NCBI RefSeq assembly: GCF_034259325.1
Contig: NZ_JAXIVS010000005.1
Location: 124,001-188,000 of the forward strand
Direction of reading: 5' to 3'
Source: Hyalangium ruber
Lineage (GTDB): Bacteria > Myxococcota > Myxococcia > Myxococcales > Myxococcaceae
DNA: 64,000 nucleotides
Positions within the stretch are counted from its first letter, which is position 1; every line of letters begins with the position of its first letter. This document shows positions 1-64,000 of the stretch, one piece after another. The notes under the pieces were generated by a model. The model ran no database searches. It was not told the origin of the DNA and worked only from the letters and a program-made list of their open reading frames with translations. The translations under genes and the position numbers were made by a program.

Positions 1-789
1 CAGCACCTTGAGGTAGTCGCCCGCGTACGAGTTGAGCAGCGCCGTGTAGATGCGCCGGCACTTGTGGCACATCTCCCCGTCGCGGATGTAGTCCGAGAGG
101 ATGAAGTCCCCCGACTCCCCGTCGCCGGTGCCGAGCCCCTTCTTCTTCAGCGCCGACTCCAGCACCTTGCGGCGCTCGGGCGGAGGGATGACGAAGAGCG
201 GGTGATCGTTCAGCTCGCAGGGCATCCGGACATCGATGGCCTCCGCGTCCAGGTGCGCGTAGCTGCTGACATCTCCGCCCGTGCTCTCCACGCGCTCGCC
301 AAAGCCGATGGAGCCCTTGATGAGCTTCTCCGAAGGGAACACCCAGCCCAGCCGGTACAGCGCGCCCTGCGGCTGGCGCGAGTAGTCCTCCATGCCCGCC
401 TTGAGCGCGTTGACGAGGGTGGATTTGGCGCTGCCGTTGGGCCCGTGCAGGAGGATCAGCTTGTTGATGCGCCCGGCGCGCACGAAGTTGCCCAGCAGCC
501 GGTAGATGTCGTTCTGCACCTCCTCCTGGCCGGCCACGCGGCCGTCCCGATCGCTGGAGGTCGCGTCGAAGACCTTGAAGCGCCGGATGGTGCCCGAGGG
601 GTGCGGCACCTGCTCGGTGCCGTAGTGGTCCATCACGTCGTGCAGATACTGCGCCGCGTTGCGCGCCTGGACCCGGGGATCGTTGAAGAAGAGCGAGACG
701 TACTCTTCGAACGACAGGATGGACCGATTCTTGATGAAGTCGGCGGACACCTGTGAGCCGATGTCCTGCAGGTAGCGCCTGGCTTCCAC
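1..789 (-). CDS. prkA: PrkA-family serine protein kinase, N-terminal part (runs off the window)
   Basis: The N-terminal 263 codons of a PrkA-type AAA+/serine protein kinase; the rest lies left of base 1. The start MEARRYLQDIG, the Walker A GPNGSAKST at about residues 116-124 and the LYRLGWVFPSEKL block are typical of the PrkA AAA domain. Further on, the CHKCRRIYT sequence contains a CxxC pair. Family members act in stress or sporulation signalling, usually with YeaH/SpoVR partners, which would lie outside the window. GTG at 789 is preferred because AGGAGA sits 6 nt upstream; an in-frame GTG at 795 is too close to that site. Confidence 0.9.
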   Translation of the reverse strand, partial: MEARRYLQDIGSQVSADFIKNRSILSFEEYVSLFFNDPRVQARNAAQYLHDVMDHYGTEQVPHPSGTIRRFKVFDATSSDRDGRVAGQEEVQNDIYRLLGNFVRAGRINKLILLHGPNGSAKSTLVNALKAGMEDYSRQPQGALYRLGWVFPSEKLIKGSIGFGERVESTGGDVSSYAHLDAEAIDVRMPCELNDHPLFVIPPPERRKVLESALKKKGLGTGDGESGDFILSDYIRDGEMCHKCRRIYTALLNSYAGDYLKVL

Positions 790-880
790 GTCCACTCTCC
801 TGTGTGCTTGAGTCTGGCCTATCTATCCATGCCACCGAGCCACCGCCATTGCTCGGAAGAACACAGGAACTTTCCCCCCG

Positions 881-3622
881 GTGCGACGGATGTCCAGGGC
901 CCTGCTTGCACTTCTGTTCGTGGCCGCGCTCTCCGGGTGCCCGCCTTCCTCCTCGGCCCCCTGCGTCACGGACACGGAATGTCCGGAAGGCCGGTGTCGC
1001 TTCGGTGGGTGCGGGCCGGTGTGCCTGGATGACACCGAGTGTCCCGCCGGCCACGCGTGTACGGCCGGAGCCTGCCAGGAGCGCGCCGAGTGCGTCGCGA
1101 GCACCGACTGTGCCCAGGGCTTCACGTGCTCGGCCGGTCGGTGCCTGTGCGACGCGGATACCGCCTGCGCCGCCAACCAGGTGTGCCGCCAGGGCCGCTG
1201 TGAGGCGCAGGCCCGCTGCACGGGGAATGCGGACTGTCCGTCCGGCCAACGCTGCGAGGTGACGCAGGGCGCCTGTCTCCCGGTGTGTACCACCGCCGCG
1301 AGCTGCGCCCCGGGCGTCGATCCTCAAGTCGCCAATGTGCTCTTCGTCTGCCAGGACGGCACATGCGTGCGCCGGTGCATCAACGACGCCTCCTGTGGAG
1401 GCCAGGGGCTCCTCTGCGAGGCGGGCCTGTGCGAGCGCGCTGACTGCGCCACGCGCGCCGACTGTCCCGAGGGCCAGTACTGCACCAGCGCCACCGCGGG
1501 CCGCTGCCGGGAGTACCGCGTGTGCCAGTCCCGCGCCGAGTGCCCCGAGAACACGGACTGTCGAGCCTTCGACGCCTCCGCCTGTCCGCCGGGCTTCGAC
1601 TGCGCGCGGGCGATCTGCCAGGAGCTGCCGCGCTGCCTCATCGACACGGACTGCACCGCTCCTGCCTACTGCCAGCAGGGGTACTGCCAGCCCTCCACCG
1701 CGTGCCCCACGGGGGGCCCGTGTCCGGCGGGGCTGCTCTGCGTCGCGCAGCGGTGCGTCCCGGGCGGGTGCCGAGGCCACGCCGACTGCCCCGCCAGTCA
1801 GGCGTGTACGGATGGCGCGTGCCGCTCCGCGCCTGACGCCTCGGAGATCTCCGCCCTCGCCATTACCCCGCGCGCGGCGGTGCTGGCCGTGGGCGGCGAG
1901 GTTCGGCTGTCCCTCGTGGCCTTCACCTTCTCCGGGGAGAGCTTCCCGCTCGCCATGGGCAGCTTCTCGGTCGTGGATGCCTCGGGCGCTCCGAGTGACG
2001 CGGCCACGGTGACTCCGTCCGGCGTGGTGACGGCGGCCGCGCCCGGCACGGTGCGCATCCGCGCGGGTGTCTCCAATCCCGGCGTGACACCGGTCGAGGC
2101 CGCGCTCACCCTGCTGCCCGCCGTCACCGAGGGCCGGAGGGTCGTCGTCGTGGACGCGACCACGGGCCGCCCGTTGAGCGGCGTGGAGGTGCTCGGCTGT
2201 GACGCTCCTCCCGCCAGCGCGCCCTGCCCCGCTCCGGTCACGGTGACGACGGACGCCAGCGGCGCGGCCCTCTTCCCCAGCTTCGCCGGCACCACCGCGA
2301 GCTTCTCCGCCGCCTCGCCCGAGCTGCGCTCCGATGACTACCCCCGCTACGACCGGGTGTCGGTCGCCGCCACGGGCGCGCGGGACGTACTCCTGCCCCT
2401 CGGGGAGAATCCGGTCCACGGCGCCGCGGGCTTCAACGCCGGCATCCAGTTCTCCGAGGTCCACTCGAGTGGCCCGGTGTGGCTCGGCTTCTCCGTGCTC
2501 TCCGCCGGAGATGTCCCGGAGCTGGATCTCACCACGCTGCTGGGCGAGACGTTCTTCTTCACCGTCCCCGGCCTGCCCCAGCCCGTGCCCGCGCCCGGCA
2601 GCGCCGTGGCCTACGTGGCCTCGGGCCTGGGTTCTCCCATGGAGCTCAAGGGGCGCTCACTGGGCCTCGGCCAGCCCGGGCGGCGCGCCGCGGTGGCCTT
2701 CGCCGGACGAACAGAACTGACCCTCGCCGCGAGCCTCGGCTCCACGGACCTGCTGGCCTACACCGGGGCCATGGACTACGCGCTCCAGGCCTTCGCCACC
2801 ATTCCCCTGCGCCCGCGCGTGCCCGATACCTCGGACCTGGACGCGGATGGCCTCTGCTCGGATGCCTCGCGCTGCGCCCAGGGCTCCGAGGACCTGCCGG
2901 ACTACTTCACCCTGCCCGGCTTCTCCTTCCGCCCGCGCCGCGAGCAGCTCCGCCGCACGGAGGTCGTGCTTCCCCGCCTGCCCTCGGGCCTGGACACCGC
3001 CATCGCCAGCGCCGTGGAGCTCTCCGCCGAGGCCGGCATCGTCCCCCTGGGCTTCGCCTCGCGCACCGGTGGCGCCCCAGCGCCAGACGGCACCCGGCCG
3101 CTGGAGCCCCTCCTGCTGCGCAGCGGCGCCCCCTACGGCGGAGTAGAGCTCGGCACCCCTGGCGTCTGGGTGTTCGCCACCCAGGTGGCCCAGGCACGGG
3201 GAGACACCACCGGCCGTCTGCTCCGAGGCTCGCCGCTGCCCACCCGGGTGCAGGTACCTCCCTTCCTGCCCCTGCCCGTCGCCTCCTACGACCGGACCCA
3301 GCGCGCCTTCACCCCCGCCGCCGAGCGCTGGACGGCGCTCTCCCAGGCCGGGGCGGAACTGGCGCGCATCACCTTCACCGGCCCTCGGAGCCGCCACGTG
3401 GTGCTCCTGCCGCTCGTCTCGGGGCAGAGCCCCCTGCGCCTGCCAGCAGCCCCCCCGGGAGTCGGGGAAGACCCAGCCACCCAGCAATCGGCCACGGGAG
3501 AGGTAGTGGCCATGGATCTTTCGGCTGGTATCACCTGGGACGGCGCCCTGGACCTGCCGGGCGCCAACCTCCTGGGACTGTCGCTCTACCTGGATGCTTA
3601 CTCGCGGGCGCGTTCCTGGTGA
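881..3622 (+). CDS. Large Cys-rich lipoprotein with Ig-like and carboxypeptidase-regulatory-like regions
   Basis: 913 aa. The N-terminus is a lipoprotein signal ending LSGC, so it is probably exported and lipid-anchored. Residues about 25-310 carry many short Cys-rich units (Cys-Pro-x-Gly patterns, about 30-45 aa each) resembling the Dickkopf N-terminal/EGF-like repeats common in myxobacterial surface proteins. A BIG2-like Ig segment follows (about 320-405), then a carboxypeptidase-regulatory-like segment (VVVDATTGRPLSGVEV) and a long unassigned C-terminus. GTG 881 has AGGA 12 nt upstream; ATG 890 is an alternative and leaves the lipobox intact. The function is unknown; a role in surface adhesion is only a guess. 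Confidence 0.85.
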   Translation: MRRMSRALLALLFVAALSGCPPSSSAPCVTDTECPEGRCRFGGCGPVCLDDTECPAGHACTAGACQERAECVASTDCAQGFTCSAGRCLCDADTACAANQVCRQGRCEAQARCTGNADCPSGQRCEVTQGACLPVCTTAASCAPGVDPQVANVLFVCQDGTCVRRCINDASCGGQGLLCEAGLCERADCATRADCPEGQYCTSATAGRCREYRVCQSRAECPENTDCRAFDASACPPGFDCARAICQELPRCLIDTDCTAPAYCQQGYCQPSTACPTGGPCPAGLLCVAQRCVPGGCRGHADCPASQACTDGACRSAPDASEISALAITPRAAVLAVGGEVRLSLVAFTFSGESFPLAMGSFSVVDASGAPSDAATVTPSGVVTAAAPGTVRIRAGVSNPGVTPVEAALTLLPAVTEGRRVVVVDATTGRPLSGVEVLGCDAPPASAPCPAPVTVTTDASGAALFPSFAGTTASFSAASPELRSDDYPRYDRVSVAATGARDVLLPLGENPVHGAAGFNAGIQFSEVHSSGPVWLGFSVLSAGDVPELDLTTLLGETFFFTVPGLPQPVPAPGSAVAYVASGLGSPMELKGRSLGLGQPGRRAAVAFAGRTELTLAASLGSTDLLAYTGAMDYALQAFATIPLRPRVPDTSDLDADGLCSDASRCAQGSEDLPDYFTLPGFSFRPRREQLRRTEVVLPRLPSGLDTAIASAVELSAEAGIVPLGFASRTGGAPAPDGTRPLEPLLLRSGAPYGGVELGTPGVWVFATQVAQARGDTTGRLLRGSPLPTRVQVPPFLPLPVASYDRTQRAFTPAAERWTALSQAGAELARITFTGPRSRHVVLLPLVSGQSPLRLPAAPPGVGEDPATQQSATGEVVAMDLSAGITWDGALDLPGANLLGLSLYLDAYSRARSW

Positions 3623-3661
3623 AATAGCGTCTGCCGTCCCTACTTTCGGAGTCCACGCACG

Positions 3662-5185
3662 ATGCAAAAGAAGGAGCCCATCATCGGCATCGACCTCGGC
3701 ACGACGAACTCGTGCGCGGCGTTTGTCGAGGACAGCGGGAACGTGAAGCTCATCCCCTACAAGGGCGGCGACTACACGATCCCCTCCATCTTCGCCATCG
3801 ACGACAAGGGCAACGAGCTCATCGGCTTCGAGGCCAAGCGCCAGTGGCAGCTCAACCCGCGCAACACCATCTACGGCGCCAAGCGCCTGGTGGGCCGCAC
3901 CTATAAGAGCGACATCGTCGACGCGATGAAGAAGGTCGTGGCGTACCAGATGCGCCCCGGCAAGAAGCAGGACGTCGTCCTGGACGTCGGCAAGAAGGAG
4001 TTCAGCCTCCAGGAGGTCAGCGCCAAGCTGCTGAACAAGATCCGCGACGTCGCCTCCAACTTCATGAAGATGCCCATCAAGCGCGCGGTCGTCACCGTGC
4101 CGGCATACTTCAATGATCGGCAGCGCCAGTCGGTGAAGGACGCCGGCAAGCTGATCGATCTCGAGGTGGTGCGCATCATCAACGAGCCCACCGCCGCGGC
4201 GCTCGCCTACGGCGTGGGCAAGGGGCTCAAGGAGAAGGTCGTCATCTACGACCTGGGCGGCGGCACCTTCGACGTGTCGATCATCGAGATCCGCGACCGC
4301 GTCTTCGAGGTGAAGGCCACCGGCGGCGACATCTTCCTGGGCGGCATCGACTTCGACAACGCCATCATCCACCACGTGCTCCGGGACTTCGCCTCGAAGA
4401 CGGGCATCGATCTGGCCACGGACCCGGTGGCCATGCAGCGCATCAAGGACCTCGCCGAGCGCACGAAGATCGATCTCTCCGCGCGCGAGGAGGTGCCCTT
4501 CAACATCCCCTTCATCACGATGACCTCGCAGGGCCAGCCCCTGAACATCGAGATGAGGTTCACGCGCAAGATGCTGGAGCAGCTCACCAACCAGCTCGTG
4601 GACAAGACGCTGCAGATCGTCGCGCGGGTGCTGGTGGACGCGGGGCTGTCCACCAAGGAGATCGACCAGGTGATGCTGGTGGGTGGGCAGACGCGCATGC
4701 CCATCGTCCAGGACCGGCTCACGAAGTTCTTCGGCAAGCCCCCGAGCAAGGGCGTCCACCCGGACGAGGCGGTGGCGATCGGCGCGGCGCTCTACGCGCA
4801 CTCGCTGCAGGACGACACCAACCTGCGCATCCAGCTGCTGGACGTGATTCCCATGGCCATCGGCCTGGAGAAGGCGGGCGGCGCGTTCCACACGGTGTTC
4901 CCGCGCAACGCGCCCATCCCCAACGCCAAGCAGCTCGTGGCGACGACGAGCATCGACAACCAGACCGAGCTGGCGATGCGCATCTTCCAGGGCGACCACG
5001 AGATGGTGGCCCAGAACGACATGCTCGGTGAGTTCACCTTCTCGGGCATCCGCCCGGACAGGGCGGGCAAGGTGCAGGTGGAGATCACCTTCGACGTGAA
5101 CGTGGAAGGCATCCTCACCATGCGCGCGCGCGATCCGGCCACGGGCCGCGAGATGCGGACCACGGTCCGCGTCACCCAGAGCTGA
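3662..5185 (+). CDS. Short Hsp70 (DnaK-like) chaperone
   Basis: 507 aa. The actin-like ATPase domain is complete: IDLGTTNSC (10-18), INEPTAAALAYG (173-184), YDLGGGTFD (196-204) and the VGGQTRMP motif. A beta-sandwich substrate-binding region follows, but the protein stops where canonical DnaK (about 610-640 aa) continues into the alpha-helical lid and acidic tail. It is therefore a lidless or short-lid paralogue, not the housekeeping DnaK. No dnaJ or grpE is adjacent. It converges on clpX, with a GC-rich hairpin between them. Myxobacteria carry several such Hsp70 paralogues, so a specialised client is plausible. Confidence 0.92.
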   Translation: MQKKEPIIGIDLGTTNSCAAFVEDSGNVKLIPYKGGDYTIPSIFAIDDKGNELIGFEAKRQWQLNPRNTIYGAKRLVGRTYKSDIVDAMKKVVAYQMRPGKKQDVVLDVGKKEFSLQEVSAKLLNKIRDVASNFMKMPIKRAVVTVPAYFNDRQRQSVKDAGKLIDLEVVRIINEPTAAALAYGVGKGLKEKVVIYDLGGGTFDVSIIEIRDRVFEVKATGGDIFLGGIDFDNAIIHHVLRDFASKTGIDLATDPVAMQRIKDLAERTKIDLSAREEVPFNIPFITMTSQGQPLNIEMRFTRKMLEQLTNQLVDKTLQIVARVLVDAGLSTKEIDQVMLVGGQTRMPIVQDRLTKFFGKPPSKGVHPDEAVAIGAALYAHSLQDDTNLRIQLLDVIPMAIGLEKAGGAFHTVFPRNAPIPNAKQLVATTSIDNQTELAMRIFQGDHEMVAQNDMLGEFTFSGIRPDRAGKVQVEITFDVNVEGILTMRARDPATGREMRTTVRVTQS

Positions 5186-5201
5186 CCCCCGGAAACACGA
5201 A

Positions 5202-5227
5202 GGCCCCTCTCCGAAAGGAAAGGGGCC
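5202..5227. terminator. Hairpin between convergent hsp70 and clpX
   Basis: GGCCCCT (5202-5208) pairs perfectly with AGGGGCC (5221-5227) across a purine-rich loop. It lies in the 69-bp gap between two convergent genes and could terminate both. There is no strong U-tract, as is common in GC-rich genomes. Confidence 0.7.
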
Positions 5228-5254
5228 CGGGGTGCCGCGCCTCCGAGTGGAGTG

Positions 5255-6535
<1,281 letters not shown>

Positions 6536-6735
6536 TGCTGCCTCCGAGTTCGCCGGCCCCCGGTCACCCGGAGCCTACATCACCGCCACACACACCCGCT
6601 CGACAGGCTGCCCACGTCTCGAACAGCCAGCCGCTACAAAATATAGGCCCCCAACCGGCGCGCAGGAAGCCCGACGATGAAGACAACCGCGGGATCCCCA
6701 CCCCGGAGGTGGCGCCAGCGTTCGATAACAGTCGC

Positions 6736-7368
6736 TCAGGCGTTCGTCACGCCCGACGCGAGTTCCTCCACGTCGTCTGCCAGGGCAGCGGCCCGCTCGG
6801 CGATGGCGGAGGGCACCTTGCGGGAGCCCGAGAGCTCGCTGGCGAGCTTGCGAGCCATCTGGGCCAACCGCCGCAGCTGGACGTTGTCCGCGGGGGGCTC
6901 CGGCGGGGGACGGGGGAAGCGCTCGGCGAACTCGCGCTTGAGCTCCGTGGTGGGCTTCTCCGGGTTCCAGATGCTGTCTCGCAGTGAACGGTACTCGGAC
7001 GGAGAGAGCTGCCCGCGCTCCTCCGCGTCCGCCAGCACCTCCACCACCTCGAAGGCGGGGGCCCGCTGGACGAACTCCTCCTCCTTCACCGACTCGGGGG
7101 GCTCGTGCTTGGCCAGGAAGCTGAACGAGCGCGTGAGCTTGAGCGCCGTCTGCTTCTTGATGTGCAGCTCCTTGAGGCAGTAGGCCTCGAAGGAGGGGTA
7201 GCCCCACTCCTCGTACTTGGCCTCGTCGCGCACCTGGACGAGCAGCTTGCCTAGCTCGGCCCAGGTGGACTTGAAGCGCTTGGCCGACAGCAGGACGGTG
7301 TGTCGGAAAGTACCCGGGGGTACGGACTGTGCCTTGTTCTGGAGATCGGCTTCCACGGCGGTAGGCAT
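6736..7368 (-). CDS. Conserved hypothetical protein, predicted helical
   Basis: 210 aa; I do not recognise a named family. The N-terminal half (about 20-95) is helix-rich, with YEEWGYPSFEAYCLKEL followed by KKQTALKLTRSF. This resembles helix-turn-helix segments of phage- or plasmid-type DNA-binding proteins. A Pro-rich linker (PRPPPEPPA) and a C-terminal helical stretch follow. There is no signal peptide or membrane segment. It lies on the same strand as clpX, about 200 bp upstream, so it could have its own promoter. High third-position GC supports it as a real gene. Confidence 0.8.
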   Translation of the reverse strand: MPTAVEADLQNKAQSVPPGTFRHTVLLSAKRFKSTWAELGKLLVQVRDEAKYEEWGYPSFEAYCLKELHIKKQTALKLTRSFSFLAKHEPPESVKEEEFVQRAPAFEVVEVLADAEERGQLSPSEYRSLRDSIWNPEKPTTELKREFAERFPRPPPEPPADNVQLRRLAQMARKLASELSGSRKVPSAIAERAAALADDVEELASGVTNA

Positions 7369-7414
7369 GGACGGCGGTATCGCTCAGCCGCCCGAGCCGG
7401 GCAACAATCCAGCG

Positions 7415-8371
7415 CTAGCCCTTCTTGCCTACCGTGAACGACAGGCCCACCGAGGCAAGCGAGCCTTTGTAGGGCTTGAAGGGCCACTTCTTCAGCTCCT
7501 CGAAGAGGCACTTGTGCAGTTCCCCGTTCTTGAGCTGCGGGTGGTCCACCCAGAGCTTGGAGACCCGCCCGTCGTTGCCGATGACGAACTCGATGGGGAC
7601 CTTGGCGGCGAAGCCGGGCCGGCGCTCGGCCTCCGCCTTGAGGCAGGGGAAGAGCGTGCGCTGGTTGCTGGCCACCACCTTGTTGATGGCCGACTGGTCG
7701 AACTCGACGCCCATGTCCAGGCCGTCCGGGTCCGTGGAGACTCCGGCCTTGGGCTTCTTGTCCGGCGTGCGAGCGGCCACCGCCGAGGCGGGCGTGGTGG
7801 GCGCCGTCGTCCCCGGCGTCGCGGTGGCCGGCTTGGTGGCGGGCTTGTCCGGCGTCTTCCCCGGAGAGGTGGGGTAGTCGATGAGCTCCTCGTCGGAGAT
7901 GCGGGCCTGGGCCATCGCGATGGTGGGCAGCTCCACCGAGATGTCGGCGAACTCATCCAGCTCGCCGCCGGGCCCGTGGACCGCCGCGTAGCGCGCCAGT
8001 TGCCAGGCGCCGATGCCGAGCCCCAGCGTCAACGCCGCCGCCACGCCACCGACGATCATCCGCTTGCGCTGCGTGCGCTGGCGCTCGACGCGCAGGTCCG
8101 CGTCCACGCGCGCCTTGGCCACCGAGCGCGCCACGTGGACCTTGAAGGCCGCCACGTCACCGACGCGCACGAAGTCTCGCGCCCCGGGAGGCGCGACCAG
8201 CGTGTCCGCGGTCAGCTCGCCCGTGTACAGCTTCTCCACGAGCTGGTGCCCCGTGATGGGTCCCAGGACGAGATCTCCCTGGCGAAACAGCCACGGCGAC
8301 TCACCCCCCACTACCTCAAGCTCTTGTCGGGCCAGCATTCCCGCCGAAGTATCCTTGGCCCTCCCTCTCAC
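7415..8371 (-). CDS. GYF-domain/AgmX-PglI C-terminal domain membrane protein
   Basis: About 318 aa. The N-terminal GYF_2-like domain (about 20-75) contains PWLFRQGDLVLGPITG. A single membrane segment (VGGVAAALTLGLGIG) follows, then a Pro/Thr/Ala-rich periplasmic linker. The C-terminal TonB-like AgmX/PglI domain carries paired Cys residues (LFPCLK and ELHKCLF) and a KKWPFKPY end. AgmX-type proteins belong to the gliding-motility machinery of myxobacteria, but the role of this paralogue is unknown. GTG 8371 has GGGAGGG 7 nt upstream; ATG 8338 is an alternative giving 307 aa. It is divergent from truA. A second protein with the same architecture is encoded at 29865-31496. Confidence 0.87.
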   Translation of the reverse strand: MRGRAKDTSAGMLARQELEVVGGESPWLFRQGDLVLGPITGHQLVEKLYTGELTADTLVAPPGARDFVRVGDVAAFKVHVARSVAKARVDADLRVERQRTQRKRMIVGGVAAALTLGLGIGAWQLARYAAVHGPGGELDEFADISVELPTIAMAQARISDEELIDYPTSPGKTPDKPATKPATATPGTTAPTTPASAVAARTPDKKPKAGVSTDPDGLDMGVEFDQSAINKVVASNQRTLFPCLKAEAERRPGFAAKVPIEFVIGNDGRVSKLWVDHPQLKNGELHKCLFEELKKWPFKPYKGSLASVGLSFTVGKKG

Positions 8372-8393
8372 CGCAACGCCCTCCCTCCCCTTC

Positions 8394-9239
8394 GTGAAGC
8401 GAACTCCCGCCGCCCTGTGGATTTGGTACCGAGGTGGAACCTTCCGAGGGTTCCAGCGCCAGCTCGAGGGGCCCACCGTCCAGGACGTCCTGGAAGGGGC
8501 CTTGAGGAGGGCCGATGTGCCCGCGATGGGAGTGATGCCCGCCGGGCGCACGGACCGGGGGGTGCATGCCCGGATGCAGGTGGTGAGCCTGCGGCTGGCG
8601 CCCGGGGACTCCGCCGAGGCGCTCGCCGCTCGCTTGTCTCCCCTGCTCTCGCCGGAGCTGGGCCTGTGTGTCGCCCGCCGACCCCACCCCTCCTTCCACG
8701 CCCAATGGAGCGCGGCGGGAAAGACGTACCGGTACCGGGTGCAGCTGGGCGGCACGGTGGCGGAGGCCTGGCGGCCCTATGTCCTGGATGCGGCCGTGGA
8801 CCCCGTGCTGGCGGGACGGCCCATTGCTCCCGAGCGCTTCGCGGAGCTGCTGCGAATGGCCGAGGGGACGCGGGACTTCAGCGCGTTCCACGAGAACTCC
8901 AGCCCGCGCAAGTCGCGCACGCTGGAGTCCGCCACGGTGCGGGAGCTGGGAGGGGGGTTGTTCGAGGCCAGGCTGCGCGGGGATGCGTTCGCGCGCTACC
9001 AGGTGCGCTACCTCGTGGGCTCCGCGCTGCTCGCTGCCGCGGGGCGGCTGTCCGAGGAGCAGTGGCGCGGGGCGCTCGAGCGGGCCGAGAGCATCGCCGG
9101 GCTCAAGGCCGAAGCCGCCGGGCTGGTGCTCTGGGAGGTGTACTACCCGCCCGCGGTGGATCCCTTCACCACCACCGAGCGGGCTTCGCCTCCGGGGCTT
9201 GCTCCGGGGCCGCCCTTCGGGGACGGGCCCGGGGAGTGA
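8394..9239 (+). CDS. truA: tRNA pseudouridine(38-40) synthase TruA
   Basis: 281 aa. TruA isomerises uridines 38-40 in the anticodon arm of many tRNAs. The catalytic Asp lies in AGRTDRGVHA (about residue 49). Other family blocks visible are YRGGTFRGFQ near the N-terminus, KTYRYRV, and FSAFHENSS (the D-F-x-A-F equivalent). The GTG start is only 22 bp from the divergent GTG of the GYF gene and has no obvious Shine-Dalgarno site, so translation may be leaderless. The C-terminal tail (Pro/Gly-rich) is slightly longer than usual. Confidence 0.95.
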   Translation: MKRTPAALWIWYRGGTFRGFQRQLEGPTVQDVLEGALRRADVPAMGVMPAGRTDRGVHARMQVVSLRLAPGDSAEALAARLSPLLSPELGLCVARRPHPSFHAQWSAAGKTYRYRVQLGGTVAEAWRPYVLDAAVDPVLAGRPIAPERFAELLRMAEGTRDFSAFHENSSPRKSRTLESATVRELGGGLFEARLRGDAFARYQVRYLVGSALLAAAGRLSEEQWRGALERAESIAGLKAEAAGLVLWEVYYPPAVDPFTTTERASPPGLAPGPPFGDGPGE

Positions 9240-9247
9240 GGCCCGTC
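9222..9247. terminator. Hairpin spanning the convergent stop codons of truA and the RHH gene
   Basis: GACGGGCC (9222-9229) pairs with GGCCCGTC (9240-9247), an 8-bp stem with a 10-nt loop. The truA stop is in the loop and the opposite gene's stop overlaps the right arm, so it could terminate both strands. Confidence 0.6.
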
Positions 9248-9410
9248 AATCGACGAGCCGCTCCTCGTACTTCACCAGCAGATCCGAGATGGCCTCGCGC
9301 AGGTACTCGCTCTGACGGATGCGCGTCGAGCGCGACAGATCCTTGAGCGCATCGAGCTTCTCGCGGGACAGCCGGAAAACCACTGAGGTGAGGCGGGGGT
9401 TGTTGTCCAA
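9246..9410 (-). CDS. 54-aa ribbon-helix-helix DNA-binding protein
   Basis: Short protein starting MDNNPRLTSVVFRLSR and ending EERLVD. The pattern is a beta-strand (TSVVFRLS), helix (EKLDALKDLSRS) and then RQSEYLREAISDLL. This fits the CopG/MetJ-like ribbon-helix-helix fold, which dimerises to bind DNA. The start is TTG at 9410, supported by an excellent AGGAGG 8 nt upstream. No toxin partner is adjacent, so it is more likely an orphan regulator than an antitoxin. Its stop is convergent with that of truA. Confidence 0.8.
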   Translation of the reverse strand: MDNNPRLTSVVFRLSREKLDALKDLSRSTRIRQSEYLREAISDLLVKYEERLVD

Positions 9411-9470
9411 GTGCGATACCTCCTACAGATGCGCACACCATCGCACAGAGTTGATGGATCGCAAGAAAAG

Positions 9471-9977
9471 TCACCGGGAATTGATCGGGAAGCTCCACTG
9501 CAGGCCGGTGAATCCCTCGGCATCCATGCGCAGGCCTGATCCAAACCCGAGTGAGAGCCCGAGCCCTCCATATAAGGAGAGGCGATCCGACAGTGCGTGG
9601 CGCAGGCCGAACCCTATGCGAGGGCCCACCCACGTCCCAGAAAACAGCCGCACGGTGGCGCCCAGGTCGAAGAAGGTCTGCAGCTCCTCTTCGCCGTAGA
9701 CGCTGCGGAAGCCGCCCAGCAGCACCCCTTCCCCACCCTTGGTGGTGACTCCGCCGCGAGCGATGAGGAAGACCTCGTCGCGATCATGGCCCACCGTGAG
9801 GCTGCCGCCGAGATCGAGGTAGATGCCCGGGCCGGTCTGGGCCCGATTGTCCCGGAGCGCGTTGGTGTAGCCCAGGCTCGGGCCAACCAGGAGGCTCACG
9901 GCGCGGTGCTCCTCGTAGTACTGCGCGCGGGCCCCGGCGGGCGCGAGGAGCAACAAGAGCAGGAGCAGCGTGCGCAC
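9471..9977 (-). CDS. Small outer-membrane beta-barrel-like secreted protein
   Basis: 168 aa. The N-terminus is a clear signal peptide (MRTLLLLLLLLAPAGARAQ), followed by alternating hydrophobic/polar strands rich in Gly and Tyr (SLLVGPSLGYTNAL, GIYLDLGGSLTVG, LYGGLGLSLGFGSG). This fits a small outer-membrane barrel of about eight strands; I recognise no family. The GTG start lies just downstream of larE (16 bp after its stop), so it may be co-transcribed with larE on the minus strand. Confidence 0.75.
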   Translation of the reverse strand: MRTLLLLLLLLAPAGARAQYYEEHRAVSLLVGPSLGYTNALRDNRAQTGPGIYLDLGGSLTVGHDRDEVFLIARGGVTTKGGEGVLLGGFRSVYGEEELQTFFDLGATVRLFSGTWVGPRIGFGLRHALSDRLSLYGGLGLSLGFGSGLRMDAEGFTGLQWSFPINSR

Positions 9978-9993
9978 GGAACGCGGTGCTTCC

Positions 9994-10884
9994 TCAGCTC
10001 ACCACGGGCAGGGGGAAGCCCTGGGCGGCGGGCGCGGGCTTCGTCACCCCCGCGGCCTCGTTCATGCGGCCAGAGCGGAACGGCTCGAGGTCCACCGCCA
10101 CGAACTGGAAGCCCAGCTGCTTGAGCGCGGTGTTGATGCGCAGCCGAACCTCGACCGACATGAAGCGCTCGTACTCCTCCGCCGCCAGCTCGATGCGCGC
10201 CACCTCCTGGTGGTAGCGCACCCGGAACTGCCGGAAGCCCAGCCGGCGCAGCTCCGACTCCGCCTGAGCGATCTGGAACAGCCGCTCCCGCGTCACCGAG
10301 GTGCCGTACGGAATGCGCGAGGCCAGGCACGCCATCTGCGGCTTGTCCCACGTGGGCAGCCCCAGGTGGTGGCTCCAGGCGCGGATCTCGTCCTTCGTCA
10401 GCCCCGCCTGCGCCAGCGGCGAGCGCACCTGGTGCTCCTTGGCCGCCTTGTGCCCGGGCCGGTGATCCTTGAAGTCATCCGCGTTGAAGCCGTCCAGCAC
10501 CACCGCGTAGCCCAACTCCTGGCGGCGGGCCTCGCACAAGTCGTACAGCTCCGTCTTGCAGAAGTAGCAGCGGTTGGTCGGGTTGGCCGCGTACTGCGGG
10601 TTGGCCAGCTCGTTGCTCGTCACCACCTCGTGCCGCGCGCCCAGACGGGCGGCGAGCTGCCGCGCCTCCTGCTCCTCCTCGGGCGCCACCGAGGCCGACA
10701 GCGCCGTCACCGCCAGCGCCCGCTCGCCCAGCTCCTCCACCGCGATCTTCAGCACGAAGGTGGAGTCCACCCCGCCGGAGAACGCCACCAGCGCCGTGCC
10801 CTCAGCCCGGATCGCCGCGCGCATCGCCTCCAGCTTGGGGCGGGAGGACTCACACAGGGCCTGGATCTGCTCGGGGCTCAGCAT
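9994..10884 (-). CDS. larE: ATP-dependent sacrificial sulfur transferase LarE
   Basis: 296 aa. LarE inserts sulfur into the pyridinium dicarboxylate precursor of the nickel-pincer cofactor of lactate racemase. The PP-loop SGGVDST (36-42) binds ATP. NRCYFCKTELY contributes a CxxC (C106/C109), and C186 in KPQMACLASR aligns with the sulfur-donating cysteine of the family. ATG 10884 has AGGAAA about 7 nt upstream. larA, larB and larC are not in the window, so the Lar function cannot be confirmed locally; it may serve another sulfuration. The neighbouring genes upstream also concern sulfur activation and transfer. Confidence 0.9.
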   Translation of the reverse strand: MLSPEQIQALCESSRPKLEAMRAAIRAEGTALVAFSGGVDSTFVLKIAVEELGERALAVTALSASVAPEEEQEARQLAARLGARHEVVTSNELANPQYAANPTNRCYFCKTELYDLCEARRQELGYAVVLDGFNADDFKDHRPGHKAAKEHQVRSPLAQAGLTKDEIRAWSHHLGLPTWDKPQMACLASRIPYGTSVTRERLFQIAQAESELRRLGFRQFRVRYHQEVARIELAAEEYERFMSVEVRLRINTALKQLGFQFVAVDLEPFRSGRMNEAAGVTKPAPAAQGFPLPVVS

Positions 10885-10903
10885 GGCGTTTTTCCTAAAG
10901 CAA

Positions 10904-10936
10904 AGGGCCCCTGATTGCACGCGCAACCGGGGCCCT
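10904..10936 (-). terminator. Intrinsic terminator of the CysC-like gene
   Basis: AGGGCCCC (10904-10911) and GGGGCCCT (10929-10936) form an 8-bp stem. TTGC/GCAA pair inside the loop. On the minus strand it is followed by TTTGCTTT. It lies between the CysC-like stop and the larE start, so larE probably has its own promoter or relies on read-through. Confidence 0.75.
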
Positions 10937-10964
10937 CGAAAGGCTTCTGGAGCAACAGCGCGGA

Positions 10965-11693
10965 CTACTTGCGCTTGGGGGTCTTCTTGGCCGCCGGAGC
11001 CGCCGGCTTCGCCACGCGGGCCGCGCGCGTCGCCGGGCGGGCCTTGGCACCCGTCCCCTTGCCGCCGCCGCCCTTGTCGGCCTTGGGCTCACCGCGCCGC
11101 GCCTGCTTGGCCACGGGGTTGGCCTTCATCTTCTTGCCGGTGATGATCTTCAGCTCGTCGCTCGTCACGTAGCCGAGGTCCAGCAGCGACTGGAAGATCT
11201 TCATCGCGCCGTCCTCCACCGCCTCGGTGTCGGAGTGGATCGTCACCTCGGGCGAGTTGGGCGGCTCGTACGGCTCGGTGATGCCGATGAAGTTGGGGAT
11301 CTCGCCGCTCAGGGCCTTCTTGTACTTGCCCGTGGAGTCGCGCGCGATGAGCGTCTCGGTGGGGCAGTCGACGTAGACCTCGACATAGCGGCCGATCTGG
11401 CGACGGTTCTCCTCGCGCCCGCTCTTGTAGGGGCTCACGCTCGGCACGAGCACCGCTACGTTGTTGCGGGTGAGGACCTGGGCCACATAGCCCAACCGGC
11501 GGACGATGGTGGAGCGCTCCTCTTTGGTGTCACCGAGGCCCTGCCAGAGATCGTCTCCGATCTCGCCCTCGTCGAGGATCTCCACATTGCGACCCACCTG
11601 GCGCAGCCGTGCGGCGATGTAGGCGGCCATGGTGGTCTTGCCGGTACCGTGCATGCCGGTCAGCCAGAGCGTGAAACCAGTGGTGCTGGGCAT
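10965..11693 (-). CDS. Divergent adenylylsulfate kinase (CysC-like) with basic tail
   Basis: 242 aa. P-loop GMHGTGKTT (13-21), SVSPYKSGRE and the GITEPYEPPNSPE block are APS-kinase signatures (phosphorylation of APS to PAPS). The usual LDGDxxR after the P-loop is replaced by LDEGEIGDDLW, so the canonical Arg that contacts APS is missing at this place. After about residue 190 there is a Lys/Ala/Pro-rich basic tail of some 50 aa absent from typical CysC. No sulfate adenylyltransferase is nearby. It may be a true PAPS-forming enzyme or a paralogue with another adenylylated substrate. It sits beside the CysO-type sulfur-carrier operon on the same strand. Confidence 0.85.
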   Translation of the reverse strand: MPSTTGFTLWLTGMHGTGKTTMAAYIAARLRQVGRNVEILDEGEIGDDLWQGLGDTKEERSTIVRRLGYVAQVLTRNNVAVLVPSVSPYKSGREENRRQIGRYVEVYVDCPTETLIARDSTGKYKKALSGEIPNFIGITEPYEPPNSPEVTIHSDTEAVEDGAMKIFQSLLDLGYVTSDELKIITGKKMKANPVAKQARRGEPKADKGGGGKGTGAKARPATRAARVAKPAAPAAKKTPKRK

Positions 11694-11801
11694 AAGGACG
11701 CTAACTCCCTGCGCTCGAAGCGTTTTTCCGCTCCATGAGTGCGCGGCAGATCAGAAGACGCGCGCCTTATAGACGAAAAACCAGTCAGTTGACAATCGAC
11801 G

Positions 11802-11821
11802 CCCACCTTTCCGCAGGTGGG
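11802..11821 (-). terminator. Terminator of the CysO-type operon
   Basis: CCCACCT (11802-11808) pairs with AGGTGGG (11815-11821) with a 6-nt loop. It lies about 45 bp downstream of the JAMM-peptidase stop on the minus strand; a GGTTTTTCG run follows about 30 nt later. Confidence 0.6.
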
Positions 11822-11864
11822 GGAGCCAACCGGCCAAGTGCCTGCCCCTACTGGGTTTTTCGCG

Positions 11865-12341
11865 TCATTCCGTCCCCAGCGGAACCAGATGGTCGCGAAA
11901 ATCGCCATCTTGCCACCAGAAAAGCTGGGCTTCGGTGGCTCGGCCCTCCAGGACAGCAACCACCAGGTAGGACACACCCGGGAGTACGGGCAGGCCGGCA
12001 GGCGCGGCCTGGGCCCTGTCCTCGGCGGAGAAGCCCGCGAATCCATTCACGTGGGAGTGGAACACACACGCCACCTGCTCACCCAGGGCATCGGCCTCCT
12101 CGTTGACGGCGAGCCACTCCTGGAGCTCGAAGTGGTAGGCGGTGCGCGATGTATGGGGGAAGCGCACCGGATCGGCTGCGTGGTAACGATCATAGGCGTT
12201 GCGCAGGGGGCGCACGCGCCAGGGCCCACTCGGCCCGGCCCGGAGAATCACCCCGCAGCCCTCCTGGGGGTACATCGCCTCCAGGTGCCTGACAACGCCC
12301 GACAGATCCTCGGGAAGTCGGTTCAGCGGCACTTCGAGCAC
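11865..12341 (-). CDS. M67-family JAMM metallopeptidase (Mec-like)
   Basis: 158 aa. The JAMM zinc site is complete: E27 in YPQEGCGV, H95-S-H97, S105 and D108, matching HxH-x7-S-x2-D exactly. In Mycobacterium the homologous Mec protease releases cysteine from a CysO-cysteine adduct. Here it is the last gene of an operon with a CysO-like carrier, so the same role is the leading hypothesis. GTG 12341 has GGAG 8 nt upstream and overlaps the end of the preceding pseudo-E1 gene by 19 bp. It is probably cytosolic, as no signal peptide is present. Confidence 0.92.
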   Translation of the reverse strand: MLEVPLNRLPEDLSGVVRHLEAMYPQEGCGVILRAGPSGPWRVRPLRNAYDRYHAADPVRFPHTSRTAYHFELQEWLAVNEEADALGEQVACVFHSHVNGFAGFSAEDRAQAAPAGLPVLPGVSYLVVAVLEGRATEAQLFWWQDGDFRDHLVPLGTE

Positions 12342-12952
12342 CGCTGGAGCTCCATGTCGGTCACCCTGCCCGGCCCCTCGAGCCACCGGGCGCCCAGCTC
12401 CGGCCCCATCCCGAGTTGGAGCCGCTGGAACACCAGTGCCCCCAACGTCCCGAGCGCCACGCCGAGGATGCCCGTGGGTGGAGCCCCCAACGTGCGCACC
12501 GTCTCCCCGAAGCACCACACGCAGCCCTGGCTGCCGCGGAACACCACCGCGCCCCGGACATGGTCGCCCCCGAGCGCCACCCAGGGCGCCTCGCCCTTCC
12601 ACGCCGCGGGCAGTTGCGCGAGCCGGCCCCCGGCACGGGGACTCACGGCATCCGGGTTCACCTCCGGGAGCACCCGCGCCAGCACCTGCGCCGCGGACTG
12701 CCCCACCTCCTCGGCCGAGACGAGGAAGCCCGGCGCGGCGGGCCCCAGCTGCGCGTCCGTGGCCTCCACGGGCGTGCCTCCGGCGGCCAGGTACGCGGCG
12801 GCCGTGAGCACGGCGGGCCCCGCGCCCTCGAGCCGCGCCCCACCCTCCAGCAGCGCCTCCTGTCCGCGCCCGCCCACCTCCTTCAAGAGGATCTGGCGCG
12901 AGTAGCGAAGGATCTGGTCTTCCCGTAGGGCCACGGCGCTAGCCTCCGGCAA
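12323..12952 (-). CDS. Degenerate ThiF/MoeB (E1-like) protein, probable pseudoenzyme
   Basis: 209 aa. The start ILRYSRQILLKEVGG (14-28) is the classic MoeB/ThiF N-terminal Arg helix. The C-terminal half keeps both zinc pairs (C144-V-W-C147 and C205-S-K-C208) and the GILGVALGTLGALV helix. The Rossmann part is eroded: GAG is present at 43-45, but GGLGCP, the NLxRQ loop and the DATDN-type aspartates are absent, so it should not adenylate. Its start overlaps the stop of the sulfur-carrier gene by 14 bp. It could be the non-catalytic half of a heterodimeric E1 with the protein encoded at 13441-14175, which lacks exactly this N-terminal helix. Confidence 0.85.
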   Translation of the reverse strand: MPEASAVALREDQILRYSRQILLKEVGGRGQEALLEGGARLEGAGPAVLTAAAYLAAGGTPVEATDAQLGPAAPGFLVSAEEVGQSAAQVLARVLPEVNPDAVSPRAGGRLAQLPAAWKGEAPWVALGGDHVRGAVVFRGSQGCVWCFGETVRTLGAPPTGILGVALGTLGALVFQRLQLGMGPELGARWLEGPGRVTDMELQRCSKCR

Positions 12953-13211
12953 TGGCGGGGATGAGGGTGATGCGATCCGCGTCCTTCACGGGCGTCTCCA
13001 GCTCCTCCAGGAAGCGGATGTCCTCCTCGTTGAGGAACACGTTCACGTAGCGGCGCACGGCACCCTTGTCATCGAGCACGCGCGGGCCGATGCCGGGGAA
13101 ACGCTTCTCCAGCTCGCGCAGCACCTCGCCCACGGTGGCGCCCGGGGCGGCCACCTCGTCCTGGTTGCGGGTGAAGCCGCGCAGGGGCGTGGGAATGCGA
13201 ACCTTCGCCAT
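12939..13211 (-). CDS. cysO: CysO-like ubiquitin-fold sulfur carrier (MoaD/ThiS family)
   Basis: 90 aa ending IPAIAGG. The C-terminal Gly-Gly is the site that becomes a thiocarboxylate. The start MAKVRIPTPLRGFT, the RRYVNVFLNEEDIRF core and the ITLIPAIAGG end closely resemble mycobacterial CysO, more than MoaD or ThiS. CysO donates sulfur to O-phosphoserine through CysM, leaving CysO-Cys that a JAMM protease trims. E1, TusA and JAMM genes surround it; no cysM is in the window. ATG 13211 lies 2 bp after the tusA stop. Confidence 0.93.
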   Translation of the reverse strand: MAKVRIPTPLRGFTRNQDEVAAPGATVGEVLRELEKRFPGIGPRVLDDKGAVRRYVNVFLNEEDIRFLEELETPVKDADRITLIPAIAGG

Positions 13212-13213
13212 GC

Positions 13214-13456
13214 TCAACTCCCGTGCTTGCGGAGCAACAGCCGGTGGGTGCCGTCCGGCCGTGCCTCCAGGGTGAGGACCTCGTGGCCTTCCTCGCGCGC
13301 GCTGCGGGGAACGTTCTTCAGCGGCTCCTCGCCCTTGAGGAGCACCTCCAGCACCGCGCCCGCCGCGAGCGACTCCAGCTTGAGCTTGGTGCGCACGTAC
13401 GTCATGGGGCACACCTCGCGGGTGATGTCGATCGTGGCCGTCACCGTGTCGTGCAT
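13214..13456 (-). CDS. TusA-family sulfurtransferase
   Basis: 80 aa. The Cys-Pro motif is EVCPMTYVRTKLKLE (C16-P17), which defines TusA proteins: the Cys carries a persulfide from a cysteine desulfurase or other donor. In this operon it is well placed to hand sulfur to the adenylated CysO-like carrier, the job done in mycobacteria by the rhodanese domain of MoeZ. The ATG overlaps the end of the E1 gene by 16 bp, indicating translational coupling. The desulfurase-like gene at 26356 lies about 12 kb away. Confidence 0.93.
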   Translation of the reverse strand: MHDTVTATIDITREVCPMTYVRTKLKLESLAAGAVLEVLLKGEEPLKNVPRSAREEGHEVLTLEARPDGTHRLLLRKHGS

Positions 13457-14175
13457 CGCTCGGCCTCCTCGGGCGAAACGAGGGAGGGCGTCCGCCCGGG
13501 AGCACAGCTCGGACAATCGGGCGCGCGGTGTACGCGCACCGTCCGCCCCGAGAGCGAAGCCCCATCGAAGACATGTAGCATGGCCTCGCCCCGCGCCAGG
13601 CCCGGAGCGCCCGCGAGCCGCTCCAACGCGAGCAGGGCCTGGAACGCGCCCACCACCCCCGCCATCGAGCCCAGCACGCCCGCCTGGGCGCACGTCGGCA
13701 CGGAGTCCGGCGGAGGAGGCGCCTCGTACAGGCAGCGCAGGCAGGGCCCGTCCGGATCGACGCGCATCGCCTGGCCTTGCATGCGCAACACGCCCCCGTA
13801 GACCAGCGGCACGCCGGTGAGCACCGCCACATCGGACAGGAAGAACTTGGTGGCCGTGCCATCGGTGGCGTCGATGACGATGTCATGCGCGCGGAAGAGG
13901 GCCTCGGCGTTGCTGGCATCCACCCGCTCGGCCAGACCCTCGGTGCTCAGGTCGGGGAAGGCACGCGCCAGGCCCTCGGCGGCGGACTCGGCCTTGAGCC
14001 GACCCACGTCCGAGGTGCGGTGCCAGAGCTGGCGGTGGAGGTTCGTCACGTCCACGCGGTCCGGGTCCACCATCGTCACGTGCCCCACGCCGGCGTGCGC
14101 CAGCGCGAGCGACGCGGGACAGCCCAGGCCCCCCGCTCCCACCACCAACACTCGCGCCTCGTAAAGGCGGCCCAC
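13441..14175 (-). CDS. ThiF/MoeB/HesA-type E1 adenylyltransferase lacking the N-terminal Arg helix
   Basis: 244 aa. It should adenylate the C-terminal glycine of the sulfur carrier. Visible are GAGGLGCP (13-20), the NLHRQ loop (45-49), DATDG (102-106), the zinc pairs C145/C148 and C221/C224, and the conserved TCAQAGVLG. It begins at VGRLYEARVLVVG and so lacks the RYxRQ helix of MoeB/ThiF; no such sequence is encoded in frame upstream. GTG 14175 has GAGGAG 6-7 nt upstream. It is the first gene of a five-gene operon, followed by tusA, cysO-like, pseudo-E1 and JAMM. Confidence 0.92.
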   Translation of the reverse strand: MGRLYEARVLVVGAGGLGCPASLALAHAGVGHVTMVDPDRVDVTNLHRQLWHRTSDVGRLKAESAAEGLARAFPDLSTEGLAERVDASNAEALFRAHDIVIDATDGTATKFFLSDVAVLTGVPLVYGGVLRMQGQAMRVDPDGPCLRCLYEAPPPPDSVPTCAQAGVLGSMAGVVGAFQALLALERLAGAPGLARGEAMLHVFDGASLSGRTVRVHRAPDCPSCAPGRTPSLVSPEEAERCTTR

Positions 14176-14287
14176 GCAACACTCCTCTTCTTCAAACTTC
14201 CCCAGGGAGGCGGAACGAATATCCTCCGGCGCCGCTACGTCCCACCCTTGGGTAGCACACTTCCCCGCTTCACCCCCCAGCCCACAT

Positions 14288-14773
14288 ATGAAAAAGCTGA
14301 CTGGCGCGCTTGTCCTTTCGTTCTCCCTCCTCCTGGCCTCCGGCTGCCGCAGCGCCGGCGAGACCAAGGAAGGAGAGGATGCTTCCACCCCCTCGCAGGA
14401 CGCCTCGACCGGCACCTCCACGGGAGCCCTCACGGGGACCCCGTCGGGCGGCACTCCCGCTGACACGGCCCAGCCCGGCGCTGGCGGAGAGGTCCAGCCC
14501 GGCAAGCCGGGAGCGGGCGAGGGAGCCGTCGCCCCCCCGCAGACCGACGAGGTCCGTGCCGCCCAGGAGCGCTGCCTGGACACGTGGCTGAAGGGCAAGA
14601 AGCTGGACCCGTACGGCAACGCCGACGGCACCATGTACGCGGGCGGCTCGCCGCTGTTCAACGAGGCCACCGGCGAGTCCAAGGACCGGCTGGACTTCGT
14701 CTACCAGAAGCAGCCCGAGGCCAAGAAGGCCTGCGCCTCCGCCGGCACCCAGGCCCCCGCTCCGACGAAGTAG
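14288..14773 (+). CDS. Hypothetical lipoprotein
   Basis: 161 aa. The lipoprotein signal ends LLASGC (Cys20). A Thr/Ser/Gly/Pro-rich linker (about 25-75) follows, then a small conserved-looking C-terminal part with RCLDTWLKGKKLDPYGNAD. No family recognised. It is divergent from the E1 operon (gap about 110 bp, so their promoters share this gap). The last codons and stop lie inside the first unit of a 13-bp tandem repeat. Confidence 0.8.
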   Translation: MKKLTGALVLSFSLLLASGCRSAGETKEGEDASTPSQDASTGTSTGALTGTPSGGTPADTAQPGAGGEVQPGKPGAGEGAVAPPQTDEVRAAQERCLDTWLKGKKLDPYGNADGTMYAGGSPLFNEATGESKDRLDFVYQKQPEAKKACASAGTQAPAPTK

Positions 14774-14828
14774 GCTCCGGAAGCAGGCTCCGGAAGTAGG
14801 TCCCGGAAGCAGGCCTCGGAAACAGGCG
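14764..14828. repeat. Five tandem 13-bp repeats
   Basis: Five consecutive units with consensus CCGGAAGcAGGcc: 14764-14776, 14777-14789, 14790-14802, 14803-14815 and 14816-14828. The first unit contains the stop codon of the lipoprotein gene. The units differ by 1-4 bases. They are followed at once by a strong hairpin. This looks like a small minisatellite. Confidence 0.85.
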
Positions 14829-14842
14829 CGAGACGCCCTGGA

Positions 14843-14873
14843 GCATGCCCCCTTGGGTCCTCGGGGGGCATGC
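14843..14873 (+). terminator. Strong hairpin after the lipoprotein gene
   Basis: GCATGCCCCC (14843-14852) pairs perfectly with GGGGGCATGC (14864-14873), with an 11-nt loop. It sits between the lipoprotein gene and the histidine-kinase gene and probably ends the upstream transcript. Confidence 0.7.
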
Positions 14874-14925
14874 AAACGAGCGCGGGGATTTCCGGGAACG
14901 CGGCGGCTCCCTTAAGCTGCCGGCC

Positions 14926-16206
14926 GTGACCGAAACCGACCTCGCCCGCGACGAGGAGAAACCGGCCAACGACCTGCGCGCCCGGGTGCGCACGGTGCTG
15001 GAACGCCGCAAGCTCACCGACCGCGTCTCCGCCGAGCAGGCGGCCGCCTCCTGGGAGCAGGACCGCTTCGTGGCCCGGGCCCGCGCGCTCTTCTACGCGC
15101 GAATGATGTTCCTGACCCTGGGCCTGCTGATCCTCGCGGTGCCCACCTGGTCGGGCTACTTCGGCCTCAACGGCCCGCTGGCGTTCGCGGGCTACTTCGC
15201 GATGCTGCTCTACAGCGTCGCCAACTTCCTGGTCATCGATCACCCGAAGGCCGGCCGTTGGGTGACGTACCTCACGCTCTGCCTCGACCTGTGCATCATG
15301 GTGGTGCTGATCGCCAAGCCGCAGGTGGGCGGCGGTCTACAGAGCCCGCTGCTGGCCACGCAGCTGCTGTTCACCACCCTGTTCGCCATCCTCTACCCCC
15401 GGCCGCTGGCGATCCTCCCGCCGCTCTTGGCGCTGCCCATCACCACGCGGCTGGACCTGCTGCTCAACCGGTCGGTGACGGCCATCGAGCTGCTGACACT
15501 GCTGTGGTACTCGGCGCTCAACTTCATCATCGTCTACGTGGTGGTGTACCTGAACGAGCGAGAGGCCACCGCGCACCGCGAGGTGGTGGAGCTGCAGGGA
15601 GACCTGAAGGAGCTGGCCGTCGTGGAGGAGCGCAACCGCATGGCGCGGGAGATCCACGACGGGCTGGGCGCCTCGCTCTCCTCGATGATCATCCAGTCCG
15701 AGTACATCCTCGGGCTGGCGAAGGACGGCCCGCTGCGCGACGAGATCGGCGAGCTGAAGGCCACCGCGGAGGAGTCGATCGAGGAGCTGCGGCGCAACCT
15801 GCGGATGATGCGTGAGGACTTCGAGCTGACGCAGGGCCTGGAGGACTACGTGAAGACGTTCCGGGACCGCACGCAGCTGGACATCCGCTTCGAGCGCTCG
15901 GGGCTGCCGCGCAAGCTGTCGCCGGACGCGCAGCTGGCGCTGTTCCGCATCCTCCAGGAGGGCCTGTCCAACGCGGCCAAGCATGCACAGGCCAAGGTGG
16001 TGCAGGTGAAGCTCGACTTCAGCGAGCAGCGGGTACACCTGCTGGTGCGTGACGACGGCAAGGGCTTCGACCCGAAGAAGACGCCGCGTGGACACTACGG
16101 CCTGCTGAACATGCGCGAGCGCGCCATGAAGCTCGGCGGCGAAATCATCGTGGACTCGACGCCCGGCGCGGGTGCTCTCGTCTCCTTCTCCATTCCCTGT
16201 ACCTGA
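14926..16206 (+). CDS. NarL-type membrane sensor histidine kinase
   Basis: 426 aa. Five or six hydrophobic segments (about 60-205) form the membrane sensor, with almost no periplasmic domain, so it may sense within the membrane or the cytosol. The HisKA_3 box NRMAREIHDGLGA gives phospho-accepting H244. The HATPase domain shows NAAKHAQ and DDGKGFD. It pairs with the response regulator starting 11 bp downstream. GTG 14926 is chosen because the upstream in-frame sequence falls in the hairpin region; the ribosome site is weak, so the start is uncertain. Confidence 0.92.
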   Translation: MTETDLARDEEKPANDLRARVRTVLERRKLTDRVSAEQAAASWEQDRFVARARALFYARMMFLTLGLLILAVPTWSGYFGLNGPLAFAGYFAMLLYSVANFLVIDHPKAGRWVTYLTLCLDLCIMVVLIAKPQVGGGLQSPLLATQLLFTTLFAILYPRPLAILPPLLALPITTRLDLLLNRSVTAIELLTLLWYSALNFIIVYVVVYLNEREATAHREVVELQGDLKELAVVEERNRMAREIHDGLGASLSSMIIQSEYILGLAKDGPLRDEIGELKATAEESIEELRRNLRMMREDFELTQGLEDYVKTFRDRTQLDIRFERSGLPRKLSPDAQLALFRILQEGLSNAAKHAQAKVVQVKLDFSEQRVHLLVRDDGKGFDPKKTPRGHYGLLNMRERAMKLGGEIIVDSTPGAGALVSFSIPCT

Positions 16207-16217
16207 CCGGAGTTCCC

Positions 16218-16988
16218 GTGGACGCCCAGCCGACGACGCCTCCCGCAGCACCCATCCGCGTCTTCGTGGTCGAGGACCAGACCAAGATCCTGAAGAACCA
16301 GCTGCGGCTGCTGGAGGGGCACCAGGAGATCGAGATCATCGGCACCGCGCTGTCGGGCGAGGCCGCGCTCGAGGAGGTGCCCAAGGTGATGCCGGACGTG
16401 CTCCTGCTGGACCTGGGGCTGCCGCGCATGAGCGGCATCGACGTGACGCGGGCGGTGAAGGCCAGCTACCCGAAGGTGGAGATCCTCATCTTCACGATCT
16501 TCGACGAGGAGGACAAAGTCCTCGAGGCGGTGAAGGCGGGAGCCTCCGGTTACCTGCTCAAGGGCGCGCCGGTGGACAAGATCATCGAGGCCATCAAGGA
16601 GGTGCGCGCGGGCGGCACGGTGATTCAGCCGAACCTGGCGCGCCGGCTGTTGCGGCACTTCCGGGTGGATCCGGACAGCGCTCCGCTGCCCACCGAGCCG
16701 CGCCCGTCCCCTGCCCCTGTCGAGCCCGTCGCCGCGGAGCCCGCAGCCCCCGAAGCCCCGACCGCGGAGGCGGCGGATGAGCCACAGCTCAAGCCGCTGT
16801 CGGATCGCGAGCGGGAGATCCTCCAGCTCATCGCCAAGGGCGTATCGAACAGCGAGGCGGCGCGGCTGCTGAACCTGAGCAAGGCCACCATCCGCACGCA
16901 CCTGGAGCACATCTACCGCAAGCTCGAGGTGACCAACCGCGTGGAGGCCGTCACCGAGGGCATCCGCAAGGGCCTCATCTCGGTGTAG
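16218..16988 (+). CDS. NarL/LuxR-family response regulator
   Basis: 256 aa. The receiver domain (about 13-130) has the acidic pocket E19/D20, phospho-acceptor D65 in LLLDLGLP and the K of YLLKGAP. A Pro/Ala/Glu-rich linker of about 45 aa is longer than usual. It leads to a LuxR-type HTH (about 190-255: LSDREREILQLIAKG, ATIRTHLEHIYRKL). The GTG start is 11 bp after the kinase stop, so the two form one operon, with a macro-domain gene 5 bp after this stop. Confidence 0.95.
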   Translation: MDAQPTTPPAAPIRVFVVEDQTKILKNQLRLLEGHQEIEIIGTALSGEAALEEVPKVMPDVLLLDLGLPRMSGIDVTRAVKASYPKVEILIFTIFDEEDKVLEAVKAGASGYLLKGAPVDKIIEAIKEVRAGGTVIQPNLARRLLRHFRVDPDSAPLPTEPRPSPAPVEPVAAEPAAPEAPTAEAADEPQLKPLSDREREILQLIAKGVSNSEAARLLNLSKATIRTHLEHIYRKLEVTNRVEAVTEGIRKGLISV

Positions 16989-16993
16989 GGCGT

Positions 16994-17632
16994 ATGTCCG
17001 CTCCCCTCCAGCTTCACCTCCGAGACCTCAGCCAGGCGATGGTCGAGGCCTGGCGGCGGGAGTTCGCCAACTTCCCGGGGGTCACCATCTCTCACGGTGA
17101 CATCTTCTCCGAGCGCCCCGGGACGATCAGCGCGAGCGATCCCATCGACGTGCGCGCTGACGCGGTGGTGAGCCCCGCCAACAGCTTTGGCTTCATGGAT
17201 GGCGGCATCGACGCGGTCTACACCTATCAGCTCGGTCCCCAGGTGCAGGAGCGGCTGCGAGCGCTGCTCGCCGAGCAGCATGGGGGCGAGCTACCGGTGG
17301 GGCAGGCGGTGATCGTCCCCACGGGACACCGGGATATTCCGTGGTGCATCAGCGCGCCCACCATGCGCGTGCCCACGGATGTCAGCGAGACGGTGAACGC
17401 CTACCTCGCCATGAGGGCAGCCCTGCTGGCGGTGCTGGCGCACAACCGCACGAAGGCAGCGCCCATTCGCACCGTGTTGTGTCCCGGGCTCGGCACCGCC
17501 GTCGGGCGCATGCCGCCCAATCGCTGCGCACGCCAGATGCGGGAGGCCTGGGTGCGGACCGTCGTGGGCAAGCCCTTCATCCCCTACTCGCTGCGAACTG
17601 CCGCCGAAGAGGACTGGGAGCTGCGAAAATAG
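16994..17632 (+). CDS. Macro-domain protein (ADP-ribose-binding type)
   Basis: 212 aa. Macro-domain blocks are evident: DAVVSPANSFGFMDGGID (about 57-74) and the phosphate loop GLGTAVGRM (about 170). Macro domains bind or hydrolyse ADP-ribose derivatives. The loop sequence matches the family often called Appr-1-p processing or phage-tail-assembly-like macro proteins. It begins 5 bp after the response-regulator stop, so it is almost certainly co-transcribed with a two-component system. That is an unusual partner and hints at regulated ADP-ribose turnover. Confidence 0.9.
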   Translation: MSAPLQLHLRDLSQAMVEAWRREFANFPGVTISHGDIFSERPGTISASDPIDVRADAVVSPANSFGFMDGGIDAVYTYQLGPQVQERLRALLAEQHGGELPVGQAVIVPTGHRDIPWCISAPTMRVPTDVSETVNAYLAMRAALLAVLAHNRTKAAPIRTVLCPGLGTAVGRMPPNRCARQMREAWVRTVVGKPFIPYSLRTAAEEDWELRK

Positions 17633-18051
17633 GAAGGGGCCGCACGGGGAAGAAGAAAACGCCGTCGCCCTGTTTCATCCTCAGCGAGCTGCGATCCGAA
17701 GTCGGCTGCACGTGGACGTCACCGAGAGCAATCCTCGACGTGGCGCCCTGGGCTCTCCGGGAGTTCCCGGAGGCCTTTGGCCCGTCGACTCAAATCATGC
17801 TTGTTGTGGGTGCATGCACCTTCGCACGCGCAGCTCGCGCCCTTTCTAGCTCCCCGGGCAGGCAAGCGCGGCCGAGCCTGGCAGCCAGCACAACAAGAGC
17901 ACCCAGAGCTGGAGCCCACGCCGTTCCATCCGGAACCCTCCGCGCCACGCGTTCTGTGGAGGGTAGCCATGGCGGTGGGACCCAGCAGGTGAACAGGGGG
18001 GCCATTCCCACCCATGAGGACGCTCCTTAGCTTTGAGCCACGGGAGGACTC
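17633..18051. other. Intergenic stretch, no supported gene
   Basis: About 420 bp without a convincing gene. Short open frames on both strands lack ribosome sites and myxobacterial codon bias. Only the ribosome site of the next gene (GGGAGGA just before 18052) is clear. I see no tRNA-like fold or repeat. Confidence 0.5.
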
Positions 18052-18408
18052 ATGCCGCGCGGATACAGCTACGATCACTTCCAGGTCCCTAAACGTGAGC
18101 CCAGGGAGCGTGCCACCCCATCGGACGCGCTCAAGGCCGCCACCGCCAAGAAGGGAGAGGCAGCCCCGCACACGGAGTCACAAGAGGGCCTGCACTACGG
18201 CCAGGATCACTCCGAGACGCTGGTGCGCCTGCGCGCGAAGCGCCAGGCCAAGGCGACCGCGAAGAAGGAGGCCCCAAGCCGGGGTGCCTCCACCAAGGCG
18301 CCCACGCGCGGTGGCAAGACGGTGGAGCGCATGGCCACGGCGGCGAAGACGGTCGTGAAGCGGGTGGCCAAGAAGGCCTCCGCGCGAAAGACGTCCAAGA
18401 AGCGCTGA
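18052..18408 (+). CDS. Small histone-H1-like basic protein
   Basis: 118 aa. The N-terminus MPRGYSYDHFQVPKREP is followed by a Lys/Ala/Thr/Arg-rich tail (KKASARKTSKKR end) much like eukaryotic H1 or bacterial AlgP/HU tails. Such tails bind nucleic acid non-specifically. No folded domain is recognised. GGGAGGA sits about 6 nt upstream of the ATG. A perfect hairpin follows. Role unknown; nucleoid association is an inference from composition. Confidence 0.82.
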   Translation: MPRGYSYDHFQVPKREPRERATPSDALKAATAKKGEAAPHTESQEGLHYGQDHSETLVRLRAKRQAKATAKKEAPSRGASTKAPTRGGKTVERMATAAKTVVKRVAKKASARKTSKKR

Positions 18409-18414
18409 GCCAGA

Positions 18415-18438
18415 GACGCCTCGCATTCGCGAGGCGTC
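18415..18438. terminator. Perfect 10-bp hairpin between convergent genes
   Basis: GACGCCTCGC (18415-18424), loop ATTC, GCGAGGCGTC (18429-18438). It lies just after the basic-protein stop and before the end of the convergent hemerythrin gene, and could terminate both. Confidence 0.8.
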
Positions 18439-18480
18439 CCTGCACGGCTCGGGCGCCCCACCCACTTGGGGCGCATCGGC

Positions 18481-19173
18481 TCACATGAGCTGAGAGGCCT
18501 CGACGCCCATGCCATGCACGGCCCCATTGCCCGGCTTGGGCGTGGGGCGCTTGAGCTTCTGACGGCGCATCTTGCGAACGGCCTTGCCGGCGAGCGAGGC
18601 CGGCTCGGGCGCCAGGCCCTCCAGTCCGCGGCGCACGCTGCGGACCGCGTCCTTGCCCATGTCGAGCACAGCGGAGAGGGCGCCCGCGGCCACGTTGCCC
18701 GGCGGTGTATCCGGGGCGCGCGGGTGCGGCCGCGTGGGCGCGACCTTCCGGGCCATTGTCAGCGCCTGCGCCATCTCCTTGAGCTCGCTCGGGCTGAAGG
18801 CCTTGCGCACGCGAGGGAAGAGCTCGCCCTCCTCCTCCGCGACGTGGGTGCGGATGTTCTCCATCAGCACCTTCACCTTGGCGTTGAAGCGCTCGGCCTC
18901 CGGAGGCAGGTTCTCCAGCTCCTTCAGCAGCCACTTGGCCACGTGGTGCTCCTCGAGCGCCTCGAGCACCTGATCCCCCAGCTTCGCATCCTTGGCGCGC
19001 ACCGCCGGGTAGAAGACCTGCTCCTCGATGGCCGCGTGTACGGCCAGCTCACGCACGATCTGGTCCACCAACCGGCGCTTGAGCTTCTTCGCGTTGGGGC
19101 CCGCCTGTTCGAACTTTCGGAAGAGCGTCTCCACCGTCTTGTGGTCCGCCTTCAAGAGCGCGATGGCATCCAT
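18481..19173 (-). CDS. Hemerythrin-domain protein with basic C-terminal extension
   Basis: 230 aa. An HHE-type four-helix domain (about 1-150) supplies His and Glu ligands in LLKADHKTVETLF, LAVHAAIEEQVFYP, LEEHHVAKWLL and HVAEEEGELFP. Hemerythrins bind O2, NO or iron through a di-iron site. The last 70-80 aa are Pro/Lys/Arg-rich and unassigned. ATG 19173 (MDAIALLKADH) matches the start of the paralogue at 42134; TTG 19182 is a less likely start. The gene has its own upstream gap of about 300 bp. Confidence 0.9.
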   Translation of the reverse strand: MDAIALLKADHKTVETLFRKFEQAGPNAKKLKRRLVDQIVRELAVHAAIEEQVFYPAVRAKDAKLGDQVLEALEEHHVAKWLLKELENLPPEAERFNAKVKVLMENIRTHVAEEEGELFPRVRKAFSPSELKEMAQALTMARKVAPTRPHPRAPDTPPGNVAAGALSAVLDMGKDAVRSVRRGLEGLAPEPASLAGKAVRKMRRQKLKRPTPKPGNGAVHGMGVEASQLM

Positions 19174-19491
19174 GGCTCGCAATCCCCTCTCCTCTCGTGT
19201 GAATCACTGGTGTGGAATGGTGGGGACGCCCCGCGTCTCACGCTCGGAGCGCGCCGCGCTTGCTCCCCGGCTGCCTGGAGAGCAGCCAGACAAGGGCGCT
19301 CCAATGCGTTGATGATCCACCTCTACAGTGGCCCTGAAGTCACGCTCCAGCAGATCCCCGACAGGAGGCTCGTCCCCTCGCCGGGTTGTCCACGCGACGT
19401 CATTGATGGATTCACTCTGGGCACACGCCGCCATACTGTCGGCCGAGGCCTGCTTGATGGCATGATCGGCCGCCCTGAGGAGGGGTTCCCC
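19174..19491. other. Intergenic stretch between divergent genes
   Basis: About 320 bp holding the divergent promoters of the hemerythrin gene and the secreted-protein gene. No gene, tRNA or long repeat is seen. GAGGAGGGG at about 19478-19486 is the ribosome site of the rightward gene. Confidence 0.5.
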
Positions 19492-20085
19492 ATGAAGGCT
19501 TTCGTTCCAGTGCTCCTCGGTCTCTGCCTGCTGGGGGCAACGGCCCAGGCCAAACCCGCGAAGCAGCGCAAGCCCACCAGCCGGGACCTCGCCAAGGTGA
19601 AGGAGCTGCTCACGGGCCGCGAGTTGGTCCCCAAGAAGACCTTCCAGGTCGCCCTCAAGGGCGCCGGCACCTGCCTCTTCGCGCCGGCCATGGACTACAA
19701 GGTGTCGCCCCCGCTCCAGCTCCACCTGATCCAGGGCGGGCAGATCGCCCACACCCTGGCCTCCACCAAGGCGGACAAGGCGTGGCCGGTCCTCCGCTTC
19801 GAGAACGTCCAGTTCCAGGACGTGAACGAGGATGGGTTCGAGGACGTGCTGACCCTGACCCGGTACCTGCCCGTGGTCGGGCCTCGCGCGGGCAAGGCCT
19901 TCAACCAGGCCGGCGTGTACCTGAGCAAACAGGGCAAGGCCTTCGAGCTCGCGCCTCCGGAGGTCCACGAGACCCTCAACCAGTCGCCTCCGTCGTCCCT
20001 GGGCGAGGTGGTGAAGCGACTGAAGAAGGTCGACCGGCAGAAGCTCGCGGTTCCTGTCCAGGTCAGCGCCACCCCCAAACCCTGA
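19492..20085 (+). CDS. Secreted hypothetical protein
   Basis: 197 aa with a cleavable signal peptide ending GATAQAKP. The mature part contains FENVQFQDVNEDGFEDVLTL, an FG-GAP-like Asp-rich loop (DVNEDGFED) that may bind calcium. No family recognised. GAGGAGGGG lies about 6-7 nt upstream of the ATG. It converges on the sialidase-thioredoxin gene through a shared hairpin. Confidence 0.8.
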   Translation: MKAFVPVLLGLCLLGATAQAKPAKQRKPTSRDLAKVKELLTGRELVPKKTFQVALKGAGTCLFAPAMDYKVSPPLQLHLIQGGQIAHTLASTKADKAWPVLRFENVQFQDVNEDGFEDVLTLTRYLPVVGPRAGKAFNQAGVYLSKQGKAFELAPPEVHETLNQSPPSSLGEVVKRLKKVDRQKLAVPVQVSATPKP

Positions 20086-20102
20086 GGCCTTCGTCCTCAG
20101 GG
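20080..20102. terminator. Hairpin overlapping both convergent stop codons
   Basis: CCCTGAGG (20080-20087) pairs with CCTCAGGG (20095-20102). The left arm contains the rightward stop and the right arm the leftward stop, giving a compact bidirectional terminator. Confidence 0.7.
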
Positions 20103-21815
20103 CTTCGCGAGGGCGCGCTGGATCGCGGCCTCCAGCTCGGGATCCTTGGCGTCCACCGTGCCCAGCCGGCGCCACACGAGGGTGCCGCTCCTGTCGAAGA
20201 GGAAGCTCGCTGGGAGCATCTCCACCCGGAACGCCTGGGAGGACTGGTTCTTCGGGTCGTGCCAGAACGCGTACGGCAGCTCGCGCTTGCGGACGAAGTC
20301 GCGGATCTCTGCGGGCGTCCGCTGCGCATCCACGCTCACGCCGATGACGCGCAGGCCCGCCTCCGCATGGCGCCGGTGCAGCGCCGCGAGCTCCGGCAGC
20401 TCGAAGCGGCAAGGCTCGCACCACGTGGCCCAGAGGTTCACCAGCACGGCGCGCCCCCGCTCGCCCGCCAGCGAGACCTTCGTCCCCTCCAGGTCCACGG
20501 CGGCGAACTCCGGCGCGGGCTGCCCGGGAGCGAGCGGCTCCACGAACCCGGCCGGCCCTGACGCGGTCTCGGCCGGCGAGGAGGCGGGAGGGACCTCCGC
20601 CACCGGAAGCCTCACGACACGCACGTGGCTGGGTGAACCCACCTCGGTCCACGCCACGAAGAGCGAGTCGCCCAAGCGCTCCATGCGCGGAAAGCCGCTC
20701 TGTCGGTCGGACTGGGTCTTCACCACGTGCAGCGCGTCGCCCATACGCCCGTCCGCCGTGGCGCGTCGGACGAAGAGGGAGGCCTGCTCACGCTCCGCGG
20801 CCAACCAGCTCACGAGCGCCGCTCCATCCTCGTCGAGCGCCACATCCACGCGGCCGATCGGGACACGCCCTCCGCGCGCTCCATCCACCTCGAGCGGAGC
20901 CCCGAAGCTGGCGCCCGCATCCTCCGAGAAAGCGAGGCGCACGCGGGGCCGATCTTCGGCGTACGTGTACCAGGCGACCGCGACCTTGCGCCCGCGCGCC
21001 ACCACCGAGGGCCCGTTGACCGGGCACCCGGGAACCTTCCAACCGTCGGCATGCACCGGACGCGGCGGGCTCCAGCCCTTGCCCGCGCGGCGGATGACGT
21101 AGATGTCCCGCACCTCCTCCACATCTCTGTTCCGGTAGACCACCACCGGCCCCTCGGAGGTCATCGCCGCGGAGGTGCCACAGCAGTCGCACACCCGCCC
21201 GTCGAGCCGCTCCCCTGCCCCCAGGCTCTTGCCGAGCACGGCGGTCCGGAGGGTCATCGCTCCCGCGCCGTGGCCCTCATGCCCTTCCGCGCCCGCCGTG
21301 TCCCGACCATCGAGCCAGAAGGCGCGCACGCCCGCGCGCTCTTCCAGCAGCGAGACGAAGCCGTGCTCGGTGGGAGTCTTGTCGTCATGCGCGGGCCCAT
21401 GCCGCCGCCAGCTCTTCCCTCCATCGGTGGAGCGGCCCAGGATGACGTCATACGCGTAGGGACTCTTCCCGGAGCGCTCGGCCCAGTGGGCCACCAGCAC
21501 ACCATTCGCGCCCCGGGCCACCGAGGGGAAATCCGCCCAGTTCGCCACGAGCGCCTCGCCCCGGGTGATGGTGACCGCCTCCTCCCAGGCGCCCGCCTTC
21601 CAGCGCGCGAAGCGCAGCCGATGCGAAGGGGGCTTGCCGGCCGGAGACTCCTCCGGCTCGAGCCAGATAAGCAGGAGCTCCTCCGCTCCGGAGGCCACGA
21701 GGTTCGGCGCCATGGCCCCGGGCCCCGCGGGCGGATCGAACCGCTGGGCCTCTTGCGGCGCCGCGAGAGCGCCCAGGGTCATCACGAGAACCAGCACACC
21801 GGCGGACGGGAGCAT
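20097..21815 (-). CDS. Sialidase/BNR-like protein fused to a TlpA-type thioredoxin
   Basis: 572 aa with a signal peptide (MLPSAGVLVLVMTLGALAAP). Residues about 30-410 form a six-bladed sialidase-like propeller, with an Asp-box STDGGKSW (129-136). The motif VCDCCGTS (C209, C211, C212) is unusual for sialidases. Residues about 435-572 are a ResA/TlpA thioredoxin domain with redox site WCEPC (about 464-468) and the cis-Pro in VEMLPASFLF. Sialidase catalytic Arg triad residues are not evident to me, so the propeller may bind rather than cleave. The protein probably acts in the periplasm on thiols or metal. ATG 21815 is chosen for the signal peptide. Confidence 0.85.
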   Translation of the reverse strand: MLPSAGVLVLVMTLGALAAPQEAQRFDPPAGPGAMAPNLVASGAEELLLIWLEPEESPAGKPPSHRLRFARWKAGAWEEAVTITRGEALVANWADFPSVARGANGVLVAHWAERSGKSPYAYDVILGRSTDGGKSWRRHGPAHDDKTPTEHGFVSLLEERAGVRAFWLDGRDTAGAEGHEGHGAGAMTLRTAVLGKSLGAGERLDGRVCDCCGTSAAMTSEGPVVVYRNRDVEEVRDIYVIRRAGKGWSPPRPVHADGWKVPGCPVNGPSVVARGRKVAVAWYTYAEDRPRVRLAFSEDAGASFGAPLEVDGARGGRVPIGRVDVALDEDGAALVSWLAAEREQASLFVRRATADGRMGDALHVVKTQSDRQSGFPRMERLGDSLFVAWTEVGSPSHVRVVRLPVAEVPPASSPAETASGPAGFVEPLAPGQPAPEFAAVDLEGTKVSLAGERGRAVLVNLWATWCEPCRFELPELAALHRRHAEAGLRVIGVSVDAQRTPAEIRDFVRKRELPYAFWHDPKNQSSQAFRVEMLPASFLFDRSGTLVWRRLGTVDAKDPELEAAIQRALAKP

Positions 21816-21869
21816 GTCCCCGGAGCGTAGCAGCGCGCGTACACCGCGAACACCTGACACGGCCCGCGC

Positions 21870-23330
21870 TCAGAGGCGGACCGTGTAGTCGCCCAAGTGG
21901 ACCTGCCGGGTGCGCAGCCAGTAGTCGAAGGTGAAGCCGGGCCAGAGCGTGACGTTGTGGCCCTCGGGGGTCTGGTACCAGCTCCTGCACCCACCCGTCT
22001 GCCACACCGTCTCGCGCATCTTCTCCCGCAGCGACTCGGTGAACGCGGCCTGCACGCCAGGCCGCACATCGAGCCAGCGCAGATCCTGCGACCGCAGCGC
22101 CTGGATGCACTGGACCGCATAGCGCGCCTGCGCCTCGATCATGAAGATCATCGAGTTGTGGCCGAGCCCGGTGTTCGGCCCCATCAGCAGGAAGAGGTTG
22201 GGAAACCCGCTCACGGTGATGCCCAGATAGGTGCTGGGCGTGCCGTTCCAGCTCTCGTTCAGCTCGCGGCCCTCCCGGCCCACGATGCGGATCGGCGACA
22301 GGTAGTGCGCCACATCGAAGCCGGTGCCGTACACGATGGCGTCCACCTCGTGCTCGACACCATCCCGCGTGCGCACCCCGCGAGGGCCGATCGACTCGAT
22401 GCCCTCGGTGACCAGTTCCACGTTGGGGCGATTCAGCGCGGGGTAGTAGTCATCCGACACGAGCACGCGCTTGCACCCCAGGCGATAGCGCGGCGTGAGC
22501 CGGGCGCGCAGCGCCACATCGGGAACGCTCGCCTCCAGGTGCCGCCGGGAGACCCACTCGATGAGCCGCGTGAACCAGGTCTTCCGCAGGAAGGCCACCG
22601 CGTGCCACTCGAGGTTCCAGTAGAGGGCGGAGCGATAGAGCCGGGCGAGCCCCGGCACGCGCGAGAAGAGCCTGCGCCGCGCCTCGCTGAAGGCCTTGTC
22701 GAGCCGGGGGAGGATCCACGGCGGGTTGCGCTGGAAGAGGTAGAGCTTGCGCGCCCGGGCGGCCACCTGGGGCACGAACTGGATCGCGCTCGCGCCCGTG
22801 CCAATCACCGCCACGGTCTTGTCCGTGAGATCGTAGTCGTGCCGCCACTGCGCGGAGTGGAACGCCGTGCCCTGGAAGCGCTCACGCCCGGCGATCTCGG
22901 GGAACGCGGGCAGGTGCAGCGCGCCATTGCCCAGCACCAGCGCCCGGGCCCGGAACCGCTGCCCGTCCCGCGTGCGCACCGTCCACTTCCCCTGGGCCTC
23001 GTCGAACTCCGCCTCGTTCACCTGGGCGTGGAAGCGCAGATGCGGCAACAGCCCGTACTTGCGCGCGCAGTGCTTCAGGTACTCGAGGATCTCGGCCTGC
23101 GGCGAGAACGCGTGACTCCAGTGGGGGTTCGGCTCGAACGAGAACGAGTAGAGGTGCGAGGGCACGTCACACGCCGCGCCCGGATAGGTGTTCTCGCGCC
23201 AGGTACCGCCCACCTCGCCCCCCTTCTCCAGGAGCACGAAGGACTCGATACCCGCCTGCTTCAGATAGATCGCGCTCGCCAGCCCCGAGATGCCCGCGCC
23301 GACGATGACGACGTCCACTTCCTGAGCCAT
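21870..23330 (-). CDS. Flavin-containing Baeyer-Villiger-type monooxygenase
   Basis: 486 aa. FAD-binding GAGISG (11-16), NADPH-binding GTGASA and the BVMO-like fingerprint FQGTAFHSAQW (about 153-163) are all present. The GTWRENTYPGAACD block is typical of group I BVMOs and related N-monooxygenases. It catalyses NADPH- and O2-dependent oxygenation of a ketone or similar substrate; the substrate cannot be read from sequence. There are no co-directional pathway genes, and two hairpins separate it from the gene upstream, so it looks monocistronic. Confidence 0.92.
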   Translation of the reverse strand: MAQEVDVVIVGAGISGLASAIYLKQAGIESFVLLEKGGEVGGTWRENTYPGAACDVPSHLYSFSFEPNPHWSHAFSPQAEILEYLKHCARKYGLLPHLRFHAQVNEAEFDEAQGKWTVRTRDGQRFRARALVLGNGALHLPAFPEIAGRERFQGTAFHSAQWRHDYDLTDKTVAVIGTGASAIQFVPQVAARARKLYLFQRNPPWILPRLDKAFSEARRRLFSRVPGLARLYRSALYWNLEWHAVAFLRKTWFTRLIEWVSRRHLEASVPDVALRARLTPRYRLGCKRVLVSDDYYPALNRPNVELVTEGIESIGPRGVRTRDGVEHEVDAIVYGTGFDVAHYLSPIRIVGREGRELNESWNGTPSTYLGITVSGFPNLFLLMGPNTGLGHNSMIFMIEAQARYAVQCIQALRSQDLRWLDVRPGVQAAFTESLREKMRETVWQTGGCRSWYQTPEGHNVTLWPGFTFDYWLRTRQVHLGDYTVRL

Positions 23331-23344
23331 CCGAGGCAGTGTAC

Positions 23345-23380
23345 GCGCCAGGAGGCCCTACCGCAGCGTCCTCCTGGCGC
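23345..23380 (-). terminator. 11-bp hairpin upstream of the monooxygenase gene
   Basis: GCGCCAGGAGG (23345-23355) pairs perfectly with CCTCCTGGCGC (23370-23380), with a 14-nt loop. It is the distal of two hairpins after the glycosidase-like gene. It lies in the 5' leader of the monooxygenase, so a regulatory role there is also possible. Confidence 0.6.
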
Positions 23381-23399
23381 CTTCCCCGCAACCCAGAGA

Positions 23400-23421
23400 G
23401 GGAGGCGTCAGCGCGCCTCCC
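23400..23421 (-). terminator. Terminator of the glycosidase-like gene
   Basis: GGGAGGCG (23400-23407) pairs with CGCCTCCC (23414-23421), with a 6-nt loop, about 20 bp after the stop of the leftward gene. Confidence 0.7.
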
Positions 23422-23442
23422 TCCCCGCTCCAGCGAACGTCC

Positions 23443-25158
23443 TTACTGAGCGCAGCAGAGCAGCGCGTGCGGATCGCCGGCGGCCGTGCGGCTCACGCCC
23501 GCCACGTAGCGACCCACGCCGCACTCACCCTTGAAGCCGCCAGAGTCCCAGTCACCCGACGCCAGCGTCTCCCGGTTGTCCGCGCCAGCGAAGACGACCG
23601 ACGAGCAGGAGTTGCCGGACACGGTGGCCGGGCAGCACAGCACGTAGCTCAGGTCGTGCGTCTCCGGCAGCTGCGCGAAGGCGGCGACGTACTTGCCCGC
23701 GCCGCACTCGGCCTTGAAGTTGCCGTAGGCCCAGTCCGTGGAGGACGAGGGCGACACATCGACCGCCACCGCGTTGCAGCTCGTGTGGAGGTAGCGGCTG
23801 GAGTCCAGCGGATCCTTGTAGCAGAGCCCCACGCGCGACCAGTTGTTGGCGGTGGACCGCGACAGGCCCATCATGCGCTCGCCCGGGGCGCACTCGCCCT
23901 TGTAGTAGCCATAGGCCCAGTCACCCGCCTGGGTGGTGCGCAGGGTGTCGCCCGACTCGAAGCCCGCGTTGAAGTACTCGCCCGGCACCCAGCACGCCTC
24001 GGGGACGGTGCTGCCGGTGCCACCGGCCAGGTTGCGGAACTTGTTCCACAGCGTCGTGCGGACCGGGTACAGGCCGGCTGCCGTGTCCCACTGATCGCGC
24101 AGGCCGAAGTGCTCGTTCGCGTCGTCGCGGTAGTTGTTCCAGAGGGCAATGGGCGTCACGGCGCTGTTCACGAACGCATCACCCGCCGCCTGCATGGCCG
24201 CGGTCATCTGGTTGGTGTCGCGCACGCAGTTGTTGTTGGTGCAGATGGCCAGCTGGAAGCCGAACTCGGTGGCGAACAGCTTCGAGCCGGTGGTGCCCGT
24301 GGCGGTATTGACCCGGGTGGCGATGTTCTTCAGCCCGTTGGTCACGTTGGACTTCCACCCGGCGAAGCACACGGAGCTCCCCGAGTTGATACAGGTGTAG
24401 TCCATGTTGGCGTTGTTGTACGGGTGGATGCCGAAGTAGTCGAACGGCCGGTTGCCCGGGTAGTTCTTCAGCGCCAGCGAGTTGAAGAACGGCGTGTAGA
24501 ACGTCGCCGCGGTGTCCGAGCCGGAACTGGAGATGTACGTGTTGCGCAGACCGCCGCTGACGATGAGCTCCGTGCGCGCGTTGGTGGTCTTCCACTCCCA
24601 CGTGCGACGCAGCAGCCACGCGAAGGCGTTGGGGCTCACGGGGTAGCGATTCACCCCACTCACACAGCCCTGGTCCTGCACGTTCACCTCGTCGCCGATC
24701 TCGAAGCCATCCACCGCGGCGGCGCCCACGAAGACGTTGGTGGTCAGATCGTTCAGGTGGCTCACGAAGCTGGTCGTGAACGTGTCGATCTCCGCCTGCA
24801 CGGTGTCCGCGCCGCAGTAGCGCGCCGGCACCACCACGAGCACCTTGATGTTCTTGGACTTCGCCTTCTGGACGATGCGCTGGTAGCTCTCCACGTCCAC
24901 GTCGGAGCGGTCCGCTTCGATGCGGATCCACTTGGCGCCCAGGTTGGAGGCCTCGCAGAAGATCTGCTCGGAGTAGGTGCTCAGCGGCTGCTGCACGTTC
25001 GCGTAGATGGGGCCAGCGTTCAGGCCCAGCGTCACGCCCGTGAGCGCCTCCTGCTGCGCGGTGCCCACGACTTCCGCCTCCAGCGTGTCCTCGCTGACAG
25101 GCCCACACGCCCCCAGCACACTGGCCACCAGCACCGCGGTCTGCCAGCGATTCCTCAT
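23443..25158 (-). CDS. Glycosidase-like lipoprotein with three C-terminal Cys repeats
   Basis: 571 aa. The lipoprotein signal ends VLGACG. Residues about 45-390 look like a TIM-barrel glycoside hydrolase of the GH5/GH39 type: GAKWIRIEAD, GFEIGDEVN, FDYFGIHPY and FATEFGFQ, with likely catalytic acids in IGDE and TEFG. The last 160 aa hold three repeats of 38-62 aa keyed by W-x3-G-x-[YF]-K-x-E-C-x2-G (AGDWAYGYYKGEC, STDWAYGNFKAEC, SGDWDSGGFKGEC), probably a disulfide-bonded binding module. ATG 25158 has GAGGGAAG 5 nt upstream. Likely surface-anchored polysaccharide degradation; substrate unknown. Confidence 0.82.
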   Translation of the reverse strand: MRNRWQTAVLVASVLGACGPVSEDTLEAEVVGTAQQEALTGVTLGLNAGPIYANVQQPLSTYSEQIFCEASNLGAKWIRIEADRSDVDVESYQRIVQKAKSKNIKVLVVVPARYCGADTVQAEIDTFTTSFVSHLNDLTTNVFVGAAAVDGFEIGDEVNVQDQGCVSGVNRYPVSPNAFAWLLRRTWEWKTTNARTELIVSGGLRNTYISSSGSDTAATFYTPFFNSLALKNYPGNRPFDYFGIHPYNNANMDYTCINSGSSVCFAGWKSNVTNGLKNIATRVNTATGTTGSKLFATEFGFQLAICTNNNCVRDTNQMTAAMQAAGDAFVNSAVTPIALWNNYRDDANEHFGLRDQWDTAAGLYPVRTTLWNKFRNLAGGTGSTVPEACWVPGEYFNAGFESGDTLRTTQAGDWAYGYYKGECAPGERMMGLSRSTANNWSRVGLCYKDPLDSSRYLHTSCNAVAVDVSPSSSTDWAYGNFKAECGAGKYVAAFAQLPETHDLSYVLCCPATVSGNSCSSVVFAGADNRETLASGDWDSGGFKGECGVGRYVAGVSRTAAGDPHALLCCAQ

Positions 25159-25377
25159 CTTGCTTCCCTCTGTTTTCACTTCGCGCTCCTTGGCTCCACT
25201 GGGAGCCGCAAACCCCTGGTTTTACTGGGAGACTGGTGGATCCCGGACAGAGCCATCACAGCGAGCCCATTTTATTGAGCCATGAGAGCCATCACAAGGC
25301 AGAAACTGGAATTACCGGAAACTCTATGCATGAGGGGTTGGAGCATGTCTGTATTTGCAATCCCCTTCCCCACCTCT

Positions 25378-25872
25378 TCAGCGCGGCGCGCGGACCCGGC
25401 GGGTCCGAACTGCCTCAGTGCCTCCGAGTGAGGCCAACACGAGCGAGAGCAGCTTCCGCGCCTCGTCCACGGCGCGCCGCCCATGGCGCTGCTCGAAGCG
25501 CTGCTGCAGCTCGGCGCGCGCCGCGCGACTCTTCTCGACGGCGGCCAGGCCTCGCTCCGAGAGTTGCACCCGGCGCACGCGCGCGTCGTCCGAGGCCGTC
25601 TGCTCCACGAAGCCCCGCTTCTCGAGTTCGGCCACCGTCTTCGAGGCGGCCTGCTGCGTCACCTCGAGCAGCGCCGCCAGTTCGCTGATCGACCTCGCGC
25701 CTCCGAGCAGGTGCTGGAAGACGAAGCCGTGTGCGTAGCGCAGGCCCTCGAAGCCCGCGGCGTGGAGCTCTTCGAGCACCAGCTCGTTGACCCGCATCCC
25801 CACGAAGAGGGCGAGGTGTCCAAGGTCCAGGGTCTCCAGTGACACAGGCTCGGCGGCTTTGCGACGGGGCAT
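25378..25872 (-). CDS. MarR-family transcriptional regulator
   Basis: 164 aa. The winged helix is visible in SISELAALLEVTQQAASKTVAELEKRG and DDARVRRVQLSERG (wing). It is divergent from an NTF2-like gene, with a palindromic operator in the 68-bp gap, so it probably represses both genes until a small phenolic-type or oxidant ligand releases it. The target enzyme and ligand are not known. A purine-rich ribosome site is weak. Confidence 0.92.
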   Translation of the reverse strand: MPRRKAAEPVSLETLDLGHLALFVGMRVNELVLEELHAAGFEGLRYAHGFVFQHLLGGARSISELAALLEVTQQAASKTVAELEKRGFVEQTASDDARVRRVQLSERGLAAVEKSRAARAELQQRFEQRHGRRAVDEARKLLSLVLASLGGTEAVRTRRVRAPR

Positions 25873-25888
25873 GCTCCAAGGTCTTGCA

Positions 25889-25922
25889 TGCACAACTACG
25901 GTTGTGCAACCATTGTTGTGCA
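25889..25922. promoter_or_regulatory. MarR-type operator (overlapping palindromes)
   Basis: TGCACAAC-TACG-GTTGTGCA (25889-25908) is a perfect 8-bp inverted repeat with a 4-bp spacer. It is followed by an overlapping CAAC-CATT-GTTG palindrome (25907-25918) and a third GTTGTGCA half-site (25915-25922). The position between divergent MarR and target genes supports operator function. Confidence 0.8.
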
Positions 25923-25940
25923 TCCACACAGGAGACACCC

Positions 25941-26339
25941 ATGCCCTCGACGCATCTGGACACCGCGCTGGCCTACCTTCGGGAGTTGGAGCAGGGAGCG
26001 ACCGGCGAAGCCCTGGCTCGGTTCTTCCACCCCGAGGTGGCCTATCGGGAGTACCCCAACCGGCTCTTCCCCTCGGGGGTGTCGAGCGACCTGCGGGGAA
26101 TGCTGGAGGCCTCGGAGCGAGGCCAGAAGGCGGTGGGCGAGCAGCGCTTCACCGTGCGCCACGCGCTGGCCGATGGGGATTCGGTGGCCCTGGAGCTCGA
26201 CTGGAGCGGCACACTGAAGATCGGGCGCGGGCCGCTGACGGCGGGCACGACGCTGCGCGCCGCGTTCGGCGTGTTCCTCACCTTCCGTGAGGGCCGCATC
26301 CACACCCAGCACAACTACGATTGCTACGAGCCGTTCTAG
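25941..26339 (+). CDS. NTF2/SnoaL-like protein
   Basis: 132 aa, the size of SnoaL-like NTF2-fold proteins: N-terminal helices with FFHPEVAYREYPN, then strands RFTVRHALADGDSVALELDWSG and a C-terminal GRIHTQHNYDCYEPF. Such proteins bind small hydrophobic ligands or isomerise them. AGGAGA lies 6 nt upstream. It is divergently paired with the MarR gene and probably controlled by it; the next gene starts 16 bp downstream. Confidence 0.88.
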   Translation: MPSTHLDTALAYLRELEQGATGEALARFFHPEVAYREYPNRLFPSGVSSDLRGMLEASERGQKAVGEQRFTVRHALADGDSVALELDWSGTLKIGRGPLTAGTTLRAAFGVFLTFREGRIHTQHNYDCYEPF

Positions 26340-26355
26340 GTATGCTCCGGGGGCC

Positions 26356-27546
26356 ATGAGCTCCCCCTTCGCCGCGCACTTCCCCGCCTTGCGCGCGGGC
26401 TTCAGCTACCTCGACAACGCCGCCGGGGCGCAGGTGCCCACGCACGCCATCGAGGCCATCACCCAGTTCCTCTCGCAGGGCAGTTGCAACGTGGGCCAGC
26501 CCTACCCGGCCTCGCGGGCGGCCACGGAGATCAAGGCCCAGGCGCGCGCCGCCACCGCTGACTTCCTCCACTGCCAGCCCGAGGAGGTCATGCTGGGCAC
26601 CAGCGCGACGGCCCTCACGTTCCAGCTGGGGCGCGCCTTCTCGCGCCTGTTCCAGCCGGGGGACGAGGTCGTCATCTCCGAGCTGGAGCACGAATCCAAC
26701 GCCGGCCCCTGGCGCGCGCTGGAGGCGCAAGGCGTGGCGGTGAAGCTGTGGCGAGCGCGCTGGCCCGAGGGGCGGCTGGAGCCGGCGGACCTGCGTCCCC
26801 TGCTCTCCTCGCGCACGCGGCTGGTGGCGGTGACGGCGGCCTCCAACACGGTGGGCTCCACGCCGGACGTGGCGGCCGCGGCGGAGCTGGCGCGCGGCGT
26901 GGGGGCGTGGATCATCGTCGATGCGGTGCATTCCAGCCCCCACCACCTGCCGGACGTGAAGGGCTGGGGCGCGGACTTCGCCGTGTTCTCTCCTTATAAG
27001 GTCTTCGGTCCCCACATGGGCTGCCTGTACGTGCGCCGGGAGCTGCTGCCCCGGCTGCCGGCGGACAAGCTGTGGTTCGTACCTGACGACAGCCCGCAGA
27101 AGTTCGAGCCCGGCACCGCCAACCACGAGTGCCTCGCCGGCTGGCTGGGCACGCTGCGCTACGTGCGCGAGGTGCTGGGGGACGGGCAATCCGGGCGCGC
27201 GGGGCTGGAGCAGGCCTTCCGCCGCATCGAGTCCCTGGAGCGCCCGCTGCTGGAGTCCACCCTGGAGCGGCTCCGGGCCCACCCGCGCGTGCGGCTGTAC
27301 GGTCCGCTGGAGCCCCAGGGCCGGGTGGCCACCTTCTGCTTCACCGTGCCGGGGACTCCGCCGCGCGCGGTGGCCGAGCACCTGGCCCACCAGGGCGTGG
27401 GCGTGGCGGCGGGCCACTACTACGCCACCCTGGCCGCCCAGGCGCTGTCGCTCATGCCCGAGGGGGCGGTGCGCGCCTCGCTGCTGCACTACAACACCGC
27501 CGAGGATGTGGACCGGCTCTTCGCCGGGCTGGACTCGCTGCCGTAG
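26356..27546 (+). CDS. Cysteine-desulfurase-like PLP enzyme (class V aminotransferase)
   Basis: 396 aa. PLP Lys is K215 in FSPYKVFGPH; D189 and H192 (VDAVHSS) and H112 (ELEHESN) are the usual cofactor contacts. The family is the CsdA/SufS-like group usually annotated as cysteine desulfurase-like. I see no obvious active-site loop Cys in the usual C-terminal position, so desulfurase activity is unproven; it may be a lyase or aminotransferase. It starts 16 bp after the NTF2-like gene and may share the MarR-controlled promoter. Confidence 0.88.
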   Translation: MSSPFAAHFPALRAGFSYLDNAAGAQVPTHAIEAITQFLSQGSCNVGQPYPASRAATEIKAQARAATADFLHCQPEEVMLGTSATALTFQLGRAFSRLFQPGDEVVISELEHESNAGPWRALEAQGVAVKLWRARWPEGRLEPADLRPLLSSRTRLVAVTAASNTVGSTPDVAAAAELARGVGAWIIVDAVHSSPHHLPDVKGWGADFAVFSPYKVFGPHMGCLYVRRELLPRLPADKLWFVPDDSPQKFEPGTANHECLAGWLGTLRYVREVLGDGQSGRAGLEQAFRRIESLERPLLESTLERLRAHPRVRLYGPLEPQGRVATFCFTVPGTPPRAVAEHLAHQGVGVAAGHYYATLAAQALSLMPEGAVRASLLHYNTAEDVDRLFAGLDSLP

Positions 27547-27558
27547 CGTCAGGGCAGC
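27537..27558. terminator. Hairpin over convergent stop codons
   Basis: GCTGCC (27537-27542) pairs with GGCAGC (27553-27558), with the two opposing stops lying in or beside the loop. A weak 6-bp stem. Confidence 0.45.
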
Positions 27559-29063
27559 AACGCGTAGTCGAGCTCCGCGCCATCCGCGCCGGCCATGCGC
27601 TTCACCTCGCGCTTGTCCAGGTGCTCGACGAGGCGCGGGAAGAGGTCCAGCAGGTTGTCCGAGCGCACCGTGGACGGCAGCGCGCGCTCCTCGGAGACCA
27701 GGGCGCCCACGCTGCCCAGGCGATCCATCGCGCCGTGGCTGCCCGCCGTGCCCACCTCGTTCGCGCTGCCGATGGGCGCCTCGTAGCCCACCGACATGAA
27801 CGGGTGACGGAACGACACCACCACCTCCGGAGGGAACTGCACGCTGATGGGCTCGAAGGCGGTGCGCGCCCGGAAGAAGAAGTCCGGGTAGGTGCGCTCG
27901 GCGCTGAGGGCGAAGAGGGCCTCGTCGCTGAACACGCCATGGCTGGCTCCCGGAGCAAAGGAGACGGGCAGATCGAGCGCGGCCCAGTCCACGTCCGCGG
28001 GCAGCCAGTAGGAGTCCGTGGCCAGCTCGTAGCCGAAGCTCGCCACGCGGTTGCCCTCGCGCCAGGCGCTCACCCAGACGAGGCCCTCGGGGTAGCCCGG
28101 CCCCGGCGCCTCGCCGCGCGCGAAGACGAGGTCCGCCGCGGGGCACGTGGAGGCCCGCCGCGCCACCTCCGTCACCCACCGGGGACGCGCGTGGATGGCG
28201 ATATAGGTGACACGGGTGTGGAGAATGGGCACCGCCGCGGGCCCCTCCTCCTTGTCCGCGTCCTCGAAGGACTCCACCGCCTTCACACCCGCCGCCTCGA
28301 GCTGATCCCGGAAGTCCACCACGTTCTCGGGCGGCTTGTGGACGCCGTCCATGCCGTGGTCCCCGAAGAGGGTGAACACGAAGGTGCGCTCGGGGTGCTC
28401 GCGCCGGAACGCGTTGATGCGCGCGTTCAGCGAGACGAGCGAATCGACCACGTCGTCCTCCGAGCGCAGGTGGCCGACGACGTCCGTCTCGAGCAGGTAG
28501 GCGCTGAAGGTGGTCTGGGTCTGGCTGTGCCCGGCGAGCGCCACGAAGAGGTTGTCCAGCCCGCGGTAGTAGCCATAGACGGGGCGGTCATAGCTCCAGA
28601 GCGCATCGAGGTAGGCGCTCGCGTGGTAGTCGAACGCCTTGTAGTAGGCGGGCGCCTGCGCGTACGTGGGCACCGTGAAGGGCAGCTCCTCCAGCGGCGG
28701 CACGAGGTGTACGAGCAGCCCGCCCACGGACTTGTTGTAGACCTTGTCCTTGATCGGATCGAAGTGGCCGTACTCCAGCCCGGCGAAGCGCTCGGCGTGG
28801 AAGATGCGCGACCAGCTCGCGTCGCTGGTGGCGGGGAACATCGGAATGAGCCGCGCCAGGTTCCAGTCGGCGAAGGCGCCCTGCTCTCGCGCCCGTGCCA
28901 CCGCGCCGTGCGAGAGCCCATCGAGCCCCAGGTACACGTGGACCGTGGGATTGCGCGACGGGTCTCCCCGCGCGGGGATGCTGTTCATCAGCGCGTAGTG
29001 CTCCCAGTCGCAGGCAGGCGCGGCGAGCACCCACAGGGCCAGTACGGGCAGCAGGCGCCTCAC
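27549..29063 (-). CDS. Exported type I phosphodiesterase/alkaline-phosphatase-superfamily protein
   Basis: 504 aa with an N-terminal signal (VRRLLPVLALWVLAAPAC, possibly a weak lipobox). The alkaline phosphatase-superfamily metal sites are suggested by YLGLDGLSHG (D48, possible nucleophile S51), LLETDVVGH and FTLFGDHGMDGVH. It is likely periplasmic or surface phosphodiesterase/phosphatase; substrate unknown. The GTG start overlaps the stop of the upstream barrel gene as GTGA, so the two are translationally coupled. Confidence 0.85.
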   Translation of the reverse strand: MRRLLPVLALWVLAAPACDWEHYALMNSIPARGDPSRNPTVHVYLGLDGLSHGAVARAREQGAFADWNLARLIPMFPATSDASWSRIFHAERFAGLEYGHFDPIKDKVYNKSVGGLLVHLVPPLEELPFTVPTYAQAPAYYKAFDYHASAYLDALWSYDRPVYGYYRGLDNLFVALAGHSQTQTTFSAYLLETDVVGHLRSEDDVVDSLVSLNARINAFRREHPERTFVFTLFGDHGMDGVHKPPENVVDFRDQLEAAGVKAVESFEDADKEEGPAAVPILHTRVTYIAIHARPRWVTEVARRASTCPAADLVFARGEAPGPGYPEGLVWVSAWREGNRVASFGYELATDSYWLPADVDWAALDLPVSFAPGASHGVFSDEALFALSAERTYPDFFFRARTAFEPISVQFPPEVVVSFRHPFMSVGYEAPIGSANEVGTAGSHGAMDRLGSVGALVSEERALPSTVRSDNLLDLFPRLVEHLDKREVKRMAGADGAELDYALLP

Positions 29064-29821
29064 AGGTATGCCCCCACGGCGATCAGCGGGCTGCCCTGCC
29101 GACCGTCCCTGAAGAAGCGATAGAAGTAGCCCAGCTTCGCCTCGAACCAGCTCCGCCTGTAGCGATAGGACACGCCCAAGGCGCTGAAGTCGTGGCTCCA
29201 CAGCCCCACCTCGCCCAGGTGCGCGGAGACGGAGTGGTGCTGGAGCGCGAGCACCTCCGCCACCATGGTGACTCCGGGCACGAGGCGGTTGCGGTAGGGG
29301 CCATCATCGAAGATGCCCGCCACCGTGGCGGTGCCGTGCAGGTAGAACCAGGGGGTGACGGCGTACGAGGCCGTCGCGCCCACCGGCACCACCGTGAGCA
29401 GCACGTCCCGGGTGTCGATGTTGGAGACGTAGTTGCTCGAGACGAAGGCCTCGCTCGCTCCCGGCAGGAAGACGAGCAGCTCCGCGTGGGCCGCCACCGA
29501 GAGCCGCTCGCTCGAATGCAGCCGCACCTTCCCGTGGACGTTGAGCGTGCGGAAGAGGAAGAACAGCGGGTGTACTCCCACCTGCACCCGATCGAACAGG
29601 CCCAGCTCCGCGTTGCTGCTCCCCAGGAACAGGCGCCGGTGGCCCAACACATGGCCCGTGTTCTCCCAGAGGGGATAGAGCGCGGTGAGCGAGGAGGTGG
29701 GCAGTTCCTCCTTGGGCGGCGAGGGCTCCTCAGGGACAGGCTCCTGGGCGCGGGCCACGGCTGCGCCCAGGAGAAGGCTGAGGAGAACCAGACGATGGAG
29801 AGGGACACGGGCTGGGTACAT
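29060..29821 (-). CDS. Outer-membrane beta-barrel-like protein
   Basis: 253 aa with a signal peptide ending VARAQ. Alternating strands rich in aromatic and small residues (VRLHSSERLSVAAHAELLVFL, SYRYRRSWFEAKLGYFYRFF) end in a terminal hydrophobic residue (AYL), typical of an outer-membrane barrel. No family recognised. Its stop overlaps the phosphodiesterase start by 4 bp. GTG 29824 directly precedes the chosen ATG 29821. Confidence 0.8.
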   Translation of the reverse strand: MYPARVPLHRLVLLSLLLGAAVARAQEPVPEEPSPPKEELPTSSLTALYPLWENTGHVLGHRRLFLGSSNAELGLFDRVQVGVHPLFFLFRTLNVHGKVRLHSSERLSVAAHAELLVFLPGASEAFVSSNYVSNIDTRDVLLTVVPVGATASYAVTPWFYLHGTATVAGIFDDGPYRNRLVPGVTMVAEVLALQHHSVSAHLGEVGLWSHDFSALGVSYRYRRSWFEAKLGYFYRFFRDGRQGSPLIAVGAYL

Positions 29822-29864
29822 CACGGCGCCGCATCCAAGCGTGCGCCCCCCTCGAACGCAACCG

Positions 29865-31496
29865 TCAGAACACGAAGGGGAAGCGAACCGGTCCGCCCTG
29901 CTCGCGGTGCTTGGGGAAGGTCCACGCGCGAATCTTCCCCTCGAGGCAGCTCGCGAGGGGCGTGCCCTTGAACCCGGCGCTCTCGGTCACCACCTCCGTC
30001 ACCTTGCCGCTGGGGGCGATGGTCCACCGCACCACCACGCGCTGTCCCTCCTCCACCTGCGGGGACTTGCCCGCGCTGGCGCACGAGGCGATGTCCCCCT
30101 TGTTCGCGAGTACCACGGCGAAGACATCGGACTGAGCGAGCGAGGCGACCGGACCGGCGGGCGTCGGCTCCGGAGGAATCCAGACCGTACGCCCGGACGC
30201 GCCCTTGGAGCGGCTCGGGGGCCCGCTGAGCTCACGCTCGAAGTCCTCGTCCAGGCCCAGCTCCTCGTCCACGCTCTCCTCCTCCACGGGAGGCGCCTCG
30301 CGGACGACCTCCGCCGGAGCCTCGGGCTCCAGCGCCACCTCCACCTTCGCCAGCTTCCGCAGGGGCGGTGTCTTCACCTCGGGACGCGACGTCACGGCGG
30401 CGGGCCGTGGAGCAGGCACGGTCTCCAGCGGCGCCGACACGGGGCTGGGCAGGAGCGGCAGCGAGGCGCTGGTCCCCACGGGCCCTGCGATGCCACCCGC
30501 GGCGGTCGCCAGGTCCGGGTTCCAGAAAGTCACCGGGGGAGCCGAGACACCGCCGAAAGCAGCGCCGGTGCCCAGCCCCGAAACGGGCAGCCCGGCGACA
30601 GGCTTGGGAGCCTCCACCGCCGGCAGCACCTCCTCGCGGGCCGTCGCCGACACAGGCGCGGTCGCCAACGTCGGGCCCGAGTGGACCGAAGGCCCCCAGC
30701 CATTCCGAGGGCCCAGCCCCCACAAGAACAGAGCCACGAGCACACCGCCCACCAGGCCGCCTCCCAGCGCGAGCCACACGGCGCCGCGGATCCGCACCTC
30801 CACCGGCGCGGGCGGAATCACGGGGTGGGCCATCAACTCCAGCGCCGAGAGAGCCGCGGGCACCGTCACGGGCTCCGGGTCCAGGAAGGGCGCCAGGCTC
30901 GAAGACAGCTCGGGACCGATCGGCGGAGGCGTGGCCTCCCCCAGCTCGCGCAGGGCCTCCGCGCCCTTCAACTCGAAGCCCAGATCCTCGAGGTGCTCAC
31001 CGGGCACCAGATCGGTCGCCGACACCGCGGCGTCGGGCGGCTTCGGCGCGAGCAGCTCACTGAGCCCCGGCACCCGGCACATCGGCTGCCAGTCCTCGAA
31101 GCCTTTCCGCCAACAGAGCGAGTCCGGCCCCAGCTCGCCCTCATCCCAATGCGTGCGCAACGCCGCGAACCCGAGCGGCCCCACGACCTGCTCATCCAGC
31201 GCGACGAACCACGCATGCCGCGCGGCCTCCTCTCGCGCCGCCGCGAGCTCGGTCGGGCCTAGCGGGGCGGTGGTGCCGCGCACCAGCCGCTCCGTCATCG
31301 CCCCCCACGGCGTACTCGCCACGGGGGCTGGAGGAACCACGAGGTTCTTGTCGGTGCGCAGCTGGCTGATGACCGCGTCGAGCTCCGCCTCCGACATGCC
31401 TCCCAGCACCGGGGAGCGCTCCCCCTCGGAAACACTGGAGTCACCTTCCCGCGGGACTACGTGGTTTCCACTGCCGTCCGTCTGCGTGCCGACCAT
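29865..31496 (-). CDS. GYF-domain/AgmX-PglI C-terminal domain membrane protein (second copy)
   Basis: 543 aa. N-terminal GYF_2-like domain at about 75-125 (HAWFVALDEQVVGPLGFAAL), an acidic/Pro-rich stretch, one membrane segment (VWLALGGGLVGGVLVALFLW, about 240-260), a long Pro/Ala/Val linker and a C-terminal AgmX/PglI domain with SCASAGKSP, GKVTEVV, LASCLEGKIRAWTFP and final FPFVF. The architecture matches the shorter protein at 7415-8371. Such proteins are linked to A-motility complexes in myxobacteria; the role of this copy is unknown. ATG 31496 is chosen (MVGTQTDGSGNHV). Confidence 0.85.
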   Translation of the reverse strand: MVGTQTDGSGNHVVPREGDSSVSEGERSPVLGGMSEAELDAVISQLRTDKNLVVPPAPVASTPWGAMTERLVRGTTAPLGPTELAAAREEAARHAWFVALDEQVVGPLGFAALRTHWDEGELGPDSLCWRKGFEDWQPMCRVPGLSELLAPKPPDAAVSATDLVPGEHLEDLGFELKGAEALRELGEATPPPIGPELSSSLAPFLDPEPVTVPAALSALELMAHPVIPPAPVEVRIRGAVWLALGGGLVGGVLVALFLWGLGPRNGWGPSVHSGPTLATAPVSATAREEVLPAVEAPKPVAGLPVSGLGTGAAFGGVSAPPVTFWNPDLATAAGGIAGPVGTSASLPLLPSPVSAPLETVPAPRPAAVTSRPEVKTPPLRKLAKVEVALEPEAPAEVVREAPPVEEESVDEELGLDEDFERELSGPPSRSKGASGRTVWIPPEPTPAGPVASLAQSDVFAVVLANKGDIASCASAGKSPQVEEGQRVVVRWTIAPSGKVTEVVTESAGFKGTPLASCLEGKIRAWTFPKHREQGGPVRFPFVF

Positions 31497-31727
31497 GGGA
31501 CAACCCCTTTCGTCCAGGCGCACTGACTCTTACGACTCGACGCGTGGGCGGCAACGGAGAGTCCCTACGCGAAGGTGGCCGCTGTCCTCACGTTTCGCGG
31601 CTCCACAGCGGAAAAATCCCGCGGGGCGGGAGGTTCTTCCCCCCTTTGTCTCCAGGGGAGCACCTCCGCATCCGTCGTCCCACGAGCGCGCGACGCGCGA
31701 CGCGCGGATTGGCTACTGTCCCCCTTC

Positions 31728-32024
31728 GTGGCCGGTCCATCCCCCAAGACATGTGCCGCCTGCGGGCGCCACCTCACCCCGAGCGAGGCGTACTACCGCT
31801 TCACCCTCGTCCTTCAGGGAGAGCAGGACGTGCTCGACACCAGGGGGAGCGGAAAGGCGGATGATCTCGCCTCGCTCCTCCGGCAGATGGAAGCCGGGCC
31901 AGAGGACCCTCGCGAGTGGGAGGAGCAGGTGCATTGGGAGCGCGCTGGAGTCATCTGCTCCGCGTGCCGCGCCGTGGTGGTGCGCACCCTCGGCTCACCG
32001 CCCGATGACAGCGGGCCTCACTGA
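31728..32024 (+). CDS. Small zinc-ribbon-like protein
   Basis: 98 aa. Two CxxC pairs, TCAACGRHL at the N-terminus and ICSACRAVV near the C-terminus, suggest a zinc ribbon. The middle is acidic (GPEDPREWEEQ). No family recognised. The GTG start lacks a strong ribosome site. Its end converges on the VWA gene. Confidence 0.7.
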   Translation: MAGPSPKTCAACGRHLTPSEAYYRFTLVLQGEQDVLDTRGSGKADDLASLLRQMEAGPEDPREWEEQVHWERAGVICSACRAVVVRTLGSPPDDSGPH

Positions 32025-32029
32025 GGCCC
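32013..32029. terminator. Short hairpin at the convergent gene ends
   Basis: GGGCCTC (32013-32019), loop ACT, GAGGCCC (32023-32029). It includes the stop codon of the zinc-ribbon gene and precedes the end of the opposing VWA gene by 7 bp. Confidence 0.6.
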
Positions 32030-32035
32030 CTCCGC

Positions 32036-34024
32036 TCACCACTTGACCGGGTTCCCCCCGCCTCCGTCCTTGCGTTCTCCCAGTCGGAGCTGACTCCCTC
32101 GAACCTGGTGCCAGGAGTCGAGCTTCTCGTCGCTCGCCTTGCGCGCCCGCTCGAGCTCCGCCGCGACGCGCGCGCGCTCCTCCTCCGTCAGTCCGCCAGA
32201 GGGAACGCCCCCGTCAGGACCGTCCTCCGGGTCTCCCCCATCCGGCTCGTCGCCCTCTCCCCCGTCGCCCGGCTCCTCTTCCCCTGAGCCTTCCTCATCG
32301 CCCGCATCGGAGCCCGCGTCACGGCCCCCATCCGAGCCTCCATCACTCCCCGCGTCCCCTCCGCCGTCGGCGCCACCGTCCGAGCCTCCATCACTCCCCG
32401 CGTCGGCTCCCCCGTCCTCCCCCGCATCCGGAGCGCCACCGTCCACGCCGCCATCCTCACCCGCGTCAGGAACCCCGCCATCGGCGCCAGCATCCGGCGT
32501 GTTCGCGCACCGCTCCTCCTCCTGGCTCAACCACTCCAGCCGCTGCTCGAGGAAGCTCCGATTGGTCGCCGCGCGCGCTCCCACGTCTCCCCATGAGCCG
32601 CTCCGCGCCTCGGCCTGGGCAAAGCGCTCACGCGAGCGCGTCCACAGCTCCCGCGTGCGCTCCGCGCGGCAGTTCTCCAGGTGGAACTCGGCCTGGCCCC
32701 ATTGGTAGAGCACCGCGCCATCTCCGAAGAACCCCTCCACGAAGTCGGGGTCCATGACGATGGCCTGCTCCATGAGGCGGTGGGACTCGGCGTAGAGGCC
32801 CCGCCGCTCGTGCGCCATGGCCAGGTTGTGGGTGGGCACCCAGGGCCGGACCTGGAACGCGGAGCTCTGCTCGAACGCGGCGCCCGCCGCCTTCCAGTCC
32901 TCCTCCTTGAAGCGCTCCCGGCCTTCTTCGTTGAGCCGGTGCGCGGACAGCTCGTCGGACGAGCAGCCCATCCACTGCACCGACAGCAGGAGCGCCGCCA
33001 CCACGGGCAGCTTCCGCCGGAACACGCGGGACTCGGCGATGAACAGCCCCGCGAACAGCGACACCAGCAGCCAGCTCCAGTCCCTCCGCGAGGGATGGGT
33101 CAAGGACACGGCACGCGCGGGAACCGACTCCACCGCCGGGAGCAGATCCTTCACCCAGGACTCGTCGGACCTCAGCGCCTCACCGTCGGTACGCTGGGAG
33201 ATACGGCTCAGAGTCTCCTCGTTGCGACGGGTGCTGAAGGAGGCCATGACCCGCGGCTTCGCCGTCTCCGCGGCGATATCCTCGGGGTCATAGACCTCCA
33301 TGGAGATGTCCTCGTCGCCACCGAACACCACCGTATGCACGGGGATCTGGAGGTTCTCGAGCGCGTCGAGCTGAGCGTCGAAAGGCTCGGGCTCGGAGGA
33401 CACATCCCCGTCGCTGAGGAGGACCACCTGCAGCGGGTGCTCCCGGTGCCGCCAGAGGTGGACCACTGTGCCGAGCGCCTGTCCGAACTCGCTGCCGGTC
33501 AACTGGGTCGAGCGGTAGGAGCGCAGGGCCTTGAGCTGCGTCCGCACGGCATGGCGATCCACGGTAATGGGAGAATGAACGGAGGCATTGCCGGCGAAGC
33601 TCAGCAGCGCGAAGCGGGAGTCCGGGAGCGCGTCCATGAGTTCCGCGCCGAAGGCCTTGGCCGCCTCCAACCGGTTGTCGTGCTTCTTTCCCGTCACCGG
33701 GTCCGGGGGGACATCCGGCGCGAGCATGCTCAAGGAGACATCGACGATCAGGACGATGTCCCGCGACTCGCGCTTCACCGGCCCCAGGCTCTCGGTGTAC
33801 GGCCCGGTCGCGGCGGCGATGAGCAGAGCGCCCATCGCCCACAGCCACAGGAAGTGCCAGCGCGGGCGGATGCGCGCGTACACGGTGATGCGGGCAAATG
33901 CCTTCTCGGCCATCCGCGCCCGGAGCCACTCCAGCGCCTCCCGCTGCTGACCGAACACCGCGACCACCAGCAGCGTCCAGGGGAGCGCGAGGACGAAGGC
34001 CCATGCATGCTCGAAGCCGATCAT
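32036..34024 (-). CDS. BatB/BatC-like protein: VWA domain, TPR-like region and Asp/Gly-rich tail
   Basis: 662 aa. Two N-terminal membrane segments flank a von Willebrand A domain with MIDAS D95-S97-S99 (DVSLSM). A further membrane segment at about 315-350 precedes a TPR-like region (RERFKEEDWKAAGAAFEQ, NLAMAHERRGLYAESHRL). Residues about 515-615 are a run of DAGxDGG-type repeats, then a coiled helix (TEEERARVAAELERAR). It thus combines BatB and BatC functions in one protein. Its ATG overlaps the stop of the upstream batA-like gene (ATGA). Bat operons act in envelope stress and surface maintenance in other bacteria. Confidence 0.88.
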   Translation of the reverse strand: MIGFEHAWAFVLALPWTLLVVAVFGQQREALEWLRARMAEKAFARITVYARIRPRWHFLWLWAMGALLIAAATGPYTESLGPVKRESRDIVLIVDVSLSMLAPDVPPDPVTGKKHDNRLEAAKAFGAELMDALPDSRFALLSFAGNASVHSPITVDRHAVRTQLKALRSYRSTQLTGSEFGQALGTVVHLWRHREHPLQVVLLSDGDVSSEPEPFDAQLDALENLQIPVHTVVFGGDEDISMEVYDPEDIAAETAKPRVMASFSTRRNEETLSRISQRTDGEALRSDESWVKDLLPAVESVPARAVSLTHPSRRDWSWLLVSLFAGLFIAESRVFRRKLPVVAALLLSVQWMGCSSDELSAHRLNEEGRERFKEEDWKAAGAAFEQSSAFQVRPWVPTHNLAMAHERRGLYAESHRLMEQAIVMDPDFVEGFFGDGAVLYQWGQAEFHLENCRAERTRELWTRSRERFAQAEARSGSWGDVGARAATNRSFLEQRLEWLSQEEERCANTPDAGADGGVPDAGEDGGVDGGAPDAGEDGGADAGSDGGSDGGADGGGDAGSDGGSDGGRDAGSDAGDEEGSGEEEPGDGGEGDEPDGGDPEDGPDGGVPSGGLTEEERARVAAELERARKASDEKLDSWHQVRGSQLRLGERKDGGGGNPVKW

Positions 34025-35019
34025 CGCAGGGGCCTCCGCAGCAACACGCCATCCAGCGTGAACCACAGGGCCAGGAGCGCCGCGAGCACGAACGCGACCT
34101 CCGCGCGGCGTGAGCGCTCGACGACGACGTCCTGGGCCTGGAGGGGCTTGTGCTCCAGGCGGGAGATCTGCTCGAAGATGCGGGTGAGCACCTCCGAGCT
34201 GTCGGCGCGGTAGTAGGAGCCCTCGGCCTGAGCGGCGATCTGCCGAAGCTGGGCATCGTCCAGCTTGGATTCGAGCTGCTTGCCCCTGTCACCGCTGAGG
34301 GGCACGCCGTTCGCCCAGACCTTGACCGGGACCTCCTGGCCGATGCCGATCACATAGAGGCGCACGCCCTGCTCTTTGAGGTGACGGGCGGCCAGCTGCG
34401 GCTCGATACCCTGGTTGCTCTCTCCGTCCGTCACCAACACGATCACCTGATCCCGACCCTGGACACGGAGCCGAAGCAGCTCGTCGGTGGCCAGCAGCAG
34501 GGCATCCCCGGCGGCGGTGCCTCCGGCGCGATAGTGATTGATGGACTCGAACGAGAGCGCGTCGATGAGATCGATCACCGCCACGGTGTCGGTGGTGAGC
34601 GGCGCCTGCGTCATGCTCACGCCCGCGAAGGCATAGACGCCGACGCGCGCCCCGGCGCTGCGGCGGACCAGCTCGGATGAAAGCTCCTTGAGCACCTCCA
34701 GGCGGTTGGGCGGAAAGTCCGCCGCCTGCATGGTGGCGGAGATGTCCAGCACCAGCGCGAGATCAATCCCCTCCTCCTCGAAGAGCTCCACCTCGTGGGT
34801 CTCCATGGGCTCGGCGAGGGCCACGACCACCATGCCGAGGATGGCCCCCTCGAGCGCGAGCAACACCCGCCCTCCCGCGATCGTGCGCGAGGACACCTCT
34901 CGGAGCTGGAGCGGCGGGAAGACCACCGCCTCGCGCATCAACTGCCGCCTTCGCCACACGAGCCATACCGGCACGGCGGCCAACAGGACCAGGAGCCAGG
35001 GCAGCTTCCAGGCGATCAC
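34021..35019 (-). CDS. BatA-like VWA membrane protein
   Basis: 332 aa. Membrane segments at about 5-22, 52-70 and the C-terminus flank a VWA domain with MIDAS DISAT (92-96) and LVTDGESNQG. It is the BatA type (Aerotolerance operon), thought to form a complex with the BatB-like partner encoded next. The GTG start overlaps the preceding gene's stop as GTGA, and its own stop overlaps the next start as ATGA, so it is strictly coupled. Confidence 0.92.
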   Translation of the reverse strand: MIAWKLPWLLVLLAAVPVWLVWRRRQLMREAVVFPPLQLREVSSRTIAGGRVLLALEGAILGMVVVALAEPMETHEVELFEEEGIDLALVLDISATMQAADFPPNRLEVLKELSSELVRRSAGARVGVYAFAGVSMTQAPLTTDTVAVIDLIDALSFESINHYRAGGTAAGDALLLATDELLRLRVQGRDQVIVLVTDGESNQGIEPQLAARHLKEQGVRLYVIGIGQEVPVKVWANGVPLSGDRGKQLESKLDDAQLRQIAAQAEGSYYRADSSEVLTRIFEQISRLEHKPLQAQDVVVERSRRAEVAFVLAALLALWFTLDGVLLRRPLR

Positions 35020-35543
35020 GGGAGCCTCCCGCGGAGCGCGTGCCGTTGCCCGGCGCCGAAGAGACTCCGGGCCTCCCGGCACAACCTGCGGAACAGCTCT
35101 CGGGTGGGCTCCTCCCTGCCGTACTGCGCGTCCCTCAGCTCCGTGGCGAACCGGCCGATGCGCGGATCCTGGAAGGCCTTGTCCATCTCCACGGCGGTGA
35201 GCGCCTCGATCTCCTGGCCGACCTGCTTCTCCAGGTGGGTACGGACCGCCGAGGACAGCTCGTGACACCCGTCCCGATACTTGCCGTTGTCGAGGAAGAG
35301 CCCCTCGAGCGAAAGGAGCTTCGAGGCGAAGTCCGTGGCCTGCATCAGGGGCCGGACAGCGGGAGCAGACGCCGGCACCGGCGCGGCCTGCACGGGAACG
35401 GGACGCTGCTTGCGCAGCCAGCGGGAGATCGCCCACGCCAGCAGGGCCGCGAGGATGAGCTGCCACCAGGCGATGGGCGGCCCCAGCGAGAAGATCGGCA
35501 GCGGCTCGATCAGCGGCTCTGGCAGGGGGACTATCGGATCCAT
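35016..35543 (-). CDS. Single-span Bat-operon protein (DUF4381-like)
   Basis: 175 aa. A short Pro-rich N-terminus, one membrane helix (WWQLILAALLAWAISRWL, about 26-43) and a helical cytosolic domain with SSAVRTHLEKQVGQEIEALTAVEMDKAF. The position between the DUF58 and BatA genes is where DUF4381-type proteins usually sit; sequence identity to that family is only suggested. The start overlaps the DUF58 gene by 13 bp. Confidence 0.82.
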   Translation of the reverse strand: MDPIVPLPEPLIEPLPIFSLGPPIAWWQLILAALLAWAISRWLRKQRPVPVQAAPVPASAPAVRPLMQATDFASKLLSLEGLFLDNGKYRDGCHELSSAVRTHLEKQVGQEIEALTAVEMDKAFQDPRIGRFATELRDAQYGREEPTRELFRRLCREARSLFGAGQRHALRGRLP

Positions 35544-36415
35544 TGCTGCTTCCGGTGGAAGAAGTCCGACAAGGCGCGGCCGACGGGGGCAGTGGTCGAC
35601 ACGGAGAACGCCGTCAGCCCGTAGCGAGCGGCCGTCGCGGAGAGGAACTGCTGCATCTGCTCCAGCGAGCCCGAGCTGTCCAGCCCGGTGGAGCGGGCCT
35701 GGGCAGACCCCTCCGGCGCCGCCGCCAGCAGCCGCACCGGCCCAGTGCCCGCGTACTCGAAGGGATCGTACACGTGCGCCAGCGAGACATCATGCCGCTG
35801 GCCGACGAAGCGCAGGTCATCCGGCACGTCGTGGTCGATGAAGTCGGAGACGAGGAACACCACGAAGCGCCGCCCCTTGAGCGCCTGGATGGCGTGGATG
35901 GCGGCGCGCGGATCGGACGCCTGCGTGCGAGGCGGTGTCACCTCGTGCTGGTCCGCCAGCGCCCGCAGGAACGTGTAGAGCTGGCGCCGGCCCCCGAGCG
36001 GACGGGCGAAGTCCACCACCCTCTCGTGGAAGGTGAGGAAGCCCAGGCGGTCCCCAGCGTCGATGGCGGACAACCCGATCGTGGCGGCCAGCTCGATCGC
36101 CGTCTCCAGCTTGCTGCGCTCCTGCCAGCCGGTGTGCATCGAGGCGCTCACATCGACGGCGACGATGACCTCGCGCTCGCGCTCCTCCAGGTAGGTGCGC
36201 ACGAAGGGCTCGTCGAGCCGCGCCGTCATGTTCCAGTCGATGTGGCGCTCGGGATCGCCGTGGACGTAGTGGCGCGCTTCGTTGAACTCCATGCCCGACC
36301 CGCGCACCGTGGTGAGGTAGTTGCCGGTGTACAGGGAGGACACGTTGCGCCGGGCGACGATCTCCAGGGCCCGCACCTGGGCCAGCAGTCCGCTCTCACT
36401 CACCGCGGGCCTCAC
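35531..36415 (-). CDS. DUF58 (VWA-like) protein of the MoxR/Bat operon
   Basis: 294 aa. The DUF58 core RGSGMEFNEARHYVHGD-x3-RHIDW (about 38-61) is the family signature, followed by a VWA-like fold with DVSAS (88-92). These proteins act with MoxR ATPases, probably as metal-binding adaptors in assembly or quality control. The GTG overlaps the moxR stop (GTGA). There is no membrane segment, so it is cytosolic. Confidence 0.95.
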   Translation of the reverse strand: MRPAVSESGLLAQVRALEIVARRNVSSLYTGNYLTTVRGSGMEFNEARHYVHGDPERHIDWNMTARLDEPFVRTYLEEREREVIVAVDVSASMHTGWQERSKLETAIELAATIGLSAIDAGDRLGFLTFHERVVDFARPLGGRRQLYTFLRALADQHEVTPPRTQASDPRAAIHAIQALKGRRFVVFLVSDFIDHDVPDDLRFVGQRHDVSLAHVYDPFEYAGTGPVRLLAAAPEGSAQARSTGLDSSGSLEQMQQFLSATAARYGLTAFSVSTTAPVGRALSDFFHRKQQWIR

Positions 36416-37371
36416 TTCACCGGGACGATGGCGAGGATGTCCTTCACGATCTGATCGGCGGTCACCCCTTCCGCCTCGGCGTGGTAGGTGAGCAGCACCC
36501 GGTGCCGCAGCACGTCCGGCGCCACGAGCTTCACGTCCTCGGGCAGCACCGCGCCGCGGCCTTCGAGCACCGCCAGGGCACGCGCCACCTGCACCAGCGC
36601 GATGGACGCACGCGGCGAGGCCCCCAGCGAGATATGCGTCTTGTGGCGCGCCAGCTCATGGCGCGCGGGGTCTCGCGTCGCCTGCACCAGGTTCGTGGCG
36701 TACGAGATGAGCTTGTCGTCCACGTACACGCGGCGCACCTCCGCCTGGAGCTCGAGGAGCTCGCGCGCCTCGATCACCGGCCGGATCGACGGCACGTCCG
36801 TCTCGTCCATCACCATGCGGACGATGCGCCGCTCCTCCTCGACCGAGGGGTGCCGGATGACGAGCTTCATCAGGAAGCGGTCCACCTGGGCCTCGGGCAG
36901 CGGGTAGGTGCCCTGCTGCTCGATGGGGTTCTGGGTGGCGAACACCAGGAACGGCTGCGGCAGCGGGTGCGTCTCGTCACCCAGCGTCACCTGCCGCTCC
37001 TGCATCGCCTCCAGGAGCGCCGACTGCACCTTGGGCGCCGCGCGGTTGATCTCATCGGCGAGGACGATCTGCGCGAACACCGGCCCCTTGCGGACCTCGA
37101 ACTCGCTGGTGTCCCGGCGGTAGATGCGCGTGCCGACGATGTCCGCGGGCAGCAAGTCCGGAGTGAACTGGATGCGCTTGAAGCTCGCGTGACAGGCGCT
37201 GGCCAGCAGGCGCACCGCGCGCGTCTTCGCCAGCCCCGGCACCCCTTCCAGCAACACGTGGCCGTTGGCCAGCAGCGCCAGCAACAACCCCCGCGCCAGA
37301 TCCTCCTGCCCCACCAGACCGACCCTGATCGCCCGGAGGAGCTCCTCCGCACTGCGCTGCGCCCGGCTCAT
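36412..37371 (-). CDS. MoxR-family AAA+ ATPase
   Basis: 319 aa. Walker A GVPGLAKT (43-50), Walker B VLADEINR (about 107-114), sensor-1 [19 protein letters not shown] and the C-terminal lid are standard MoxR. MoxR ATPases remodel or load metals into VWA-domain clients. It is the first gene of the five-gene operon at 32036-37371. An upstream gap of about 200 bp carries the promoter. Confidence 0.96.
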
Positions 37372-37568
37372 GCTGTGTCCACCCTCCCGGCGCTGACTCT
37401 AACCCAACGCTGCAACCCTCGGTAAATCCACGAGAATCCGCTGTGCTCGACCTCCACATTGGGGGCGAAAGTGGGGACAGGTGGGACTTTCGCGGCAACT
37501 TTGGGAAGCCCGCTCCGAGAATCCATTTCGAAAAGAATGTGAGCCCTTCGCGGGCTGGAGCCTCCCCC

Positions 37569-39008
37569 ATGCGCGTTCAGAACAATGCGGCCGTCGCCCG
37601 TACCCAGGAGACGTCGAGCCAGCCCAACGTCCCGGCGCCGTACAACCAGTTCACCGACGCGATCATGCAGGCGGCGCAGAAGTACAACCTGCCCCCCGAG
37701 GTGCTCTTCGGCATCCTGAAGCAGGAGTCCGGCGGCCGGGTGGACATCACCGGCTACGACGGGCACGGCCAGGGCCCGTGGCAGATCGACGACCGGTACC
37801 ACAAGGACTTCCTGGCCACGAGCAACAATGGGCGCGACGTGGCGAAGTCCACGGACTACGCGGCGCGGCTGCTGCGGCAGAACATCGACGCGCTGGGCGG
37901 GGACCTGCGCGCGGGCGTGGCCGCGTACAACGCGGGCGTGGGCGGGGTGCAGCGGGCGCAGCGCAACGGCCAGTCGCCGGACGCGGCCACCACGGGCGGC
38001 AACTACTCGGCCACCATCATGGCCAACGCCGAGGAGTTCAAGCGCTACCTGGGCAACGCCGCGGGCGCTCCGGGCACGACGCCCTCCTCTTCCACGCCGA
38101 GCAGCACGCCGGGCAGCACGCCCTCCACCCCGTCCTCGCAGCCGAGCACCGCGCCGACCACCACGGCGGCGGGCGACTACTCGATCAAGTCGGGTGACAC
38201 GTTGTGGGGCATCGCCAGCCAGCTCAAGGGCCAGGGCATGCAGGGCAACGTGCAGGACATCATCAAGCAGATCCAGCAGCTCAACCCGAAGATCACCGAC
38301 CCCAACCTGATCATGGCGGGGGACACGCTGAAGCTGCCGGGCGCCACCACGCCCAACGGTGACAGCTTCGATCCTGGCACTTCGCCCTCCAGCACCCGGC
38401 CGAACATCAACCCGGGCTCCAACCCCAGCTCGAACACCCCGGTCAACGGCACGGCGCCGACCACGGGCGTGAACAACAACGGCACGTCGGCCGCGGGCGA
38501 GGTGCCCTTCATCAGCCAGTACAGCCCCGCGGGCAACGATGGCAGCTACACCAACGGCAGCGCCAACTGCGGCCCCACCTCGATGGCGATGATCGCCCGC
38601 TCGTTCGGCTACGGCCAGGGCATGACGGACGCGCAGCTCATCAACCACCTGGGCCGCGCGGGCGGCACCACGGGCGACGGCACCAACGTCAACGGCATCC
38701 TCGCCATGGCGCAGGCCATGGGCAAGCAGGGTGAGATGAAGGGCCCGGGCGCCGACGTGAACTGGATCGCCGAGCAGCTCAAGTCGGGCAAGATGGTGGT
38801 GGCCAACCTGGACTACTACGCCACCGCTGGGCACCAGAACGACGGCAAGACCAGCGGCCACTACGTGACGGTGGCGGGCATGGACGCGAACGGCAACTTC
38901 ATCATCCGCGACCCGGCCGACCAGAACGTGAAGACGCTCACGCCGCAGCAGCTCCAGTACGCCATCAGCCAGAACCCGAACGGTGGCTACCAGTTCGCCA
39001 TCGGCTAA
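37569..39008 (+). CDS. Lytic transglycosylase-LysM-C39-like peptidase fusion
   Basis: 479 aa. An SLT-type domain (about 25-165) has catalytic E53 in LKQESGG and GVAAYNAGVGGV. A Ser/Thr/Pro linker leads to a LysM domain (about 200-260, YSIKSGDTLWGIA). A second linker precedes a C39-like Cys peptidase with C333 in NCGPTSMAM and His in SGHYVTV. The protein can cut peptidoglycan glycans and peptides. No signal peptide precedes MRVQNNAAVAR, so export must be non-classical or it acts in the cytosol after lysis. ATG 37569 is used. Confidence 0.88.
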   Translation: MRVQNNAAVARTQETSSQPNVPAPYNQFTDAIMQAAQKYNLPPEVLFGILKQESGGRVDITGYDGHGQGPWQIDDRYHKDFLATSNNGRDVAKSTDYAARLLRQNIDALGGDLRAGVAAYNAGVGGVQRAQRNGQSPDAATTGGNYSATIMANAEEFKRYLGNAAGAPGTTPSSSTPSSTPGSTPSTPSSQPSTAPTTTAAGDYSIKSGDTLWGIASQLKGQGMQGNVQDIIKQIQQLNPKITDPNLIMAGDTLKLPGATTPNGDSFDPGTSPSSTRPNINPGSNPSSNTPVNGTAPTTGVNNNGTSAAGEVPFISQYSPAGNDGSYTNGSANCGPTSMAMIARSFGYGQGMTDAQLINHLGRAGGTTGDGTNVNGILAMAQAMGKQGEMKGPGADVNWIAEQLKSGKMVVANLDYYATAGHQNDGKTSGHYVTVAGMDANGNFIIRDPADQNVKTLTPQQLQYAISQNPNGGYQFAIG

Positions 39009-39022
39009 GCTGACGCTCCACC

Positions 39023-39223
39023 ATGCCCACCATCGCGCCCCTGCCGGTCAAGACGGTCTGCCTGTCCTGCAAGAAGCCCGAGAGCCCGCAGCTCCCGGGC
39101 AGCACGTACGAGGGTAAGGGCCAGAATGGGATGCAGGTGAAGTTCTGGCTGTGCAATCCGTGCGCGATCCCGCTGGGGCCTGGTGGCCAGGGTCCCATCA
39201 ACATGCCGGACATCAAGGCCTGA
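39023..39223 (+). CDS. 66-aa zinc-ribbon-like protein
   Basis: 66 aa with two CxxC pairs, VCLSCKKPE and WLCNPCAIP, fitting a minimal zinc ribbon. It starts 14 bp after the transglycosylase-fusion stop. No strong ribosome site is visible. Its TGA overlaps the possible CTG start of the next gene. Confidence 0.7.
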   Translation: MPTIAPLPVKTVCLSCKKPESPQLPGSTYEGKGQNGMQVKFWLCNPCAIPLGPGGQGPINMPDIKA

Positions 39224-39957
39224 GCCCGCCGCCCCCGCCGGAGGCGAAGCGCGACGACGAGCTGGAGGAGTTCGACCTCCCGTTCTTCCAGCGCCTGGCC
39301 CTGCAGCTCCAGGTGCTGGTCTTCAGCATCGTCATCCGCCTCACCGATCTGCTGCTGCTGCTGTGGCGCCCCCGACTGCTGCGCCCCTATCTGGCCATCT
39401 GGTGGGCGGAAGTCCGGCACACGCCCTACCGCGCCCGGCGCAGCTTCGAGGTGATCCGGGCGCTGAAGACCACCGGCCAGCGCTTCCGCGAGCTCATCTA
39501 CGGCGAGACGCCGCTGATGACGGCCCTCTATGTCTTCAAGCGGGCGGGAGTGGGCCCTGGGAGCCGGCTGGTGGATCTCGGCGCGGGACGCGGCCGGGTG
39601 CTCATCGCGGCCCGGTGGCTGGGGGCCGAGACTCGCGGCGTGGAGTTGATCGCGGATCACGTGACGCGCGTGGAGGCGCCACTGCGAGCCGTGGGCATCA
39701 CCCTGACCGTGGGCGACATGCTCCAGACGGAACTCGGGGACGCGACCCACGTCTTCACCAACTGGCTGGCGCTGAGCCCCGAGACGAAGGCCCGGCTGAT
39801 CGAGCGCCTTCGCACCTGCGGGCCCGGCACGCGCATCGTCACGGTGACCCGGCCCATCGAGGCCGAGGGCTTCGTCCGCCGCTCCCGCCACCTGATGCTC
39901 TTCACCTGGGGCATCGAGACGGTGTGGGTCCACGAGTATCAGCCCGCCTCGCCCTGA
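39220..39957 (+). CDS. Membrane-anchored SAM-dependent methyltransferase
   Basis: About 245 aa. A hydrophobic helix (about 29-48, LQVLVFSIVIRLTDLLLLLW) is followed by a class I methyltransferase fold with motif I SRLVDLGAGRGRVL and motif with VGDMLQTELGDATHVF. The start is uncertain. No ATG, GTG or TTG lies between the end of the zinc-ribbon frame and the conserved region; CTG at 39220 overlaps the upstream stop as CTGA, while GTG 39151 would translate upstream coding DNA in another frame, and GTG 39313 would cut the helix. CTG is preferred on this basis only. Substrate unknown. Confidence 0.8.
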   Translation: MSPPPPPEAKRDDELEEFDLPFFQRLALQLQVLVFSIVIRLTDLLLLLWRPRLLRPYLAIWWAEVRHTPYRARRSFEVIRALKTTGQRFRELIYGETPLMTALYVFKRAGVGPGSRLVDLGAGRGRVLIAARWLGAETRGVELIADHVTRVEAPLRAVGITLTVGDMLQTELGDATHVFTNWLALSPETKARLIERLRTCGPGTRIVTVTRPIEAEGFVRRSRHLMLFTWGIETVWVHEYQPASP

Positions 39958-40041
39958 CGCCCGCTGACCGACCCACCAGGCAAGGGCTGGCTGGGGCGCT
40001 CGTCGCAAGGAGGAGAGTCCCTGGCCATCTAGGACTCAACC

Positions 40042-40926
40042 ATGGAGCTCGGCACCCGGCGCATGCTTGGAGAGATCCTCCTGGAGATGGGAGCGCTCGA
40101 CCGCGCCCAGCTCCGGCTGGGACTGGTACACCACCACGAAGCCCGGGTTCCCCTGGGCCGAGCGCTCGTCCGGGAGGGCATCTGCACCGAGGCGGAGGTG
40201 CTCCAGGCCCTCTCGACCCAGCTCGGCGTCGCCTTCGTCGATCTCGAACGCGAGCCGCTGGACCGCAAGCTCGCCCGGCTCGTCCCGCGCCGGATCGCCC
40301 GCCAGTACCGGGTCATCCCGCTCCGAATCGAACAGAAGGACCGGGAGATCCTCCACGTCGCCCTGCCCGCCCCGGCCTCGATCGAGGCGCTGGACGCGGT
40401 GCGCGCGGTCTCCGGGAAGCCTCGGGTCGAGCCCCACCTCGCCGCGGATCCATCCCTGACCCGTGCGCTCGCCTCGCTGTACGGCATCAGCGACACGGAG
40501 GAAGAGGCCTCCAGTCCCGAGCCCGCCCCTGCCCCGGAAGCGCCGCTGCTGCTCTATGGGTGGCCGCCCGTCACCTCCGTGCTGATCACCCGGCTGCTCG
40601 CGCGCCACGGCTACACGACGAAGGTGGCCACCCCACTGGAGGTGCTCCACACCGGCGCCTCCGACATCGTGCTCGCCCCCATGCAGGCCATGGAGGGGCT
40701 GCTGATGGGAGAGGCCCGCCTGGCCGGGGCGCTGATCGTCCACGGTGCCTCGGAGGACGAGGGCTTCGAGCGAGCCCAGAAGCTCGGGGCGCGAGGGTTC
40801 CTCGCCAACCCGCTCGACGAGGAGCTACTGCTGCGCGCCATCCGCCGCCTGCGCCCGCAAGCCCCCAGCCGGCTGCGGACTCCCGTGGGCCTTTCTGCTG
40901 GGGATCACGAGGGCGCGCAGGGGTAG
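40042..40926 (+). CDS. MshEN (GspE/PilB N-terminal-like) domain fused to a pseudo-receiver
   Basis: 294 aa. Residues about 5-150 form an MshEN/GspE-N-like domain (RMLGEILLEMGALDRAQLRLGL, LSTQLGVAFVDLE, RIARQYRVIPLRIE), a fold that in some ATPases binds cyclic-di-GMP. After an acidic linker, residues about 175-280 look like a response-regulator receiver, but the phospho-Asp position reads VLAPMQAMEG, lacking the Asp. There is no ATPase domain. It may be a second-messenger adaptor. It overlaps the convergent hydroxylase gene by 102 bp at its 3' end. Confidence 0.8.
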   Translation: MELGTRRMLGEILLEMGALDRAQLRLGLVHHHEARVPLGRALVREGICTEAEVLQALSTQLGVAFVDLEREPLDRKLARLVPRRIARQYRVIPLRIEQKDREILHVALPAPASIEALDAVRAVSGKPRVEPHLAADPSLTRALASLYGISDTEEEASSPEPAPAPEAPLLLYGWPPVTSVLITRLLARHGYTTKVATPLEVLHTGASDIVLAPMQAMEGLLMGEARLAGALIVHGASEDEGFERAQKLGARGFLANPLDEELLLRAIRRLRPQAPSRLRTPVGLSAGDHEGAQG

Positions 40927-41679
40927 CAGGAGCTGCCCCAGGTAGCCGCGAGGGAACGACTCGGGGAGCCCCAGCGCCCACCGCTCCTCGCCCGTCGGCC
41001 GGTGGTAGGTGCCGAAGATCCAGTCCATATAAGGAGCGAGGTTGGCGAAGTTGTGCCGGGTCTGCTCGACGCGCGCGTGGTGCCAGTGGTGCAGCTCGGG
41101 CGCGCCGAGGAGGAAGCCCAGCGGCCCCAGGGGAATGCGCACGTTGGAGTGGATGAAGATGGCCCACATGCCCCGGAACGCCGCCACCATGGCCAGTGGC
41201 CCCAGGGGGATGCCCAGCACGAACGCGGGGAGGTTGCACACGAACTGGGTGGTGAGGCCATCCAGCGGGTGCTCGCGGTGCGCGGCCACCCAGTCCAGGT
41301 GCTCCACCGAGTGGTGGACGGCGTGGAAGCGCCAGAGCCAGCCCACCTGATGGCAGAGGCGGTGCCACCAGTACACGCAGAGATCGCACAGCACCGTCGC
41401 CTCGATGACTTGCAGCCACGTGGGCTGCTGGGCCACCACCGCTCGCAAGCCCGCCAGGGCCTCCGGGTGCAGGAAGGGCCGAGCGGCCATGATGGCGATG
41501 ACCGAGAGCGGCCCCCACACGAAGTACTGGCCGAGGAAGAAGGAGAAGTCCACGCCCCACTCCGGGCGCAGCAGGCGCTGGCCGACACGCGCGGCGAACG
41601 CTCGCTCCAAGGGCCAGAACGCGACGCCCAGCACCACGAAGGCGAGCGCCGCGTCGGTGAGGAGCTGCTGGAACGTCAT
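40825..41679 (-). CDS. Sterol desaturase/fatty-acid hydroxylase-family membrane enzyme
   Basis: 284 aa. Four or five membrane segments and the His boxes HRLCH, HAVHH and HHWHH that bind the di-iron centre of the superfamily. It catalyses O2-dependent hydroxylation or desaturation of a lipid; myxobacteria make sterols and odd lipids, but the substrate is open. The ATG overlaps the stop of the upstream small membrane protein (ATGA). Its C-terminal 33 codons overlap the convergent gene. Confidence 0.93.
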   Translation of the reverse strand: MTFQQLLTDAALAFVVLGVAFWPLERAFAARVGQRLLRPEWGVDFSFFLGQYFVWGPLSVIAIMAARPFLHPEALAGLRAVVAQQPTWLQVIEATVLCDLCVYWWHRLCHQVGWLWRFHAVHHSVEHLDWVAAHREHPLDGLTTQFVCNLPAFVLGIPLGPLAMVAAFRGMWAIFIHSNVRIPLGPLGFLLGAPELHHWHHARVEQTRHNFANLAPYMDWIFGTYHRPTGEERWALGLPESFPRGYLGQLLLPLRALVIPSRKAHGSPQPAGGLRAQAADGAQQ

Positions 41680-41966
41680 CGCCCCTGTTCCTCGGGGGAC
41701 GCCTTCGCCTCCACGGGCGCGGGGGTTCCCGCGTCGGTCCCCGCATCCGCGGCGAGCGCTTCCCGGGCCTGGAACTGCGCCAGCGTCCTCGTCTTCTTCG
41801 AGTCCTCAATGCCCGCGAGCGCATCCGGAGACGCCCCGAACAGCTTCCGGACCTTCGTGCCCGGCATCAACGTCGAGCCCGCCGTCAGCACGACGATGAG
41901 GAGGATGCACACCCCGCCAACGACGGCGATTACCCGGAGGACGCCCATTCCCAAGTTCCTGGCCAT
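41676..41966 (-). CDS. Single-span hypothetical membrane protein
   Basis: 96 aa. One hydrophobic helix (VLRVIAVVGGVCILLIVVLTAG, about 9-30), then a soluble tail rich in Ala, Asp and Glu. Its stop overlaps the start of the hydroxylase gene by 4 bp, so it may be a partner or electron-transfer helper subunit. No family recognised. ATG 41966 (MARNLGMG) is chosen. Confidence 0.7.
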   Translation of the reverse strand: MARNLGMGVLRVIAVVGGVCILLIVVLTAGSTLMPGTKVRKLFGASPDALAGIEDSKKTRTLAQFQAREALAADAGTDAGTPAPVEAKASPEEQGR

Positions 41967-42133
41967 TGCGGCGAGTCTCGCACGCTCCTCCCCTTGGTCA
42001 TCAAGCCCCCGAGCCATCCCGCCTCGGCTGGTCGGATGGCGCGCGACCCATCGTATGGGTGTGCCGCTTGTGCCGTCTCCCACCCGTGCCGACCGTTGGA
42101 GCGAACCCTCACGTTGGAAAGGAGCCGGGTCTC

Positions 42134-42610
42134 ATGGACGCGCTCGCCTTGCTGAAGCAGCAGCACCAGGAAGTGGATGTGCTGTTCGAACGCATTCGCC
42201 AGTGTGGCGAGGAGGAGAAGATCCTGCTCCTGGGTAAAATCTCGGAGAAGCTGACCATCCACGCGCAGATCGAGGAGCGGCACTTCTATCCCTTCGCCCG
42301 CCGCATGGGCATCCAGGACATGGTGGACCACTCGCTGCAGGAGCATGCCCAGGTCAAGCAGCTCATCGCGGAGATCCTCCAGCTCAAGCGCCACGATCCG
42401 CGCATCGAGCAGAACGTCCAGAAGCTCCAGAGCTCGGTGCAGGAGCACGTGAAGGAGGAGGAGAACACGCTCTTCCCGCGCGTCTCGAGCGTGGCCTCCA
42501 CGGAGGACTTGATGTCGGTGGGAATGGAGATGCAGCGCACGATGGAGGAGCTGTCCCAGCAGGAACTGCTCAAGATGGCGGAGAACCAGGGCAGCACCGT
42601 GGCCCCCTAG
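42134..42610 (+). CDS. Hemerythrin-domain protein (second copy)
   Basis: 158 aa. HHE helices: LLKQQHQEVDVLFERI, LTIHAQIEERHFYP, LQEHAQVKQLI and HVKEEENTLFPRV. It is the short form of the protein encoded at 18481-19173, with the same MDALALLK-type start, but without the basic tail. It likely binds O2, NO or iron. GGAAAGGAG lies upstream of the ATG. The gene is isolated, with a 147-bp gap after it. Confidence 0.92.
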   Translation: MDALALLKQQHQEVDVLFERIRQCGEEEKILLLGKISEKLTIHAQIEERHFYPFARRMGIQDMVDHSLQEHAQVKQLIAEILQLKRHDPRIEQNVQKLQSSVQEHVKEEENTLFPRVSSVASTEDLMSVGMEMQRTMEELSQQELLKMAENQGSTVAP

Positions 42611-42757
42611 CGTGCGCCGCCGCTTCGAGAGCCCTCGCCGGGGAGGGAGCGTGGGAGAGGGCCCTCGACAGGCTGTGCCTGCCTGCTTCCCAGTGCCCTG
42701 GGTGCGCTCCACCTTTCACCGAGGGCACCTCTGCCCACCAGCCGGAGTGGAAAGGTG

Positions 42758-44755
42758 ATGAAACACCCTGCCTCGCCTCGAGTCGTCGCCGTCGTGGGCC
42801 CCCAGGGCGTGGGCAAGACGACGCTGCTCGAGTCCCTGCTGCGCGTCACGGGAGGAGGCCCCTTGCACGCCTCGGGGGGCAACGGCTCCGGGGCGGAGCA
42901 CGCCATGACGATGGAGCTGGCGACCGCCACGGCGGAGTTCCTGGGGGAGCGCTGGACGTTCATCGACTGCCCGGGGACGCTCGAGTTCTCGCAGGAAGCG
43001 CGGCACGCGTTGATGGTCTGCGACGCGGCCCTGGTGGTGTGTGACACCGGACCGGAGCGTGCTGCGTCCCTGTCGCCGCTGTTCCACTTCCTCGATCGGC
43101 GCCGCATCCCCCACCTGCTCTTCCTCAACGCGCTCGACAAGAGCGGCGCGTCGGTGCGGGCCCAGCTCGAATCCCTGCAGGTCGTCTCCGCCCGGCCCCT
43201 GGTGCTGCGGGAGATCCCGCTGCGCGAGGGGGAGCGGATGGTGGGGGTCGTGGATCTCGTGAGCGAGCGCGCGTGGGGCATGAGCGGCGAACGGGAGGCG
43301 GCGCTCATTCCGCTGCCGGACTCCCACCGCCCGCTGGAGGAGGCCGCCCGGAGGCAGATGCTCGAACGGCTGGCGGACCAGGACGACACGCTGCTGGAGC
43401 AACTCCTGGAAGACATCGTCCCTCCCGCGGCGACGCTCTACGAGCAGCTGGCGCGGGCCCTGCGCGATGATCGGCTGGTACCCGTCTTCATCGGCTCGGC
43501 CGAACGAGGGCTGGGGCTGCTGAGGCTCCTGAAGGGACTGCGCCACGAGGTACCGGGCGTCGAGGAGACGCGCATCCGCCTGGGCATCACCGCCGAAGGA
43601 CCGCCGCTGGCACAGGCCTTCAAGACGTTCCATCCGCCGCACGTGGGCAAGCACTCCCTGGTGCGCATCTGGAGAGGCTCGGTGGTGGATGGCCACCCGA
43701 TGGGAGGCGGCCGCGTGGGCGGGGTGCTTCGGGTCCACGGCTTACGGCAGCAGCCGGTCGGCACGGCAACCGAGGGCGAGGTGGTGCTCCTGGGCCGCCT
43801 GGAGTCGGTTCGCACGGGAGATCTCGTGGAGGCCGACGGCGTGCGGCATCCCCAGGACTGGCCGGTGGCACCGCCCCCGGTACACCAGGTAGCGATCACC
43901 GCGGAGAAGCGCACCGATGACGTGAAGCTGCCCGGCGCGCTGGCCCGGCTCGTGGAGGAGGACCCTGCTCTCTCGGTGGATCAGGATCCGGACACGCAGC
44001 GGCTGCTGCTCGGAGGCCAGGGCGAGCTGCACTTGCGCATCGCCGTGGAGCACCTGAACAGCCGCCTGAGAGTGCCCGTGGTGGTGCGCCCAACGCCGGT
44101 GCCCTACCGGGAGACGATCCGCCACCGGGGGAGCCACCACGCGCGCCACAAGCGCCAGTCGGGTGGACACGGGCAGTTTGGCGACGTGGTGGTGGAGGTG
44201 CGTCCACTGCCGCGAGGCCAGGGCTTCACCTTCACCTCGGCCGTGGTGGGCGGAGCCGTGCCGCGACAGTACATCCCCGCCGTCGAGGAGGGAGTCCTGG
44301 AGGGGCTGCGGCGAGGCCCGCTGGGCTTCCCAGTGGTGGACGTGGCCGTCACCCTCACGGGAGGCACCTACCACTCGGTGGACAGCTCGGATCAGGCCTT
44401 CCGCACCGCCGCGCGCCTGGCCATGGCGGAGGCGCTGCCCAAGCTGGAGCCGGTCTTGCTGGAACCGATCCTCCGGGTGGAGATCTACGTGCCGCGCGAC
44501 GCCATGCCACGCGCCCAGCGGCTCGTCACCGGCAGGCGCGGACAGATCCTCAGCTTCGAGCCCAACGTGGAGCTGCCAGGCTGGGACGTGCTCACAGCCT
44601 ACATGCCCCAAGCGGAGCTTCGAGGGATCATCGTGGAGCTGCGCTCGGCCTCGGCGGGCCTCGGGTACTACGTGGCCCAGCACGATCACTACTCGGAACT
44701 CGTGGGCCGGCATGCCGAGCGCGTGGTGAGCCACCAGCCCTCGGCCGAGCGGTAG
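42758..44755 (+). CDS. Elongation-factor-G-like GTPase paralogue
   Basis: 665 aa with the EF-G domain order. P-loop GPQGVGKTT (14-22), G3 FIDCPGTLEF where EF-G has DTPGH, and G4 NALD instead of NKxD. The catalytic His of G3 is thus replaced by Thr, so GTP hydrolysis is probably altered. Domains II-V are recognisable (GHGQFGDVVVEVRP in domain IV; VDVAVTLTGGTYHSVDSSD; final AQRLVTGRRGQI). This matches the EF-G-like paralogue group with DCPG, distinct from translocase EF-G. Its role on the ribosome is unknown. Confidence 0.9.
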   Translation: MKHPASPRVVAVVGPQGVGKTTLLESLLRVTGGGPLHASGGNGSGAEHAMTMELATATAEFLGERWTFIDCPGTLEFSQEARHALMVCDAALVVCDTGPERAASLSPLFHFLDRRRIPHLLFLNALDKSGASVRAQLESLQVVSARPLVLREIPLREGERMVGVVDLVSERAWGMSGEREAALIPLPDSHRPLEEAARRQMLERLADQDDTLLEQLLEDIVPPAATLYEQLARALRDDRLVPVFIGSAERGLGLLRLLKGLRHEVPGVEETRIRLGITAEGPPLAQAFKTFHPPHVGKHSLVRIWRGSVVDGHPMGGGRVGGVLRVHGLRQQPVGTATEGEVVLLGRLESVRTGDLVEADGVRHPQDWPVAPPPVHQVAITAEKRTDDVKLPGALARLVEEDPALSVDQDPDTQRLLLGGQGELHLRIAVEHLNSRLRVPVVVRPTPVPYRETIRHRGSHHARHKRQSGGHGQFGDVVVEVRPLPRGQGFTFTSAVVGGAVPRQYIPAVEEGVLEGLRRGPLGFPVVDVAVTLTGGTYHSVDSSDQAFRTAARLAMAEALPKLEPVLLEPILRVEIYVPRDAMPRAQRLVTGRRGQILSFEPNVELPGWDVLTAYMPQAELRGIIVELRSASAGLGYYVAQHDHYSELVGRHAERVVSHQPSAER

Positions 44756-44758
44756 GCC

Positions 44759-46399
44759 TCAGTACGAGACCGTCAGCCCCCACAGGATGTCGGCGTGGTT
44801 CTCCTGCGCCACGCCGCCCTGCTCCCAGCCGAACTTCGAGCCGCGCCCGGTGAACGTGTCCTTCACGTTCGTGTACCGGAAGCGCGCCGAGTACCCCAAG
44901 GGGCCCCAGAAGTCGCCCGCCACGCCCAGCTCGGCGGACCAGCCCGCGCTGGACACCTGCTCGCCCAGCTCGCGAACCTCCAGCTCCAGCGCACCCTTGT
45001 CCTCCGTGAGGCTCTGGCCCGCCTGGGGGTTGAGGAAGAACTGTCCCCCACCCTCGATGCGCAGCCACCGCCGCAGCGGCACCGAGAACTCCAGCCCCAC
45101 CGAGGGGTGCAGGCGGTGCGAGCCCGTCAACGGCGCGCGCGCCTCGTCGTCCACGTCGAAGGCCCGTCCCAACATGCCGCCCTTGAGACCCGCGAACCCC
45201 AGCCGGGGCGTCGATTCCGTGCCCATGTTGAAGTAGTAGCGGTACAGCAGCGAGGCCATGAGCATGGTGTCGGTGGCCACCACCGTCCGGGTCGGCGTCT
45301 CCCCCGTCTCGGTGGTCACCTTCACCCGCGTCTCCGAGTAGCCGCGCACGTAGCCCACGCCCAGGCCCAGGCCGCGCAGGAACTTGTTCTCCATGCGCCC
45401 CAGCGGCATCAACTCCAGCTGCCCCACCAGGCCGAGGTACGGCACGCCCGACTCGAAGTCGACCGTGTCCCCGACCTGCTGCTCCTCGGGCCGGCTGTCG
45501 AACGCGGCGCAGGACGAGACCCCCGGCCGCGCGCAGTACATGCGCCACGTGGTGGTGCCCCCCAGGAACAGGCGGAAGAGCGGCGGATACCGGTGGCGAT
45601 CCTGGGCCTCCAGCTCGGCCCGGGTGGCGTACGGATCAATGGCGCTCGTGGAGGTGTGCGACTCGTCGTCGATGGGCGTGGGCGCCACCAGCGGCTCTGA
45701 AGGCTTGGGCGTGGCCACCGCCTCGGGAGGCTCGGCCGGCTTCGTCGGCGTCCCTTCCGGAGGCGGAGTCTGTGCCGGCGCCGGTGTCGCCTCGGGAGGA
45801 GGCGTGGACGGAGCCGTCGCCACGGGCGGAGGGGCCGACTCGGGCGGACGCGTCGCGGGCTCGGTGGGCTCCGCCGGGGGAGTCGCGGGCTCGGCAGGGG
45901 GAGGCTCCACCACCGGAGGCGGTGAAACGGCCGTGGTGGCCAGGCCCGCGGCCAGTCTTCGGGCATCGCTCGCCGACATGCGGCCCTTCTGGAGCTTCAC
46001 GTCCTTGGTCCACAGCTCCTGGCCACGGGCGCCCAGCATGCGCACGACCAGGACACGCCCCGTCGCATTGGCGGTGACGACCGCGTCGACCTTGAGGCCT
46101 GGGGCGACGCTCGCCACCCCTTCCGAAGAGCGCATCTCCGCCCCGCGTACCCCCGCCTTGCCAGCGGCGGCCGTGTAGCGCTTGAGCGGTACGAGCTCGA
46201 CCTGCTTCGTCTTCTTGAGCGCGGCCTCCACCTGGGTGCGCAGCGCGCCGCGACGGTCCCCCTCGAAGTCGAGGACCACCACCCGCGGCGGCTTCGCCTT
46301 CGCGTTCCGCTTCTGGGCCATCGCCACCTGGGAGGCCAGCACCAGGGCCAGGGCGAGGATCGCGCCCCACCCACTCATCCATCGTCCCGAAGCCATCAT
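44759..46399 (-). CDS. Outer-membrane protein: TolB-like N-terminus, Pro-rich linker, beta-barrel
   Basis: 546 aa with a signal peptide ending QVAMAQ. The N-terminal part (about 35-160) resembles a TolB/CsgG-type fold (RVVVLDFEGDRRGALRTQVEAAL). Residues about 165-255 are a Pro-Pro-Glu/Ala linker. The rest is an outer-membrane barrel with alternating strands ending in LTVSY, a classic C-terminal aromatic residue. Function unknown. The ATG (46399) is followed at once by another (46396). Confidence 0.8.
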   Translation of the reverse strand: MMASGRWMSGWGAILALALVLASQVAMAQKRNAKAKPPRVVVLDFEGDRRGALRTQVEAALKKTKQVELVPLKRYTAAAGKAGVRGAEMRSSEGVASVAPGLKVDAVVTANATGRVLVVRMLGARGQELWTKDVKLQKGRMSASDARRLAAGLATTAVSPPPVVEPPPAEPATPPAEPTEPATRPPESAPPPVATAPSTPPPEATPAPAQTPPPEGTPTKPAEPPEAVATPKPSEPLVAPTPIDDESHTSTSAIDPYATRAELEAQDRHRYPPLFRLFLGGTTTWRMYCARPGVSSCAAFDSRPEEQQVGDTVDFESGVPYLGLVGQLELMPLGRMENKFLRGLGLGVGYVRGYSETRVKVTTETGETPTRTVVATDTMLMASLLYRYYFNMGTESTPRLGFAGLKGGMLGRAFDVDDEARAPLTGSHRLHPSVGLEFSVPLRRWLRIEGGGQFFLNPQAGQSLTEDKGALELEVRELGEQVSSAGWSAELGVAGDFWGPLGYSARFRYTNVKDTFTGRGSKFGWEQGGVAQENHADILWGLTVSY

Positions 46400-46450
46400 C
46401 TCACAGCGGAGGTTCACCCACCGCGTACGCGATGTCCACAACCACACGCA

Positions 46451-47587
46451 TCAGGTCTCGACAGAGGATGCCGCCATGGGGGCCGGAGCCACGGCGGGCT
46501 CCACCACCGAGGGCTCGACCACGGGAGGGGCGACCAGGGCGGGCGTGGAGATGCCCAGGAAGTCCCGCCGGTAGATGCGCACCATGGCCATGAAGAAGGA
46601 GGCGATCAGCGGCCCCACCAGCATCCCCATCATCCCGAACACGGCCACCCCACCGAACATGGAGAGGAAGACGAGCAGCGGGTGCAGGGCCATACGAGAG
46701 CCGCACAGCTTGGGCCTCAGGACGTTGTCCGCCGAGCCCACCACGATGGCGCCCCAGGCCAGCAGGAAGAGCCCCTCGCTCGACTTGCCCGAGAGGATCA
46801 GCGCGATGCTGACGGGCACCCACACGAGGCCCGTGCCCACGACGGGCACCATCGCGGCGATGACCATGGCCGCGCCCCACACCCCCGCGTGGGGCACGCC
46901 GACCAGGAGCATGCCCACCAGACCGATGGCCCCCTGGGCGAGCGCGGTGAGGGTGTTGCCGTAGACGATGGCGTAGGCGACGTCGGTGAACTCACGCGCG
47001 AAGGAGTGGATGTAGCGCTTGTCGAGAGGAATGAGACGGGTGGCCTCCGCGAAGAGCCGGCGCCCGTCGAGGAAGAAGTAGTACATGGCCACCAACATCA
47101 GGAACAGGTTGATGACCAGCTCCGAGCCCACGCCGAGCACGTGGCGGATCACCGAGGCGCTCCCGGCCGCCGCCGACATCAGCGCGCGCTCGGCCTCGGT
47201 GTTCGCGGAGTCCACGCGCACATAGCGGCCGAAGCCGTTCGGCAGGAACGTGAGCGCCTGCTGCCGCAGGTCCACCCGGTCCAACACGTCCGGCAGGCCC
47301 GCGGCGAGCTGGAGCAGCTCACGGCCCACCATCCACCCCACGGCGGCCAGCGGCGCCAGGATGAGCAGGAAGACGGTCAACGTGCAGACGGCGGCGCACA
47401 GCGACTTTCGTCCCCTCAACTTCCGGCACAGGAAATCCTGGACCGGCATGAACAGGACGACGAGAAAGCCGCCCAGGAGCACTGGCATCACGAAAGGCAG
47501 CAGGATGCGAGAGAACAGCACCACCGCGAGGATGAACAACCCCGCGAACACATAATTGGACCACCGCTTCGATTCCGCCGCCGACAC
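46451..47587 (-). CDS. AI-2E/PerM-family transporter
   Basis: 378 aa with about seven or eight membrane segments. The AI-2E (PerM) pattern is seen in VLFMPVQDFLCRKL, VYGNTLTALAQGAIGLVGMLLVG, VPVVGTGLVWVPVSIALIL and the DNVLRPKLCGSRM loop. Family members export small molecules or act as Na/Li-H antiporters; AI-2 itself is not implied. GTG 47587 (VSAAESKRW) has GGGTGG nearby; longer starts are possible. It is 51 bp upstream of the outer-membrane protein gene on the same strand. Confidence 0.9.
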   Translation of the reverse strand: MSAAESKRWSNYVFAGLFILAVVLFSRILLPFVMPVLLGGFLVVLFMPVQDFLCRKLRGRKSLCAAVCTLTVFLLILAPLAAVGWMVGRELLQLAAGLPDVLDRVDLRQQALTFLPNGFGRYVRVDSANTEAERALMSAAAGSASVIRHVLGVGSELVINLFLMLVAMYYFFLDGRRLFAEATRLIPLDKRYIHSFAREFTDVAYAIVYGNTLTALAQGAIGLVGMLLVGVPHAGVWGAAMVIAAMVPVVGTGLVWVPVSIALILSGKSSEGLFLLAWGAIVVGSADNVLRPKLCGSRMALHPLLVFLSMFGGVAVFGMMGMLVGPLIASFFMAMVRIYRRDFLGISTPALVAPPVVEPSVVEPAVAPAPMAASSVET

Positions 47588-47689
47588 GCCCCACCACCCT
47601 TGCGCCCCACGGCCCCCACGCGCCGCAACCAACGTAGGAATGGCTCCCATCTCGGGGAAGTCCCGACACTCCACCAAGAGGTAACCGCA

Positions 47690-48169
47690 ATGACTTCTGG
47701 ACGTTTCTGCCTGATCGCCGTGACGCTGGCTGGCACCGCCGTGGCCCTGAGCCCTGGCTGTGGCGACAGCAATGTCGAGCCGTGTACAACCTGCCCCCCC
47801 ATCGAGGGCCGCTACACGCTGGAGTTCGCGGAAGGGGCGCTGCCGGCCGAGTGCAACCCGCTGAGCATCGAGCTTCCCGAGGGGCCCCTGGAGGTGAACC
47901 GCGCCGGCAGCCAGCTCACGGGCACGGTGGACGGGGTGGCGCTGCAGGGCACCGTCTACCAGACCTATGACTTCAGCCTGGTGGGCGCCCGGACGCCGAC
48001 GGACGGTGGCACCGAGACCTACAGCTTCAGCGGCCGCTACGTGCCCGCGCGGATGGATGGAGGCACGGGGCAGCTGACCGGCTCATTCAACGGCAACTAC
48101 AGCCGCACCCTGCCGACGGGGGCGCAGCGCTGCGCGGTGGGCCGGGCCTACACGGCCACCCAACAATAG
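47690..48169 (+). CDS. Hypothetical lipoprotein
   Basis: 159 aa. The signal ends ALSPGCG, a plausible lipobox. The mature part has CTTCPPIEGRYTLEF and several beta strands, with Gly/Thr repeats. No family recognised. AGAGGT lies 6 nt upstream of the ATG. Confidence 0.75.
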   Translation: MTSGRFCLIAVTLAGTAVALSPGCGDSNVEPCTTCPPIEGRYTLEFAEGALPAECNPLSIELPEGPLEVNRAGSQLTGTVDGVALQGTVYQTYDFSLVGARTPTDGGTETYSFSGRYVPARMDGGTGQLTGSFNGNYSRTLPTGAQRCAVGRAYTATQQ

Positions 48170-48197
48170 GGGGCGGCCGTGTGGAGGCCCCAGCGCG

Positions 48198-48314
48198 CTA
48201 CTTCTTCTTGGTGCCCTCGGCCTTGGCGGCCGCCTTCTGCTTCTTCATGCGCTTCCGCCAGTGCTGCCGGTGCTTCATCTGCACGCGCCTGTGCTTGCTC
48301 TTGCTGCGGGCCAT
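48198..48314 (-). CDS. 38-aa very basic protein
   Basis: Starts MARSKSKHRRVQMKHRQHW and ends GTKKK; about half the residues are Lys, Arg or His. AGGAG lies 8 nt upstream of the ATG and the whole frame is clean. It resembles ribosome- or nucleic-acid-associated basic peptides. It is too short for most automatic gene calls; convergent with the lipoprotein gene. Confidence 0.7.
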   Translation of the reverse strand: MARSKSKHRRVQMKHRQHWRKRMKKQKAAAKAEGTKKK

Positions 48315-48352
48315 CGACTCACTCCTGTAGGAGAAAGGGAGAAAAGGGAGCG

Positions 48353-49684
48353 CTACGTATCAGAAGAACCCCCAGGAGCGGAACCCTCTGATTCATCCGG
48401 GGCCGGCCGGGTGGGATAAGGGATGCCCTCGGCCCCTCGGACGGCGGTCGGCATGGCCTCGGCCACCCGGACCTCGCCCTCCTTGTCCACGTCCGAGGGC
48501 CGCTCCTTCGAGGCAGGGGCGCTGCTCTGCTGGGGGCGCTTCTTCACCGCGGCGAAGATGGGGCGGCAGGCGTCCACGAAGCGCCGCACCTCGTCCAGAG
48601 GCAGGGCCGGGCAGAAATTGTCGTTCACGCCCTTCATGGGCTCGGCCATGCACATGGAGTTGAGGATGGCCTCCTCGGTGGCCTCCATCACCGCCTCGTA
48701 GAGGGGGTCCAGGCGCTGGTCCAGGAGGATCTTCAGCTTGTAGACCATCTTCTGGGTGCGCCGGGGGATGATGTTGGCGGTGGAGAAGCCGACGATGATC
48801 TCCCCCGAGCCGTGGGCCGCGTAGCTGCCCACCCGGCCGATGCCCAGGGACACGCGCTTGCACAGGCGGTTGATCTGGTGAGAGAGCAGCGGAGCGTCGG
48901 TGGCCACCACGGCGATGATGGAGCCGTAGGTCTGCCCGCGCCGGGGCACGTCCTTGAACTTCTCGGCCAGCACCTCGCCCACGGGCAGGCCGCCCACGCG
49001 CAGGTTGTGCATCTTGCCGAAGTTGGACATCACCAGGACACCGAGGGTGTAGCCACCCATGGCCTCGGGCAGCTTGCGCGAGGCGGTGCCGATGCCACCC
49101 TTGAAGTCGCAGGTGACCATGCCGGTGCCACCGCCCACGTTGCCCTCGGCGACGGGGCCGGACTTGGCGTTGTTGATGGCCTCGAGCACGTGCTGGGCGC
49201 GGACGTGCCGGCCGGAGATGTCATTGAGGTAGCTGTCGTCGCACTCCCCGACGATGGGGATGATGACGTCGTGCTCGTCGCCGATGCCGGGGTAGCGATC
49301 GACGAGGTAGCGGGCCACGCCGTCGGACACGGCACCCACGGCCATGGTGTTGGTGAGCATCATGGGGGTCTCGACGAGGCCCCACTCCATGAGCTGCGTC
49401 ATGCCGGACACCTCTCCGGCGCCGTTGAGCACGAAGCCTCCGCCGTTCATCCGCTCCATAAAGATGTTGCCGTTGTTGGGCAGGATGGCGGTGACGCCGG
49501 TGCGTACGGGCCCGTGGCCGGGGCGCAGCGGGCCTTCGCCCTGGATGAGCGTGCAATGGCCGACGAGCACCCCGTCCACGTCGGTGATGGCGTTGTACTT
49601 GCCGGGCTTGAAGCGGCCGAGCGGCAGCCCCAGCTCCCGTGCGCGCACCCGCGGGGTGTTCAGTTCGAGGAGGCGTTGGTGCAT
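48353..49684 (-). CDS. P1-family (DmpA/S58) peptidase
   Basis: 443 aa. The DmpA fold shows GPVRTGVTAILP, FVLNGAGEVSGM, GNVGGGTGM and GGIGTASRKLP; the family's Ntn-type nucleophile and self-cleavage site lie in the GGIGTAS region. Enzymes of this family act as beta- or D-aminopeptidases. A C-terminal extension of about 70 aa (Pro/Ser/Glu-rich) is unlike typical DmpA. No neighbours suggest a pathway. Confidence 0.93.
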   Translation of the reverse strand: MHQRLLELNTPRVRARELGLPLGRFKPGKYNAITDVDGVLVGHCTLIQGEGPLRPGHGPVRTGVTAILPNNGNIFMERMNGGGFVLNGAGEVSGMTQLMEWGLVETPMMLTNTMAVGAVSDGVARYLVDRYPGIGDEHDVIIPIVGECDDSYLNDISGRHVRAQHVLEAINNAKSGPVAEGNVGGGTGMVTCDFKGGIGTASRKLPEAMGGYTLGVLVMSNFGKMHNLRVGGLPVGEVLAEKFKDVPRRGQTYGSIIAVVATDAPLLSHQINRLCKRVSLGIGRVGSYAAHGSGEIIVGFSTANIIPRRTQKMVYKLKILLDQRLDPLYEAVMEATEEAILNSMCMAEPMKGVNDNFCPALPLDEVRRFVDACRPIFAAVKKRPQQSSAPASKERPSDVDKEGEVRVAEAMPTAVRGAEGIPYPTRPAPDESEGSAPGGSSDT

Positions 49685-49719
49685 AGAGGGCTCGGACGCT
49701 AGTCCAGCCCCGGGCGCGG

Positions 49720-50355
49720 TCAACCGTTCTGCGGGGGACGCCGGAGCCCGTCGAACAGCAGCCGGGTCTGGAAGAGGGCAAGTTCCTCGGGTTTGGGAGC
49801 CCCTGGGCGCTCGATTTTGCCGTCCACGAGCAGCGAGGCCAGGCCATGCACCTGAGCCCAGGCCATGAGGGCCAGCGGCAGGGGTTCACCCTCGCGCAGC
49901 TCGCCTGCCTGCTGTCCCTGGACGATGGACTGCATGAGCAGGCCGAAGGAATTGCCGCCCTCGGTCTCCATGCCCTCGTGCTTCATGGGGTGGGTGAAGT
50001 GGGGCCCGAACATCACGCGAAAGTGGGAGGGGTGCGCGACCGCGAACAGGACGTAGGCCACTCCACAAGCGGCCAGGCGCTCCAGGGGGCCAGTCTCTCG
50101 GGCCATGCGTTCGCTCATCTGCGAAGTCATCGTGCGAAAGCCCTCCTCGGCGACGGCGGCCAGGAGGGCTTCCTTGTCGGCGAAGTGCCGGTAGGGCGCC
50201 GCGTGCGTCACCCCGGCGCGCCGGGCCACCTCGCGCAGGGTGAGGGCGGCGAAGCCCTCCTCGGCGATGAGGGCCAGGGACGCGTCGATGAGCGCACGGC
50301 GCAGGTCCCCATGGTGGTAGGGCTTGGACTTCGAACGGGTCTTCCGGGTGGCCAC
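49720..50355 (-). CDS. TetR-family transcriptional regulator
   Basis: 211 aa. The N-terminal HTH is KPYHHGDLRRALIDAS-x-ALIAEEG-x3-LTLREVARRAGVTHAAPYRHFADKEAL in pattern, followed by an all-helical ligand-binding domain (C-terminal TetR_C_13/33-like). GTG 50355 fits AGGAG spacing better than GTG 50361. It is 35 bp upstream of the P1 peptidase on the same strand; both may be co-transcribed. Confidence 0.92.
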   Translation of the reverse strand: MATRKTRSKSKPYHHGDLRRALIDASLALIAEEGFAALTLREVARRAGVTHAAPYRHFADKEALLAAVAEEGFRTMTSQMSERMARETGPLERLAACGVAYVLFAVAHPSHFRVMFGPHFTHPMKHEGMETEGGNSFGLLMQSIVQGQQAGELREGEPLPLALMAWAQVHGLASLLVDGKIERPGAPKPEELALFQTRLLFDGLRRPPQNG

Positions 50356-50441
50356 TGACACTCCTCGTCTCCCCGAGGAAGGTAACCGGAGAGGCGAGAA
50401 GTAGCCAGTGTCAACTTCGGAGTCCCTGAGCGCCTGGGGCC

Positions 50442-50798
50442 TCAGCGGTTCGGTCCATCCTCCAGCGGGCCCTTGCCGTCATCGAGGATGCTCGGCTCTT
50501 CGCCGGGCCGACGCTGCTGCTCGAAGGGGCCCTCTCCGTCGTTGATGACCCCTTCTTTGCGCCCGATATCGGCGTCCCCATCGGGCTCCTGCCCCGAACC
50601 CCCGTAACCTTCACGGAAGCCTTCGGTCGCGTTGCGGGTGGCGTCCTTCACGTCCTCCACCGCCTCGCTGGTCTCCCTGCCAACGTCCCGGGCATCTTCG
50701 CGGAGCTGCGCCTGCTGACGCTCATCGCAGCCAACCACCCACCCCGCGGTGCTCAACAGGCCTACCGTCATGAGGGCCTTCCACGCGTGCCTTGCCAT
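50442..50798 (-). CDS. Small Asp/Glu-rich lipoprotein
   Basis: 118 aa. The signal ends GWVVGC, a good lipobox. The mature chain is charged and low in complexity (REDARDVGRETSEAVEDVKDATRNA, amphipathic helix; then Gly/Pro/Glu-rich). The helix resembles apolipoprotein-like or late-embryogenesis-type repeats. No family named. Confidence 0.75.
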   Translation of the reverse strand: MARHAWKALMTVGLLSTAGWVVGCDERQQAQLREDARDVGRETSEAVEDVKDATRNATEGFREGYGGSGQEPDGDADIGRKEGVINDGEGPFEQQRRPGEEPSILDDGKGPLEDGPNR

Positions 50799-50930
50799 CC
50801 ATGTCCCTCCAGGTCGTCGAATCGTTCTGGAGGGAAGCTAGGCATTCATTCCTGGACGGGTGAGCTTCTGAACGCTCTCTCGCTTGCTGTCCTGCCCAAC
50901 GGGCTCGGCCGCTGATAGGGTGCGCGCCCC

Positions 50931-51161
50931 ATGCCCAAGTCGCCCTCCCCCGTGTCCCTGTCGCAGTTCCTCGAGAAGGCCGAGCCGTTGAAGGTGTCGA
51001 TCAACGGCCAGGAGATGCTCGCCGAAGTGAAGTCGTTCTCGACGGGTTCCTTCGGCTGGTACCTCAATGGCAAGACGGTCGTCACCATCGACGGCAAGCC
51101 CGTGTCGGTGCAGATCGGCATGAACATGACCGTCGTGGGCTCGAAGGAAGCCGAGCGCTGA
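50931..51161 (+). CDS. Small hypothetical protein
   Basis: 76 aa, beta-rich: LKVSINGQEMLAEVKSF, GSFGWYLNGKTVVTIDGKPVSVQIGMNMTVVG. No domain is recognised. Good myxobacterial codon use, and no signal peptide. It precedes the lipoprotein gene by 20 bp and may be co-transcribed with it. Confidence 0.75.
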   Translation: MPKSPSPVSLSQFLEKAEPLKVSINGQEMLAEVKSFSTGSFGWYLNGKTVVTIDGKPVSVQIGMNMTVVGSKEAER

Positions 51162-51181
51162 GGCTCCGCGTAGCGGAGGCG

Positions 51182-51958
51182 ATGACGTGGCGCAGCGCCC
51201 TGGGCTGGCTGGCGCTGCTCGTGCTGGTCACCGGCTGCACCACCAGTGGCGCCAGTGACGTTGTTGGCCTCTCCGACGGCCCCCTCCCCCAGGGAATGAA
51301 CGAGGAGGTACTCGAGGCCGGTGCAGTCGCTGAAGCGACCCTGGCCCTGTCCCGCATGTGGACCGTGGCCAGCGGAGTGCGCTCCACGGGTTCGCGCCTG
51401 ACCTTTTCCTTCTGGTCCGAGCGCAGCGCGCTCACCCTGATCGAATTCAAAGCGACTGGGCCCTCCGGGCCTCCCGGCAGCCCTGTCGATGACGAGGTCT
51501 TCCAACAAGAGTTGGCCGACGTGCTCACCCGCTTCGCGCAGCGACACACGGGGTTGGTGCATCTCACGCTGGAGCGCCAGGAGGCACGCTGGGCGGTTAG
51601 TTATTCCACTTCGCCCCAGCCCCGCCGCCCAGAGGGCAAGACGCTACAGGTGCGTCGCGCAGGACTAACCCCTTTCAGCAAAGTTGCCGAAGGTGCTGAG
51701 CGATGGCCATCGTTTCCGTGGAGGCAGAGCGATCAGGACTTGAACGCCTGCCCAGGGCGGGGGCTGAGCAAACCTGTCAGACATCAGACAGGTTGGGCGG
51801 AAGCGCCGCCGGGGCGGCCTCTAATGCAAGACCCGGAGCCAACTTTCCACTGCACAGCCTTCAGCACCTGGCGGAAGCGCCTGAGCGGCGATGCACACGA
51901 GAGGAGGCGGTCCTCTCTCGGGAACTGGGTCTTCACTCACTTACCTGAAGGGGATTAG
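51182..51958 (+). CDS. Lipoprotein; distal part looks decayed or non-native
   Basis: 258 aa as read. The first 155 residues have a good lipoprotein signal (LVLVTGCTTSG) and normal GC-rich codon use. From about 51640 onward the frame has unusual codons (cta, tta, aaa, gtt) and low-complexity sense, and contains a hairpin at 51771-51794, which suggests a frameshifted or invaded 3' end. The true protein may end earlier or be truncated. It precedes a SUKH-like gene by 7 bp. Confidence 0.55.
   Translation: MTWRSALGWLALLVLVTGCTTSGASDVVGLSDGPLPQGMNEEVLEAGAVAEATLALSRMWTVASGVRSTGSRLTFSFWSERSALTLIEFKATGPSGPPGSPVDDEVFQQELADVLTRFAQRHTGLVHLTLERQEARWAVSYSTSPQPRRPEGKTLQVRRAGLTPFSKVAEGAERWPSFPWRQSDQDLNACPGRGLSKPVRHQTGWAEAPPGRPLMQDPEPTFHCTAFSTWRKRLSGDAHERRRSSLGNWVFTHLPEGD
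51771..51794. repeat. Inverted repeat inside the decayed 3' region
   Basis: AACCTGTC (51771-51778) and GACAGGTT (51787-51794) flank AGACATCA. It may be a terminator or the end of a former element; no flanking duplication is visible. Confidence 0.45.
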
Positions 51959-51965
51959 AGCGCCG

Positions 51966-52634
51966 ATGATCCCCCCTCTGTCATTGCCTGGATTGGACCG
52001 CTTGATGGAGTCCTGCCGGAAGTTGGGGCTCCGCCTGACGACCGGCTCACCGCTCCAGGTCCTGGTGAAAGCCGGAACGCTCATGGAAGGACTGCCTTTC
52101 GACCCGGTGCTCGCCGTCTATGCCCGGCTAGGGTTCGCCGCGTTCGCAACGGACGTGGCAGGTATCGCCCTCCACCCGCTCTCGGAGCACGACCGCCAGT
52201 TGGAGGAGCAGAATCGATGGTGGCAGCAGAGCTATCAGCAGCATCTCCCGCTCCCCACATTCGTCTTCGCGGGAGAGCCACACCTGGCCTACCACTACGC
52301 CACGGTGCCCTCCTTGGCACATGCCCAAGGACGACAGCCCGTGATCTGGGTGGATGTCCATGAAGAGCCCTACGCGATACCGGTTGCCTCCGACGCTGAC
52401 CAGCTCTTCGCGGCCTACTCCCACTACCTGGACGCTTTGCGCTCTCTCCCCGATGGGAAGGAGGAAGGTGCCGCCCTCCTCGCTTTCCCTTTGGGGAGTG
52501 CGAACATCATCAGCCGGGACACGCGCCTGATGGAATGTTTCCGAAGTGGCCTCCTCGCTCCGTTCACGCACAGCGCTGAGCAACAAGAATGGGCGCACAA
52601 TCTCATGACCACGTCCACCGAACTGCGGAAATAG
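51966..52634 (+). CDS. Possible SUKH (SMI1/KNR4)-like immunity protein
   Basis: 222 aa. The pattern FVFAGEPHLAYHYATVP, PVIWVDVHEEPYAIPVASDADQLFAAYSHYLDAL fits the SUKH fold used as immunity proteins beside polymorphic toxins. No toxin gene is within the window, so it may be an orphan or a remnant. The assignment is by pattern only. Codon use is lower in GC3 than its neighbours, which would fit transfer. Confidence 0.6.
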   Translation: MIPPLSLPGLDRLMESCRKLGLRLTTGSPLQVLVKAGTLMEGLPFDPVLAVYARLGFAAFATDVAGIALHPLSEHDRQLEEQNRWWQQSYQQHLPLPTFVFAGEPHLAYHYATVPSLAHAQGRQPVIWVDVHEEPYAIPVASDADQLFAAYSHYLDALRSLPDGKEEGAALLAFPLGSANIISRDTRLMECFRSGLLAPFTHSAEQQEWAHNLMTTSTELRK

Positions 52635-52644
52635 CGCCAGAGCG

Positions 52645-54204
52645 CTAGGGCTGCTCCGAGGTAGCGGGTCTCGGCGCCGAGAAACTCGGCGCGTAACACA
52701 CGCTCTTCCACTCGTAGCTGTCATCGCCACAGGGCGGCTCGATATCGCGTATGGGAATCCAGCAGCCTCCCCGGATCTCCACCTCGTAACGCACCTGGCA
52801 AGGCGCTCGGCGTTGCCCCTTGAAGAGCTTGCCAGGCATGTCCAGTTCGAAGCCTCGCCTGTCAACCGGCGCTGCTATCGCCATGGGGGCAGTCAAAACT
52901 TCCTGTCCCAGGCCTGAAGTGCCTCCATCCTCCGCGCCACCATCCCGCGAGACGTCTCGTGCGCTCGCGGATGCGCCGCTCCCTTGCGCGTGCTCCGCCC
53001 AGTCTGTCTTCAACGTGAAAAGAAGGCCCGTTGCGACCGCGCCTCCCAAAGAGAGCCATCGAAGTGTCTGCTCGCGGAGATGCTCACGTTCTCCATGAGC
53101 ACTGACACGAATACGTTGCTTTGCCTTCACCCGCTCGGCTTCAACTTTCGCGGAGGCATCCGCCTGCTCTGCCTGGCTCACGATGGTCAGGTCACGTCGG
53201 CGTGGGCGGTGGCCTAGAAGTTCCGCCAGGAATAGGTCTTCTCGCGGCCAGGCAGCACGCTCCAGTTCCTCCCACTCGAACAAAGGGATGTCCGCCTCGG
53301 CCCCTGCGCTCAGCGCCGCATGCTCCAACGCTTCAGCTGTCCGCCGGGCATTTCCTTTGAAGCGTTCCTCTGGCTGAGAGAGCAGCCGAAGAATGATCGC
53401 GTCCAGTTTCGGGCTTACACGGGCATTGAGCGCCCGCGGGGGCCGAGGGCCCAGCCCACCTCTTCGCCATACCTCTGCCCCTTCCTCGCTCGGCTCGGTA
53501 GGCGGCGGGTACTCGTCCGTCACCAATCGGTACGCCATCACACCCAACGCGAACAGGTCATCGCACGCACTGCCACGGTAGTGCTCGCTGGGGTGGAAGC
53601 AGAACAGACGTTGAAACGCCCACGCCTCGGGGCTCCGGTAGCGCGGCGTGCCCGGGGGCAAGGGCTGCGAGGTGATCGTTCCCGCTCCCCGGTATGTGCC
53701 GGCCCCGAAGTCGGTAAGGACAGCGCGCTCCTCAGCCTGCCACACCAGCACGTTGTCTCCCTTGACGTCCCGGTGTACCCCACCCGCCGCATGTGTGACC
53801 TCCAGCGCCCGCGCCACCTGGGCCAGCCGCCGCAGCACCTGGCGCGAGGTGGGGTTGCGCTGGCTCGACCACGCGTACAGCGACTCGCCCTCCACCCACT
53901 GCATCACCAGATACGGAAAGGCGCCCGCGCGGTGCTCCCACACCCCCTGCCCCTCCAAGCGCGGCACGTTCGGGTGCCGGATGCGCGACAGCAGCGCCGC
54001 TTCCCGCTTGAAGCGCTCATCCTCGGCATAGAGCGCCAGCTTCAGGGCATACGGCCCCTCCTCCGCGTGCCCCTCGCGCTCGACCTGGTAGACGGTTCCG
54101 TAGGTGCCTCGTCCACACCAGCCCTTGACCCGCCATGGCCCCACCCGGGTCCCCGGAGGCAAGGAGGCCGGATCCATCTCCAACAGGGGGCGCTTCGTTC
54201 CCAT
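52645..54204 (-). CDS. Hanks-type serine/threonine protein kinase, membrane-anchored
   Basis: 519 aa. The kinase domain (about 22-310) has P-loop GRGTYGTVY, K55 in YALKLAL, catalytic H144-R145-D146 in HRDVKGDN and DFG (165-167); the activation segment includes PGTPRYRSPEAW. A single membrane helix (about 395-415) leads to an extracytoplasmic tail with Cys residues. It probably senses an envelope signal. ATG 54204 has GAGAGG 6 nt upstream. A tiny lipoprotein-like gene lies just upstream. Confidence 0.92.
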   Translation of the reverse strand: MGTKRPLLEMDPASLPPGTRVGPWRVKGWCGRGTYGTVYQVEREGHAEEGPYALKLALYAEDERFKREAALLSRIRHPNVPRLEGQGVWEHRAGAFPYLVMQWVEGESLYAWSSQRNPTSRQVLRRLAQVARALEVTHAAGGVHRDVKGDNVLVWQAEERAVLTDFGAGTYRGAGTITSQPLPPGTPRYRSPEAWAFQRLFCFHPSEHYRGSACDDLFALGVMAYRLVTDEYPPPTEPSEEGAEVWRRGGLGPRPPRALNARVSPKLDAIILRLLSQPEERFKGNARRTAEALEHAALSAGAEADIPLFEWEELERAAWPREDLFLAELLGHRPRRRDLTIVSQAEQADASAKVEAERVKAKQRIRVSAHGEREHLREQTLRWLSLGGAVATGLLFTLKTDWAEHAQGSGASASARDVSRDGGAEDGGTSGLGQEVLTAPMAIAAPVDRRGFELDMPGKLFKGQRRAPCQVRYEVEIRGGCWIPIRDIEPPCGDDSYEWKSVCYAPSFSAPRPATSEQP

Positions 54205-54255
54205 GAGCATCCTCTCGACACGGGGCAAGCGCGCCCCTCTGCCGAGCACCCTACC

Positions 54256-54462
54256 TCAGAGGTGGTCCATCCAGCACCCTCCCTGTACGGTTCTAATGTT
54301 GCTGACCCGTCGGCTGCGAGTCCTGCATGAGCTCTGTACGGCGGCGCCTCCAGCCGCTGCGGCACCGCCTCCCTTGCGCTGGGATGCCCCACCTTCCGCC
54401 ACAGGCACACACACACAACCGGTGAAGGCGAAAATCGTCAGGCCGAGATTGAATATTCGCAC
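54256..54462 (-). CDS. Possible small lipoprotein upstream of the kinase
   Basis: 68 aa. It starts VRIFNLGLTIFAFTGC, an apparent lipoprotein signal, followed by a Gly/Ala-rich stretch. It ends 51 bp before the kinase start on the same strand. The ribosome site is weak and the C-terminal half is low in complexity, so this call is tentative. Confidence 0.4.
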   Translation of the reverse strand: MRIFNLGLTIFAFTGCVCVPVAEGGASQRKGGGAAAAGGAAVQSSCRTRSRRVSNIRTVQGGCWMDHL

Positions 54463-54518
54463 GGGGGCCGACTTCTAGCCTGGGGTCCACACACTCCCCC
54501 GCCTTGGAGGCCCCCTCG

Positions 54519-54854
54519 ATGCGTTCCCTGTTGATGGCTCTGGCCCTCGTGCTGCTCTCCGCTCCTACGCTCAGCCATGCCGCCTCCCTTCGCTGCGGCA
54601 CCGGGCTCGTCGCGGACGGCGCCTCCAAGACCGATGTCCTCATGAAGTGCGGCGAGCCCATCGCCAAGGACTCCCGCACCGAACGGACCGAGGTGAAGAC
54701 ACGGGACGAGGACAGCGACTCCTCGACGAAGCAGATCACCGAGACACATATCGAGGAGTGGACATACAACTTCGGCCCCACCAAGTTCATGCAGGTGGTG
54801 GTGTTCAAAAATGGCTTGCTCGTGGAAGTGCGGAGCGCGAACCGCGGCCACTGA
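54519..54854 (+). CDS. DUF2845-like secreted protein
   Basis: 111 aa with a signal peptide ending SHAAS. The mature part starts LRCGTGLVADGASKTDVLMKCGEP, which fits DUF2845, a small protein with two paired Cys. IEEWTYNFGP and FKNGLLVEVRS follow. GGAGG lies 8 nt upstream of the ATG. Function unknown. Confidence 0.85.
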   Translation: MRSLLMALALVLLSAPTLSHAASLRCGTGLVADGASKTDVLMKCGEPIAKDSRTERTEVKTRDEDSDSSTKQITETHIEEWTYNFGPTKFMQVVVFKNGLLVEVRSANRGH

Positions 54855-55070
54855 CGCCACCCCGAAACTCTCGTGGCAGTGGAATTGTCTCCCAAAGACA
54901 GACACTTCATACAGTCCGAGTCGAAGTCTGCATCGCCATGGCCTCACCATGTCTGGCCATGTCTTTCTTCCAGCAGCCAAGGTGCCGGAGCGTGGGGAAA
55001 AAGCCTCCGTTCCCAAGCTTTGAGAAAGGCGTTACTACTGCCCGATAAATGATCTCCCGGAGGTGAGGGA

Positions 55071-56780
55071 ATGCACCGGCTACCCCTTGTTGGTCGCGGT
55101 GGTTGCTCTGTGAGCAGCAATCCCTCTCTCGGGAGATGGCAGGTCTGGCCATTCCTGGTGGCCCTCTCGCTGATGGCCTGCCAGAGCCAATCCCCTGCTC
55201 CGGAAGGAGGAATCGGCGATGGCCTCCAACCCCCTCCGAACGCGCCCTTCACCGCGCAGCTCATCCGCCGGCTCAACCGGACGGAGTACCTGAACACGGT
55301 GCGGGAGTTGCTGGGGCCCACCGCCTCTACCTCGCAGGTGCTCCCCGCGGATGATCAAGTGGGCGGCTACGACAACAACGCCCAGGTACTGAGCCTCAGC
55401 CCGTTGCTGCTGGAGAAGTACGCACTGGCGGCGGAAGAGCTGGTGGCGTCCGCGCTGGCTCCCACCAATTCACAAGGCCGGGCGAGGCTCCTCACCTGTG
55501 ACTTCTCTGGAGCGAACGAGGAGCCCTGCGCGAAGCAGATCCTCGCGCGCTTCGGGAGCCAGGCGTGGCGCCGCCCTCTGTCCGCCGAAGACGTAAGCGC
55601 GCTGCTGGCGCGAGTGAAGGCGAGCCGCACTGCGGGGGACACCTTCGAGGTAGCGCTGGGAGTAGGACTCCAATCCATCCTGGTCTCGCCGCACTTCCTC
55701 TTCCGAGTGGAGCTGGATCCATCGCCAGACGCGCTGGAGCCGCACCCGCTCAATGACTTCGAGCTGGCCACGCGGCTGTCCTACTTCCTGTGGAGCGGGC
55801 CACCGGACGAGGCGCTGCTGGCGGCGGCGGCGGCCGGCACGCTGAAGCAGGAAGCGGAGCTGGAGCAGCAGGTGCGCCGAATGCTGGCGGACCCGCGAGC
55901 CCAGGCGCTGGTGGACAACTTCGCCGGCCAGTGGCTGCGCACGCGCCAGCTCGCGCTGGCCCAACCCTCTCCCTCGCAGTTCCCCACCTACGCCTCGGGC
56001 CAGTTGGCCCAGGCCATGGCCATGGAGACGGCGCTCGTGTTCCGCGAGCTGCTGCAGAGCGATCGCAGCGTACTGGACCTGGTGGACGCGGACTTCACCT
56101 ACGTGAACGCGGCGCTGGCGACCCACTATGGCCTGCCGGGCAGCTTCGATCCGGACCCGACCCGCTTCACGCGTGTGACGCTGTCGCCCCAGAGCAGCCG
56201 CCGCGGAATCCTCACCCACGGCAGCATCCTCACCTTGAACGCGACGCCCACGCGCAACTCCACGGTGAAGCGCGGCAAGTGGGTGCTGGGACGGCTGCTG
56301 TGCCAGGAGCCCCCTCCCCCGCCGGCGAACGTGCCGCAACTGCCCTCCAGCAGCCCCACCGCCGGCTCGCTGCGTCAGCGCATGGAACAGCACGTTAGCG
56401 ATCCGGCGTGCTCCGGCTGCCACCAGAAGATGGATCCCATCGGCTTCGCCCTCGAGCACTACGACGCCATCGGCGCCTGGCGGGCGACGGACGGGCAGTA
56501 CACCATCGACGCACGGGGCACGTTCCCGGACGGCCGCACGTTCGACGGAGCCCTGGAGATGGCCACCGTGCTCAAGAACGATCCGGATCTGCCCTCCTGC
56601 GTGGTGCGCCACGTCTTCACCTACGCCATGGGCCGCACACCCGAGTGGAGCGACGAGCTGGCCATCGCCCAGCTCACCCAGACCTTCCAGGCCCGGGGCC
56701 ACCGGATGAAGGAATTGCTCGTCCAGGTCGTGCTCAGTCCCCCGTTCCGGATGCGCCGCGCGCAGGAGGCTCAGCCATGA
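55071..56780 (+). CDS. DUF1592/DUF1588-family lipoprotein with a CxxCH motif
   Basis: 569 aa. The signal ends LSLMAC. The DUF1587/1592/1588/1585 sequence order is recognisable: RRLNRTEYLNTVRELLG, DFELATRLSYFLWSGPPD, GILTHGSILT and DPACSGCHQKMDPIGFALEHYD (C447-x-x-C450-H451). The CxxCH resembles a haem-binding site. These proteins pair with DUF1552 proteins in Planctomycetes and myxobacteria. GGAGG lies upstream of the ATG. Its stop overlaps the next start (ATGA). Confidence 0.9.
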   Translation: MHRLPLVGRGGCSVSSNPSLGRWQVWPFLVALSLMACQSQSPAPEGGIGDGLQPPPNAPFTAQLIRRLNRTEYLNTVRELLGPTASTSQVLPADDQVGGYDNNAQVLSLSPLLLEKYALAAEELVASALAPTNSQGRARLLTCDFSGANEEPCAKQILARFGSQAWRRPLSAEDVSALLARVKASRTAGDTFEVALGVGLQSILVSPHFLFRVELDPSPDALEPHPLNDFELATRLSYFLWSGPPDEALLAAAAAGTLKQEAELEQQVRRMLADPRAQALVDNFAGQWLRTRQLALAQPSPSQFPTYASGQLAQAMAMETALVFRELLQSDRSVLDLVDADFTYVNAALATHYGLPGSFDPDPTRFTRVTLSPQSSRRGILTHGSILTLNATPTRNSTVKRGKWVLGRLLCQEPPPPPANVPQLPSSSPTAGSLRQRMEQHVSDPACSGCHQKMDPIGFALEHYDAIGAWRATDGQYTIDARGTFPDGRTFDGALEMATVLKNDPDLPSCVVRHVFTYAMGRTPEWSDELAIAQLTQTFQARGHRMKELLVQVVLSPPFRMRRAQEAQP

Positions 56781-58129
56781 AGAAGCCTTGGGAGCTGTCT
56801 CGCCGTACCTTCCTGCGGGGCGCGGGCACACTGCTGGGACTGCCGGTGCTGGAGGCCATGGTCCCGTCCATCGCACGGGCCCAGGCCTCGGGAGCGCTGC
56901 CACCTCGGCGGATGATGGCCTTCTACGTCCCCAACGGCATGTACCCGCCGGAGTGGTACCCCACGAACACCGGGGCGGACTACACGCTCAGCCCGCTGCT
57001 CTCGCCGCTGGCGGCCTTCAAGAGCGACATGCTCGTGCTCTCCGGGTTGGGCAACAAGCCGAGCCACTACTCCTCCAACGTGGACGTGGGCCACGTGGCC
57101 TCCACCGCCACCTTCCTCACCGCCGTGCCGGCGGGTGATGCTCCCGTGCGCAACGGCATCTCCCTGGACCAGTTCGCCGCGAACCAGCTCAAGGCGCATA
57201 CGCGCTTTCCTTCCCTGGAGCTCGGCACGCGCGGCGGCACCTCGGACGTGCTGCACAACAACATCTCCTGGACCGCCAATGGCACGCCGATGCCCAAGGA
57301 GACCCGGCCCGATCACCTGTTCGACCGGCTGTTCGAAGGCATGGATCCCAACCAGAGCGCCCAGGAGGCCGAGGCCCGACGTCGGCGGCGCCTGAGTGTC
57401 CTCGACTCCGCGCGCGAGGACACCACCCGGCTCCAGTCGAAGCTCGGGCAGCAGGATCGGCTCCGCATGGAGGAGTATCTGACGGGAGTGCGCGAGCTGG
57501 AGGTGCGCCTGCAGCAGACGCGGCCCTCGCAGTGCAGCCCTGGCGCCCGGCCCTCGGAGCCCACGGACGTGCGTCAACAGGTGCGCCTGCTGCTGGACGT
57601 GATGGTGCTCGCGTTCCAGTGCGATCTGACCCGCGTGGCCACCTTCATGTACGGCGAGGCGGTGGACGACTCCAGCTACAACTTCCTGTCCATCCCCGAT
57701 GGCCGAGGAGGTTCCATCCCCATCAGCCAGGGCCACCACACCCTCAGCCATGACATCAGTGCGGGCTCGCAGAGCCAGCGCATGTACAGCGCCATCTGCA
57801 AGTGGGAGGTGGAGCAGTTCGCCTACCTGCTCTCGAAGATGAAGGCCGTGCAGGAGCCCGACGGCACCCTGCTCGACAACTCGGTGGTGCTGTTCGGCAG
57901 CAACATCGGCGAGGCCCAGGTCCACGACACCCTGAACATGCCCGTGGTGCTGGCGGGCCGAGGCGGAGGGAAGGTCCGTCCGGGGCGCCACATCCTCTAC
58001 AAGAACCCCAACGATCTCACCCCGGGCGTCCCCGTGGCCCGCCTGTTCTTGTCGATGCTCCAGGCGGTGGGCGTGACCGCCACGAGCTTCGGCTCGGACG
58101 GCACCGCCCCCTTGCTGGAGCTCACCTGA
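56777..58129 (+). CDS. DUF1552-family protein with Tat signal
   Basis: 450 aa. The twin-arginine signal SRRTFLRGAG (8-17) directs folded export. DUF1552 blocks follow: FYVPNGMYPPEWYP, LVLSGLGNKPS, and DLTRVATFMYGEA, with a C-terminal LLDNSVVLFGSNIGEA. Its partner DUF1592 gene overlaps it by 4 bp. The pair is usually predicted to be an extracytoplasmic enzyme system; substrate unknown. Confidence 0.9.
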   Translation: MKKPWELSRRTFLRGAGTLLGLPVLEAMVPSIARAQASGALPPRRMMAFYVPNGMYPPEWYPTNTGADYTLSPLLSPLAAFKSDMLVLSGLGNKPSHYSSNVDVGHVASTATFLTAVPAGDAPVRNGISLDQFAANQLKAHTRFPSLELGTRGGTSDVLHNNISWTANGTPMPKETRPDHLFDRLFEGMDPNQSAQEAEARRRRRLSVLDSAREDTTRLQSKLGQQDRLRMEEYLTGVRELEVRLQQTRPSQCSPGARPSEPTDVRQQVRLLLDVMVLAFQCDLTRVATFMYGEAVDDSSYNFLSIPDGRGGSIPISQGHHTLSHDISAGSQSQRMYSAICKWEVEQFAYLLSKMKAVQEPDGTLLDNSVVLFGSNIGEAQVHDTLNMPVVLAGRGGGKVRPGRHILYKNPNDLTPGVPVARLFLSMLQAVGVTATSFGSDGTAPLLELT

Positions 58130-58132
58130 GCC

Positions 58133-59830
58133 TCAGGCCGGCGCTGGAGCCCGAGGCATGACCGCCTGGACGATCAGGCCCAGGACGACCACCAGCGTGC
58201 AGCCGATCACGTTGAACCAGAGGTAGCCGATCTGGGTGAACAGGAAGAGGGCTATCACCGTCGACTGCGAGATGAGCGCGGCGATGAAGACGGCGTGCCC
58301 CTGGACGCGCTTGACGAAGAAGGCCACCAGGAAGAGGCCCAGCACGGTCCCGTAGAAGATCGACCCCAGGATGTTGACCGCCTGGATGAGGTTGTCGAGC
58401 AGCGACGCGAAGCTCGCGAAGGCGATGGCCACCACGCCCCAGAGGATCGTGAAGAGCTTCGAGGCAACGAGCACCTGGTGATCCGACGCATCCCGGCGGA
58501 TGACGCGCCGGTAGAAGTCGACCGTGGTCGTCGCCCCCAGGGCGTTCAGCTCGCTGGCGATCGAGCTCATGGCCGCCGCCAGGATGACAGCGATGAGGAG
58601 CCCGAAGAGGCCGCTCGGCAGCCAGTTCTTCACGAACGTGATGAAGATGTAGTCCGAGTCCTTGGTCTCCGCTCCCGGCAGCGCCCGGGAGACCACCGCC
58701 TTGGCCTCCTTGCGAAGGGTGTCAGCCGTTCGCGCGCCCTCCTTCAGGCGCTCGCGCGAGGTGGCTGCGGTGGCGCTGTCGCCCGCCTCCTGTGCGGCCA
58801 GGTAGCGCTCCAGCTCCGCGCGCTTGTCGGCCTGCACCTGCTCCCACTTCGCCTCGACCGCGGAGAACTCCCCGGCCTGCTGGGTCGCCTGGACCCGCGT
58901 GCGCAGGGACTCGTTGAAGAGCAGCGGCGGCGTGGAGAATTGGTAGAAGACGAAGACCAGGATCCCCACGAAGAGGATCAGGAACTGCATCGGGATCTTC
59001 AGCACGCCGTTGAACAGCAGCCCCAGGCGGCTCTCGGTGATGGAGCGGCCCGTCAGGTAGCGGCCCACCTGGGACTGGTCGGTCCCGAAGTACGACAGCG
59101 CCAGGAACAGCCCGCCGGTCATGCCCGACCAGAAGTTGTACCGATCCTGGAAGCTGAGGTCGAAGCTGACCACGTTCATGCGGCCGAACGCGCCCGCCAC
59201 ATCCACGGCGCGCCCCAGAGACACCTGCTCGGGCAGCCGCCAGATGATGACGATGGCCGCCACGGCCATGCCCCCGAGCATGATCACCATCTGCTGCTTC
59301 TGGGTCTGGCTGACGGCCTTGGAACCTCCCGTCACCGTATAGAGGATGACGAGACTGCCCATGACCACGATGGTCGGCTCGAGCGGCCACCCTAGGAGCG
59401 TCGAGAGGATGATGGCCGGAGCGTAGATGGTGATGCCGGAGGCCAGCCCGCGCTGGATCAGGAAGAGGAAGGCGCCCAGCAGGCGCGTCTTCATGTCGAA
59501 GCGCGACTCCAGGTACTCGTAGGCCGTGAGGACCTTCAGCCGGAAATAGATGGGGATGAAGACGGCGCTGATGATGACCATCGCCAGCGGCTGGCCGAAG
59601 TAGAACTGCACGAAGCGCATGCCGTCTTCGTAGGCCTGGCCCGGCACGGACAGGAACGTGATGGCGCTGGCCTGCGTGGCCATGACGGACAGACCAATCG
59701 TGGTCCACCGCATCTCGTTGCCGCCACGCAGGTACTCATCCGTGGTGCGCGCGCCGCGCGTCTTCCACATGCCCCAGATGACGATGAATGCCGTCGTCCC
59801 GACGAGGACCAACCAGTCGAGCAGTGTCAC
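58133..59830 (-). CDS. SSS-family sodium:solute symporter with a soluble insert
   Basis: 565 aa with 13 or so membrane segments in the SSS fold; family blocks include TTDEYLRGGNEM, GLSVMATQASAITFLSVPG and YFGTDQSQVGRYLTGRS. Between two late segments, about 85 aa of charged helical sequence (SLRTRVQATQQAGEFSA...KEAKAVV region) form a probable coiled coil, not standard for SSS. The GTG start overlaps the 58-aa gene's stop (GTGA). Transported solute unknown; the operon suggests a sugar-derived substrate or thiol. Confidence 0.9.
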   Translation of the reverse strand: MTLLDWLVLVGTTAFIVIWGMWKTRGARTTDEYLRGGNEMRWTTIGLSVMATQASAITFLSVPGQAYEDGMRFVQFYFGQPLAMVIISAVFIPIYFRLKVLTAYEYLESRFDMKTRLLGAFLFLIQRGLASGITIYAPAIILSTLLGWPLEPTIVVMGSLVILYTVTGGSKAVSQTQKQQMVIMLGGMAVAAIVIIWRLPEQVSLGRAVDVAGAFGRMNVVSFDLSFQDRYNFWSGMTGGLFLALSYFGTDQSQVGRYLTGRSITESRLGLLFNGVLKIPMQFLILFVGILVFVFYQFSTPPLLFNESLRTRVQATQQAGEFSAVEAKWEQVQADKRAELERYLAAQEAGDSATAATSRERLKEGARTADTLRKEAKAVVSRALPGAETKDSDYIFITFVKNWLPSGLFGLLIAVILAAAMSSIASELNALGATTTVDFYRRVIRRDASDHQVLVASKLFTILWGVVAIAFASFASLLDNLIQAVNILGSIFYGTVLGLFLVAFFVKRVQGHAVFIAALISQSTVIALFLFTQIGYLWFNVIGCTLVVVLGLIVQAVMPRAPAPA

Positions 59831-60003
59831 GCGTAGGCCCGGGTAAGCGCCCAGAACAGGGCGACGAGCAGAGCAAGAGTGCCCAGCACGAAGAGGTAGA
59901 TGTTGCGCCAGGAGCCCAACACGGGCGGCGCGTCGTCGAGTTCAGGGCGCCGCTCGGGTGTGGAGGGCCCCCCGGGTCCAGGGGACTTCGGCTCGGTGCT
60001 CAT
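59827..60003 (-). CDS. 58-aa single-span membrane protein of the symporter operon
   Basis: Begins [14 protein letters not shown] and has one membrane helix ([19 protein letters not shown]). The ATG overlaps the PIG-L stop and its stop overlaps the symporter GTG, each by 4 bp, so the three genes are strictly coupled. It may be an accessory subunit of the symporter. Confidence 0.85.
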
Positions 60004-62480
60004 TGGGCCAGGAGATTCGCGAGCAGGCGGTACGCGCCCGGCACGCCGGAAGGAAGCTGTCGGAAGAACGCGATGCCCGTGTACACGAAGGCGCCTTTGC
60101 CGTGGCGGGCCACCAGCAGCCCTCCCTTCAGCGACTCCTCGCCGGGATCGTTCATCGCGAATACGGGCCGGTAGTGGTCATCCCACTTCGAGGCGAAGTA
60201 GAGGCCCCGCTCCTGCACCCAGCCCTCGAAGTCCGCGGGCGTGAGGCGATTGGGCGTGCTCAGGAGCGGATCGTTCGGAGTGATGGGCGTCATCGCCGCC
60301 GTCTCGTCCGTCACCCGGTCCCGGCTGATCTCCAGCGGGTACGGGCCCACGAAGGCGGGCAGCGGACCCACTCGGCTGTTGGTGTTGTACTGCACGATGA
60401 GCCGGCCCCCCTTCTCCACGTACTTCAGGAGCCGCTCCCGATGCACCGCGAGGCGCGGGTTGGCGTTGAAGGCGCGCACTCCCACCAGGATGGCCTCGAA
60501 GCGCTCCAATTGCTCGCCGGCCAGGCGCTCCTCGGGGAGCAGCGTCACCTCGTACCCGACGGCCGCGAGGCTCTCGGCCACCCGGTCTCCTGGCCCGGGG
60601 ATGTAACCGAGCCGCTTCACCTTCGGAGTCAGGGCAAAGGGCACCAGGGACGCCTCGGAGGGCTGACGCACCGTCTGCGGCGGGATGTGCTCGTGGTTCA
60701 CGCTCCGCACCTTCCACGACTCAGTGCGGCCCCCGCTCTCGACGACGACACGCAGCCGGCCTCGCTCGCTCGTACCCTTGGGCGGGAGGATGCGGAACGG
60801 GACGGTGCGCTCCTCTCCGCGCGCCGCGAGCTGGAAAGGCGCCTCCGCCGGCTCGACGCGCCAGCCCGACGGCACCTCGAGTCGGACCTTGCCCGCCGCA
60901 TCGGCCCTGCCCGCGACCAGCGTTACCGAGACGGACTGGGTCGCGCTGTTGGGGAACATGATGACGTCTCGGTCCAGCGTGGCCGTGACGGCCGGCGCGA
61001 TCTCGAAGGCCCGGTAGAGCTCGCCTCGCACCGGATCGGTCCACACGTAGACCACCGGCCGCACCGCCGTGAAGCGCTTGCCTCCAACCTCGTAGACGAA
61101 CGTCACCGCCATCGCCGGATCGCCTTCCGGACGACCGATGAGCGCGCGGTCCGGCACCTCATAGAGCCCCCCGGCGGCGTGCTGGCGGAGCCAGTAGGGC
61201 GTCGAGATCGCGGCTTCCGCGGCGAGCGTCACCGGCTTGGAGAGCTTGAACGGCGTGTGCTCGGCCAGCTCGCTGCCCACCGCCACCACCTCGCCTCCTG
61301 GCAGCGTCGCGCTCACCAGCCGGAGCGCGGCGGGCGAGCGGTTCAGCGCCATCAGGTTCAACGTCACCTGAGCGCCGGGCACGGCCGTTGTCTCCGCCGC
61401 GCGCGCCTCCAGGAACAGGCCCGCGCACGCGGCCACGAGCGCCTCCGTCTCACGCAGCTTGGCCGCCTTCCACGGGTTGTCCTCGGGCAGGGCCGAGATC
61501 GCCTCATGCACCTTCAACAGCGCGGGAATGCTGCGGTGCGGCGCGCGCGGATCGAACCCCTTCGTCGCCTCGTCCACGACCCGGGCCACCGCCTCGGTGC
61601 CGCCCCACCGCCGCCACGTGAAGTCGAGCCCCTCGAAGAGGTCCGCCTTCGGGCGCGTCCCGGACAGCGGGGTGAAGTACTCCATCAGCGGCCCACGCTC
61701 GGCGGGCACTCCGAAACCCTGGCTCTTGTGCTGGCTGCGACTCTCCGAGGAGATCTCGCCCCAGGAACGCCCCAGGAGCGGATTGAAGCCCCCCACATCG
61801 AGCTTCAGGTACGCGGACAGGTCCGAGTTCGGCGGCATGTTCCAGGTCGAGACGTTGTGCAGCAGCCGATCGGCCTTCCACGGCTTGAGCGCTCCCAGCT
61901 GCTCCGGGAAGCGCTTGGGATCGGCCGCGGCCGCGAAGGCCTCCTCGGCCAGCAGCGCCGAGGCGGTGTGGTGGCCGTGGTTCGGCGGCTTCGTGGTGAA
62001 GCGCGTGACGATCACGTCCGGCCGGAAGCGTCGGATGGCGAGCACCACATCCGCCAGCACCTCCTCGCGCCCCCAGATGCGCAGCGTCTCGTCCGCGCTC
62101 TTCGAGTAGCCGAAGTCCCGCGCGCGCGTGAAGAGCTGCTCGGCGCCATCGACGCGCCGCGCCGCGAGCAGTTCCTGTGTGCGAATGAGCCCCAGCAGCT
62201 CGTCCTGCTCCGTCCCGATGAGGTTCTGGCCTCCGTCGCCCCGCGTCATCGACAGGTAGCCGGCGCGCAGGCCCCGCTCACCGACCATCCATGCCAGGAA
62301 CCGCGTGTTCTCGTCATCGGGGTGCGCCGCCACGTACAGCACACTCCCCACCACACCGAGGCGCCGGATGCCCGCCGCGAGCTCACCCGCGTGGGGTTGG
62401 CGGGGCGTCTGCGCGAGGGCCGTCGACCAGACTCCAAGGCTCATGGCCAGCGTCGTTCCAAGAATGAGCAGGTTCCGCAT
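60000..62480 (-). CDS. Secreted PIG-L-family deacetylase with C-terminal ThuA-like domain
   Basis: 826 aa with a signal peptide ending ALAQTP. The PIG-L motif [10 protein letters not shown] (H53, D55, D56) and a downstream NHGHHTASA bind zinc, as in BshB/MshB-type N-acetylglucosaminyl deacetylases. The C-terminal about 250 aa ([25 protein letters not shown] onward) resembles a ThuA/glutamine-amidotransferase-like domain. It is much larger than cytosolic BshB and exported, so it may act on a different N-acetyl sugar. ATG 62480 has AGGTT 8 nt upstream; ATG 62495 is an alternative. bshC is divergent, 105 bp away. Confidence 0.88.
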
Positions 62481-62585
62481 TCGAGCGAACCTCATAACAA
62501 AGGCCTCGGGAGCATGCGGAAATCTTTCGCCCCGCCACGAACACCGGGTCGCCCTGGTACGCCGGACCTGTTATCAGGACGCACC

Positions 62586-64000
62586 GTGACGTCCTCCTTT
62601 TCGGCCGAGTGGCTCCGCGGTGATCCCCGCGCGCTTGCCTTCCTTCCTGATCGCTTCCGCCACAAGTCTGCCCGCGCGGAGGCCGTCGCCGCCGCAGCTT
62701 CACGCACCGTGTCACCTGCCCTGCTCGAGGCGCTCGTGGCCCGCAACACGCGCCTCGCTCCCAACCCCGCGCGCGAGCGGAACCTGGAGCTGCTGTCTCG
62801 CCCTGGCACCGTCGCCGTGGTGACGGGCCAGCAGGTCGGGCTGTTCCTCGGGCCGCTCTTCACGATCTACAAGGCCGCCTCCGCCATCGTCGCCGCCAGG
62901 ACCCTCGCAGAGGAGACGGGTCGCCCCTGCGTGCCTGTCTTCTGGCTGCAGACCGAGGACCACGATCTCCCCGAGATCGATCACTGCTTCGTCCCGCGCG
63001 GCACGGGCACGCCACTGCGCCTGTCCCTCGAGCTCTCCGACGCCGCCACCTCGCGCATCCCGGTCGCCCACCGCCACCTGGACGAGGGCGTCACCCGCGC
63101 GCTCGCGGCACTGAAGGCCGAGCTGGGTACCCAGCCCCACGCGGGCGAACACCTGGAGTTGCTCGAGCGCGCCTACCGCCCCGAGGCGACGCTGGCCGAC
63201 GCCTTCGCCGAGGTCCTCGCCTCCGTCTTCGCCGACGAAGGCCTGGTGTTCCTGGACCCGCGCGATCCGCGCGTCTCTCCGTTCGCCGCGCCCATCCACC
63301 GCCGGGCCCTCGAGGAGGCCGCCGCCATCTCCACCGCGCTCGCCTCGCAAGGCAGCGCCCTCTCCGAGGCGGGCTTCTCCGAGCAGGTCCACATCCGCCC
63401 TGGCTCGCCCCTCGGCTTCTTCTCTCCGGACGGGCTCGAGGGCGCGCGCTACCGCCTCGATCCCGCCGCCTCCCCGGGGACCTGGAGCCTCGTGGGCCAC
63501 CCGGACAACCGCTTCGTCACCACGGCCGAGCTGCTGACGTGGCTGGAGCGGGAGCCGCTGCGCTTCACCACCTCCGCGCTGCTGCGGCCGATCCTCCAGG
63601 ACACCCTGCTGCCCACGGCGGCGTATGTCGGCGGCCCGGGAGAGATCGCCTACTTCGCGCAGCTCGCGCCGCTCTATGCACACGTGGGCCTGCCCATGCC
63701 GCTCATCGTGCCGCGCGCCCGCTTCCGCGTGCTCGATGACCGGACGCGCGGCCTGCTCGAAAAGCTCGGCCTCTCCCCGGACGAGGCGACCGCGCCCCGG
63801 GACGAGCTACTGGCCCGCCTGGCCGCCCAGGCCGCCGGAGAAGGCTTCGACCCCCCCGAAGCGGTCGAGGCCCGCCTCATGGGCACCCTCGCCCCCGAGC
63901 TCGCCCGCCTCGGCCAGTGCATGGCCGCCCTCGACCCGAGCTTCGCCCACGCCATCGAGCGCACCGAGGAGAGCGTCCGCACCGCCCTCTCCCGCCTCGT
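62586..64000 (+). CDS. bshC: Bacillithiol biosynthesis cysteine-adding enzyme BshC (3' end cut by the window)
   Basis: 471 codons to the window end. BshC ligates cysteine to glucosaminyl-malate, the last step of bacillithiol synthesis. Typical blocks are [30 protein letters not shown] and the [16 protein letters not shown] region. The GTG start has AGGA about 6 nt upstream. bshA and a cytosolic bshB are not in view. It is divergent from the PIG-L operon, a neighbour pattern also known in Bacteroidetes. Confidence 0.93.

Follow-up and report, generated by a model that had tools for sequence, protein, structure and literature searches.

A ubiquitin-like sulfur-carrier system with an activating enzyme (E1) divided between two subunits is probably encoded by five consecutive genes on the minus strand of a 64,000-nucleotide stretch of Hyalangium ruber DNA (GCF_034259325.1, NZ_JAXIVS010000005.1:124001-188000; the window). 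One of the subunits, E1a, is catalytic but lacks the N-terminal segment that carries the arginine finger, and the other, E1b, has this segment in an otherwise degenerate chain. Judged from their sequences, folds, and evolution, the two most probably associate as a pseudo-symmetric heterodimer that has a single active site. Such a pair would represent a bacterial E1 of the heterodimeric type, acting on ubiquitin-like sulfur carriers, with the physical complex suggested indirectly by the co-occurrence of its two genes.

Organization of the operon

The genes for E1a, TusA, UBL, E1b, and JAMM follow each other in this order between positions 11865 and 14175, and two more conserved genes, encoding an APS-kinase-like protein and LarE, come after them (Table 1). 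All five open reading frames belong to the families assigned to them by the initial annotation and have profile matches, that of E1b being weak and limited to NCBIfam models. The gene set is shared by most families of the order, so the operon cannot be regarded as a product of chance. The active-site motif of TusA is CPMT rather than CPxP, UBL terminates with AGG, and the motif residues of JAMM (Glu27, as well as His95-Ser-His97-x7-Ser105-x2-Asp108) are all intact.

Table 1. Genes and motifs of the split-E1 operon, numbered from the first nucleotide of the window.
Feature	Position	Strand	Remarks
E1a, catalytic E1 half	13441..14175	-	GTG start with SD; 244 aa; PF00899
GxGGLG nucleotide loop of E1a, Gly13-Gly18	14122..14139	-	(near-)invariant in 22 E1a sequences
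TusA-type sulfurtransferase	13214..13456	-	80 aa; PF01206, E 4e-20
TusA active-site motif, Cys16-Pro-Met-Thr	13400..13411	-	C, P, and T invariant in relatives
UBL, ThiS/MoaD/CysO/SAMP-like sulfur carrier	12939..13211	-	90 aa; PF02597, E 9e-17; NCBIfam SAMP1, 61 bits
C-terminal Gly-Gly of UBL, expected adenylation/thiocarboxylation site	12942..12947	-	sequence
E1b, pseudo-E1 with arginine-finger helix	12323..12934	-	GTG start with SD; 203 aa
Arg10-Tyr-Ser-Arg13 of E1b; Arg13 equivalent to arginine finger Arg14 of MoeB	12896..12907	-	Arg13 invariant, 22/22 and 77/77
JAMM/MPN metalloprotease, Mec-like	11865..12341	-	158 aa; PF14464, E 3e-14
JAMM motif, His-Ser-His-x7-Ser-x2-Asp	12018..12059	-	sequence
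APS-kinase-like P-loop protein, altered substrate motif	10965..11693	-	PF01583, E 2e-41
LarE-type ATP-dependent sulfur transferase	9994..10881	-	TIGR00268, E 8e-97

The genes for E1a and TusA overlap by 16 nt and those for E1b and JAMM by 19 nt, and TusA is separated from UBL by 2 nt. Translation of E1b probably starts at the GTG at position 12934, which is preceded by GGAGG at a distance of eight bases and aligns with the ATG start of almost every homologue. A TTG at 12952, which would create a 14-nt overlap with UBL, was rejected, since both the SD sequence and the alignment of homologues favour the GTG. The junction between UBL and E1b is therefore a 4-nt gap, and two of the four junctions overlap, not three as had been proposed, which makes the argument for co-translation drawn from these overlaps weaker than it was initially stated.

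The catalytic subunit E1a

MoeB and ThiF are homodimers in which both protomers are able to adenylate (PMC12355090), and Arg14 of MoeB, as well as Arg11 of ThiF, is an arginine finger inserted into the active site of the opposite subunit (PMC13139853). E1a has the features expected of a ThiF/MoeB-type E1, namely the Rossmann fold, the GxGxxG motif, and the equivalents of Arg73, Lys86, and Asp130 (MoeB numbering). This chain carries the nucleotide site and the residues for adenylation, as well as the cysteine of the crossover loop and the zinc ligands. The structure predicted for E1a by AF2 (pLDDT 92.6) is most similar to ThiF (Z 31.9), followed by UBA3 (Z 29.2) and UBA2/SAE2 (Z 27.9).

The match of E1a to the ThiF profile PF00899 (E 1e-63) spans profile positions 17-237; since it begins only at position 17, the N-terminal start is missing from E1a. 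In the alignment with E. coli MoeB, E1a covers residues 29-248, and the equivalents of residues 1-28 are absent. When a full-length E1 served as the query, the alignments started at residues 27-33 for most of the operonic E1a proteins and at residues 3-10 for the separate MoeB proteins of the same genomes. When as many as 60 in-frame residues preceding the E1a core were scanned, no in-register arginine-finger motif was revealed. Loose matches at three loci (L014, L029, and L073) are positioned either 5-18 residues ahead of the glycine loop, rather than 24, or within the gene that lies upstream.

The subunit E1b and its complementarity with E1a

E1b is not matched by any Pfam model, so genes of this family are probably annotated as hypothetical. 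It is recognized weakly by the NCBIfam UbaA/MoeB models (E 2e-7 to 4e-7), most strongly over the first ~50 residues. The N terminus of E1b consists of the segment equivalent to residues 1-28 of MoeB (RYSRQILLKEVGGRGQ), and the remainder of the chain is degenerate. Conservation is at about its highest over the first 28 residues, with a mean frequency of the most common residue of 0.78, compared to 0.45 elsewhere, and five of the eight invariant residues are found within the first 25. In several lineages (L029, L071, L072, and L076) E1b is cut down to roughly 70-150 residues, with the arginine retained.

The division of the functional residues between the two chains was compared in 77 non-redundant E1a/E1b pairs. 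The equivalent of MoeB Arg14 is present in every E1b (77/77). Arg73, Lys86, and Asp130 are each found in 76 of the 77 E1a sequences, the exception being a single alignment gap, and are not conserved in E1b, whereas Cys187 is present in E1a in 76 pairs (again with one gap) and in none of the E1b proteins. As the E1a sequences in this comparison were trimmed at the start of the match, the absence of the Arg14 equivalent from E1a is based on the separate 60-residue upstream scan described above. Thus, the finger and the ATP site, which share one polypeptide in the homodimeric MoeB and ThiF, are located on different chains here, E1a having no finger segment and E1b no ATP site. The arrangement is that of heterodimeric E1s, in which a catalytic protein is accompanied by an inactive one of the same adenylation fold and the latter bears the arginine finger.

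The same division is visible in the predicted structures. Within the same PDB complexes (1y8q, 3kyc, 3dbh, and 1r4m), E1a selects UBA3/SAE2 (Z 27-29) and E1b selects APPBP1/SAE1 (Z 16-17); because the aligner reports one best chain per entry, the two proteins are seen choosing the opposite chains of each complex. A frameshift or a sequencing error that would split a single E1 was considered and rejected, as TusA and UBL lie between the halves, each half spans the fold in full, and many genomes show the same arrangement.

Conservation of the pair and of its gene neighbourhood

An E1b of the operon type is present in 27 of the 36 genomes searched from the family to which the window belongs (35 relatives and its own genome). 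The E1a/E1b pair is also found in the families f2, f4, f5, f6, f7, f8, and f9 of the order, several of the relatives being represented by draft MAGs, as well as in named genomes of Myxococcus, Corallococcus, Archangium, Pyxidicoccus, Citreicoccus, and Hyalangium. Co-conservation of the two E1s across myxobacteria, set beforehand as a test of the initial annotation, was confirmed: E1b accompanies E1a in all 60 non-redundant operons (59 identified by script and one, L071, by eye). These operons were selected for the presence of E1a and the APS-kinase-like gene, so that the kinase is present by construction. Among the other genes, TusA is found in 55, LarE in 53, JAMM in 49, UBL in 42, and CysM in 10; TusA, UBL, JAMM, and CysM are each missing in some of the 60 operons, none of which has E1a without E1b. 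Taken together, the comparative evidence strongly supports the proposal that this CysO/Mec-like carrier operon encodes an E1 that is split and probably heterodimeric.

In two genomes (L034 and L045) E1a, TusA, and E1b are jointly missing, with UBL, JAMM, the kinase, and LarE retained at the same site. Natural fusions of E1b with JAMM (L012 and L025) and of E1a with TusA (L029) point to a single assembly. In a scan with a narrow TusA alignment, which returned 80 loci, the split E1 was found at every myxobacterial locus with enough sequence, and the alphaproteobacterial TusA matches had no adjoining E1.

Proposed mechanism and the nature of the product

By analogy with the CysO/CysM/Mec pathway, from which the steps of sulfur flow are derived, UBL would be adenylated at its C-terminal glycine by the heterodimer, and the persulfide of TusA would convert the acyl-adenylate into a thiocarboxylate on UBL. 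An acceptor enzyme would then take the sulfur from the thiocarboxylate, and JAMM would cut the resulting UBL adduct, setting the product free. In this process E1b, which has kept its N-terminal helix and enough of the Rossmann fold to dimerize but has lost its own ATP site, would supply its arginine in trans to E1a, as is thought to occur from SAE1 to UBA2 and from APPBP1 to UBA3.

Two of the hallmarks of the CysO/CysM/Mec system, a carrier of the ThiS fold that ends with GG and an intact JAMM motif, are present in the window, and a linked dedicated CysM is absent from it. CysM is positioned between E1b and JAMM in eight genomes of relatives (G010, G021, G023, G005, G038, G058, G043, and G041); this operonic CysM, present in at least eight genomes, scores 340 bits with the cysteine synthase B model, below its cut-off of 394. 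Its presence in relatives makes cysteine the likely ancestral product. No CysM of the operon type was found in the window or in its genome, where the cysteine synthases are only 36-40% identical, and the operonic gene is gone from the lineage of the window. Consequently, of the cysteine synthesis of the CysO/Mec type that was initially proposed, the carrier and JAMM stand, and cysteine is a possible product in this particular organism.

It is possible, although distinctly less probable than not, that the split E1 is real but that its main task is the activation of ThiS or MoaD (or of a natural-product carrier) rather than cysteine synthesis, with UBL and JAMM as accessories. In one complete genome (G040) E1a and E1b are the only proteins of the ThiF family above the cut-off, and the only carrier is ThiS, located beside ThiG- and ThiE-like genes that were recognized by eye from the sequence. 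Four other genomes (G046, G017, G035, and G001) have the pair and no full-length MoeB or ThiF. It follows that the pair probably can activate ThiS and, in G017, MoaD, and that UBL may not be the only carrier. The absence of UBL from 18 and of JAMM from 11 of the 60 operons points in the same direction, as does the second UBL of the window genome mentioned below. On the other side, UBL, JAMM, and CysM are found in the operon in several families, as well as in the unsplit outgroup, which makes the carrier-cysteine arrangement look ancestral, and genomes with an operonic UBL usually retain a separate MoeB. This alternative overlaps in part with the main explanation, that of a divided E1 serving a sulfur carrier. 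Where a lineage lacks UBL or MoeB, ThiS (and MoaD) is probably what the pair serves instead.

The genome of the window contains a second UBL, 80% identical to the one described here, in another cluster.

The role of E1b

Single mutants of MoeB and ThiF have been reported to do without the arginine finger (PMC13139853), and APPBP1 is largely a rate-enhancing scaffold for UBA3 (PMC6031683), so that E1b could be a scaffold in the first place and the donor of a finger in the second. In its extreme form, with E1a active alone as a homodimer and E1b serving as scaffold or regulator in the recruitment of TusA, UBL, or JAMM, this explanation would also agree with the natural E1b-JAMM fusions. We nevertheless consider it unlikely, since docking alone would demand neither the retention of the arginine in 77 of 77 proteins while the rest of E1b erodes, nor the loss from E1a of exactly the matching segment, and several E1b proteins are reduced to little beyond the N-terminal part.

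The median dN/dS ratio, calculated for 27 Myxococcaceae loci, is 0.26 for E1b, 0.27 for E1a, and 0.16 for the N terminus of E1b; purifying selection acts on E1b, and the gene is functional. The AF2 model of E1b has a confident fold (pLDDT 93.5), and its closest structural neighbours are ThiF/MoeB (Z 18.8), followed by SAE1 (Z 17.4) and APPBP1 (Z 16.9). The notion of E1b as a decaying pseudogene, a remnant of the duplication of an E1 gene, suggested by the loss of every catalytic residue and by the lack of recognition by Pfam, can be dismissed as highly improbable, as its dN/dS equals that of E1a, its reading frame is open in all relatives, the Arg14 equivalent is invariant, the predicted fold is confident, and E1b is always located beside E1a.

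Comparison with known systems

The operon corresponds to class 4e of Iyer, Burroughs and Aravind 2006 (PMC1779556, Table 1), which comprises the same rhodanese-free E1, a carrier similar to ThiS and MoaD, JAB/JAMM, SirA/TusA, and adenylylsulfate kinase; these members are all present here, the APS-kinase-like one with a changed motif. Class 4c in the same table includes cysteine synthase. The observation that TusA takes the place of a rhodanese fits the operon but is not new, as the table already describes this class and a role of SirA/TusA in place of the rhodanese is suggested there. As far as the description of these classes in that paper goes, neither an E1 divided between active and inactive proteins nor Myxococcus is mentioned.

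The CysO/CysM/Mec system of Mycobacterium tuberculosis (PMC3227635) shares with the present one the carrier ending with GG, the JAMM protease, and activation by an E1, as well as, in several of the relatives described here, the cysteine synthase. However, MoeZR of M. tuberculosis is a single chain with a fused rhodanese, in place of which TusA and a two-chain E1 are found here, and the mycobacterial pathway has CysM, whose operonic counterpart is missing from the lineage of the window. The homodimeric MoeB and ThiF have the same fold as both halves and likewise receive the arginine finger from the partner subunit, but they consist of two identical active subunits, rather than of two different gene products with only one of them active.

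E1s composed of a working and an inactive subunit are a eukaryotic theme, known from the SUMO and NEDD8 pathways. In SAE1-UBA2 and APPBP1-UBA3 the catalytic and inactive roles are divided in the same manner, with the finger on the inactive subunit, and each bacterial half best matches the corresponding subunit. Yeast Tcd1-Tcd2 likewise combines a catalytic subunit with an inactive one that bears the finger (PMC13139853). Unlike the eukaryotic heterodimeric E1s, E1a (244 aa) and E1b (203 aa) are filled by the adenylation fold, with no catalytic-cysteine or ubiquitin-fold domains, and their context is that of a sulfur carrier. The open-licence literature yielded no previous description of a heterodimeric E1 from bacteria, and a protein family undetected by any Pfam model can now be given a name, E1b.

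The unsplit operon and the origin of the split

The locus L115, from a sister order of the same class, contains genes for a PLP enzyme, E1, TusA, UBL, CysM, JAMM, kinase, and LarE, in that order. Its single full-length E1 combines the arginine-finger segment (RHSRQMLLDAIGGAGQ, with RHSRQ) with the GAGGLG glycine loop. E1b is absent from this operon, and CysM directly follows UBL. Comparison with this unsplit operon suggests that the split was created by a duplication inserted between UBL and CysM, accompanied by reciprocal loss. Since a full-length E1 is found in the same operon of the sister order, the origin of this heterodimeric E1 was probably independent of that in eukaryotes. We are inclined to favour, with some reservation, the broader proposal that myxobacteria, independently of eukaryotes, evolved an obligate heterodimeric E1, that its inactive partner is being pared towards a bare arginine-finger module, that in some lineages the pair has become the only E1 of the cell, replacing MoeB and ThiF, and that the unsplit ancestor is represented by the operon of the sister order.

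With the state before the split visible, a route from a homodimer to asymmetry can be followed through duplication, loss of the arm in one copy, loss of catalysis in the other, and erosion. If this proposal is correct, the origin of heterodimeric E1s could be replayed and tested, and the questions of why such enzymes arose and what their inactive subunits do would become accessible to experiment with small, easily expressed proteins.

The split pair is also found in a different class, at the locus L117, which consists of E1a, E1b, and TusA. E1a forms one group in 76% of the bootstrap trees, and the tree is compatible with a single origin of the splits in Myxococcales and at L117.

Distribution of the E1 pair

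At two loci, L034 (genome G014) and L045 (genome G007), E1a, TusA, and E1b are jointly absent, while UBL, JAMM, the kinase, and LarE are kept at the same site. The UBL at these loci must be served by another E1 or by none. In the complete genome G040 (loci L051 and L040), E1a and E1b are the only ThiF-family proteins above the cut-off, and the sole carrier is ThiS. Genome G054 has a second E1a/E1b-like pair; its E1a member is itself missing catalytic residues, namely Asp130 and the crossover cysteine.

Genes associated with the operon

Among the 66 relatives compared, almost every APS-kinase-like protein lacks the DGDNxR motif of E. coli CysC: the position of Asn66 is occupied by Glu or Asp in 62 of them and that of Arg68 mostly by Gly, Gln, or Ala. 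Judged from this loss of the motif, the protein may phosphorylate a substrate other than APS. LarE stays next to the operon even in lineages without UBL and JAMM.

The histidine kinase and response regulator remain adjacent to the operon in many relatives (for example, at loci L035, L036, L047, and L050), and may regulate it.

Features associated with the operon and its relatives (positions in the window unless a locus or contig is named)
Feature	Position	Strand	Remark
LarE	9994-10881	minus	conserved operon neighbor
APS-kinase-like protein	10965-11693	minus	operon member; compared across 66 homologous loci
Histidine kinase, NarQ/UhpB-like	14845-16206	plus	flanks operon, divergent transcription
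Response regulator	16218-16988	plus	flanks operon, divergent transcription
Second UBL-like carrier	G000:C11:162669-162929 (= L031:7643-7933)		window genome; 80% identical to window UBL
Second E1a/E1b-like pair	L232:5067-6442		genome G054

Related carriers and TusA proteins

No E1 is found beside the second carrier of the window genome at its own locus. This carrier adjoins a polysaccharide pyruvyl transferase-like gene and other genes of biosynthetic appearance; its role is perhaps in natural-product or sugar thiolation.

Reyranella, Magnetospirillum, and Rhodospirillales (L148, L163, L164, L168, and other alphaproteobacterial loci) encode TusA proteins closely related to the CPMT-type TusA of the window, with no E1 nearby at any of these loci. 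A typical Myxococcaceae operon is present in a record titled Comamonas sp. KCTC 72670 (L152, BNCN01000004.1), which is probably mislabeled or contaminated.

Follow-up and report, generated by a model that had tools for sequence, protein, structure and literature searches.

This locus raises the question of why an operon for a single sulfur carrier should encode two E1-like proteins, each of which has lost what the other keeps. In the window, the 64,000-nucleotide stretch of DNA analysed from the 10.8 Mb genome of Hyalangium ruber, whose relatives are myxobacteria, five minus strand genes abut or overlap in the order E1–TusA–ThiS/MoaD–pseudo-E1–JAMM, with an APS kinase gene then following downstream (Table 1). 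With corrected starts, the intergenic junctions are overlaps or gaps of 2–4 bases, the pattern expected for co-translated partners. Adjoining the APS kinase gene is an ATP-pyrophosphatase-type protein (window positions 9994-10926, minus strand, PF00733/PF02540), which we take to resemble LarE-type sulfur transferases and which may thus be part of the same sulfur cluster.

Table 1. Features of the operon and its flank, in window coordinates.
Feature	Position	Strand	Basis
Active E1, 244 aa from GTG; catalytic core lacking an N-terminal RYxRQ arm	13441..14175	-	PF00899 E 1.3e-63
Shine-Dalgarno-like AGGAG ahead of the E1 GTG start	14184..14188	-	sequence reading
TusA/SirA sulfurtransferase, overlapping the E1 end	13214..13456	-	PF01206 E 4e-20
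ThiS/MoaD/SAMP1-like sulfur carrier, C-terminal GG	12939..13211	-	PF02597 E 9.1e-17; NCBIfam SAMP1 1.2e-16
Pseudo-E1, 203 aa from GTG; proposed trans-acting E1 subunit	12323..12934	-	family profile A1, AF2, folds
Pseudo-E1 arm: LREDQILRYSRQILLKEVGGRGQEALLE	12845..12928	-	most conserved part; lowest dN/dS
Arg19 codon CGC, equivalent of MoeB Arg14 / Uba4 Arg18	12896..12898	-	alignment
JAMM/Prok-JAB peptidase, start overlapping the pseudo-E1 end	11865..12341	-	PF14464 E 3.1e-14
APS kinase (CysC), sulfate assimilation, next gene downstream	10965..11693	-	PF01583 E 1.9e-41

The first of the two E1-like proteins possesses a complete catalytic core. Its match to the Pfam ThiF domain (PF00899) scores 214.8 bits against a cut-off of 28.1, and the GxGGLG, DxD, NLxRQ, Lys and Asp motifs are all present and invariant in all 36 rows of alignment A4; by domain score and by the GxGGxG, NxxRQ, Lys and Asp residues, it belongs to the E1-like/ThiF superfamily. 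The domain match starts only at profile position 16, the Rossmann fold begins immediately after the GTG start at 14175, which AGGAG precedes by a few bases, and no RYxRQ motif was found in the translated in-frame stretch upstream. The original prediction that this protein is armless and begins directly at the Rossmann fold was thus borne out, including on its own proviso that no arm helix lie upstream in frame. The protein aligns nearly end to end with MoeB/ThiF with no insertion; catalytic-Cys and ubiquitin-fold domains are absent.

The pseudo-E1 keeps the RYSRQILL motif and both CxxC pairs (CVWC and CSKC) in the open reading frame at 12323-12952 on the minus strand; its GxGGxG position reads GAGPAV and its NLxRQ loop is gone, all as had been claimed. 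The 209-aa length given at first counts from a TTG at 12952; the likelier start is the GTG at 12934 (VALREDQ...), which matches MALREDQ in relatives and yields 203 aa. The catalytic Asp cannot be counted as lost with certainty, since an Asp aligns at that position in 13 of 22 pseudo-E1s, the window's own included. While the single sequence falls below the PF00899 cut-off (11.6 bits versus 28.1), profile A1 of the pseudo-E1 family matches ThiF at 1e-17 and MoeB at 6e-14, and the arm-containing part matches ThiF (PDB 1zfn, E 1.6e-7); family profile and fold together place the pseudo-E1 in the superfamily.

Which part of the pseudo-E1 is retained is informative. Only R19, G30, Q31 and G59 are invariant among the 28 pseudo-E1s of alignment A1, and the arm Arg is likewise present without exception in 78 distinct pseudo-E1 arms, a set that was found by the arm profile, which favours typical arms, and from which one spurious antisense fragment was set aside. 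By contrast, the zinc pairs that the original prediction had stressed proved dispensable and were rejected as a conserved core: both cysteines of the first pair are kept in 18 of 22 pseudo-E1s and the last one in 13 of 22, and the pairs are missing from shorter pseudo-E1s, unlike the arm Arg, present in 28/28. Arg19 of the pseudo-E1 aligns with MoeB Arg14. As described in passages on Uba4, its Arg18 is supplied by the second subunit, reaching the ATP site of the opposite protomer, and mutating Arg18 strongly reduces adenylation (PMC7527816); Uba4 Arg18 and MoeB Arg14 are equated because the numbering of Gly45/Arg77/Lys90/Asp134 (PMC7527816) differs throughout by 4 from that of MoeB in the corresponding passages of PMC12355090.

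Pooled dN/dS over 13 close genomes came to 0.21 for the whole pseudo-E1 and 0.23 for the E1; over the pseudo-E1 arm it was 0.054, as compared to 0.21–0.30 elsewhere. Purifying selection is strongest on the arm. These values contradict a pseudogene, and together with retention of the pseudo-E1 across ten families they leave almost no credence for a functionless, decaying duplicate, a reading that the loss of the catalytic loops and the variable length might otherwise invite.

We then asked how regularly the armless E1 and the arm-bearing protein occur together. Both are present in 59 of the 72 genomes examined, spanning 10 families of the phylum (f1, f2, f4–f9, f12 and f18). In 16 of these 59 pairs, a stop codon interrupts the E1 frame less than 27 residues upstream of the G loop, and hence an in-frame arm cannot be encoded. 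Conversely, in 59 full-length E1s the arm precedes the G loop by exactly 27 residues; as these were fetched by the arm pattern, they are not evidence alone, and a set retrieved with the E1 as query was used instead (60 loci, 30 from each of two retrievals; partners were called by the pseudo-E1 profile). When a partner was present, 23 of 23 E1s were armless, the arm profile finding nothing upstream of the G loop in any of them; when it was absent, 33 of 37 E1s were armed (Fisher p 7.5e-13, a value that ignores the relatedness of the genomes). Partnered E1s thus do not combine, as MoeB/ThiF-type enzymes do, an RYxRQ arm and an active site in one chain. The four armless, partnerless E1s comprise L084, which lies at the end of a contig of 6,222 bases; L097, which shows RYARQ by eye; L098, which reads RFESH; and L099, presumably of TcdA-type, which reads RWDRTG. 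Two of the 23 partners are themselves armless (L075 and L079, from genomes G128 and G129). L043 and L192, called armed by a looser regular expression, were read as a chance HHARL match.

Among the 13 genomes outside the pair class, three loci lie at contig ends (G024, G031, G110), one genome has an armless E1 (GLGALG) whose arm-bearing partner the pair scoring left uncounted (G048), and two possess open reading frames of 343 and 310 aa that match the E1 query and are taken to be full-length E1s miscounted as non-pairs (G037, G061). The E1s of four others are armed and partnerless (G052, G100, G163, G164), the arm has been lost in G128 and G129, and G073 is a true exception to the pairing. The match of the arm-containing part to ThiF and the recurrence of the split across the phylum are far beyond chance.

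The association also extends to loss. Ten genomes without a pseudo-E1 are also without the armless E1 (G007, G014, G018, G027, G028, G029, G033, G106, G126, G127), possessing only more distant, MoeB-like or other E1 matches. Neither the arm nor TusA is left in G128 and G129, whose E1s are also without NLxRQ and the TDG motif, with the reading frames still open; this pattern apparently represents a natural arm deletion accompanied by active-site decay. A frameshifted, hidden arm was sought in the other frames of the region inspected, and none was found. The loci concerned (L132, L133) may be described as a naturally decaying or repurposed pair.

Three observations count against an obligate E1 heterodimer: i) in G073 (L159), an E1 stands beside ThiS and JAMM genes with its arm divergent or missing beyond recognition, and no pseudo-E1 was found; ii) in G086 (L140), the pseudo-E1 arm is kept although the E1 has lost NLxRQ; and iii) in the tree, the partnerless armed E1 of G163 is placed within the armless E1s, at modest support values (90/90, 89/71). 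Arm retention can also reflect simply the place of the arm in the fold.

Two further readings of the pseudo-E1 were weighed against these data. In one, the armless E1 would form a homodimer that places another residue at the gamma-phosphate, and the pseudo-E1 would serve TusA, the carrier or JAMM as scaffold or adaptor. The full compact fold of the pseudo-E1, its zinc-type Cys cluster in many species, and the divergent arms that some E1-like proteins tolerate (the RWDRTG of the TcdA-type match and the RFESH of L098) are compatible with such a role, which we nevertheless consider unlikely, as conservation is focused on the arm and not on the rest of the protein, forms of 108–125 aa dispense with most of the remainder, and arm loss follows partner presence. 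In the other, the pseudo-E1 would pair with a housekeeping full-length MoeB/ThiF, or act as an inhibitor by holding the carrier, and would not serve the operon E1. The genome does encode further PF00899 proteins, one of them full length; however, a MoeB already carries an arm and would not need another, and the pseudo-E1 and the armless E1 co-occur, are lost together, decay together and lie near each other in a tight operon, rendering this possibility very slim.

Predicted structures were in line with a division between the two chains. AF2 models of the pseudo-E1 and the E1 had pLDDT values of 90.2 and 89.0, respectively; both AF2 alignments contain full-length E1s, so that the folds are not independent of homology. 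A VIA fold search matched the pseudo-E1 to ThiF, MoeB and SAE1 with Z of about 17 (17.7 over 195 residues, rmsd 2.9, for 1zkm_C), and in the VIA alignment with MoeB the pseudo-E1 is aligned from residue 2 and the E1 from residue 26. Across the 15 PDB entries of eukaryotic heterodimeric E1s found in both VIA tables, the best chain was the inactive subunit for the pseudo-E1 and the active subunit for the E1 in 15/15, a comparison limited to the best chain of each entry. Chain identities in this comparison come partly from chain lengths and a PDB match. The fold matches thus divide as in SAE1/UBA2 and APPBP1/UBA3, in keeping with the division of labour that the original prediction had drawn from SAE1-UBA2.

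Taken together, a model for the operon emerges. Gene order, complementary residue losses, co-occurrence, co-loss, co-decay, selection on the arm and the divided predicted folds point to the E1 and the pseudo-E1 being, with good probability, one obligate heterodimeric E1 for the operon's sulfur carrier, as the complementary losses had first suggested, an idea upheld in each of the comparative tests; from these observations we infer the contact between the chains, the role of the trans-acting Arg, the sulfur steps and the final product. In residues and pairing, the two proteins resemble a canonical AAD/IAD heterodimer, with one subunit catalytic and the other dead but arm-bearing. The E1 would bind ATP and adenylate the C-terminal GG of the ThiS-like carrier; the pseudo-E1, a catalytically dead paralogue, would dock where the second protomer of a MoeB-type dimer sits and insert Arg19 of its arm into the ATP site of the E1. 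TusA would deliver sulfur to form the carrier thiocarboxylate, which would feed cysteine synthesis, and the JAMM peptidase would free the product from the carrier.

How such a split could have arisen is suggested by a series of extant forms. In a metagenome-assembled genome from Planctomycetota (L239), the live E1 has an arm that has degenerated slightly (RYVRN), and the arm of its full-length dead E1 is intact; this locus (L239:2629-4483, live armed E1 then dead armed E1) could be an ancestral stage or a mis-binned contig. A search of Planctomycetota at E 1e-20 gave no other dead copy, the two matches among 246 genomes being the L239 genome and one with an ordinary armed E1. The armless E1s group with the live L239 copy, E1a, in the tree (91/98, an open fork with the armed E1 of G163 inside), and the dead copies with the other, E1b (100/99, with a long-branch warning). 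The dead subunit is about 230 aa long in family f5, mostly about 170–210 aa in f1 (about 90 in G005), and has an open frame of only 108–125 aa in f4 and part of f7, the arm being kept. These small pseudo-E1s retain the arm, the first strand-helix and the C-terminal helix, which, by analogy with the TcdA dimer interface, described in passages as formed by helices 1, 3, 4 and 8 (PMC4405576), may be the interface elements.

Every step of such a split would still have a living representative: live and dead armed twins in L239, full-length dead twins in one myxococcal family, and minimal arm proteins in others. We think it likely that a two-gene heterodimeric E1 arose in bacteria independently of eukaryotes, in that a MoeB-like E1 was duplicated, one active site was killed, the arm of the other copy was deleted, and the dead copy shrank to about 110 residues, an arginine-finger activator and dimer contact and little more. 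The independent origin, also part of the original prediction, is supported by the pseudo-E1 profile, which retrieves bacterial ThiF/MoeB and fungal Uba4 and did not retrieve SAE1 or APPBP1. In Nitrospirota, two full-length armed E1s flank the ThiS gene (L213, L223, L226, L228, L238, L242, L244, L245), and these twin-E1 operons are candidate heterodimers before any loss. A public record labelled Comamonas sp. KCTC 72670 (L182, 9.0-Mb genome) carries an operon of Myxococcaceae type with coordinates identical to those in G144 and is probably mislabelled.

That E1s became asymmetric, with a dead half and a live half, was central to the origin of ubiquitin signaling, and eukaryotic E1s show only the end point; bacteria seem to have reached a similar arrangement on their own, within sulfur metabolism, and intermediates are still extant. 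The system is small, and its proposed trans-arginine, sitting on a protein of its own, could be supplied or withheld, which would make the cost and benefit of a split active site directly measurable. A function is likewise proposed for a family whose window member scores below the Pfam cut-off. The open-licence PMC literature searched yielded no description of a bacterial E1 encoded by two genes in which the partner is little more than the arm. A 2009 E1-superfamily survey, reportedly by Burroughs, Iyer and Aravind, could mention such proteins.

Comparison with known systems sets the operon in context. It possesses the components of sulfur operon class 4e of Iyer et al. 2006 (PMC1779556), namely ThiS/MoaD, JAB, a rhodanese-less E1, SirA and sulfur genes, among them adenylylsulfate kinase; the passages on that class do not mention a second, inactive E1, the word Myxococcus is absent from the main text, and operons of this type are there predicted to put sulfate-derived sulfur onto the carrier. 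In mycobacteria, as outlined in passages of PMC3227635, MoeZ adenylates the carrier CysO, which CysM uses and Mec+ sets free; this too is a carrier with a carrier-freeing peptidase, but MoeZ is a single E1-rhodanese where the myxobacterial system has a split E1 and TusA. A cysteine-synthase-family (PALP) gene lies between the pseudo-E1 and JAMM genes in both relatives scanned (L054, L068); the window operon contains none, with ten PALP matches elsewhere in the genome. The predicted class 4e loading, the CysO analogy and these PALP genes suggest, less firmly than the E1 split, that the operon may serve cysteine synthesis.

Among E1s, MoeB-MoaD, the ThiF-ThiS homodimers and Uba4-Urm1 share fold, carrier type and residues and are nearest by sequence, yet hold the arm and the active site in one chain, whereas the myxobacterial pair divides them between two different chains. 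The SUMO E1 SAE1-UBA2 and the NEDD8 E1 APPBP1/NAE1-UBA3 likewise consist of an active subunit and an inactive paralogue, and in the fold search SAE1/APPBP1 are the counterparts of the pseudo-E1 and UBA2/UBA3 those of the E1. Unlike these, the myxobacterial E1 is without a catalytic-Cys insertion or ubiquitin-fold domain, the setting is a sulfur-carrier operon, the pseudo-E1 is without a profile match in sequence to SAE1 or APPBP1, and it is as short as 108–125 aa in some species. BilD, the E1 of the antiviral BilABCD operon, is bacterial and, in the passages describing it (PMC11354881), joins inactive and active adenylation domains as a pseudodimer; it is one fused chain with a Cys domain that acts in conjugation, whereas the myxobacterial pair is encoded by two genes in a sulfur pathway. 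As BilD is already known, what is new here is the two-gene, arm-swapped, sulfur-carrier form.
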